DNA from: Elusimicrobiota bacterium
GTDB taxonomy: Bacteria > Elusimicrobiota > Elusimicrobia > UBA1565
Length of the DNA stretch: 32,247 nt
Direction: 5' to 3'
NCBI GenBank assembly: GCA_016196755.1
Contig: JACPXC010000049.1
Span: forward strand, 1-32,247
Position numbers and translations under genes: made by a program. The first letter of the stretch is position 1, and each line of letters starts with the position of its first letter. Shown here in pieces: positions 1 to 32,247 of the stretch. The notes beneath the pieces were generated by a model, which saw only the letters and a list, made by a program, of their open reading frames with translations, did not search any database and had not been told where the DNA came from.

Positions 1-1
1 A

Positions 2-457
2 TTTAATGGCGAAAAAATTTCCTTTCCGATAGTTAAGGAGGTTGAAAATGCAATTTTGAGAGAAACTTTAAATGGGTTTAAGTTAAAGGTTTGTATTGGA
101 ACTGATTCGTTGGTTAAAGGGAAAGTTACTCATTTTGCTACTGTAATTGTTATTTTAAGAGAACATAGAGGAGGGTTTATGTTTATTCAGAGAACTAAAG
201 AAAAAGGTGAAATTTCCATTAAAGAGAGAATGTTAACCGAAGTTTCAAAATCTATTGATGTTGCTTATTCATTGTGTGATGTATTAGATGATTATAAAGT
301 TGACCTTGAAGTTCATGCAGACATAAATACAAACCCAAGTTTCAAATCTAATAAAGCATTGAGCGACGCAATGGGGTATATATTAAGTATGGGGTTTATA
401 TTTAAAGCAAAGCCAGATGCATTCGCCAGCAGCAATTGTGCGAACAGAAAAATTTAA
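2..457 (+). CDS. YkuK-family RNase H-like protein, 5'-truncated by window edge
   Basis: The reading frame is open from base 2 to a TAA at 455-457, so the gene starts outside the window; the in-frame TTG at 56 is unlikely to be the true start because the upstream codons (FNGEKISFPIVKEVENAI) also fit the family. Motifs such as CIGTDS, the run around TEVSKSIDVAY, VHADINTNP and the C-terminal FAFxSSNCAN-like end match the YkuK/DUF458 family, which is predicted to have an RNase H-like fold. Its substrate is not established. The sequence is AT-rich with AT-ending codons, unlike everything to the right of ~640, and resembles the Bacteroidota version of this protein. The family call is from recognition of conserved motifs, not from a search. 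Confidence 0.8.
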   Translation, partial: FNGEKISFPIVKEVENAILRETLNGFKLKVCIGTDSLVKGKVTHFATVIVILREHRGGFMFIQRTKEKGEISIKERMLTEVSKSIDVAYSLCDVLDDYKVDLEVHADINTNPSFKSNKALSDAMGYILSMGFIFKAKPDAFASSNCANRKI

Positions 458-469
458 TGTAGAAAAAAA

Positions 470-625
470 TTATGCTCTTATATCAAGAATACAGTGAATC
501 GGAATTGTAATCCCACCCTTTAATAAAATGTGTTTTTCGGTAGTGGCCCAAATAGTTGTTTCTACCTCTTTTGTTCCATCGGTTGTTTCAAAGTCAATTC
601 TAACTTTGGCATGATAAGCATTGCC
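470..625 (-). CDS. C-terminal fragment of a small Bacteroidota-like protein
   Basis: On the minus strand a frame ends at TAA (470-472) and reads about 50 AT-rich codons, including AYHAKVRIDFET, VETTIWATTEK and LLKGGITIPIHCI. This looks like a genuine conserved C-terminus and not a random ORF. The frame continues upstream through GC-rich codons to a TGA at 683-685 but the composition flips at about 620-640 and no start codon is credible there, so the 5' part appears to have been replaced at the junction. It converges on the YkuK-like gene with 12 bases between the stops. No function is assigned. Confidence 0.55.
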   Translation of the reverse strand, partial: GNAYHAKVRIDFETTDGTKEVETTIWATTEKHILLKGGITIPIHCILDIRA

Positions 626-640
626 CGCATTGCTCGCGCG
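618..640. other. Abrupt compositional junction
   Basis: Left of this point the DNA is AT-rich (runs of A and T, AT-ending codons); right of it nearly all DNA is GC-rich. A 7-bp direct repeat, gcattgc, sits at 618-624 and 627-633 exactly at the switch. The minus-strand gene fragment is cut here. Either an assembly chimera joined through microhomology or a recent insertion would look like this. Confidence 0.7.
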
Positions 641-711
641 AGGCTTCTGCTTGGCCCAGGCTCCCGCAGGCGATTTTGAACCTCATCAGAGAAACTTGGA
701 GGGCCCACCCA

Positions 712-740
712 TTGACGCTCCCCCATAACCCTGGTATAAA
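712..740 (+). promoter_or_regulatory. Sigma70-type promoter for proC-rnd
   Basis: TTGACG at 712-717 and TATAAA at 735-740 are separated by 17 bp, a near-consensus arrangement. Transcription would start near 747, giving a leader of about 135 nucleotides before the proC ATG at 882. It lies entirely within the GC-rich side of the junction. Confidence 0.75.
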
Positions 741-780
741 GGGAGGGTAGGGTGCGCAGCAGGACCGCGCAAGTTCGCAG

Positions 781-876
781 GTCGGGGGATGGCTGAAGGC
801 GTCATCCTGGCGCCTTTTGCCTACCCCCGACGACGCGAAGCCGAGAGTACAGCCGCCGCGCTCAGCGCGAGGGGAG
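781..876 (+). promoter_or_regulatory. Structured 5' leader of proC
   Basis: Bases 781-788 (gtcggggg) pair perfectly with 824-831 (cccccgac), enclosing a second stem, 796-801 with 811-816 (aaggcg/cgcctt). A further small stem, cgcgc-tca-gcgcg, abuts the gaggggag Shine-Dalgarno sequence just before ATG 882. The arrangement could be a cis-regulatory RNA, but no known riboswitch consensus was recognised. The frame is also open from an ATG at 789, so part of this could instead be coding; the strong ribosome binding site at 882 argues against that. Confidence 0.4.
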
Positions 877-881
877 TTTCC

Positions 882-1703
882 ATGCTTTCAAAGAAGAAGA
901 TCGCCGTCATCGGAGCCGGACACATAGCCGCCGCGCTGGTCGGCGGGATCTTAAGGGCCAAGCTGGTAAACAAGGGTTCGCTCACCCTGTCCCGCCGCAG
1001 TTCCGACACGCTGGGCGAGCTCAAAAAGCGCTTCGGCGTCAACGTCTCCACCGACAACAAGAAGGCGATCAAGGGGGCCGACATCGTCATCTTGGCCGTC
1101 AAGCCCCAGCAGGCCGGCGCCGTCCTCACCGAGCTGGCTCCCGCCGTCCACGAGGACCAGCTCATCATCACCGTCATGGCCGGCCTCACCACCGCCTGGG
1201 TCAACTCCAAGCTCGGCCGCGCCAACCCCGTCGTGCGCGCCATGCCCAACACGCCGATGCTCGTCGACGCCGGCGCCACGGCGCTCTCCAAGGGCGCGCA
1301 TGCCTCGGAGGGGGACCTGGAGCTGGCCCGCAAGCTCTTCGCCTCGGTCGGCGAGACCGAGGTCGTCCCCGAAAACCTCATGGACGCCGTCACCGGCCTC
1401 TCGGGCTCCGGCCCCGTCTACATCTTCATGGTCATTGAGGCTTTGACCGACGGCGGGGTCAAGATGGGCCTGCCCCGTCTCATCGCCCGCCGCCTGGCCG
1501 CCCAGACCGTCTTCGGCGCCGCCAAGCTGGTCAAGGAGACCGGCAAGCACCCGGCCATCCTCAAAGACGAGGTCACCACCCCCGGCGGGACGGCCATAGC
1601 GGCCATCCACGAGCTCGAGTCCAAGGGCCTGCGCACCGTCCTCATGGACGCCGTGGTGACCGCCACCAAACGTTCCGAAGAGCTCTCGAAGGTGGCGACA
1701 TGA
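882..1703 (+). CDS. proC: Pyrroline-5-carboxylate reductase
   Basis: This enzyme catalyses the last step of proline synthesis, NAD(P)H-dependent reduction of pyrroline-5-carboxylate in the cytoplasm. The N-terminus has the Rossmann signature IAVIGAGHIAAALVGG; VVRAMPNTPMLVDAGATAL and the C-terminal signature LKDEVTTPGGTAIAAI followed by LE are diagnostic of ProC. Length from ATG 882 is 273 residues, typical for the family. That start was chosen over an in-frame ATG at 789 because it is preceded by gaggggag at good spacing and the 31 extra residues have no family counterpart. The stop overlaps the rnd start (ATGA), so the two are probably translationally coupled. Confidence 0.95.
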   Translation: MLSKKKIAVIGAGHIAAALVGGILRAKLVNKGSLTLSRRSSDTLGELKKRFGVNVSTDNKKAIKGADIVILAVKPQQAGAVLTELAPAVHEDQLIITVMAGLTTAWVNSKLGRANPVVRAMPNTPMLVDAGATALSKGAHASEGDLELARKLFASVGETEVVPENLMDAVTGLSGSGPVYIFMVIEALTDGGVKMGLPRLIARRLAAQTVFGAAKLVKETGKHPAILKDEVTTPGGTAIAAIHELESKGLRTVLMDAVVTATKRSEELSKVAT

Positions 1704-2959
1704 GCTGCCCCGCCAACGAGCCCCCCATCTACATCGAGACCCTCGAGGACCTGGAGGCCATCGCCGCCACCCTCTCCACCGAGAAGCAGGTCGCCGTCGA
1801 CATGGAGTCCGACAGCTTCTACGTCTACCACGACAAGGTCTGCCTGCTCCAGCTCTCGAGCTCGACCGAGGACATCGTCATCGACCCCTTGGCCGTCAAG
1901 GACCTCTCCCCCCTGGGCCCCATGTTCCGCGACCCCTCGGTGGAGAAGATCTTCCACGCCGGCGACTACGACATCGCCTGCCTCAAGCGCGACTACGGCT
2001 TCGAGGTCCGCAACCTCTTCGACACCATGGCCGCCGCGCGCGTCCTGGCCTCCCCCAAGCTCGGCCTGGCCGGCCTCATCGAGAAGTACTTCGGCGTCGT
2101 GCTCTCCAAGAAGCTCCAGCGCGCCAACTGGGGCCTGCGTCCCCTGGGCGACGACCACATCGAGTACGCGCGCAACGACACGCGCTACCTGCACAAGCTG
2201 CGCGAGATCCTCTGGGGCGAGCTCGAGGTCAAGAACCTCCTGCGCCACGCCCAAGACGAGTTCCGCCGCCTCGAGGCCACCCCGGCCGCCGAGAAGGTGT
2301 TCAACCCGGACGCCTGGTGGAACCTGCCCGGCGCCCGGGACCTCGACCCCCGCCGCAGGGCCGTCCTCAAGCGCCTGTGGATCTTCCGCGAGAAGCAGTC
2401 CGCCTCCATGGACAAGGCTCCCTTCCGGGTCATGCCCGAGGACCTCCTGGTGCGCATCGCCGAGGCCCGCGTCCAGGAGGTCGACGACCTCCGCCGCGTG
2501 CGCGGGATGAGCCCGTACCTCTTCCGGCGCTTCGGCCGCGAGCTGGTGGCCGAGACCTCGGCGGCCGACAACGACCCCGCGCTCGAGTCGGCGCCCGAGC
2601 GCCCGCGGGGCGAGCGCTGGGACTCCGAGAGCATGCGCCGCTACGAGGCCCTGCGCGCCTGGCGCAAGGACCGCGCCGCGGCCCAGGGTGTGGACCCGGT
2701 CGTCATCCTCCCCACCGAGGACCTCCGCCGGCTCTCCGCCGCCCCGCGCGAGAACCCCGACAAGGAGCATTGGCTGGACTGCCTGACCGCCTTCAAGCGC
2801 GAGGAGTACGGCGGCGAGCTCCTGGGAGTCCTCGACCGTCCCGGCCCGGCGGCCCCCGCCGGCGGCAAGAAGCGGCGGCGCCGCGGCGGCCGCGGCCGGC
2901 GGCGCTCAGGGGAGGGCGGCGTCGCCGCGCACGACGGCGGCCAGCCAGCGCAGGGATAG
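1700..2959 (+). CDS. rnd: Ribonuclease D (DEDDy 3'-5' exonuclease with HRDC domains)
   Basis: RNase D trims 3' ends of tRNA precursors and other structured RNAs. The exonuclease domain occupies about residues 10-180: VDMESD supplies D34 and E36, HAGDYD the Exo II aspartate (D91), and YARNDTRYL the Exo III Y/D pair. Two HRDC-like helical segments follow (roughly 215-290 and 310-380), and the tail is strongly basic (KKRRRRGGRGRRR), suited to RNA binding. The length of 419 is slightly above the E. coli enzyme because of this tail. The gene starts in an ATGA overlap with proC. Its last 54 bases overlap the convergent J-domain gene on the other strand. Confidence 0.9.
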   Translation: MSCPANEPPIYIETLEDLEAIAATLSTEKQVAVDMESDSFYVYHDKVCLLQLSSSTEDIVIDPLAVKDLSPLGPMFRDPSVEKIFHAGDYDIACLKRDYGFEVRNLFDTMAAARVLASPKLGLAGLIEKYFGVVLSKKLQRANWGLRPLGDDHIEYARNDTRYLHKLREILWGELEVKNLLRHAQDEFRRLEATPAAEKVFNPDAWWNLPGARDLDPRRRAVLKRLWIFREKQSASMDKAPFRVMPEDLLVRIAEARVQEVDDLRRVRGMSPYLFRRFGRELVAETSAADNDPALESAPERPRGERWDSESMRRYEALRAWRKDRAAAQGVDPVVILPTEDLRRLSAAPRENPDKEHWLDCLTAFKREEYGGELLGVLDRPGPAAPAGGKKRRRRGGRGRRRSGEGGVAAHDGGQPAQG

Positions 2960-3352
2960 GTACATCCCGATCGCGCACGCCGGCACCAGGATCCCCCAGA
3001 AGAACCACTGCTCCACCGTCGGCCCGGGCCCGTAGCCCAGCTTCTCGCGCAGCGGCACGTCGAACTCCTTCTCATCCTCGCGCTTGCCGAAGCGCCGCTC
3101 GTAGGAGCGGACCTGCGACGGCTCCTTGACGACCTCTTCCGCCGGCGGGACCGGGAAGCCGGCCTTCTTGAGGCTCTCGTAGGCGTCGCGCACCTCGAGG
3201 AAACGCCGCGTGTAGTCGTCGGACTCGGCGAGGGAGGGCGCACGGTCGGGATGGCATTCCATCGCCCGCCGGCGGTAGGCCTTGAGGATGTCCTCGGGAG
3301 TGGAGCCCCCGGGGCTCAGGCCTAGGATGGTGTAGGCGCGCTCGGGCTTCAT
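2906..3352 (-). CDS. J-domain protein with C-terminal membrane anchor
   Basis: Residues 4-70 form a J-domain: YTILGLSPGG start, basic helix II (LKAYRRRAMECHPDRAP) with the invariant HPD, and a helix III ending VRDAYESLKKAG. J-domains stimulate the ATPase of Hsp70/DnaK partners. There is no G/F region, zinc finger or substrate domain as in full DnaJ. After a charged middle, residues about 117-140 (WFFWGILVPACAIGMYLSL) form one hydrophobic segment, so the protein is probably tethered to the inner membrane with its J-domain in the cytoplasm. Length is 148 residues. The 3' end overlaps rnd by 54 bases in convergent orientation. The DnaK client it serves cannot be told from the sequence. Confidence 0.8.
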   Translation of the reverse strand: MKPERAYTILGLSPGGSTPEDILKAYRRRAMECHPDRAPSLAESDDYTRRFLEVRDAYESLKKAGFPVPPAEEVVKEPSQVRSYERRFGKREDEKEFDVPLREKLGYGPGPTVEQWFFWGILVPACAIGMYLSLRWLAAVVRGDAALP

Positions 3353-3393
3353 CGGGAAATAAATCCGAAACGGCGGGCTGTTAGACTCTGACT

Positions 3394-3498
3394 AGGTCGG
3401 CCCGCGGTAAGGCGTGCCGAGTACGACATCAGCGGGACCACCCCGACCTGTCAAGAAAGCGGCCGGAATCCACCTCCCTCCGGCCGCTTTCGATTTTT
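3394..3498 (+). ncRNA. Candidate small structured RNA with intrinsic terminator
   Basis: Between the J-domain start and the rlmN stop there is a plus-strand structure that no gene explains. Bases 3394-3400 (aggtcgg) pair with 3443-3449 (ccgacct), and inside these 3401-3405 (cccgc) pair with 3432-3436 (gcggg), leaving a 26-nt apical region. A 12-bp terminator hairpin with a T-tract follows at 3456-3498. A TAGACT -10-like box at 3382-3387 would place initiation near 3394. The RNA would be about 105 nt and its 3' end antisense to the end of rlmN. It matches no RNA family I recognise; it is not SRP RNA, tmRNA or RNase P. Confidence 0.4.
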
Positions 3499-4611
3499 AG
3501 GGGGATGACTGCGCGGGCGCTCGCCCGTGCGCGGCTCCCGGGCCGGGCGGGCCGCCTCGCGCGGAGCGCTGCGCGGCGGCGGCAGGCGGGTGATGAGCTG
3601 GCCGCAGGCGCCCTGGATGTCGGTGCCGAGGTTGCGGCGTATCGTCACCGACACCCCCTGGCGCTCGAGCGCCACCTTGAAGCGCCGCGCGTTGTCGGCC
3701 TCGGTAGCCTGGTGGCGCGTGGCCGTCGGGTTCCAGACGATCAGGTTCACGTGCAGGAGGTCGGCCCGGCCCACCGAATGGACGAACTTGGCCAGCGCGA
3801 AGGAGTCGCGGATGCGGTCGTTCTCCCCGTCCAGAAGGACGTACTCGAGGAAGATCTTGCGCCCGGTCTTGGCCAGCGACTTTCTCAATACGTCGGCCAG
3901 CGCCGCCACGGGGAAGGCGCGGGTGGCGGGGACCATCTTCTCGCGCACCGAGTCGGTGGCCGCGTGGAGCGACAAGGCCAGGTTGACGGTCGGGAAGTCC
4001 TCGATGAAGCGCTCGATCCCCGGCACGAGCCCCACCGTAGACACCGAGATGTGCCGCCCGGAGAGGCCGTAGCGCTCCGGGTCGAGCAGCTCCGTCAGGC
4101 TCTGGGACACGGCGGCGTAGTTGTGCATCGGCTCGCCCATCCCCATGTAGACCACGTTCGAGAGCCGCCCGTGCAGGCGGCGCGCCTTGATGTAGCCGCG
4201 CCAGAACAGCACCTGGTCGGAGATCTCCTCACCACTCATGTTGCGGCGCAGACCCATGAGGCCGGTGGCGCAGAACGTGCAGGCCATGGCACAGCCGACC
4301 TGGGTCGACACGCAGACCGACCAGTCGCCCTCGGGTTTGGGCCTGAGGAGGACGGTCTCGACTAAGGCGCCGTCATGCAGGCGCAGGGCGGCCTTGTGGG
4401 CCCGGCCGTCGGCGCTGACGAGGACCCGCTCCTGCAAGCCCGAGAGCACCGGGGCCTCGCGGTTGAGCCGCTCGCGCAGCGCCGGCGGCAGGGTGCGGGC
4501 CTCCTCCCACGAGGAGATGTCGTTCTTGAAGACCGCGTCCAGGGCCTGGCGGAGCCGGAACGCGGGCTCCCCGGCGGCGGCCAGCGACTTTCGGACCTTT
4601 TCCACGTCCAT
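3451..4611 (-). CDS. rlmN: Dual-specificity 23S rRNA/tRNA adenine-C2 methyltransferase
   Basis: RlmN is a radical-SAM enzyme that makes 2-methyladenosine in 23S rRNA (A2503) and in some tRNAs. The cluster motif CAMACTFC gives C107, C111 and C114; C100 in SVCVSTQVG and the cysteine in GACGQL near the C-terminus correspond to the two conserved mechanistic cysteines. YMGMGEPMHNY and SLHAATD are further family signatures. From ATG 4611 the protein is 386 residues; an in-frame TTG at 4626 would add five. A Pro/Arg-rich tail of about 45 residues follows the conserved domain and runs through the terminator hairpin, which is unusual. A TACAAT box ends five bases before the ATG and no Shine-Dalgarno sequence is present, so the message may be leaderless. 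Confidence 0.93.
   Translation of the reverse strand: MDVEKVRKSLAAAGEPAFRLRQALDAVFKNDISSWEEARTLPPALRERLNREAPVLSGLQERVLVSADGRAHKAALRLHDGALVETVLLRPKPEGDWSVCVSTQVGCAMACTFCATGLMGLRRNMSGEEISDQVLFWRGYIKARRLHGRLSNVVYMGMGEPMHNYAAVSQSLTELLDPERYGLSGRHISVSTVGLVPGIERFIEDFPTVNLALSLHAATDSVREKMVPATRAFPVAALADVLRKSLAKTGRKIFLEYVLLDGENDRIRDSFALAKFVHSVGRADLLHVNLIVWNPTATRHQATEADNARRFKVALERQGVSVTIRRNLGTDIQGACGQLITRLPPPRSAPREAARPAREPRTGERPRSHPPKNRKRPEGGGFRPLS
3456..3498 (+). terminator. Intrinsic terminator overlapping the 3' end of rlmN
   Basis: Twelve perfectly paired bases, 3456-3467 (aaagcggccgga) with 3479-3490 (tccggccgcttt), enclose an 11-nt loop. On the plus strand the stem is followed by cgattttt (3491-3498). 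In minus orientation the hairpin lies inside the last rlmN codons and is followed only by cttgac, so it is a better plus-strand terminator. Confidence 0.65.
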
Positions 4612-4616
4612 ACCCG

Positions 4617-4622
4617 ATTGTA
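4617..4622 (-). promoter_or_regulatory. -10-like box directly before rlmN
   Basis: TACAAT on the minus strand lies five bases upstream of ATG 4611 and matches the -10 consensus at five of six positions. No good -35 box is seen at 16-18 bp. If used, transcription would begin at or beside the start codon. Confidence 0.45.
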
Positions 4623-4628
4623 CCAACC

Positions 4629-4657
4629 TTGCCCCCCCCGAATAGCTCTGTTACGAT
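4629..4657 (+). promoter_or_regulatory. Promoter for the 4666 gene set
   Basis: TTGCCC (4629-4634) and TACGAT (4652-4657) are separated by 17 bp. The predicted start is at about 4664, only one or two bases before ATG 4666. It is divergent from and interleaved with the rlmN -10 box. Confidence 0.5.
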
Positions 4658-4665
4658 AGGGGGAG

Positions 4666-5334
4666 ATGGTCGACATCGCCAAGCAGCACTTCGTCATCGC
4701 GCGCTTCGCCGACTACTGTGCCTACACGCGCCCCTACCCCCACGGCGTCACCGACCCGGTCCACTACCTGCTCGAGAAGCTCGGCGAGCTCGAGGAGCCG
4801 CTCAACGTCCTCAAGCAAGGCATCCTCGAGGGCCATATGAAGCGCTTCTTTAGCGAGGCCGCCGCGGGGGTCAGCGAGGCGCAGGCCGCCGACTTCCGCT
4901 CGGTGCTCGAGGGCTACCTCGCCCCCGCGGATTTCGTCGACGTCTGCTTCCATCTCATGGAGCCCGCGGGGCTCAAGGACCCCGGCCGCCTCAAGCTGGC
5001 GGTCGAATGCGCGCGCCGGATGCGCGCCGCGCGGCTCATCGACGAGGAGGCCAAACCCGAGGAGCGCCGCTCGAAGCTCTACAAGCGCCTGAGCCTCGAG
5101 CTCACCAAGCGCCTTGGCTTCGACAAGCTCGAGGAGGTCCGCGCGCGCCGGCCGCTCGACGCCCGGCGCCTGCGCATGCTCCTGCGCCGGGCCCGCCGCG
5201 AGACCGCCGAGTACGCGACGGTGTTCCACTTCCCGGCCTCGCCCGACGACACCTTCACCCCCTTCATCATCCCGCGCGTGGAGTCCTTGGTCGCCGTCAA
5301 CCGGCGCTTCCTGCGCAGCCTGCGGATGCGCTGA
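4666..5334 (+). CDS. Conserved-looking protein of unknown function, 222 aa
   Basis: I do not recognise this family. The protein is soluble, with no signal peptide or membrane segment. It is rich in charged helices: an N-terminal segment with aromatic residues (HFVIARFADYCAYTRPYPHG), a middle of alternating acidic and basic helices, and a very Arg-rich stretch at about 140-195 that could bind nucleic acid. The end (FHFPASPDDTFTPFIIP, then VNRRFLRSLRMR) is less biased. GC-rich third positions and the tight coupling to the next gene (TGATG overlap) support it being real. It leads a three-gene set with the TauE/SafE permease and DUF1634, but nothing in the sequence ties it to transport. Confidence 0.75.
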   Translation: MVDIAKQHFVIARFADYCAYTRPYPHGVTDPVHYLLEKLGELEEPLNVLKQGILEGHMKRFFSEAAAGVSEAQAADFRSVLEGYLAPADFVDVCFHLMEPAGLKDPGRLKLAVECARRMRAARLIDEEAKPEERRSKLYKRLSLELTKRLGFDKLEEVRARRPLDARRLRMLLRRARRETAEYATVFHFPASPDDTFTPFIIPRVESLVAVNRRFLRSLRMR

Positions 5335-6158
5335 TGGACCCGGCGCACGCCGGCGCCTTGGCGGTATTGGGCGCCCTCACCGGCCTGTTGGGGACCATCC
5401 TCGGAGTGGGCGGCGGGGTCTTCCTGGTCCCCGTCCTCGTGCTCTGGTGCGGCGTCGACATGGCCCACGCCGCCGCCACCGGCCTCATCGCCGTCATCGC
5501 CACATCCAACGCCGCGGCGGCCGACAACGTCGAGAAGGGCGTGGCCAACGTGCGCCTGGGAATGGTGATGGAGACGGCCACGGTCTCGGGCGCCTTAGGG
5601 GGCGGCTGGCTGGCGGCGGTCCTGCCGACCCGCGCGGTCATCGGCCTCTTCGGCGCCCTCCTGCTCGGCGTCAGCCTGCTCTTGTGGCGCCGGCGTCCCG
5701 AGGAGGACGGCGCGGCGCCCGGGGGCCCGACGGGACCGTTCGACGGCTCCTACGTCGACGCCGCCGAGGGCCGGACGGTGACCTACACCGCGCGCAACAT
5801 CCCGGGCGGCCTCGGCGCGTCGCTGGCGGCGGGCTCGCTGTCGGGCCTCCTCGGAGTGGGCGGCGGAATTCTCAAGGTGCCGGCCTTCCACATCATCTGC
5901 GGCCTGCCCATGAAGGCCGCCGCGGCCACGAGCAACTACACCATCGGCGTCACGGCGGCGGCCGGGGCCGCGGTCTACCTGGCGCGCGGCGCCGTCGACG
6001 CCCCGGTCGCCGCCGCGGTGGCTCTAGGCGTCCTCGCGGGCTCCAAGGCGGGGGCTTACGCGAACCAGCGCCTCGGGTCCGACTCAGTGCGGCGCCTCTT
6101 CGCCGCGTTGACCTTGGTCCTGGCGGTGCAGATGCTCAGGAAGGCGGCCCATGGCTGA
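5334..6158 (+). CDS. TauE/SafE-family sulfite/organic anion permease
   Basis: TauE/SafE proteins are inner-membrane permeases linked to export or uptake of sulfite, sulfoacetate and related anions. The 274-residue protein shows the internally duplicated architecture: GILGVGGG-type loops occur twice (TILGVGGGVFLVPVLVL near residue 21 and LLGVGGGILKVPAFHI near 180), each followed by helices with an A(A/T)AT.. stretch (HAAATGLIAVIATSNAA; KAAAATSNYTIGV). About seven or eight membrane segments are visible, with a hydrophilic linker at about 122-155. It starts in a TGATG overlap with the preceding gene and overlaps the DUF1634 gene by 8 bp; that partner is commonly found beside this family. The substrate cannot be assigned. 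Confidence 0.85.
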   Translation: MDPAHAGALAVLGALTGLLGTILGVGGGVFLVPVLVLWCGVDMAHAAATGLIAVIATSNAAAADNVEKGVANVRLGMVMETATVSGALGGGWLAAVLPTRAVIGLFGALLLGVSLLLWRRRPEEDGAAPGGPTGPFDGSYVDAAEGRTVTYTARNIPGGLGASLAAGSLSGLLGVGGGILKVPAFHIICGLPMKAAAATSNYTIGVTAAAGAAVYLARGAVDAPVAAAVALGVLAGSKAGAYANQRLGSDSVRRLFAALTLVLAVQMLRKAAHG

Positions 6159-6438
6159 TGACCGAGAGCTGCGCGGCCGCCTGGCCGCGGTCCTGCGCGG
6201 GGGCGCCGCCGCGGGCAGCCTGCTCCTGGCCGCGGGCCTGGGCGCGTCCCTGCTCGGGCGCCTTGAGGCCGGGACGCTCCTAGCGCTCGGGCTTTGGTCG
6301 ATGGTCGCCACGCCGGCGGCGCGGGTGGCGGTGGCCGGTTGGGGCTGGTGGCGCGCCGGCGAACGGCGCTACGCCTCGGTCTGCGCCGCCGTGCTGGTCC
6401 TTCTCGCGGCGGCCGTCCGGCTAGGCAAGGCGCACTGA
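6151..6438 (+). CDS. DUF1634 small membrane protein
   Basis: This 95-residue protein has three hydrophobic segments (about 20-38, 40-65 and 75-90) and the charged N-terminus and GxWW(R)xGERRYA region of DUF1634 proteins. The family habitually follows a TauE/SafE permease, as here with an 8-bp overlap, and is probably an accessory subunit or stabiliser of the transporter; that role is inferred from linkage. The stop is three bases from the convergent stop of the HicA-like gene. Confidence 0.75.
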   Translation: MADDRELRGRLAAVLRGGAAAGSLLLAAGLGASLLGRLEAGTLLALGLWSMVATPAARVAVAGWGWWRAGERRYASVCAAVLVLLAAAVRLGKAH

Positions 6439-6441
6439 AGC

Positions 6442-6627
6442 CTACGGCTGGGGAATCTCCAGCTGCTTGCAGATCTTGCGGGCCGCGAAGTCGGCCAGCT
6501 CGAGGTGCCGCGTCACCGGCGTCTCCTTGCCGTTGGCGGGGTTCTGGAACACCGAGTACTTGCCGCCCTCGCGGAACAGGACGCAGCCGTTGTCGGTCAG
6601 GTGCTTGATCAGGTCTTTGCGCTTCAT
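6442..6627 (-). CDS. Orphan HicA-like protein lacking the catalytic histidine
   Basis: The 61 residues match the HicA/YcfA double-stranded-RNA-binding fold: MKRKDLIKHLTDNGC, then REGGKYSVFQNP, and a C-terminus of LADFAARKICKQLEIP. HicA toxins are mRNA interferases needing a histidine in the GG(N/K)H(S/T) strand; here the aligned residue is tyrosine (GGKYSVF), so ribonuclease activity is doubtful. No HicB antitoxin is present on either side. The gene is preceded by ggagg three bases before the ATG and lies nine bases downstream of xth, so it is probably cotranscribed with it. It may be a domesticated RNA-binding protein or a decaying toxin. Confidence 0.8.
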   Translation of the reverse strand: MKRKDLIKHLTDNGCVLFREGGKYSVFQNPANGKETPVTRHLELADFAARKICKQLEIPQP

Positions 6628-6636
6628 AGTCCTCCG

Positions 6637-7413
6637 CTAAATCTCCAAAGTCGCCGAGATCGGACAATGGTCCGAGCCCAGGACCTCGGGGTGGATGGCC
6701 GCGGTCCTAAGATGCGGCCGCAGGGCCTCCGAGACGAAGAAATAGTCGATCCGCCAGCCGACGTTGCGCTCGCGCGCGCGCGACTGCTGGTCCCAATAGC
6801 TGTAGTGCCCGGCGCCCTTCTCGAACTGCCGGAAGGTGTCGACGAAGCCCGCCGCGAGGAGCTCGTCGATCCAGGCCCGCTCCTCGGGCAAGAATCCCGA
6901 GATCTTCGAGTTCTCCCGGGGCCGTGCCAGGTCGAGCTCCTGGTGGGCGGTGTTGACGTCGCCGCAGACGACCTGCCGGGTCTCGCCCTTCTTGGCGCGC
7001 TTCTTCAAGAGTTTCAGGAAATCGGAGTAGAAGCGCATCTTGTACTGCAGGCGCTCGTCGCGCGATTTGCCGTTGGGGAAATAGACGTTGTAGAGCGTGA
7101 ACTCCTTCCAACGGTGGACGAGGACCCGGCCCTCGCGGTCGTACTCGGGGACGCCGAAGCCGCGCTCGACCTCGGCCGCCTTGCGCGTGGTCCAGGTGCC
7201 GACCCCGCTGTAGCCCTTCTTCTCGCCCCAGCAGAAGTCGGCGTGATAGCCCGGGATGGTGTGGACCGCGGCGTCCAGCTGGGTGAGCTCGGCCTTGGTC
7301 TCCTGGACGCAGAGGACGTCCGGCTTGGCCTTGGTCATCCACTCGAGGAAGCCCTTGCGGTGAGCGGCGCGCAGGCCGTTGACGTTCCAGGAGGTGAGGT
7401 TCCAAAGCGCCAT
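6637..7413 (-). CDS. xth: Exodeoxyribonuclease III / AP endonuclease
   Basis: The enzyme cleaves abasic sites and removes 3' blocking groups in base-excision repair. The 258-residue protein has the endonuclease/exonuclease/phosphatase fold signatures: SWNVNGLRA, CVQETKA with E38 binding the metal, a central CGDVNTAH, WRIDYFF and the terminal GSDHCPI catalytic histidine. Start ATG 7413 gives the expected N-terminus at the first beta strand; a longer upstream frame exists but has no family match. A TAGAAT box with an extended TGA prefix lies eight bases before the ATG and there is no Shine-Dalgarno sequence. The HicA-like gene follows after nine bases. Confidence 0.93.
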   Translation of the reverse strand: MALWNLTSWNVNGLRAAHRKGFLEWMTKAKPDVLCVQETKAELTQLDAAVHTIPGYHADFCWGEKKGYSGVGTWTTRKAAEVERGFGVPEYDREGRVLVHRWKEFTLYNVYFPNGKSRDERLQYKMRFYSDFLKLLKKRAKKGETRQVVCGDVNTAHQELDLARPRENSKISGFLPEERAWIDELLAAGFVDTFRQFEKGAGHYSYWDQQSRARERNVGWRIDYFFVSEALRPHLRTAAIHPEVLGSDHCPISATLEI

Positions 7414-7421
7414 GGCACCGT

Positions 7422-7427
7422 ATTCTA
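7422..7427 (-). promoter_or_regulatory. Extended -10 box before xth
   Basis: Minus-strand TGATAGAAT (hexamer at 7422-7427) fits an extended -10 promoter. The hexamer ends eight bases before ATG 7413, so the transcript would have a 5' UTR of only about one or two bases. Confidence 0.5.
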
Positions 7428-7441
7428 TCACTCTGCGCCCC

Positions 7442-7470
7442 TTGACGGGGGGAGGCGCGGGGGCTACCTT
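7442..7470 (+). promoter_or_regulatory. Possible promoter for the 7490-9894 gene pair
   Basis: TTGACG (7442-7447) and TACCTT (7465-7470) are spaced by 17 bp; the -10 match is only three of six. The initiation site would be about 13 bases before ATG 7490. Confidence 0.35.
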
Positions 7471-7489
7471 CCCTAGTACGGACGTAGCG

Positions 7490-9322
7490 ATGCCCCTCTC
7501 TACCCCGTCGCGCTTGCGCGCCACTCTGGCGCTGTCCCTCCTGCTCCTGTCCTCGGGCGCGGCCGCCTCTACCCGCGGCCCCGGGACCGGGTTCACCGGC
7601 GACCCGTTCGCCGCGGTGATCGAGGACGACAATCCCTTCGCCGCCACCTTCCTGCTGGGCACCGAGGCGGGCCGCGCCCAACTGGCACGGCTCAAGGCCG
7701 AGGAGGCGCTGCGCCACGACGTAGTCTTCGCGCGCGCCCTCGAGCTCAAGGACCTTCGGGGCCTGATCACGGGAGGCCACAACGACGTCCGCGCCCTACG
7801 GCTCGGGCTGCAGGGCCGCCCGAACTGCGCCTTCTGCCAGGTCCCCGAGAAGCTCCTGGCCTGGCGGCAGCGCTTCTTCGGCAAGGAGGACGCCGTCCTC
7901 AAGGCGGCGGTCTATGATTGGGCGACGATGCCGCCCGAGCGTCAGGCCTGGCTGAAGGACCATGCCAGCCCCGAGGAGGTCTGGAGGAGGCTCACGTACT
8001 CCGAGCGCCAGGAGGTCCTGCGCGGCTGGGCGCTCTCGGAGCGCGAGGCCCTCCTCAAGGCCGACCCGCGCACCCGCGGCGAGCTGGGCCTCATGGGCGC
8101 GCGGATGAACGAGATGACGGCCGTCCTGACCGGCAACGAGTCGGTGGCCGTCTGGCAGCGCTACGCCCAGGCCGAGCAGGCGGTGCTGCGCCTCGAGGAG
8201 GCGCGCGCGAAGCTCAAGGGGAGCAAGGACCCCGCCCTCCAGGCCAAGCTGGCCGAGGCCGAGAAGGCCAAGGACCTCGACTCCCGGCTGAGCGCCCTGG
8301 GGGCCCTCTTCGACGGGGCGCGGATCGCGGCCCCCGGCCTGCGCGCCCAGGCCCCGTCCCGCCCCGACCAAGCCTTCACCCCCGAATCGCGCGCCCTGGT
8401 GGCGGAGCTCGTCAAGACCGGCATGCTGGCCGAGACCAAGGGCACCTTCGCCGGCGCGGAGCTGACCGAGTTCTACGCCAAGGTCCCCATGAAGGTCGCC
8501 ATCGCCCCGACGGAAGGCTCGGCGGTGGCCTGGTACTGGGACGGCGTGATGAGCTTCAACGAGCGGCACATCTCGGAGTTCGTGAAAGCGCGCGGGAAGT
8601 CGCTCGACGACCTGGCCAGGGACCAGGCCCTGCTCAAGGAGCTCAACCTCGAGCTCGTCCCGGTCTTCGTCCACGAGGCCGTCCACCACCGTCAGGACGT
8701 CTGGGCCAAGGCGCAGGGCATCCCCTCCAACTGGTCGCAGCACCAGGAGCAGGAGGCCATGATGGCCCATGCCCTCTTCGTCACCCAGAAGGCCAAGACC
8801 GACAAGGCCTACGCCAAGTTCCTGGCCGCGCATCCGGACTCGACCACCGTCCGACAAGCCGCGATGCTGTCCTCTCGCCTCGAGCAGAACGGGGCGGACT
8901 GGTTCTCCCACTCGGTCATGGCCGACCACTACCCGGAGCGGCTCTCGCTGGAGGGCGTCGTCTGGTGCCAGATCGCCCTGCTGCACAACGCGATCTACGC
9001 CGACGTCGACGGCGAGCTCAAGCGCCGGGCCGCCCTGGCCCAGGCGGAGCGCACCGCCCTCGAGTCCGGGCAGGCCTTGGCGCCGAGCTATCCGACCAAC
9101 GGCGACTGGCTGGCCGCGATGCGCAAGGCCAAGACCGCCGACCTCAAGGCGCTCGTGGACGGACAGCGCGCCCTGCTGGCCCAGCAGCCCCGGATCTACG
9201 AGATGTACCGCGCGCGCCTCGAGGAGGCCACGCGCGTCACCGAAGAACGGCTCAGAACGCTACAATCCGGCCAGAGCGCGCAGCGCGTGCCGCCGCCGCC
9301 CCCGAACAGGAAGAAACCATGA
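7490..9322 (+). CDS. Secreted HExxH protein, putative metallopeptidase
   Basis: The 610-residue protein begins with a Sec-type signal peptide (LRATLALSLLLLSSGAAAS). I do not recognise the family. A zincin-like motif, HEAVH, lies at residues 395-399, followed about 20 residues later by an EQE triplet (E420, E422) that could supply a third ligand as in gluzincins. Before it, about 180-260 is a helical, Glu/Ala/Lys-rich coiled-coil-like stretch; after it come several aromatic-rich helices and a Pro-rich tail (PPPPPNRKKP). An upstream in-frame start at 7379 was rejected because the signal peptide is at 7490. The stop overlaps the next secreted protein gene by four bases (ATGA), implying a joint role. 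Catalysis is an inference from the motif alone. Confidence 0.7.
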   Translation: MPLSTPSRLRATLALSLLLLSSGAAASTRGPGTGFTGDPFAAVIEDDNPFAATFLLGTEAGRAQLARLKAEEALRHDVVFARALELKDLRGLITGGHNDVRALRLGLQGRPNCAFCQVPEKLLAWRQRFFGKEDAVLKAAVYDWATMPPERQAWLKDHASPEEVWRRLTYSERQEVLRGWALSEREALLKADPRTRGELGLMGARMNEMTAVLTGNESVAVWQRYAQAEQAVLRLEEARAKLKGSKDPALQAKLAEAEKAKDLDSRLSALGALFDGARIAAPGLRAQAPSRPDQAFTPESRALVAELVKTGMLAETKGTFAGAELTEFYAKVPMKVAIAPTEGSAVAWYWDGVMSFNERHISEFVKARGKSLDDLARDQALLKELNLELVPVFVHEAVHHRQDVWAKAQGIPSNWSQHQEQEAMMAHALFVTQKAKTDKAYAKFLAAHPDSTTVRQAAMLSSRLEQNGADWFSHSVMADHYPERLSLEGVVWCQIALLHNAIYADVDGELKRRAALAQAERTALESGQALAPSYPTNGDWLAAMRKAKTADLKALVDGQRALLAQQPRIYEMYRARLEEATRVTEERLRTLQSGQSAQRVPPPPPNRKKP

Positions 9323-9894
9323 GACCAGCCCTCGCCCTCGTCGTCGCTCTGTGCGGCCTCGCCGCCCTCAAGGCCTCGGAGGCGGCACTTCCTCGCGATA
9401 ACGCTCGGTCGGCCGCAGCCGCGGAGAAGGACGCCATGATCGACGCCTCCTTCGAGTACGCCGTCCCGCCGGGCTGGACCGCCGAGGGCGGGGAGCAGCG
9501 CCTAACCCTGCTCGGCCCGCGCGACGAGAACACCGTGGCGGCCCTCATCTCGGTGCGCTACGTCGCGCCGGAAGACCCGTCGCACAAGAGCGCCGACGCC
9601 TACCTCACGCGCCTGGCCTCCAAGCCCACCATCCCGGTGCCGGGCTGGAAGAGCGGCCCGGCCAAGCCCCTGACCGTGGCCGGCCGCAAGGCCCGGATCG
9701 TGGAGCGCGACACCTCCCAGTTCACCCCCCCCACCGCCCGGGAGATCCGCGAGGTGCCGATGAAGGAGATCCACGTGGTGGTCCCCGCCGCCAAGGGCTT
9801 CTACGCCATCGTGTACTACGCGCCGCGCTCTCTCGACAAGAAGGCGCGCCTGGTCTTCAGGCAGTTCCTCAGGACCTTCAAACCAAAGCTCTAG
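9319..9894 (+). CDS. Secreted protein of unknown function, 191 aa
   Basis: An N-terminal hydrophobic segment (LALVVALCGLAALKASEAA) indicates secretion. The mature part opens with FEYAVPPGWTAEGGEQRLTL and later has GFYAIVYYAP followed by a terminal basic helix, a layout that recalls PsbP/Mog1-like small secreted domains (DcrB, DUF1795), but the match is structural intuition only. It is coupled to the HExxH protein gene by ATGA, so the two are probably made together and may interact in the periplasm or outside the cell. Confidence 0.65.
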   Translation: MRPALALVVALCGLAALKASEAALPRDNARSAAAAEKDAMIDASFEYAVPPGWTAEGGEQRLTLLGPRDENTVAALISVRYVAPEDPSHKSADAYLTRLASKPTIPVPGWKSGPAKPLTVAGRKARIVERDTSQFTPPTAREIREVPMKEIHVVVPAAKGFYAIVYYAPRSLDKKARLVFRQFLRTFKPKL

Positions 9895-9930
9895 GCCGGG
9901 CGCCCTCATAGCCCCATCGAAGCCCGGCAC

Positions 9931-9949
9931 AGCGGGGCTCCGCCCCGCT
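9931..9949. terminator. GC-rich hairpin between convergent genes
   Basis: agcggggc and gccccgct form an 8-bp stem with a 3-nt loop between the plus-strand stop at 9894 and the ctlX stop. It overlaps the ctlX stop codon. No T-tract follows on either strand, so termination is uncertain. Confidence 0.35.
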
Positions 9950-10868
9950 AGGCCCGGCGCGGGCTGAAGACCTCGGCCAGCATGCAGCGCGCGCTGCCGC
10001 CGCCGACCGACTCGATGGTGGGGATCGAGACAGGCAGGAGCTCGGCGTAGCCCGAGAGCGTCTTGCGCTGGGCGGGCGTGAAGGCGTCGAAGGCCGTCTG
10101 AGAGAGGACCAAGTGCGGGGTGCCGGAGCGGCTCTCGACCTCGAGGACGTTGCCGCAGAAACGGGCCATCTGCTCGAGGCCGATGGCCACCAACTGGAGG
10201 CCGTCGCGCAGCACCACCTCCAGCCGCCGCCGCTCGGCGGCGTCGCCGACGGCATCGAGGCAGGCCACCGCGAAGCCGTCGCCCACCGACATCAGGACGT
10301 TGGTGTGATAGACGGCCTGGCCGCGGGCGTCCGCGGCCGCGAAGGCCGCCGGCTCGTAGCCCCGGCGCGCGCACCAGGCCTTGAAGAGCCCCTCGTGGGT
10401 GCGCGGCGACAGGCAGGCGTAGGCCCGGCGGTGGACGTGGTCGAGGACCATGCTGCCGGTGCCTTCGAGGAATTCGCCCTTGGCCTCGTGGGGCGAAAGA
10501 TCCCACGTGGCCCCGAGCGCGAAGGAACGGCCCAGCGTCTCGAGCGCCTCCGCGCGCCGCTCGAGCCGACGGTTGGACGCGGCCATCGGATATAGCACTA
10601 CGCCGCCGTCCTCATGGAAGCTGACCCAGTTATTCGGGAACAGCGCGTCAGGCTTGAGCGGCGCGGGCGTATCCTCGACCACGACGACCTCGATATCCCG
10701 TCCGCGCAGCGCCGCGACGAACCCGTCGAACTCGGCACGCGCCGCGGCCAGGACCTCGGCCGGCGCCGCGCCGGGCCGGTTCTGGAAGGCGTTAGAGCCC
10801 GCGGTCTCGGCGTTGAAGCCGAAGGCCGCCGGGCGGACCATGAGAAGAGCGCTCGCTCGCTGGCGCAC
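9948..10868 (-). CDS. CtlX-like amidinotransferase-fold hydrolase
   Basis: The protein matches the arginine-deiminase-related family that includes the citrulline hydrolase CtlX. Signatures are MVRPAAFGFN with NAFQ, FPNNWVSFHEDG, GTGSMVLDH, YHTNVLMSVGD and the terminal SVGGGSARCMLAEVF, whose cysteine is the expected nucleophile. The family acts on guanidino or ureido compounds; the exact substrate here is not determinable. From the GTG at 10868 it is 306 residues. An ATG nine codons in is the alternative start. There is no Shine-Dalgarno sequence, and TACAAT ends five bases before the GTG. The gene begins beside a large palindromic element, so its promoter is close to that element's edge. Confidence 0.8.
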   Translation of the reverse strand: MRQRASALLMVRPAAFGFNAETAGSNAFQNRPGAAPAEVLAAARAEFDGFVAALRGRDIEVVVVEDTPAPLKPDALFPNNWVSFHEDGGVVLYPMAASNRRLERRAEALETLGRSFALGATWDLSPHEAKGEFLEGTGSMVLDHVHRRAYACLSPRTHEGLFKAWCARRGYEPAAFAAADARGQAVYHTNVLMSVGDGFAVACLDAVGDAAERRRLEVVLRDGLQLVAIGLEQMARFCGNVLEVESRSGTPHLVLSQTAFDAFTPAQRKTLSGYAELLPVSIPTIESVGGGSARCMLAEVFSPRRA

Positions 10869-10873
10869 ATCGC

Positions 10874-10879
10874 ATTGTA
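10874..10879 (-). promoter_or_regulatory. -10-like box before the CtlX-like gene
   Basis: TACAAT on the minus strand ends five bases before the GTG start. The region where a -35 would be falls inside the left outer arm of the palindromic repeat and shows no good match. Confidence 0.35.
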
Positions 10880-10884
10880 ACTAT

Positions 10885-11050
10885 CCGGTGCCAGTTGTTG
10901 ACTTGTTGACTTCTTCCGACCGACCTGTCGGGAAGTCAACGGTGTCTATCGGTGTCAGGTGTTGACTTGTTGACTTACCAGCCGGACGGTAAGTCAACAA
11001 GTCAACACCTGACACCGATGGTGACACCGATGGTGAACAACTGGCACCGG
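10885..11050. repeat. 166-bp nested palindromic element (REP/MITE-like)
   Basis: The outer arms are 15-bp perfect inverted repeats, 10885-10899 and 11036-11050 (ccggtgccagttgtt and its complement). Inside are a hairpin, 10905-10920 with 10927-10940, interrupted by a 2-base bulge, and a perfect 32-bp inverted repeat, 10948-10979 with 10988-11019, with an 8-nt loop. The motif gttgacttgttgactt appears at 10897 and 10961 and inverted at 10991. A tandem gacaccgatggt pair follows at 11011-11034. Such composite hairpins resemble REP/BIME elements mobilised by RAYT transposases, or MITEs, but no transposase is in the window. Confidence 0.75.
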
Positions 11051-11120
11051 TGATAGGTGACCTAAGTCTTACCCCCCCGTAACATATGCTTCGCATTCGG
11101 GGGCTACCCTTGGGATAGAT

Positions 11121-11276
11121 ATGCCGCTCGCCCTCACCGCCCGGATCCGCATCCGCCCCGAGCCCCTGCTCAAGGACAAGCGGGTGCACGATATCGCCCA
11201 TGCCTTCCTGGCCGCCCGGATAAGGGCCATGAAGGCCCTGGGGATCCCCGTGAAGATGATGCCGGGGCTCGGATAA
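11121..11276 (+). CDS. Possible small protein, 51 aa
   Basis: ATG 11121 to TAA 11274-11276 encodes a basic peptide beginning MPLALTARIRIRPEPLL and ending GIPVKMMPGLG. Third positions are mostly G or C as in neighbouring genes, which favours translation over chance. There is no obvious Shine-Dalgarno sequence. It lies between the palindromic element and the convergent stop of the sugar dehydrogenase, three bases away. It is too short for a family call. Confidence 0.4.
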   Translation: MPLALTARIRIRPEPLLKDKRVHDIAHAFLAARIRAMKALGIPVKMMPGLG

Positions 11277-11279
11277 GGC

Positions 11280-12368
11280 TTAGGGAGTGGTCAGCTTGTA
11301 GACCTTTCCGTCGAAGGCCGTCAGGTAGAGCTCCCCCGACAAGTCCTCTCCGAAGGACGAGACGTTGAGGCCGGTGGGCAGCAGTTCCCCCTCGGCCTCC
11401 GCCTTGCTCCCCTTCATCCGCGCGCCGCGCAGGCGCCCCGAGACGTAGTCGGCGTAAAGGTAGACCCCGCGCAAGGCCGGGATGGCCTTGCCGCGGTAGA
11501 CGAAGCCCCCGGTGATGCTGCCGCCCACGTCACGGCCGTACTCGAGCGCCGGGGGCTTGAGCCCGGCCGCTTCGCCCGGCGCGTAGCGCTTGGTGCCCTC
11601 GAAGAGCTTCCAACCGTAGTTGCCGCCGCGCTCGATGCGATCGACCTCCTCGAGCTCGTCCTGGCCCACGTCGCCCGCCCAGAGCTCCCCCGTCTCGCGG
11701 TCAAACGAGAAGCGCCAGGGGTTGCGCAGGCCGTAGGCCCAGATCTCGCCGCGAGCGTCCTTGCGGCCGGCGAACGGGTTGTCGACCGGCACGGCGTAGG
11801 GCGGCTTATCGACGTCCAAGCGCAGGAGCTTGCCCAACAGCACTCCGAGGTTCTGCCCGTTGCCCTCCGGGTCGCCCCCCGAGCCCCCGTCTCCGACCCC
11901 CATATAAAGGAAGCCGTCCGGCCCGAAGCGGATAGCGCCGCCGTTGTGGTTCGAGTAGGGCTGGTCGAGGGTCAAGACCACCGCCTCGGAGCCCGGGTCG
12001 ACCACCGCCTTGCCCTTCGGCCAATGCCAGCGCGAGACGACCGAGCGGTGGTCGCGCTCGCCGCTCCGGGCCTCCTTGCGCATGTCGGAGTAGTGCGCGA
12101 AGACCAACCCGTTCTCCTTGAAGCGCGGATGGAAGGCCAGCCCCAAGAAGCCGCGCTCGCCGGAAGCCTTCGTGCGCCCCGAGAGGTCGAGGACGAGCCG
12201 GCCGGCGCGTGAATCGGGGCCGTCCATGAGCCAGACCTTGCCGCCCTGCTCCACCACGGCCAGGCGGCCCGTGCCGTCGGGCAGGACCTGGAGGTCCAGC
12301 GGCCTCTCGAACGACCTCCCGCCGAACGCGGCGGCCAGGACCAGGGCTATCTTGGGGAGGGCCGCCAC
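11280..12368 (-). CDS. PQQ-dependent sugar dehydrogenase-like beta-propeller
   Basis: The sequence matches the soluble glucose/aldose dehydrogenase (GSDH, YliI-like) family. Visible signatures are LDLQVLPDGTGRLAVVEQGG, GERGFLGLAFHP (catalytic-site loop), SNHNGGAIRFGPDGFLYMGVGDGG, YGLRNPWRFSFD, GDVGQDELEEVDRI, GGNYGW and SITGGFVYRG. Family members oxidise aldoses in the periplasm using pyrroloquinoline quinone. At 362 residues the length is usual. The N-terminus (LPKIALVLAAAFGG) is a short hydrophobic segment that may act as a signal sequence. Start GTG 12368 lies one base after the upstream stop. No PQQ synthesis genes are in the window, so cofactor use is assumed from the family. Confidence 0.85.
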   Translation of the reverse strand: MAALPKIALVLAAAFGGRSFERPLDLQVLPDGTGRLAVVEQGGKVWLMDGPDSRAGRLVLDLSGRTKASGERGFLGLAFHPRFKENGLVFAHYSDMRKEARSGERDHRSVVSRWHWPKGKAVVDPGSEAVVLTLDQPYSNHNGGAIRFGPDGFLYMGVGDGGSGGDPEGNGQNLGVLLGKLLRLDVDKPPYAVPVDNPFAGRKDARGEIWAYGLRNPWRFSFDRETGELWAGDVGQDELEEVDRIERGGNYGWKLFEGTKRYAPGEAAGLKPPALEYGRDVGGSITGGFVYRGKAIPALRGVYLYADYVSGRLRGARMKGSKAEAEGELLPTGLNVSSFGEDLSGELYLTAFDGKVYKLTTP

Positions 12369-12369
12369 G

Positions 12370-13035
12370 TCAGGTGGTCAGGAGCAGGCAGACCCGCTCG
12401 CGCTCGGCGCCGCGCTGGGCGGGCAGGAATATCTCGAGGACCCCGTCGTCCTCGCCCAGCGGCCGCGGGACGTTCGCGCAGTCGGTGCGGTTAAACGAGA
12501 TCATCCGGTGCGCGGGCTTGTTGGGGCCGCGGTTGAAGTCGATGCCGTAGCCGCGGTCTATGCCGAGCCGCTCGTCGTCGAGCATCGCGTAGTGGATCGT
12601 GAACGGGCTCGTCGTCGAGCTGCGCACGCGATAGCGGTCCCATTCCCTGCCCTCGGGATAGGTCCGGCGCTCGTACTCGCGCGCGTTGACGATTCGGCCC
12701 TCGGGGCCCAGGAACTGCACCCAGTTGCGCGCGTCACGGTCGACGTAGTCGTAGCGCCCGCCCGCGTTCTCCCTGTTCGAGGCATGCTCCTGAGTGTGGT
12801 AGAGGATGGCGACCGGACGGTTCCAACGACCCGTGATGTCGTCGGGATAGCCCATGAGCTTGAGAAACGAGAAGCTCGGAATCGTCACCCGTTCGGCCCC
12901 CTGCACCGGCGGGGTATCGGCCGCGGCCTGCCGGGCCTGGCCGAGGGCGGCGGCGGGGCCGGCGGGGAGGTTCAGGTCCTGTGCGGCGGCGGGCGCCGAC
13001 AAGGCCAAGCAGAGTAGCGCTGTCTTCACCGTCAT
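12370..13035 (-). CDS. Secreted protein of unknown function, 221 aa
   Basis: The signal peptide is clear (TVKTALLCLALSAPAAAQ, cleavage likely after AAAQ). I do not recognise the mature protein. It is rich in Tyr, Arg and Asp, with segments such as AILYHTQEHASNRENAGG, RDARNWVQFLGPEG and SPFTIHYAMLDDERLGIDRG, and one cysteine in each of DCAN and VCLLLT near the end that could pair. The gene ends one base before the sugar dehydrogenase GTG, so the two are likely translationally linked and both extracytoplasmic. Confidence 0.7.
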   Translation of the reverse strand: MTVKTALLCLALSAPAAAQDLNLPAGPAAALGQARQAAADTPPVQGAERVTIPSFSFLKLMGYPDDITGRWNRPVAILYHTQEHASNRENAGGRYDYVDRDARNWVQFLGPEGRIVNAREYERRTYPEGREWDRYRVRSSTTSPFTIHYAMLDDERLGIDRGYGIDFNRGPNKPAHRMISFNRTDCANVPRPLGEDDGVLEIFLPAQRGAERERVCLLLTT

Positions 13036-13100
13036 AGTATGCCCCGGAGAGCCCTGCGCTTTGAAGGGCCTCCGGACCTACCCCGCCCTAGGCTGACGGT

Positions 13101-14450
13101 TTACCGGAAGATCTTCTCGTACCACTGCGGCGCCGTCGGCAAGGGGCCGTCGAGGCTCATCTTGGAGCGGATGCCGGCCAGCTCCCAGCCGGTCAGCTCG
13201 GCCAGGTTCTTGGCCCAGAGCTCCTCGCGCTCGCGCCGCGCCTTGGGGTAGGCCTTGGCGGCGTCGCAGGAGGCGGCGCCGGTCCAGGGCGTGTGCATGA
13301 CGAAGCGCCCCTGGTAGTTCTGCGTGTCGGCGGTCTCCTGGAAGACCAGGTCCTCGGGGAAGTGCTCGGCGTCGTAGCGCACGTGCAGGCGCGTGACCTT
13401 GACCGGCACGGCCCCCCCGACCATGAAGCGCCGGCCGCGCGCCGGCCGTCCGCCCCCCTGGTCGTCGGCCAGCCACCAGACCCCGAGCTTGCGCAGCTCC
13501 TCGGCGCTCAGCGGGTCGGCCGCGCAGGGGTCGCACCAGCCCATGTCCCAGAAGTGCTCGGTGACGACGGCCTTGCGGCCCTCCTTCTCCCAGAGCCGGG
13601 CAAACGTCGCGCGATAGAAGTCGCCGAACTGGTCGCGCACGTGCAGCGGGATGTCGGTCCCCGTCGGCATCTTGACCGTCCGGTAGTTGACCGTCTCGAC
13701 CCGCCCGTTCTTGGTCAGCGCGTAGACCATGAGGTCCTGGGGACCGTCGGCGTTGAGCATCCCGAGCCGGATCGGCAGCATGAAGCGCGGGTCCTCGTAG
13801 GCGAACTGGATGGGCCGCAGGGTCGACGAGCCGGTCTTGGCGTGCTCGGCCAGGTTGACCTTGGCCACGAAGAATTTGAGCTTCTGCTTGAGGTAGGGCC
13901 CTAGGGCCGCCGACGCCCCGCGCGGCAGCTTGTAGCCCTGCTCGCGCAGCCAGGTCTCCAGGCCCATCGAATCCTTGGCTCCCAATATGAGGATGTCGTA
14001 CTCGCCGACCGTGTAGCTGGCCTCGATCGTCACGCCCAGGGCCTTGGCGCGCGCGCGGCCGCCTCCCTCCCCCCTTGCGGCGGACTGGGCCATGCCGCGC
14101 GCCGCCATGAGGGAGAGCTTTTGGACGCTGCAGGGATCCTCGTCGTGATACTCGACGAGCCGCGGCGAGGTGAAGGCGTCGAGGCGCGCCACCAGGGCTT
14201 GGTCGCCCACGTTTATCTGCTCGCGCTTGAGGACGACCGGCACCGGGACGACGATGGCGAACTCCTTGGGCTCGCCGCGGTAGTCGTTGCCCATCGTGAT
14301 CGCCGTGCGGTCGCCGTCGCGCACCAGCACGACCTGGGAGGCCTTGTTGAAGAGCTGGGCGTCGGCCTTGGCGACGAAGAAGCCGCAGAACGCGGCGGCG
14401 GGCCTAGGCGGGAGCGCCGAGAGCGCCGCCAGCAGGATCAGGTTTTTCAT
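13101..14450 (-). CDS. Secreted DUF2330 protein
   Basis: A signal peptide (NLILLAALSALPPRPAAA) is followed immediately by the DUF2330 hallmark CGFFVAKADAQLFNKASQV, then GNDYRGEPKEFAIVVPVPV. Further conserved-looking parts are VGEYDILILGAKDS, RPIQFAYEDPRFMLPIRLG, WCDPCA (a CxxC-like pair) and HTPWTG. The function of DUF2330 is not known. Length is 449 residues; there is no C-terminal membrane anchor, unlike some members. The start overlaps the 3' end of the RnfD-like gene by 47 bp, which makes co-expression with that membrane protein likely. Confidence 0.85.
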   Translation of the reverse strand: MKNLILLAALSALPPRPAAAFCGFFVAKADAQLFNKASQVVLVRDGDRTAITMGNDYRGEPKEFAIVVPVPVVLKREQINVGDQALVARLDAFTSPRLVEYHDEDPCSVQKLSLMAARGMAQSAARGEGGGRARAKALGVTIEASYTVGEYDILILGAKDSMGLETWLREQGYKLPRGASAALGPYLKQKLKFFVAKVNLAEHAKTGSSTLRPIQFAYEDPRFMLPIRLGMLNADGPQDLMVYALTKNGRVETVNYRTVKMPTGTDIPLHVRDQFGDFYRATFARLWEKEGRKAVVTEHFWDMGWCDPCAADPLSAEELRKLGVWWLADDQGGGRPARGRRFMVGGAVPVKVTRLHVRYDAEHFPEDLVFQETADTQNYQGRFVMHTPWTGAASCDAAKAYPKARREREELWAKNLAELTGWELAGIRSKMSLDGPLPTAPQWYEKIFR

Positions 14451-15243
14451 GAGGGCCTCCGAGACTGGGGGTCCGCCAGCGGTACTCGAGTTCGCCCGCG
14501 AAGCGGTCGAAGAGCAGGCTGGCGGGGGTGAGCAGGAAGAGCGCGTAGAACAGGGCGTTGGTCCTAAACAGCTTGAACTGGATCGTGAAGGCCAACAGCG
14601 CCGTCAGCGCCGCAAACAGCAGGCGCGCGGGACGCCGCGACGGGATCGTCATCGGGTCGGAGATCATGAAGAAGGTAAACAGCAGGAGGCCCCCGTCCTC
14701 GAGCCGGTGCCCCAGCACCGCCGAGCGCTGACCCAGCCACAAGACGCGCAGCGCGCAGAGGCCCAGGTAGCAGCCGATGAAGGCCCAGCTCACGTCCTGA
14801 CGCAGGGCGCGCTGGACCACCGCGGCCCCCAAGAGCGCCACCCAGCCGGCCAGGATGACGTCGTGCCCCCACTGCCCCGGCGACACCCAGGCCGCGCCGC
14901 TCAAGAGTCCCACGACGACGCCGAAGTTGGCCGGGTTGTAGAGGTGGCGGCCGCGCACGCGCAGGAGGAATTTAGACGACATCGCCGCCGCGGCCAGCAG
15001 GAACGCCAGCCACCAATGCTCGACGCGCAAGAGCAGGCACAGCCCCGTGCAGGTGACGACGGCGCTCTTGTAGCCGTGGCGCTCGAGACCCAGCCTCTTC
15101 AAGAAGAAAGCCTGGGCCAGCAGGCCGCCCGCGTAGGTGGCGGCGAGCTGGGCCGGACCGATCTGAAATCCCCGGAACCAGACGCCGAAGCTCAGGAAGG
15201 AGACGAGGAAGACGATCTGGAACCAGCGCGGGTCGCTTGGCAT
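14404..15243 (-). CDS. Orphan RnfD/NqrB-like membrane protein
   Basis: The 279-residue protein has about nine hydrophobic helices and the RnfD/NqrB signatures RGRHLYNPANFGVVVGLL and FFMISDPMTIPSRR (the family pattern is HxFNPA and (S/T)DPxT). In Rnf and Nqr complexes this subunit carries covalent FMN on a threonine in an SGAT-type motif; here the nearest candidate is SGAAW, with no threonine, so flavinylation is doubtful. No other rnf or nqr genes are present. It is followed by a DUF2330 gene overlapping its last 47 bp and lies 39 bp after aroQ. A stand-alone membrane scaffold is more likely than an ion-pumping subunit. Confidence 0.75.
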   Translation of the reverse strand: MPSDPRWFQIVFLVSFLSFGVWFRGFQIGPAQLAATYAGGLLAQAFFLKRLGLERHGYKSAVVTCTGLCLLLRVEHWWLAFLLAAAAMSSKFLLRVRGRHLYNPANFGVVVGLLSGAAWVSPGQWGHDVILAGWVALLGAAVVQRALRQDVSWAFIGCYLGLCALRVLWLGQRSAVLGHRLEDGGLLLFTFFMISDPMTIPSRRPARLLFAALTALLAFTIQFKLFRTNALFYALFLLTPASLLFDRFAGELEYRWRTPSLGGPHEKPDPAGGALGAPA

Positions 15244-15254
15244 GCGGGGTAGAC

Positions 15255-15270
15255 ACCGGCCGGGGCCGGT
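15255..15270 (-). terminator. Short GC hairpin after aroQ
   Basis: accggc and gccggt form a 6-bp stem with a 4-nt loop in the 39-bp gap between aroQ and the RnfD-like gene. There is no T-tract, so read-through into the next genes is possible. Confidence 0.25.
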
Positions 15271-15282
15271 CCGTTCCCGCGA

Positions 15283-15720
15283 TTAGAGCAAAGAGACCAG
15301 CAGCTTGAGGCCTTCCACGTAGCTCCGCGGGCCCAAGCCGCCGGCCAGGCCGGCCCGCACGCCGTCGAGGACCGACACCGCGCGGAACGGCTCATCCTTG
15401 GCCCTGGCCTTGAGGTCGGAGAGGTGTACCTCGACGCAGGGCTTGGCCACCGCCGCCACCGCGTCGCGCAGCGCCCAGGAGTAGTGCGTGTAGGCGCCGG
15501 GGTTTATCAGCAGGCCGTCGAGCCACTTGCGCCGGGCGTGCAGGAGGTCGATGAGCTCGCCCTCGCCGTTGTTCTGGAAACAGCGGACCGTCGCCCCGAG
15601 GCGGCGCGCTTCGAGGCGGATCATGACGTCGACCTCGCGGAGCGTGGTCCGCCCGTAGATCTCAGGCTCGCGCTCGCCGAGCAGGTTCAGGTTCGGCCCA
15701 TGGAGCACCAGTATGTTCAC
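15283..15720 (-). CDS. aroQ: 3-dehydroquinate dehydratase, type II
   Basis: The enzyme dehydrates 3-dehydroquinate to 3-dehydroshikimate, shikimate pathway step 3. The 145 residues show all type II signatures: LVLHGPNLNLLGERE, CFQNNGEGELID, LINPGAYTHYS with the catalytic region, and EVHLSDL. Usual length is 140-150. The start is GTG in a GTGA overlap with the aroB stop, so it is the last coupled gene of the trp-aro supraoperon. Type II enzymes are dodecameric and unrelated in fold to AroD. Confidence 0.95.
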   Translation of the reverse strand: MNILVLHGPNLNLLGEREPEIYGRTTLREVDVMIRLEARRLGATVRCFQNNGEGELIDLLHARRKWLDGLLINPGAYTHYSWALRDAVAAVAKPCVEVHLSDLKARAKDEPFRAVSVLDGVRAGLAGGLGPRSYVEGLKLLVSLL

Positions 15721-16751
15721 GGCTTCACCCCCAGCGCGGCCAGCACCGCCAGGACCTGCCGCTCGTCGACCGTCTGCGTCCTCAGCGGCCGGGCCAGGCC
15801 TTGGAGCAGGACGAACACCGGCACGCCGCCGCGCGCCTTCTTGTCGCGGGCGAGCAGACGGAAGAGGGCTTTCCCGCGGATGCCGGCCAGGCTCGGGAAC
15901 GGCAGGCGGTCCAGGAGCCGCTCGATCAGAGCCGCCTCCTTGAGAGGCCCCGACAGGAGGACCGCCGCCCGCATCCCGAATGCCACGGCCTCGCCATGGC
16001 GCACGCGGTAGTCCGAGGCCGACTCCAGGGCGTGGCCCAGGGTATGTCCGAAGTTGAGCAGTTCCCGGCGGCCCGAGAAGTCGCGCTCGTCCTCGGCGAC
16101 GATCCCGGCCTTGAGCCGCAGCGAGCGCCCCACCGCCCAGGACAGCGCCGCGCTCTCGCGGCGCTCGAGCAGTCCCCAGCGCCGGTCGAGCTCGCGCGCG
16201 AACGCGGCGTCGAGGACCAAGCCGTACTTGACCACCTCGGCCAGCCCCGAGCGGTAGTCGCGCTCCGGCAATGTCTTGAGCGTCCCCACGTCGGCTACCG
16301 CCGCGTCGGGCTGATGGAAGGCCCCCACGGCGTTCTTGGCGCCGGGAAGGTTCACCGCCGTCTTGCCGCCCAGACAGGAGTCGGCCTGGGCGAGGAGCGT
16401 CGTCGGGACCTGGACGAGCGGCACCCCGCGCATCCAGGTCGCCGCGGCGAACCCCGCCGCGTCGCCTACCGTGCCGCCGCCCAAGGCGACGACGGGGTCG
16501 CGGCGCTCGTGGCCGGTCTTAAGGAGGAAGTCCCAGAGCCGCGCCACCGAGGCCAAAGACTTCGCGGTCTCGCCGCGCGGCAGGACGAACAGCGGCGCCT
16601 CCCAACCCGCCTTGCGGAAGGCGGCGGCCAGCCGCCGGCCCAGGGTCCCGGCCAGGGCCGAGTCGGTGACGAGCGTCGCGCGCCGGCGCTTGGAGCGCAG
16701 GATCGACGGCAGCCGCTCCAGGAGTCCGCTCCCCACGTAGACGTCGGTCAC
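15717..16751 (-). CDS. aroB: 3-dehydroquinate synthase
   Basis: AroB converts DAHP to 3-dehydroquinate using NAD and a divalent metal (step 2). Signatures include VVALGGGTVGDAAGFAAATWMRG (NAD site), QVPTTLLAQADSCLGGKTAVN, the metal-site glutamate in LAEVVKYG, and the two metal histidines in NFGHTLGHALE and RHGEAVAFGM. The length of 344 is typical. Start GTG 16751 overlaps the aroK stop and the stop overlaps the aroQ GTG, both as GTGA. Confidence 0.95.
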   Translation of the reverse strand: MTDVYVGSGLLERLPSILRSKRRRATLVTDSALAGTLGRRLAAAFRKAGWEAPLFVLPRGETAKSLASVARLWDFLLKTGHERRDPVVALGGGTVGDAAGFAAATWMRGVPLVQVPTTLLAQADSCLGGKTAVNLPGAKNAVGAFHQPDAAVADVGTLKTLPERDYRSGLAEVVKYGLVLDAAFARELDRRWGLLERRESAALSWAVGRSLRLKAGIVAEDERDFSGRRELLNFGHTLGHALESASDYRVRHGEAVAFGMRAAVLLSGPLKEAALIERLLDRLPFPSLAGIRGKALFRLLARDKKARGGVPVFVLLQGLARPLRTQTVDERQVLAVLAALGVKP

Positions 16752-17257
16752 TCGCGCCCCTTGAGGCGCGCGGCCAGGCGGCGCGCCACGGCCTCGGGCG
16801 TCCCGCGGTCGGAGCGCACCACCAACGCGGCGGCCTTGGCGTAGAGCGCGCGGCGCTTGGAAAACAGCGCCCGGCCGCCGGAGAGCAGCGGCCGCTTGGC
16901 CGCCCCGCCCTCTCCCGCCGCGCGCTTGGCGCTGGCCGCGTAGGAGGCCTGGAGCCAGACCACCGTGCCGCTGCGGCGCATGAGGGCCCGGTTGGCCGGC
17001 CGCGTCACCGCCCCGCCGCCCACCGCCACGACCGCTCTCGGCACCCGCGCGGCGCGGGCCAGGGCCCGGGCCTCGCGGCGCCGGAAGCCCTCCTCGCCCT
17101 CGGCCGCGAAGATGCGCGCCACCGGACGCCGCGCCAGCGCCATGACCAGGGCGTCGGTGTCGACGAACGGGCGTCCCTCGAGGCGGGCCAGGGCCTTGCC
17201 GACGCTGGTCTTGCCCGCGGCCATGTAGCCGACGAGGAAGACCCTAGGGCCTGCCAT
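16748..17257 (-). CDS. aroK: Shikimate kinase
   Basis: The enzyme phosphorylates shikimate at the 3-OH (step 5). The P-loop is GYMAAGKT at residues 10-17, FVDTDAL carries the shikimate-binding aspartate, and VVAVGGGAV is the GGG substrate loop. RPLL supplies the lid arginine. At 169 residues it is standard. Its ATG lies 14 bases inside the aroC 3' end. Confidence 0.93.
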   Translation of the reverse strand: MAGPRVFLVGYMAAGKTSVGKALARLEGRPFVDTDALVMALARRPVARIFAAEGEEGFRRREARALARAARVPRAVVAVGGGAVTRPANRALMRRSGTVVWLQASYAASAKRAAGEGGAAKRPLLSGGRALFSKRRALYAKAAALVVRSDRGTPEAVARRLAARLKGRE

Positions 17258-18398
17258 AGTGCTCCTTGAGCTCGGCCAACGAGTCGCCGCCGTATTTCAC
17301 GAGGACGTGGTCGGCCAGCACCAGGCAGACCAGGGACTCGGCGATGACGGCCCCGGCCGGGACGGCGCAGGCGTCGGAGCGCTCGATATGGGCCGCGGCG
17401 TCGGTCTTGGCCTCGAGGTCGACCGAGGGCAGGGGGTTCATGAGCGTGGCGATCGGCTTCATCGCCGCGCGCACGATGAGCGGCTCGCCGGTCGACACCC
17501 CGGCGTCGATGCCGCCCGAGCGGTTGGTCTTGCGCACGACCTTGGTCTTGTCCTTGTTCCAGTAGAGGGCGTCGTGCACCTCGGAGCCGCGCTGGGAGGC
17601 GCCCGAAAATCCCATGCCGACCTCCACGCCCTTGACCGCGTTGAGGCTCATGAGCGACGCGGCCAGGTCGGCCTCGAGCCGGCGGTCCCATTGCGCATAG
17701 GAGCCGAGGCCCACCGGCAAGCCGGTGGCTATCACCTCGAAGACCCCGCCCAGCGTATCGCCGGCGGCCTTGGCCGCGTCGATGGCCCCCACCATGCCCG
17801 CTTCGGCGGCCTTGCCGAGACAGCGCACCGGCGAGGCGTCGGCGCGCTTAGACAGCGCCGCCCCGGAGAGCGCCGGCGGGGGGCTGTCGTCGGCCACGCC
17901 GCCGATGGCGGCGACCCGGCTGCCCACGGTGATCTCGAGCTCGCCCAAGAGCCGGCGCGCGGCGGTGCCAAGCGCCACGCGCATCGCGGTCTCTCGCGCG
18001 CTGGCGCGCTCGAGCGCGTCGCGCATGTCGGCCAAGCGGTACTTGAGCCTGCCGACGAGGTCCGCGTGCCCGGGGCGCGGGATGCGCACCGCGCGCTTGG
18101 CCGGGGCCGTGGAGGCCGACACGCGCATGACCTCTTCCCAGACCTTGAAGTCCTTGTTGACGATCTGCAGGGCCAGCGGTCCGCCGGTGGTCTTGCCGCG
18201 GCGCACGCCGCCCAGGATGTCGACGGCGTCGTCCTCGATCTTCATGCGCCCGCCGCGTCCGTGCCCGCGCCGGCGGCGCGCCGCCTGCTCGGCCAGGTCC
18301 TGGAGCGCGAGCGGCAGGCCGGCGGGCAGGCCCTCGAGGATCCCGGTCAGGGCCGGGCCGTGCGACTCACCGGCGGTCAAGAAGCGAAGGATCCTCAT
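17244..18398 (-). CDS. aroC: Chorismate synthase
   Basis: AroC removes phosphate from EPSP to give chorismate, using reduced FMN (step 7). From ATG 18398 the protein has 384 residues and begins MRILRFLTAGESHGPALTGI, with the GESHG signature. RRRRGHGRGGRMKIEDD, ASARETAMRVALG, and the late RSGGIDAGVSTGEP with MKPIATLMNPLPSVD are also diagnostic. A longer open frame runs upstream inside aroE but lacks family match. The start overlaps the aroE stop (ATGA). Confidence 0.95.
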   Translation of the reverse strand: MRILRFLTAGESHGPALTGILEGLPAGLPLALQDLAEQAARRRRGHGRGGRMKIEDDAVDILGGVRRGKTTGGPLALQIVNKDFKVWEEVMRVSASTAPAKRAVRIPRPGHADLVGRLKYRLADMRDALERASARETAMRVALGTAARRLLGELEITVGSRVAAIGGVADDSPPPALSGAALSKRADASPVRCLGKAAEAGMVGAIDAAKAAGDTLGGVFEVIATGLPVGLGSYAQWDRRLEADLAASLMSLNAVKGVEVGMGFSGASQRGSEVHDALYWNKDKTKVVRKTNRSGGIDAGVSTGEPLIVRAAMKPIATLMNPLPSVDLEAKTDAAAHIERSDACAVPAGAVIAESLVCLVLADHVLVKYGGDSLAELKEHYGRP

Positions 18399-19219
18399 GG
18401 GACGGCCTCCAGGTCGGCTAAAGCGGCGGCGACGGCGTCCTCGGGCAGGGTCTCGCCGAAGAAGAGCCGCCAGGTCAGCGCGGCCTGGCGCACCAGCATC
18501 CCGAGGCCCCCCAAGGTCCGCGCCCCGCCGGCGCGCGCCTGGGCGAGGAACGGGGTCTCCTTGGGCCGGTAGCCCAGGTCCACCGCCCAGGAGTCGGGAC
18601 GGAACGCCGTCCCCGCCCGCAGCGGCGAGGTTTCGGCGAAACCCGCCGAGGTGGCGTTGACGATCAGGTCGAAGGCGGAGAGCTCGGCGGCGGCGTCGCT
18701 CAAGGTCCCGGCCGAGACCCCGAAACGCCGGCTCAGGGCCTGGGCGCGCTCGGCCCCGCGGTTGTACACGGCCACCTCGGCGGCCCCGGCGCGGCGCAGG
18801 GCGGCCACCGCGGCCGCCGCGGCCCCTCCCGCGCCGAGCACGGCGGCGCGGATGCCGAAGGACGGCGCGCCGGCCGCGGCCAGGCTGTCGAGGAAGCCTT
18901 GGACGTCGGTGTTGTGGGCCAGGACGCGGCCGTCGACGAAAAGCAGGACGTTGGCCGCCCCCGGCTGGTCGACCGAAGGGTCGCACTCGTCGGCCAGCTG
19001 GGCGGCGCGCTCCTTGTGCGGGGCGGTGACGTTCCAGCCCAGCCAGGGCCCGTCGGCGCGCGCGTAGCTCAGGGTCTCGGAAAAGGCGGCGGCCGTCACC
19101 TTCAGCGGCTCGTAGGCCAGCTCCCGCCCGCGCGCCTTGGCCCAGAGGCCGAACAGGCGCGGCGAGAGCGAGTGGGCGACGGGGTCGCCGACCACCGCCG
19201 CGCGCAGAAGAGAGCTCAT
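18395..19219 (-). CDS. aroE: Shikimate dehydrogenase
   Basis: The enzyme reduces 3-dehydroshikimate to shikimate with NADPH (step 4). Motifs visible in its 274 residues are GDPVAHSLSPRLF, NVTAPHKE with the catalytic lysine, NTDVQGFLDSL with the catalytic aspartate, GAGGAAAAAV for NADP binding, and GLGMLVRQAA near the C-terminus. The usual NT in the GA(A/V)NT segment is NV here (GAANVL), a mild variation. Both ends overlap neighbours by ATGA. Confidence 0.93.
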   Translation of the reverse strand: MSSLLRAAVVGDPVAHSLSPRLFGLWAKARGRELAYEPLKVTAAAFSETLSYARADGPWLGWNVTAPHKERAAQLADECDPSVDQPGAANVLLFVDGRVLAHNTDVQGFLDSLAAAGAPSFGIRAAVLGAGGAAAAAVAALRRAGAAEVAVYNRGAERAQALSRRFGVSAGTLSDAAAELSAFDLIVNATSAGFAETSPLRAGTAFRPDSWAVDLGYRPKETPFLAQARAGGARTLGGLGMLVRQAALTWRLFFGETLPEDAVAAALADLEAVP

Positions 19220-20499
19220 GCCCCGAGCCCCTTCACGTCGTCGAAGAACGACGGATAGGAGACCGCCGCGCAGTCGGCGTCGGAGAGCTCCACCGGACCC
19301 GCCCCGGCCAGCGCCGCCACCGCGGAGGCCATGGCCAGGCGGTGGTCGCCCAGGGTCTCGACCCGGCCCGGGCGCCAGCGCGCGGGGCCGGCGACGACCA
19401 GGGCGTCGCCGTCGACGCGCGCCGAAGCGCCCAGCGCGGTCAGCGCGGCCGCCGTCCCGGCCAGGCGGTCGGACTCCTTCACGCGCAGCTCGGCCAAGCC
19501 CTCCAGCCGGCTCTCGCCGTCGGCGAAGGCGCAGAGCACGGCTAAGAGCGGGACCTCGTCGACGAGGCCGGGGACGCGCGCGGCGTCGAGCCAGCAGGGC
19601 TTCAAGCGCCCATGGGCCGCCGTCACGTCGCCCACGACCTCGCGGCCGTGCAGGCCGCCGCGCTCCCAGGACACCGGCGCGCCCATCTCGCGCAGGGCCT
19701 CGAAGAATCCCAAGCGCGTCGGGTTGAGCAGCACCTCGCGGATGATGAGCCGCGAGCCCGGCACGAGGACCGCCGCCGCGGCGAGGAAGGCCGCCGAGGA
19801 CGGGTCGCCCGGCACGGTCATGGCCTTGCCCGAGCGCAGGGCCCCAGGCCGCACCGTCACGCGTCCATCGTCGCTGCGGCAGTCCGCGCCCAGGAAGGCC
19901 AGCATGAGCTCGGTATGGTCGCGCGTGCCGAAAGGGTCTTCCACCGTGGTCTCGCCGTCGGCGTAGAGCCCGGCCAAAAGCAGGGCGGTCTTGACCTGGG
20001 CGCTGGCCACCGGCAGGCGGTAGCTGGCCCCCTTGAGCGGGCGCCGGCCGCGCAGGCGCACCGGGGCGTGGCCCTCGGAGAGCGTGATGTCGGCGCCCAT
20101 CGCGCGCAGCGGCGCGGCCACGCGCTCCATCGGACGGCGCGACAGCGAGGCGTCGCCGGTCAGCTCGGACTCGAAGGGCTGGCCCGCGAGCACGCCCATG
20201 AGAAAGCGCATCGTCGACCCGGAGTTGCCGCAGTCGAGCGCGCGCGCCGGGGCCTTGAGGCCGGCCGCGCCGGCGCCGTGGACGGCGAGGAAGCGCCCGC
20301 CCTCCTCGAAGCGCACCCCGAGGGCCTCGAGGCAGGAGCGCGTCGAGCGCACGTCCTGGCCGTCGGAGAGCCCGCGCACGTTGAGCGTGCCCTCGGCCAA
20401 CGCGCCCAAGAGCAGGGCGCGGTGCCCGATCGACTTGTCGCCCGGCACCGACGCCGAGCCCCAGAGCGGGCCGGCGGCGCGGGCGACCGTGCGGCTCAC
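19216..20499 (-). CDS. aroA: EPSP synthase (3-phosphoshikimate 1-carboxyvinyltransferase)
   Basis: AroA condenses shikimate-3-phosphate with PEP (step 6). The start GTG 20499 gives 427 residues. Signatures are SVPGDKSIGHRALLLGALAEG, LDCGNSGSTMRFLMGVLAG, GDASLSRRPM, ELRVKESDRL and GDHRLAMA. The GNSG(S/T)TMR form is typical of the Gram-positive-type enzymes more than of the enteric type; no sensitivity claim is made. GTG overlaps the aroF stop as GTGA and the stop overlaps aroE as ATGA. A longer upstream frame lies inside aroF and was rejected. Confidence 0.95.
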   Translation of the reverse strand: MSRTVARAAGPLWGSASVPGDKSIGHRALLLGALAEGTLNVRGLSDGQDVRSTRSCLEALGVRFEEGGRFLAVHGAGAAGLKAPARALDCGNSGSTMRFLMGVLAGQPFESELTGDASLSRRPMERVAAPLRAMGADITLSEGHAPVRLRGRRPLKGASYRLPVASAQVKTALLLAGLYADGETTVEDPFGTRDHTELMLAFLGADCRSDDGRVTVRPGALRSGKAMTVPGDPSSAAFLAAAAVLVPGSRLIIREVLLNPTRLGFFEALREMGAPVSWERGGLHGREVVGDVTAAHGRLKPCWLDAARVPGLVDEVPLLAVLCAFADGESRLEGLAELRVKESDRLAGTAAALTALGASARVDGDALVVAGPARWRPGRVETLGDHRLAMASAVAALAGAGPVELSDADCAAVSYPSFFDDVKGLGA

Positions 20500-21512
20500 A
20501 GCGTGTACCCCAGAACGCCCCCGAGCTTCTTGAGCGTCTCGACGAGCTCGGCGAACACCTCGGGCGGCATGGCCTGCGGACCGTCGCAGAGCGCCTCGTC
20601 GGGCCGGTCGTGGACCTCGATGATGACGCCGTGGGCCCCGACGGCCGCCGCGGCCCGGGCCAGCGGCACGACCTTGTCGCGCACCCCGGTGCCGTGGCTG
20701 GGGTCGACCATGACCGGCAGGTGGGAGAGCTTCTGCGCCACCGGGACGGCGTTCAAGTCCAGGGTGTTGCGGGTATGGCTCGAGAAGGTGCGGATGCCGC
20801 GTTCGCAGAGGATGATGCGGGCGTTGCCCTCGGCCAGCAGATATTCGGCCGACTGCAGCCACTCGTCGACCGTGGCCGAGAGTCCGCGTTTGAGGAGGAC
20901 CGGCTTGTCGAGCTTGCCGGCCTCGCGCAGGAGCGAGAAGTTCTGCATGTTGCGCGCCCCGATCTGCACGACGTCGGCGTACTTGTAGACCAGCTCGAGC
21001 GAGGCGGGGTCGAGCGCCTCGCTGACGACCGGCAGGCCGGTCTCGGCGCGCGCCTCGGCCAGGATCTTGAGCCCTTCCTCGCCCAGGCCCTGGAACGCGT
21101 AGGGCGAGGTGCGCGGCTTGAAGGCCCCGCCGCGCAGGACGTGCGCCCCGGCCTTTTTTACCAGGCGCGCGATGCGCAGGGTCTGCTCGCGGCTCTCCAC
21201 CGCGCAGGGCCCGGCCATGACGATGAAGCGCCCGGCGCCGACGCTCAGGCCCGGGCTGATCTCGACGGCGGTGTCCGGGCTCTTGAAGTCGCGCCCGGCC
21301 AGCTTGTACGACTTCGTGACCGGGATGGCCTGCTTGACGCCGGGCAAAGACTCGAAGACGCGCGGGTCGAGCGGGCCGGCGTTGCCGGTGACGCCGATGG
21401 CCGTGCCGTGCTCGCCCGGGATGATGTGGGGTTTATAGCCCAGCGCCGAGACGCGCGCGACGACCCCGTCGAGCTGCTCTTTGGAATGGTCCGGGCCCAG
21501 GATGATCAGCAT
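20496..21512 (-). CDS. aroF: DAHP synthase, type I-beta with N-terminal ACT-like domain
   Basis: The enzyme makes DAHP from PEP and erythrose-4-phosphate (step 1). Residues 1-70 form the small ferredoxin/ACT-like regulatory domain seen in Thermotoga-type enzymes, where it mediates inhibition by aromatic amino acids. The catalytic barrel shows FIVMAGPCAVES, RGGAFKPRTSPYAFQG, QIGARNMQNF, LLKRGLSAT, CERGIRTF and DPSHGTG. Length is 338, as in the T. maritima protein. The effector specificity cannot be read from sequence. It sits at the trp/aro boundary, with its start overlapping the trpA 3' end by 7 bp, so the pathway entry enzyme is tied to Trp gene expression. Confidence 0.95.
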   Translation of the reverse strand: MLIILGPDHSKEQLDGVVARVSALGYKPHIIPGEHGTAIGVTGNAGPLDPRVFESLPGVKQAIPVTKSYKLAGRDFKSPDTAVEISPGLSVGAGRFIVMAGPCAVESREQTLRIARLVKKAGAHVLRGGAFKPRTSPYAFQGLGEEGLKILAEARAETGLPVVSEALDPASLELVYKYADVVQIGARNMQNFSLLREAGKLDKPVLLKRGLSATVDEWLQSAEYLLAEGNARIILCERGIRTFSSHTRNTLDLNAVPVAQKLSHLPVMVDPSHGTGVRDKVVPLARAAAAVGAHGVIIEVHDRPDEALCDGPQAMPPEVFAELVETLKKLGGVLGYTL

Positions 21513-22321
21513 GACGTCCTCCTCATCGCCGCGGCCAAGGCGGCCGCGGCCGTCCCGAGGGCGCGTCCGTTCGCCTCGGGGTCCGTCCCTTCCAAAAGCC
21601 GCACCAAGGCGCTGCCGACGATGACGCCGTCGGCGAGCTTGGCCGCCGCCGCGGCCTGCTCGGGCGTCGAGACCCCGAAGCCCACCGCCACCGGCAAGGC
21701 GCCCGCCGCCCTCTTGAAGCGCGCCAGGTCGTCGCCGAGCCCGGCGTCTAGCGCGGCCGAGGTCCCGGTGACGCCGAGCCGGGCCACGCAATAGAGGAAC
21801 CCGCTCGAGGCCGCCGCCGCCGCGGCCAGGCGCTCGGCGCTCGTCGTCGGCGCGGCGAGGAATATCGTGCCCAAGCCCGCGGCCCGGCAGGCCGCCGCGG
21901 GCTCGGCGGACTCCTCGACCGGGACGTCGACTAAGAGCACCCCGTCTACCCCGGCCGCCGCGGCTCGACGCACGAAGGACTCCCAACCCATGGCCGCGGC
22001 GGGGTTCGCGTAGGTGAAGAGGACCAGGGGCAGGGCGAAGCCCTCGGCGCGCTTGGCCGTCACCAGGGTCAGGACCCCGGCCAAGGTGGCGCCGCCGGCC
22101 AGGGCGCGCTCCGCCGAGCGCTGGTTGACCGGGCCGTCGGCCACCGGGTCGGAAAACGGCACGCCCAGTTCGATGACGTCGGCCCCGGCCGCGGCTAGGG
22201 CGTCGAGGTAGCGCCCGGTCCACTCCAGGGTCGGGTCCCCGGCGGTGAGGTAGGGCACGAAGGCCGAGCGGCCGTCGGCCGCGGCCTTCTTGAACGCCGC
22301 CTCGAGCCGCTCCTTAGCCAC
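21506..22321 (-). CDS. trpA: Tryptophan synthase alpha subunit
   Basis: TrpA cleaves indole-3-glycerol phosphate and passes indole to TrpB. The start GTG 22321 gives 271 residues. The catalytic glutamate and aspartate are E51 ([11 protein letters not shown]) and D62 (PVADGP); the flexible loop is GVTGTSAAL, and GFGVSTPEQ and GVIVGSALV bind phosphate. The GTG lies eight bases inside the trpB end. A longer upstream frame within trpB is spurious. Confidence 0.95.
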
Positions 22322-23504
22322 CCGAGGCCTCGCGCGCGCGGCGCACCGAGTCGACGTCCTTGTCGCCGCGGCCGGAGAGGTTGAGGACGACGACCTTGCC
22401 CTTGTAGGCGGCGGCCTCGCGGCATAGCCAGGCCACGGCATGGGCGCTCTCAAGGGCCGGCAGGATGCCCTCTTCGCGGGCCAGACGGTCGAAGGCGTCC
22501 AGCGCCTCAACGTCGGAGACCGACTCGTAGCGCGCCCGTCCGCTCTCGGCCAGATCGGCATGCTGGGGCCCCACCGCCGGGTAGTCGAGGCCGGCCGAGA
22601 CGCTGTGCGTCTCGCGCACCTGGCCGTGGGCGTCCTGCAGGAGCATCGTGAACGTACCGTGGAGGATTCCCGGGGCGCCGCCGCCGGGCCCCGCGGCGAA
22701 GCGCGCCGCGTGCCGGCCGGGCTCAAGACCCGTGCCGCCGGCCTCGACGCCGACCAGTTCGACGGCGGGGTCGCTCAAAAATCCCGAGAATAGGCCGATC
22801 GCGTTTGACCCGCCTCCGACGCAGGCCAGCGCCAGGTCGGGCAGGCGGCCGGCCTGGGCGCGCACCTGAGCACGCGCCTCCCAGCCGATGCAGGCGTGGA
22901 AATCCCGGACCATGCTCGGGAACGGATGCGGCCCCAGGGCCGAGCCGAGGACGTAGTGGGTGGTCTTGACGCTGCCCGCCCAGTCGCGCATGGCCTCGTT
23001 GACGGCGTCTTTAAGCGTGCGCGAGCCCGAGTCCACCGAGCGCACCTCGGCGCCCAAGAGCCTCATGCGGAAGACGTTCAGGGCCTGGCGCTCCATGTCG
23101 ACGGCACCCATGTAGACGACGCAGGTCAGCCCGAGCTTGGCCGCCGCGGTGGCGGTGGCCACGCCGTGCTGGCCGGCCCCGGTCTCGGCGATGACGCGGG
23201 TCTTGCCCATGCGCTTGGCGAGCAGGCACTGCCCCACCGAGTTGTTGATCTTATGCGCCCCGGTATGGGCCAGGTCCTCGCGCTTGAGATAGAGCTCGAG
23301 CCCGAGGCTTCCCCCGAGCTTGGCGGCCTTGGTCAGCGGCGTGGGGCGGCCGACGAAATCCTTGAGCAGGGCCGAAAGCTCGGCCTGAAACGACGGCTCG
23401 GCCTTGAAGAGCTCGTAGGCCGCCTCGAGCTCCAGGAGCGGCCCCATCAGGGTCTCGGGGGCGTAGCGTCCGCCGAAGCGCCCGAAGCGTCCCGTGCCGC
23501 TCAC
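22314..23504 (-). CDS. trpB: Tryptophan synthase beta subunit
   Basis: TrpB is the PLP enzyme joining indole and serine. The start GTG 23504 gives 396 residues beginning [19 protein letters not shown]. The PLP lysine is K85 in [32 protein letters not shown] and [14 protein letters not shown] are TrpB1-type signatures. It starts in a GTGA overlap with the trpCF stop and is coupled to trpA, as expected for an alpha2-beta2 complex. Confidence 0.95.
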
Positions 23505-24915
23505 AAGAGTCCCGCCTGGGAGTCGGCGCGCCACACGCCGGCGAAGAAGTCCTCGAGCAGGGCCCCGTCCTTGACGCCCGGCGAGCGCTCGACGCCGCTC
23601 GACACGTCGACGCCCCAGGGCCGCGCGCGCTCCATCGCCGTCTCGACGTTGAGGGGGGTCAGTCCGCCGGCGAGCAGGGTCCGCGGCCGCCGTCGGGCGA
23701 GCTTCCCGGCCAAGGTCCAATCGACGTCGGGGGCGCCGGGGACGCCCTTGGGACGGTCGACGAGCAGCCAGCGCGCGGCGCGCCCGGCCGCCGCGCCGAG
23801 GTCGGCGTCACCGCCGAGGCTGACGGCCTTCACGCAGCGCCCGGCGCCCAGGATGTCCACCATGAGGTCGCTCTCGGCGCCGTGGAGCTGGATGAGGTCG
23901 AGCCCGCAAGCCTCGGCCGCGGCGCGCGCCTCGGACTCGGGCTGATCGGCGAACACCCCGACCTTGAGCACCCCCACCCCGGCGCCCTGCGCGACGCGGC
24001 GCGCCTCGGCGACGCTCAGGCAGCGCGGGGTGCCCGGCACGAAGACAAATCCCAGCGCCCAGGCGCCGAGGCTCGAGGCGGTGTAGGCGTCCTCCGCGCG
24101 GGTCAGCCCGCAGACCTTGACCCGCGTGCCCACCGGCCGGCCGAGCAGTCTGGCCAGGGCGGCGCCCGGGCGGCCCGAGCGCATGAGGTGGCTGCCGACG
24201 AGGGCCGCGGAGCAGCCCGCCGCCGACAGGGCCGCGAGCTCCGCGGCCGAGCCCACCCCACTCTCGCCCACGACGAGCGCCCCGGCGGCCTTGGCCGCGG
24301 GGGCCAGGCGCAGGGCGACGGCGGGGTCGACCTTAAGGGTCTTGAAGTCGCGGTTGTTGATGCCGATGAGCCGCGCGCCGGCCGAGAGGGCCCGCGCCAG
24401 CTCGGTCTCGTCGTGGACCTCGACTAGCGCCGAGAGCCCTAGCTCCGAGGTCGTCGCGAAGAGCTGCCGGAACTCGGTGTCGCCTAATACCGAGAGCATG
24501 AGCAGGACGGCGTCGGCCCCGTGGGCCCGGGCCTCGAGCAATTGGTACTCATCGACGATGAAGTCCTTGCGCAGGAGGGGCAAAGCGACGGCCGCGCGCG
24601 CGGCGTCCAAGTCCGCCAGCGAACCGCCGAAGAATTCGGGCTCGGTCAGGACCGACACCGCCGCCGCGCCGTGGTCCTGGTACTCGAAGGCGCAGGCCCC
24701 GGCGTCGAGGTCGGGGACCAGCGCGCCCTGCGACGGCGAGGCGCGCTTGACCTCGGCGATGACCTTGATGGGGCCGCCCGACAAGGCGGCGGAAAAGTCC
24801 AAAGGCCGGCGCGCGCCGAAGCGCTCGCGCAGGAGCTCGGCCGGCCTCTTCGCCTTGGACTCCTCCACCCGGCGCCGGGTCGACTGCAGGATCTTATCGA
24901 AGACCGGGAGCACGC

Positions 24916-24919
<4 letters not shown>
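23501..24919 (-). CDS. trpCF: Fused indole-3-glycerol phosphate synthase / phosphoribosylanthranilate isomerase
   Basis: Two (beta/alpha)8 barrels are encoded in one 472-residue chain. Residues 1-258 are Trp[38 protein letters not shown] and VGESGV. Residues about 266-472 are Trp[11 protein letters not shown] with its catalytic cysteine, ALGFVF, LIQLHG, and VDVSSGVE with PGVKD. The same order of fusion occurs in E. coli TrpC. Start GTG 24919 overlaps the trpD stop. Confidence 0.95.
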
Positions 24920-25922
<1,003 letters not shown>

Positions 25923-25926
<4 letters not shown>

Positions 25927-26495
25927 GCGCTAAGCCTCAGGAAATTGGCCAGGAGAGCCGCCCCGCCCTCGGTGGCGAACGACTCGGGGTGGAACTGGAC
26001 GCCGTGCATCGGCCAGCGCCGGTGGCGCAGGCCCATGACGACGCCGTCGGAGGACTGGGCGGTGACGGACAGCTCGCGCGGCAGACCGCGCTTTTCCACC
26101 GTCAGCGAGTGGTAACGCGCCACGGACAACTCCCTGGGCAGGCCCGCGAACAAACCCTTTCCGTCGTGGCTGATGGAGGAGAGCTTGCCGTGCATGAGCC
26201 GCGGAGCCCGGCGCACCCGGCCGCCTAAGGCATGGGCCATGGCCTGATGCCCCAGGCAGACGCCCAGCATGGGGACTTGGGGACCCAGCTCCTTTATAAG
26301 GTCCAGGCAGACCCCGGACTCCGCGGGCCCGCCGGGGCCGGGGGAGAGCACGACGTGCGAGGGCTTGAGCCGCCGGGCCTCCGCCACCGAGACGGCGTCG
26401 TTGCGCCGCACGACGACCTTGGCCCCCAGCTCGCAGAGGAGCTGGTAGAGGTTGTAGGTGAAGGAGTCGTAGTTGTCGACTAAGAGCACCGTCAT
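25923..26495 (-). CDS. trpG: Anthranilate synthase glutaminase subunit
   Basis: TrpG supplies ammonia from glutamine to TrpE. The class I amidotransferase triad is visible: C80 in LGVCLGHQ and H169/E171 in QFHPES. The N-terminus LLVDNYDSFTYNLYQLL and SPGPGGP are TrpG/PabA signatures, so dual use in folate synthesis is possible but unproved. Length is 190; the ATG overlaps the trpE stop (ATGA). Confidence 0.95.
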
Positions 26496-27856
26496 GCCCG
26501 CACCGCCGCCAGCGCCGCCGCGGCCTTGGCGTTGACCTCGGCCCACTCGGCCGCGGGACGCGAGTCGGCGACGATCCCTGCCCCGGCCTGGGCGCGGACG
26601 AGCCAGCCGGCGCGCTCGCGCTTCATGCGCAGAGAACGGATGGCGATGGCGCTGTCCAAATTCCCGTGGAAGTCGTGGTAGACGACGGCCCCGGCGTAGA
26701 ACCCGCGCGGCTCGCTTTCCAGACCACCCAGGATGCTCATGGCGCGGATCTTCGGGGCGCCCGAGACGGTGCCGGCCGGGAAGGCGGCGGCCAGGGCGTC
26801 CCAGGCCGTGCGGCCGGGACCTAAGCGCCCAGTGACGGTGGAGACCAGGTGCATGACGTGCGAGTAGCGCTCGATGGAGCGGAACACCGGCACGCGCACC
26901 GACCCCGGGCGCGCGACGCGGCCCAGGTCGTTTCTGCCCAAGTCTACGAGCATCAGATGCTCGGCGCCTTCCTTGACGCTGGCTTTCAAGTCGCGCTCGC
27001 GCCGCGCGTCCTCCTCGGGCCCGGCCCCGCGCGGCCGGGTGCCGGCGATGGGGCGGGTCTCGAGGTTCCCCTGGTGACAGCGCACGAGAGTCTCGGGCGA
27101 GGCACCCAGCCAGGCCTCGGGGCCGTCTTCCAAGAGGAACATGTACGGCGACGGGTTGAGCCGCCGCAGGCGCCGGTAGACCTCGGCGGGTGAGGAAGAC
27201 GACGAGGTCTCGAAGGGCGCCGACAGCACGGCCTGGAAGACGTCGCCGGCGCGGATGTGCTCCTTGATCTTGCGCACCCCGGCCTGGTAGGCGGCGGCGC
27301 TCATGAGCCCGCGGACCGCGGTCTTAGTATTCGAAACCTTGGCTTCGCGGACCGGAGACGACAACCGCCGCTGCAAAGCATCGAGCGCCCCGCGCGAGCC
27401 CGAGTTCGACACCAACAGCAATCGTCCCCGGGCATGGTCGAAGGCCACGACCTCGGGGAACACCCACAGCCGCGCCTCGTCGCCCGGCGGGGTCTTGAGC
27501 CCGGCCTTGGGCTCGAGGTGGCGCATCATCTCGTAGCCGACCCAGCCGACCGCCCCGCCCGCAAACGGCGGCAGGCCGGGGACGTCGGCCGCGCGCCGCG
27601 CCGCCAGCCGCTTCCCCAACGCCATAAACGGGTTGCCGGGCAGCACGCCCTCCGTGCTCGAGCGGGCCGCGCCGTCTTTGACCGTCAAGGTCTCCACGGG
27701 GCCGGTCCCTAAGAACGACCAGCGCGCGGCCCCGCCTGAAGAAGCGCCGCTTTCCAAAAGAAAAGACGGGGATTTCCCGCGCAGACGCAGATAGGCGCCG
27801 ACCGGGGTCAACAGGTCCCCGGGCAGCTCGCGCAGGATGGGCTTCATCATCTTCAT
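26492..27856 (-). CDS. trpE: Anthranilate synthase component I
   Basis: TrpE converts chorismate and ammonia to anthranilate. The 454-residue protein has an N-terminal LLES element at the tryptophan feedback site, GGAVGWVGYEMM, and the chorismate-binding core RPIAGTRPRG, HLMLVDLGRNDLGRV and SGAPKIRAMSIL. ATG 27856 is preceded by a T-rich tract and no Shine-Dalgarno sequence; internal ATGs at codons 3 and 4 are alternatives. It is the first gene after the attenuator, whose T-tract ends six bases before the start. Confidence 0.96.
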   Translation of the reverse strand: MKMMKPILRELPGDLLTPVGAYLRLRGKSPSFLLESGASSGGAARWSFLGTGPVETLTVKDGAARSSTEGVLPGNPFMALGKRLAARRAADVPGLPPFAGGAVGWVGYEMMRHLEPKAGLKTPPGDEARLWVFPEVVAFDHARGRLLLVSNSGSRGALDALQRRLSSPVREAKVSNTKTAVRGLMSAAAYQAGVRKIKEHIRAGDVFQAVLSAPFETSSSSSPAEVYRRLRRLNPSPYMFLLEDGPEAWLGASPETLVRCHQGNLETRPIAGTRPRGAGPEEDARRERDLKASVKEGAEHLMLVDLGRNDLGRVARPGSVRVPVFRSIERYSHVMHLVSTVTGRLGPGRTAWDALAAAFPAGTVSGAPKIRAMSILGGLESEPRGFYAGAVVYHDFHGNLDSAIAIRSLRMKRERAGWLVRAQAGAGIVADSRPAAEWAEVNAKAAAALAAVRA

Positions 27857-27861
27857 AAAAT

Positions 27862-27887
27862 AAAAAACCCACTTCGTTAGAAGTGGG
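27862..27887 (-). terminator. trp attenuator terminator
   Basis: On the minus strand cccacttc (27880-27887 as gaagtggg on plus) pairs perfectly with gaagtggg across a 4-nt loop (27868-27887 overall), followed by six T (27867-27862). The trpE ATG is five bases after the T-tract. The 5' half of the stem is also part of an alternative pairing with 27916-27930. Confidence 0.9.
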
Positions 27888-27930
27888 CCGCTGGTCCTTG
27901 CTCTCGCGACTAAATCAGCGGGCGACCCAC
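27883..27930 (-). promoter_or_regulatory. trp antiterminator pairing
   Basis: Minus-strand segment 2 (27930-27916: gtggg and cgctg around a 5-nt bulge) pairs with segment 3 (27893-27883, cagcggcccac), which contains most of the terminator's 5' arm. A competing segment 1, cagtgg (27956-27951, leader codons 8-9), pairs with ccgctg of segment 2. This gives the 1:2, 2:3 and 3:4 logic of ribosome-mediated attenuation. Confidence 0.75.
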
Positions 27931-27977
27931 CTCGTAGAGGGGCGCCACCGCCACTGATAAGCCTTAGAGCCGTTCAC
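27915..27977 (-). CDS. trpL: trp leader peptide, 20 aa with three Trp
   Basis: A GTG at 27977 opens a 20-codon frame ending at TGA (27915-27917). The peptide has Trp at 9, 11 and 17 (YQWRWRP and TRWVAR). Three Trp in 20 residues is far above chance and the stop falls at the start of antiterminator segment 2, as expected of a sensor peptide. Ribosome stalling at Trp codons 9 or 11 would cover segment 1 and free segment 2 to pair with segment 3. The GTG lies nine bases after the -10 box, leaving a 5' UTR of about three bases and no room for a Shine-Dalgarno sequence, so initiation is probably leaderless. Two nearby ATGs give frames of only 4 and 6 codons without Trp. Confidence 0.88.
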   Translation of the reverse strand: MNGSKAYQWRWRPSTRWVAR

Positions 27978-27986
27978 GACCCATCC

Positions 27987-28016
27987 ATTATAGGGGCGGG
28001 GGTCGTTTTCTGTCAA
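27987..28016 (-). promoter_or_regulatory. Consensus promoter of the trp-aro supraoperon
   Basis: On the minus strand TTGACA (28016-28011) and TATAAT (27992-27987) both match consensus perfectly with an 18-bp spacer. Transcription would start near 27980. It is the only perfect sigma70-type promoter noticed in the window. No trp operator was recognised. Confidence 0.88.
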
Positions 28017-28018
28017 GC

Positions 28019-28052
28019 AACCGCCCGCTCCCGGTGAGAGGAGCGGGCGGTT
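28019..28052. terminator. Hairpin terminator after the histone gene
   Basis: A 13-bp perfect stem, 28019-28031 (aaccgcccgctcc) with 28040-28052, encloses an 8-nt loop. On the minus strand it lies 16 bases after the histone stop codon and is followed by a weak tail, gcttgaca, which contains the -35 box of the trp promoter. It insulates the two transcription units. Confidence 0.65.
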
Positions 28053-28068
28053 CCTTGTTCAGAGGCGT

Positions 28069-28263
28069 TCAGCCCGTGCAGAAGTCGTGGGAGCGGACGG
28101 TCTTGCGGCCGTTGGCGGCGGCGCGCTTGCAGGCCTGCTGGACGTACCAGTGCACCACGCCGTTGAGGCCCTCGAGGGCGTCGCCGGCCACGTTGCACTT
28201 GCCGGCCTTTATGAGCCCCTTCACCTTCGACGCGACCAGCACCATCTCCATCTTCTTGGCCAT
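28069..28263 (-). CDS. Bacterial histone (single histone fold)
   Basis: From ATG 28263, preceded by aggag, the protein has 64 residues. It fits a minimal histone fold: helix 1 SKVKGLIKAG, loop 1 KCNVAG, a long helix 2 DALEGLNGVVHWYVQQACKR through about residue 51, and loop 2 RKTVRSHDF. The R53/D60 pair has the spacing of the conserved Arg-Asp clamp of archaeal histones. Related short histones are known as chromatin proteins in Bdellovibrio. The N-terminal tail is very short (MAKK). A 29-residue upstream extension is in frame but lacks family likeness. It probably dimerises and binds DNA; binding mode cannot be read here. It has its own promoter and terminator. Confidence 0.85.
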   Translation of the reverse strand: MAKKMEMVLVASKVKGLIKAGKCNVAGDALEGLNGVVHWYVQQACKRAAANGRKTVRSHDFCTG

Positions 28264-28298
28264 TGTCTCTCCTGAGCCTAAATTTCGGTACGCGCCGG

Positions 28299-28327
28299 AT
28301 AATACCGATTTGACCCCAGGGGCGCAA
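28299..28327 (-). promoter_or_regulatory. Promoter of the histone gene
   Basis: TTGCGC (28327-28322) and TATTAT (28304-28299) on the minus strand are spaced by 17 bp. The start would be near 28292, giving a leader of about 29 bases with a Shine-Dalgarno sequence. The -35 region abuts the stop codon of the preceding gene. Confidence 0.7.
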
Positions 28328-28328
28328 C

Positions 28329-30176
28329 CTAGCGCTTTCGAGCGCTCCAATCGCCGGCGATGCGGTCCGTAGTCGCGGCGCGGCCGAAGTAGCCGCGCTC
28401 GCCGCCCTTGAGGCCGGCGATGAGCTCCTTCACCTTGGCCCCCGAGAGCAGCCCTTTGTTCTTGAGGTAGTAGAGCTCAATGAGGTTATTGGTCTGCCAC
28501 GGCTCGCTGGCATGCTCGGCCAAGAACAGCACGCCCGGGTCCAGGGCGGGCGAGTCGTCGACGTACGACTCGGCGAGCCGGTAATAGGTGTCCGAGCGCG
28601 TGCGGCCCTGGCCCTCCGCCCGGACCAGTCCGCTAAGGACGATGTTGAGGCTGTCCCAGGTCAGGGCGACCTTCATGGCGTAGCGCTCCAGCAGCGCATT
28701 ATTGCGCCAGTCTCCGGCCCCGGACGCCAAGCCCACGGCCTCCTCGGGCGTGGCGACGAAGTTGGGCAGGCTGAAGTAGTGCTCGACGATGCGGGCATGG
28801 GTCTCCTCGCGACCGAAGGTCGTGGAGTTGGCCCGGGAGAGCCCGTTCACCAAGGAAAGCACCTGCCGGGGGCTCAAGCCTCCGGCCGCGCTCTTATAGT
28901 AGCGCTCGATGGAGTCATTGACCTGCCAGCCCTTGCTTTGGAGCGCGGCGACGCCCAACTGCTCGTCGACCTCCGCGTCGGGCACGGGCCGCTTGGCGGC
29001 GCCGCCGTCGGCGGTCACGCCGTTGACGGACCGGCGGCGCATCGGGTCGAAGAAGCCGCCGCGCACGACGACCTTGGGAGCCTCGGCGGCGACGCGGCTC
29101 GTTCCCCGCCAGTCGGTCAATATCCTCTCGCGCGTGGCGGCGGCGCTGTGCTCGGAGGCGTCGCCGGTGTCCCTGAATCTGACCGAGATCTCGCGCAGGT
29201 CGTTCCAATCGAGCTCGCCCTTGAAGCGCTTGTAGTAGGTCTCGAGGAGCAGGTTGGTCTGCCAGGCCTCGCTGGCCCGCTCGGCCACCTCGAACGCCGT
29301 GAAGTCCGGTTCCGCGGCCTTCTCGATGGTCCCCTTGGCGATCTGGAGATAGACCTCGGAGCGCTTGAACGCGGACTCCTGGGCCGGCTCCAACCCGCCG
29401 AGGACGGTCTTGAGCTGCTCCCAGCCGAGCGGCTTGGCCCAGGAATAGCGCAGCAGCAGGACGTTGCGGTCCGCCTCGTCGGCCTGGCCCGCCAGACGCA
29501 CGGCCTCGCCGGCGCTGACGCCCGAGTCGGGCCGGGCGATGAACTCGCCGACCAGCCGGGCGTACACGGTGGCCTTCGAGTAGTACGGCTGGTCGGCCTC
29601 GACTAGACCGTTCGTCAGGGTGAGCAGCTGCGCGAGGCTGAGCCTCCCGCGCACGCTCCTGTAATACTGCTCGATGGACTGGTTGGCGGCCTCGCCGGTC
29701 AAGGCGCCGGCGGCGGCCAGCTGCTGGCCGAGCTCGGCGTCGGGGACGGCCTTCTTGGCGGCGTTGCCGTCGAAGGTGACGGCGTTGACGGGCCCGCGGC
29801 GCATGGTGTCGAAGAGCCCGCCGCGGACGACGAACTTGGAGGGAGAGGCCGCGGCGTTGGAGAGTGTCGCGGCCTGCGCTACGAGGGCCGCCGCGGGGGC
29901 GACGGCCAGCCCTTCGGCGGCGATGGCCCGGGGCGCGGCGGCGACGGCTTTAGGAGCGGAGACGGGGACTACCGACGGAGCGGCAGCCAGCGTCGGGGTC
30001 AGACCGGGGGCCGCCAGGGCGGGGCTCGTCAAACCGGGCACGTTCAGGGTCGGGGTGAGGATGGCCGGCGCCATGAGGCCGCTTCCCAACGACCCCGGCA
30101 CGCGGACCGAGGTACGGAACTGGGCGGAGGCCAGCGTGGGGCAGAGCGATAGGGCGAGCAGGAGCGGTTTGTTCAT
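28329..30176 (-). CDS. Secreted repeat protein of unknown function, 615 aa
   Basis: A signal peptide (LLLALSLCPTLASAQ) is followed by about 90 residues of Pro/Ala/Leu-rich low-complexity sequence. Two halves of 248 residues each (114-361 and 368-615) are clearly homologous: FVVRGGLFDTMRR against VVVRGGFFDPMRR, then KKAVPDAELGQQL against KRPVPDAEVDEQL. Within each half, three units of about 70 residues share IExYY....G.LS..Q.L.L.NGL, then (T/S)..(T)YARI; examples start near 167, 238 and 308. This suggests an alpha-helical solenoid. No enzyme motif is seen. TAGGAT with a TGG prefix ends six bases before the ATG, and no Shine-Dalgarno sequence is present. Confidence 0.75.
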   Translation of the reverse strand: MNKPLLLALSLCPTLASAQFRTSVRVPGSLGSGLMAPAILTPTLNVPGLTSPALAAPGLTPTLAAAPSVVPVSAPKAVAAAPRAIAAEGLAVAPAAALVAQAATLSNAAASPSKFVVRGGLFDTMRRGPVNAVTFDGNAAKKAVPDAELGQQLAAAGALTGEAANQSIEQYYRSVRGRLSLAQLLTLTNGLVEADQPYYSKATVYARLVGEFIARPDSGVSAGEAVRLAGQADEADRNVLLLRYSWAKPLGWEQLKTVLGGLEPAQESAFKRSEVYLQIAKGTIEKAAEPDFTAFEVAERASEAWQTNLLLETYYKRFKGELDWNDLREISVRFRDTGDASEHSAAATRERILTDWRGTSRVAAEAPKVVVRGGFFDPMRRRSVNGVTADGGAAKRPVPDAEVDEQLGVAALQSKGWQVNDSIERYYKSAAGGLSPRQVLSLVNGLSRANSTTFGREETHARIVEHYFSLPNFVATPEEAVGLASGAGDWRNNALLERYAMKVALTWDSLNIVLSGLVRAEGQGRTRSDTYYRLAESYVDDSPALDPGVLFLAEHASEPWQTNNLIELYYLKNKGLLSGAKVKELIAGLKGGERGYFGRAATTDRIAGDWSARKR

Positions 30177-30182
30177 GCCCCT

Positions 30183-30188
30183 ATCCTA
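30183..30188 (-). promoter_or_regulatory. Extended -10 box before the repeat-protein gene
   Basis: Minus-strand TGGTAGGAT (hexamer 30188-30183) fits an extended -10 motif and ends six bases before ATG 30176. No clear -35 is present. Confidence 0.4.
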
Positions 30189-30278
30189 CCAGCCGCCTTG
30201 GATTCGTCCGAGAGGCCTAGTGCCCAGACTTAAGATCTTTAGCGCCCTAGGGGCTTCCAGGCCCCAGGGCCCAGAGAA

Positions 30279-30680
30279 CTACACGCCGCGCATATCCTGG
30301 GCGAGGTCGGAGGCCGACTTCAAAGGAGTATGACCCGGACGGGTCTTCACGGTGTAGCCATCGGCCAGGCACTCGAAGGACCAGGCCGGGAAGGTGAAGG
30401 AGTAGTGATGCAGGTTCTTAAGAGCGCGCACGGCCTCGGGCGACGCCTCGACCGCCGCGGCGCGCCGGGCATGCAGCCACTTGGAGTCTGTGAGCTCCTG
30501 GGCGTCGAGCTTCCCCCCGCCGGCTCCGAAGCGCAAGGCCGCGCAGCCCCAGAAGGTGACGATGACGGTGATGTCCTCCTCATCGTCGGAGTAGAACGCC
30601 AGGTGGGCCAACCCCTCGTCGGCGACGACCGCCGGACAGGGCGCTTCCGAATCGCAGTTTGGGACGTCCTTGAGCCTCAC
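30279..30680 (-). CDS. Unknown protein, 133 aa
   Basis: I do not recognise the family. The protein has no signal peptide, although the DVPNCDSEAPCPAVVADEG opening with two cysteines could suit an extracytoplasmic domain. Aromatic-rich segments (LAFYSDDEEDITVIVTFWG; LKNLHHYSFTFPAWSFEC) suggest a compact beta-rich fold. GTG 30680 forms a GTGA overlap with the stop of the serine hydrolase upstream, the main reason to believe the start. The pair is probably cotranscribed. Confidence 0.6.
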   Translation of the reverse strand: MRLKDVPNCDSEAPCPAVVADEGLAHLAFYSDDEEDITVIVTFWGCAALRFGAGGGKLDAQELTDSKWLHARRAAAVEASPEAVRALKNLHHYSFTFPAWSFECLADGYTVKTRPGHTPLKSASDLAQDMRGV

Positions 30681-31774
30681 AGCCCCCCCACGTTCTGAGC
30701 CTGTTTGATCAGAGCCGCCGCGGTCTCGTCGCAGGCTCTGGCGGCGGGTCCATCACCGAGGTTGGTCGTTATCAGGATCCCAAAATCCTTCTCAGGCGCC
30801 AGCCAGGCCACGGCATACCACATGGTGTTGCTGCCGGCGTGGGTCAGGGCTCGTCCGCCCGCCCAAGGCCGCTCGACGACCATCCAGCCCATGGCGTACC
30901 CGGAACCGGCGGGGGCGGTGTGGAGCTTCCTGAAGGTGTTGGGATGCAGGATGGTCTTGAGCCCGCGCGCGCCGTTTAGATGAAGCAGGACGAACTTGGC
31001 CCAGTCCTTGAGCGAGGCATGCACGGCCCCGGCGGGCGCCACCCCCGGGGGATTGTCGGCCTGGGGCCCGGGCGCCATGGGGAGGGCCTTCTTGTCGACC
31101 CACTGGTGTCCCCAGGGCTGGTCCTTCCCGGGGGCGCCGAAGCCGACGTTCTTCATCCCGAGGGGCTGGAAGAGCTCGGCCTTGATGAGCTCCTCCCAGG
31201 ACCTCTCCTCGGCGCGCTCGGCGATGGCGCCGGCGATGGCGTAGCCGGCGTTGGAGTATCTGAAGGTCCGTGTTCCCGGCTTGGCGGTCAGGATCCCCTT
31301 TACCAGCGTCATGCGCTGTTCGGCGTTGGTGCCTTGCCTCTCCCAGAGCTTGGACCAGAGCTGTTCAGGGACGTCGGCGGGGAGGCCGCCGGTGTGGGTG
31401 AGGAGTTTTTCCAGGGTCACTCCTTTATATAGGGGGTGGAGCTTTATCTCTGGAAAGGCTTTTTCGAGGGTGAGGTCCCAGGAGAGGCGGCCACGCTCGA
31501 CGAGGCGGGCGATGAGGGTGGCGGTCATGGCCTTGGTGTCGGAGCCTAGGTGCCAGAGGTCGTTGACGGTGACGGGGTCGGCGACGGCGGCGTGGCGGGT
31601 GCCGACGGCGCCGATGGAGGTGATGCGGCCGTCTTTTAGAACGGCGGCGGCTAGGGCGGGGAGGTTGTGCTTGGCGCGGATGGGGGCTAGGAGGGGGTTG
31701 AGGTCGTCGGGGGGCGGGGGTGGGGCGGCGTGGGCGAAGGGGGTTAAGGCGGCCAGGATGAGGAGGGTGCGCAT
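30677..31774 (-). CDS. Secreted serine hydrolase, class C beta-lactamase / DD-peptidase-like
   Basis: After a signal peptide (RTLLILAALTPFAHA) and a Pro run, the 365-residue protein has the penicillin-binding-fold motifs: S78-D-T-K81 (SxxK, in LWHLGSDTKAMTA), Y173-S-N (YxN, in RYSNAGYAIAG) and THAGS near the C-terminus in place of KTG. LLTHTGGLPAD is typical of class C beta-lactamase-related esterases and peptidases. The natural substrate is unknown; this family includes many esterases, so antibiotic resistance should not be assumed. TACGAT ends nine bases before ATG and no Shine-Dalgarno sequence is present. The 133-residue gene follows with GTGA overlap. Confidence 0.85.
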   Translation of the reverse strand: MRTLLILAALTPFAHAAPPPPPDDLNPLLAPIRAKHNLPALAAAVLKDGRITSIGAVGTRHAAVADPVTVNDLWHLGSDTKAMTATLIARLVERGRLSWDLTLEKAFPEIKLHPLYKGVTLEKLLTHTGGLPADVPEQLWSKLWERQGTNAEQRMTLVKGILTAKPGTRTFRYSNAGYAIAGAIAERAEERSWEELIKAELFQPLGMKNVGFGAPGKDQPWGHQWVDKKALPMAPGPQADNPPGVAPAGAVHASLKDWAKFVLLHLNGARGLKTILHPNTFRKLHTAPAGSGYAMGWMVVERPWAGGRALTHAGSNTMWYAVAWLAPEKDFGILITTNLGDGPAARACDETAAALIKQAQNVGGL

Positions 31775-31783
31775 GCGGATATC

Positions 31784-31813
31784 ATCGTAGCGGAGCGGGG
31801 TGGGGGAGGTCTA
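31784..31813 (-). promoter_or_regulatory. Possible promoter of the serine hydrolase gene
   Basis: On the minus strand TACGAT (31789-31784) lies nine bases before ATG 31774, the same spacing as at the trp leader. A TAGACC -35-like hexamer (four of six) lies 18 bp further upstream. Confidence 0.45.
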
Positions 31814-32100
31814 GGGAACAGAGGGCCTGAAATGCTCGAGCGTTCGCTATACAGTCATCGGACTGGCCGAAATATACTGACAGGCTTCGCAGCATATCAA
31901 GGAACGGGCGGACACCCGTCTTGGGGATTTTGGCCCTAGACAATGAGCTTTCTTTTCCTTCTATTCATTATGCGGCGAATAAGAGCGGGCCTATTTGAAA
32001 TATGCAGTCAAAAGACCCAGCGATCATTATCGCAGCCGCTAAAATCTGCCGTGTTATAATCTTCATGTGACGTCATCGATCCTGTGCATCTTCTCTGCTT
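31814..32100. other. Intergenic stretch, no gene seen
   Basis: These bases are less GC-rich than the operons and contain no supported ORF on either strand. A small hairpin (acggg/cccgt near 31897-31915) followed by cttggggatttt, and an isolated TATAAT at 32055-32060 without a matching -35, are the only signals noticed. Confidence 0.5.
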
Positions 32101-32111
32101 TTTACTTATGC

Positions 32112-32194
32112 GTATTCCGGGCAAACCGACCACCGTTCCGGTGGGATTCCGACCACGCGTCCGGACCATTGCGACCACTTGTCGGAGCGTAGCG
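32112..32194. mobile_element. IS21-like terminal repeat region
   Basis: A cgaccac-(n)-tccgg motif repeats at 32127, 32150 and 32172, about every 22-23 bp, after attccgggcaaac. Multiple ~20-bp repeats of the gaccaccg-ttccggtg type are characteristic of the ends of IS21-family elements. No transposase (istA/istB) is in the window, so this would be one end, with the element continuing to the right or a relic. The assignment rests on motif resemblance. Confidence 0.45.
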
Positions 32195-32247
32195 ACGTTG
32201 GGCGTCACGTCAGTCTAGCATAGGGCCCCGTCGGACCCGCAGCAGGC

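Follow-up and report, generated by a model that had tools for sequence, protein, structure and literature searches.

The window, which is the whole stretch of DNA analysed (32,247 nt), belongs to a 4.59 Mb genome of an Elusimicrobiota bacterium (G000 below). A trp leader, its promoter and the operon behind it all lie on the minus strand, with the following features.

28011-28016, minus strand: -35 hexamer TTGACA (hexamer match)
27987-27992, minus strand: -10 hexamer TATAAT, 18-nt spacer (hexamer match; same hexamer in 5/5 homologous leaders)
27979-27981, minus strand: predicted transcription start, 5-7 nt 3' of the -10 hexamer (placed from the hexamer position; expected 5' UTR of 2-4 nt)
27915-27977, minus strand: trpL leader peptide, GTG, 20 codons VNGSKAYQWRWRPSTRWVAR, TGA (ORF reading and shuffles)
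27937-27956, minus strand: segment 1, containing Trp9 and Trp11 (folding)
27916-27933, minus strand: segment 2, containing Trp17 and extending into the stop codon (folding)
27880-27893, minus strand: segment 3 (folding and alignment)
27868-27875, minus strand: segment 4, terminator stem with segment 3, then TTTTTTATTTT to 27857 (folding and alignment)
26492-27856, minus strand: trpE, anthranilate synthase component I, without a Shine-Dalgarno sequence, its ATG right after the T-rich tail
25923-26546, minus strand: trpG, ORF as listed, true start probably further downstream
24916-25926, minus strand: trpD
23501-24919, minus strand: trpC-trpF fusion
22314-23720, minus strand: ORF containing trpB
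21506-22726, minus strand: ORF containing trpA
20496-22223, minus strand: ORF containing the DAHP synthase gene
17244-20862, minus strand: ORFs with aroA (EPSP synthase), aroE (shikimate dehydrogenase) and aroC (chorismate synthase)

The genes between 17244 and 27856 thus form a single run on one strand, in the order trpE, trpG, trpD, trpC-F, trpB, trpA, DAHP synthase, aroA, aroE and aroC. With trp and aro genes following on the same strand, the attenuator seems to stand at the head of a trp/aro operon, and judging from this gene order it may restrain the common aromatic pathway as well. The gene immediately upstream of the attenuator, at 28069-28263 on the minus strand, encodes a 64-aa protein, MAKKMEMVLVASKVKGLIKAGKCNVAGDALEGLNGVVHWYVQQACKRAAANGRKTVRSHDFCTG, which matched solved bacterial histone-fold proteins (9qt0, E 2.9e-8; 8cmp; 8fvx). 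The end of the same histone-fold-like gene also precedes the leader in G001, a genome of the same genus.

The promoter had been described as perfect in the original prediction, and its hexamers did match at 12/12 positions, with the refinement that the spacer was 18 rather than the optimal 17. It was the sole such site in the 0.9 kb scanned (shuffles, mean 0.0). The pattern TTGACN-N16..18-TATAAT occurred at only ten sites in the 4.59 Mb genome, and the reversed-pattern control gave 0. The GTG of trpL (27977-27975) begins 9 nt after TATAAT. The distance from the -10 hexamer to the transcription start was borrowed from Streptomyces lividans, in which 88.7% of promoters initiate 5-7 nt after the hexamer (PMC8079986). 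Because the transcription start was placed 5-7 nt after the hexamer, a 5' UTR of 2-4 nt is expected, so that the trpL 5' end is predicted to be near-leaderless and not strictly leaderless. With this predicted start, the transcript would contain no Shine-Dalgarno sequence ahead of the GTG. Two other start codons were rejected, namely an in-frame TTG, which lies upstream of the predicted transcription start, and an out-of-frame ATG at 27984, which was not kept in G001.

The leader peptide was found as originally described, with Trp codons 9, 11 and 17 at 27953-27951, 27947-27945 and 27929-27927 and the stop codon TGA at 27917-27915. Among dinucleotide shuffles of the leader stretch, 0.14% contained an ORF of up to 30 codons with at least 3 Trp. 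A short ORF with clustered Trp codons therefore stands between the promoter and the trp operon, as expected of an attenuator.

The competing RNA segments were also borne out by folding. Segments 1 and 2 formed the 1:2 pairing; segment 2 GAGGTGGGTCG paired with segment 3 CGGCCCACTTC at 11/11 positions with G-U allowed, which had a chance of 0.17% in mononucleotide shuffles. The 3:4 terminator hairpin had an energy of -14.8 kcal/mol (z = -5.5) and was followed by TTTTTTATTTT, in which the six T noted earlier form the T-run TTTTTT. The locus thus combines mutually exclusive 1:2, 2:3 and 3:4 pairings with a U-run terminator, as an attenuator would.

The mechanism was tested by folding the RNA with a modelled ribosome edge masking bases. 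When the A site held codon 9 or 11 and segment 4 did not yet exist, 2:3 formed at -23.5 kcal/mol. A ribosome placed with its A site at codon 17 or at the stop codon made 2:3 impossible, and only the 3:4 terminator formed. In silico, therefore, a stall at the sensor codons freed segment 2 and a ribosome at the stop codon masked it. Because these outcomes differ, the sensors in this model are Trp codons 9 and 11 and not 17. Trp17, which is inside segment 2 and at which a stall yields the terminator, was rejected as a sensor codon. At equilibrium, folding preferred the terminator (-27.2 vs -24.0 kcal/mol), even with segment 1 removed; antitermination would therefore need kinetic folding, with 2:3 formed first. 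In the E. coli trp system, antitermination is generally held to rely on 2:3 forming first.

The region 5' of trpE was then scanned in Elusimicrobiota genomes. Homologous leaders were found ahead of trpE in G001 (same genus), G004 and G005 (same family, f1) and G283 (family f5, same class), with the leader peptides VNGTAKNLWSWWRPF, MITNAVYSWTWWWYASSEGVVR, MIANTAYAWTWWWGAPKGVVR and MIDQNAGKTWWGYWPLCGRVAL, respectively. TTGACN-17/18-TATAAT was present in all five leaders. The start codon was GTG in G000 and G001 and ATG in the other leaders, and the peptides had 15-22 aa. It had been proposed that loss of the Trp codons in close relatives would count against the element. Trp9 and Trp11 were kept in 4/4 family members with a leader, and G283 had Trp10, 11 and 14; Trp17 occurred only in the window leader among the five. 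The peptide sequence outside the Trp codons was not kept. Two trpE-bearing relatives of the family, G003 (L002) and G006 (L004), had no leader; the attenuator of their trpE was either lost or never present. The trpE of G003 is placed downstream of aroA, and that of G006 has TACAAT 7 nt ahead of its own ATG.

Compensatory changes were found in 2 pairs of the 3:4 helix, with 97.5% of cells paired vs 38-53% when slid, and in 2 pairs of the 2:3 helix, with 92.5% paired vs 33-60% when slid. These counts are small (n = 5) and come from the same leaders that defined the alignment; the changes are supportive, not conclusive, for the attenuator. A covariance model of the five leaders was run on 235 genomes of the class, and the training members scored 95-128 bits and all else at most 32 bits. 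The latter matches were mostly hairpin-plus-T background in one family, and the best was a Met/Cys leader, not a Trp leader. The closest named TrpE came from an Elusimicrobia MAG (L007), whose leader locus equals that of G005, which places the organism of the window in Elusimicrobiota. Upstream of 80 TrpE genes (L007-L086), almost all of which belong to other phyla, a strict promoter model gave no further clear leaderless Trp leader besides L007; this model cannot exclude Streptomyces leaders, and Streptomyces promoters rarely hold TATAAT. Rfam gave no match in the window at the gathering threshold. The best match over 4227 families was RF00513 Trp_leader, exactly at the leader and sub-threshold (23.7 vs 41 bits, E 0.013, 401 bases), and G004 scored 24.6 bits, also under the 41-bit cut-off. 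Such scores mark the limit of a sequence family and are not a test of mechanism.

The claim of a leaderless GTG was supported indirectly by two independent lines, the geometry of the five leaders and a genome-wide excess of start codons, and was refined to a near-leaderless, predicted 5' end. The gap between TATAAT and the start codon was 9 nt in the window, 9 in G001, 7 in G005, 7 in G004 and 10 in G283, which gives 5' UTRs of 0-5 nt with initiation 5-7 nt after the hexamer. TATAAT precedes the start codon by 7-10 nt in 5/5 leaders, so a leaderless or near-leaderless 5' end is probably a conserved feature of them. In the genome, TATAAT-N0..30-ATG occurred 179 times vs 32 for the reversed pattern. 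Among the 94 listed sites that remained after repeats were removed by hand, a sample of the 179, the ATG lay at 5-10 nt in 42 and at 11-30 nt in 37 (p 8e-9, peak at 6). The leadered control, Bacillus, gave 22 and 60, respectively (p 0.43), with no peak. At 4 of the ten strongest promoters, a long-ORF start or trpL followed 5-9 nt on (rpsT, argG, a ribbon-helix-helix-like gene and trpL), and at a fifth one of the ten a 169-codon GTG ORF began at 6 nt. Further -10-adjacent starts belonged to leuS, secG, folD and a PLP-dependent sulfur-metabolism-like gene, all named from sequence reading and not from searches. G000 loci with a -10 hexamer 5-10 nt before the start codon included L154, L156, L160, L169, L171, L181 and L188. 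Shine-Dalgarno starts were also present, at the gene before the attenuator and at a thioredoxin gene. The 16S gene was absent from this assembly, and the 3' end of the family's 16S was not found by pattern. From promoter spacing, the trpL leader follows what would be a general leaderless habit of the lineage.

The same attenuator might have an ordinary 5' UTR, transcription starting either upstream, from another promoter or by read-through, or right after the -10 hexamer with G-rich bases as Shine-Dalgarno sequence. The bases after the hexamer are GGATGGG in the window and GGAGGGG in G001, in which GGAGGGGTCGTG directly after TATAAT would be a good Shine-Dalgarno sequence if transcribed. However, the G-rich stretch was missing in G004, G005 and G283 (TGATGCA, TGATTCA and TATCGCTGGT), and its use would need initiation 1-2 nt after the hexamer. 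In addition, the terminator of the upstream gene forms a strong hairpin directly before the -35 hexamer, and the scan of 0.9 kb gave no other strong promoter. We regard an ordinary 5' UTR as improbable.

Ribosome-mediated trp attenuation, as originally proposed, was supported by the anatomy, the gene context, the kept Trp codons and the compensatory helix changes, and we consider it highly probable that the element is such an attenuator of the trp operon with a leaderless or near-leaderless trpL. RNA polymerase would initiate 2-4 nt ahead of the GTG, and a ribosome, needing no Shine-Dalgarno sequence, would load at the 5' end or very close to it and translate trpL. With ample Trp-tRNA, the ribosome would reach codon 17 or the stop codon and cover segment 2, so that the 3:4 terminator would halt transcription before trpE. 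With scarce Trp-tRNA, a stall at codon 9 or 11 would cover segment 1, and 2:3 would pair before segment 4 is made; transcription would then continue into trpEGD(CF)BA and the aro genes behind. With no ribosome, 1:2 and 3:4 would form and transcription would stop. Against this explanation, the 9-nt gap puts 2-4 nt before the GTG, and E. coli makes poor use of a leaderless GTG (PMC4633059); the small covariation counts, the equilibrium preference for the terminator and the missing leader in G003 and G006 also count against it. In M. smegmatis, a 5' GTG equals ATG for leaderless translation (PMC4633059).

By analogy with rnTrpL and peTrpL of Sinorhizobium meliloti, the terminated leader RNA or the peptide might also act in trans. 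The size of about 120 nt and the predicted leaderless start resemble S. meliloti (PMC7298713), but the peptide outside the Trp codons was not kept among relatives, and such a role seems very unlikely. The suggestion that the Trp-rich ORF and the hairpins are coincidental, trpE being regulated otherwise (e.g., by a repressor) and the hairpin being a plain terminator of the upstream unit, could draw on the equilibrium preference for the terminator and on the sub-threshold Rfam score, but it is already disfavoured and hardly credible given that five genomes carry a Trp-rich peptide in this position, that four family members keep Trp9 and Trp11, and that compensatory changes and low chance estimates from the shuffles were found.

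The predicted attenuator shares with E. coli trpL and RF00513 the logic of 1:2, 2:3 and 3:4 pairings, in which segment 1 contains Trp codons and the stop codon is next to segment 2. The E. coli trpL has a 5' UTR with a Shine-Dalgarno sequence, whereas no Shine-Dalgarno leader is predicted here, and the RF00513 score is below the gathering cut-off. In S. meliloti, trpE is controlled by ribosome-mediated attenuation with a leaderless leader; the 5' end of the attenuator RNA coincides with the AUG of trpL, and leaderless trpL translation was seen by Ribo-seq (PMC7298713, PMC10117765). That alphaproteobacterial leader has its AUG exactly at +1 and encodes a 14-aa peptide, whereas the leaders here have a predicted 5' end, the GTG of G000 and G001 lies about 2-4 nt in, the peptides have 15-22 aa and the phylum is Elusimicrobiota. 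S. lividans has several leader peptides with leaderless transcripts, among them LeuL and, before trpE, TrpL1 (PMC8079986). TrpL1 resembles the present leader in its Trp-rich peptide before trpE and its rho-independent terminator, but belongs to another phylum and precedes a monocistronic trpE rather than a trp/aro operon. In Deinococcus-Thermus, again another phylum, -10-adjacent genes are widespread, as ORFs directly behind a -10 hexamer are common genome-wide here; that paper appears to concern gene expression generally and not attenuators (PMC12340547). A search of the open-licence literature gave nothing on leaderless genes, or on trp attenuation, in Elusimicrobiota. The original prediction had seen leaderless loading as a distinct way to synchronise ribosome and polymerase. 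Because leaderless trp attenuators are documented in S. meliloti and S. lividans (PMC7298713, PMC10117765, PMC8079986), the mechanism is already known; what this case adds is its phylum, a GTG offset from the predicted 5' end and conservation across the family.

A sister element was seen at L197 (G297:C74:5712-5845, minus strand; same class, family f7). It has TTGACA-17-TATAAT with an ATG 12 nt on, the peptide MNANKYQMMMCMCSRSAGEGFIAL and the terminator AACCCACTTCC...GGAAAGTGGGTTTTTT, followed by a sulfate-binding-protein-like gene (Pfam SBP_bac_11). Its sequence suggests that it is likely a Met/Cys-responsive attenuator of sulfate uptake, and this Met/Cys-rich leader and the Trp leader have in common the promoter-next-to-start geometry and a terminator. 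Ahead of this gene in eight further genomes of the class, no Met/Cys leader was seen. A broader idea, which we put forward only tentatively and hold to be rather doubtful, is that leaderless initiation is so common in Elusimicrobiota that amino-acid attenuators are built on leaderless starts as a rule, as in the Trp leader and the Met/Cys leader of G297, that the resulting, tightly timed ribosome loading evolved separately from the alphaproteobacterial and actinobacterial cases, and that a GTG 2-4 nt from the 5' end is used efficiently.

These results correct the relevant Trp codons to 9 and 11, not 17, and would carry leaderless trp attenuation into a phylum in which hardly any experimental genetics has been done. 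They also tie trp attenuation to a genome-wide leaderless habit that is seen here only in the sequence. If three lineages share this solution, one could test whether attenuation is timed differently when ribosomes load at the 5' end than when the leader has a Shine-Dalgarno sequence.
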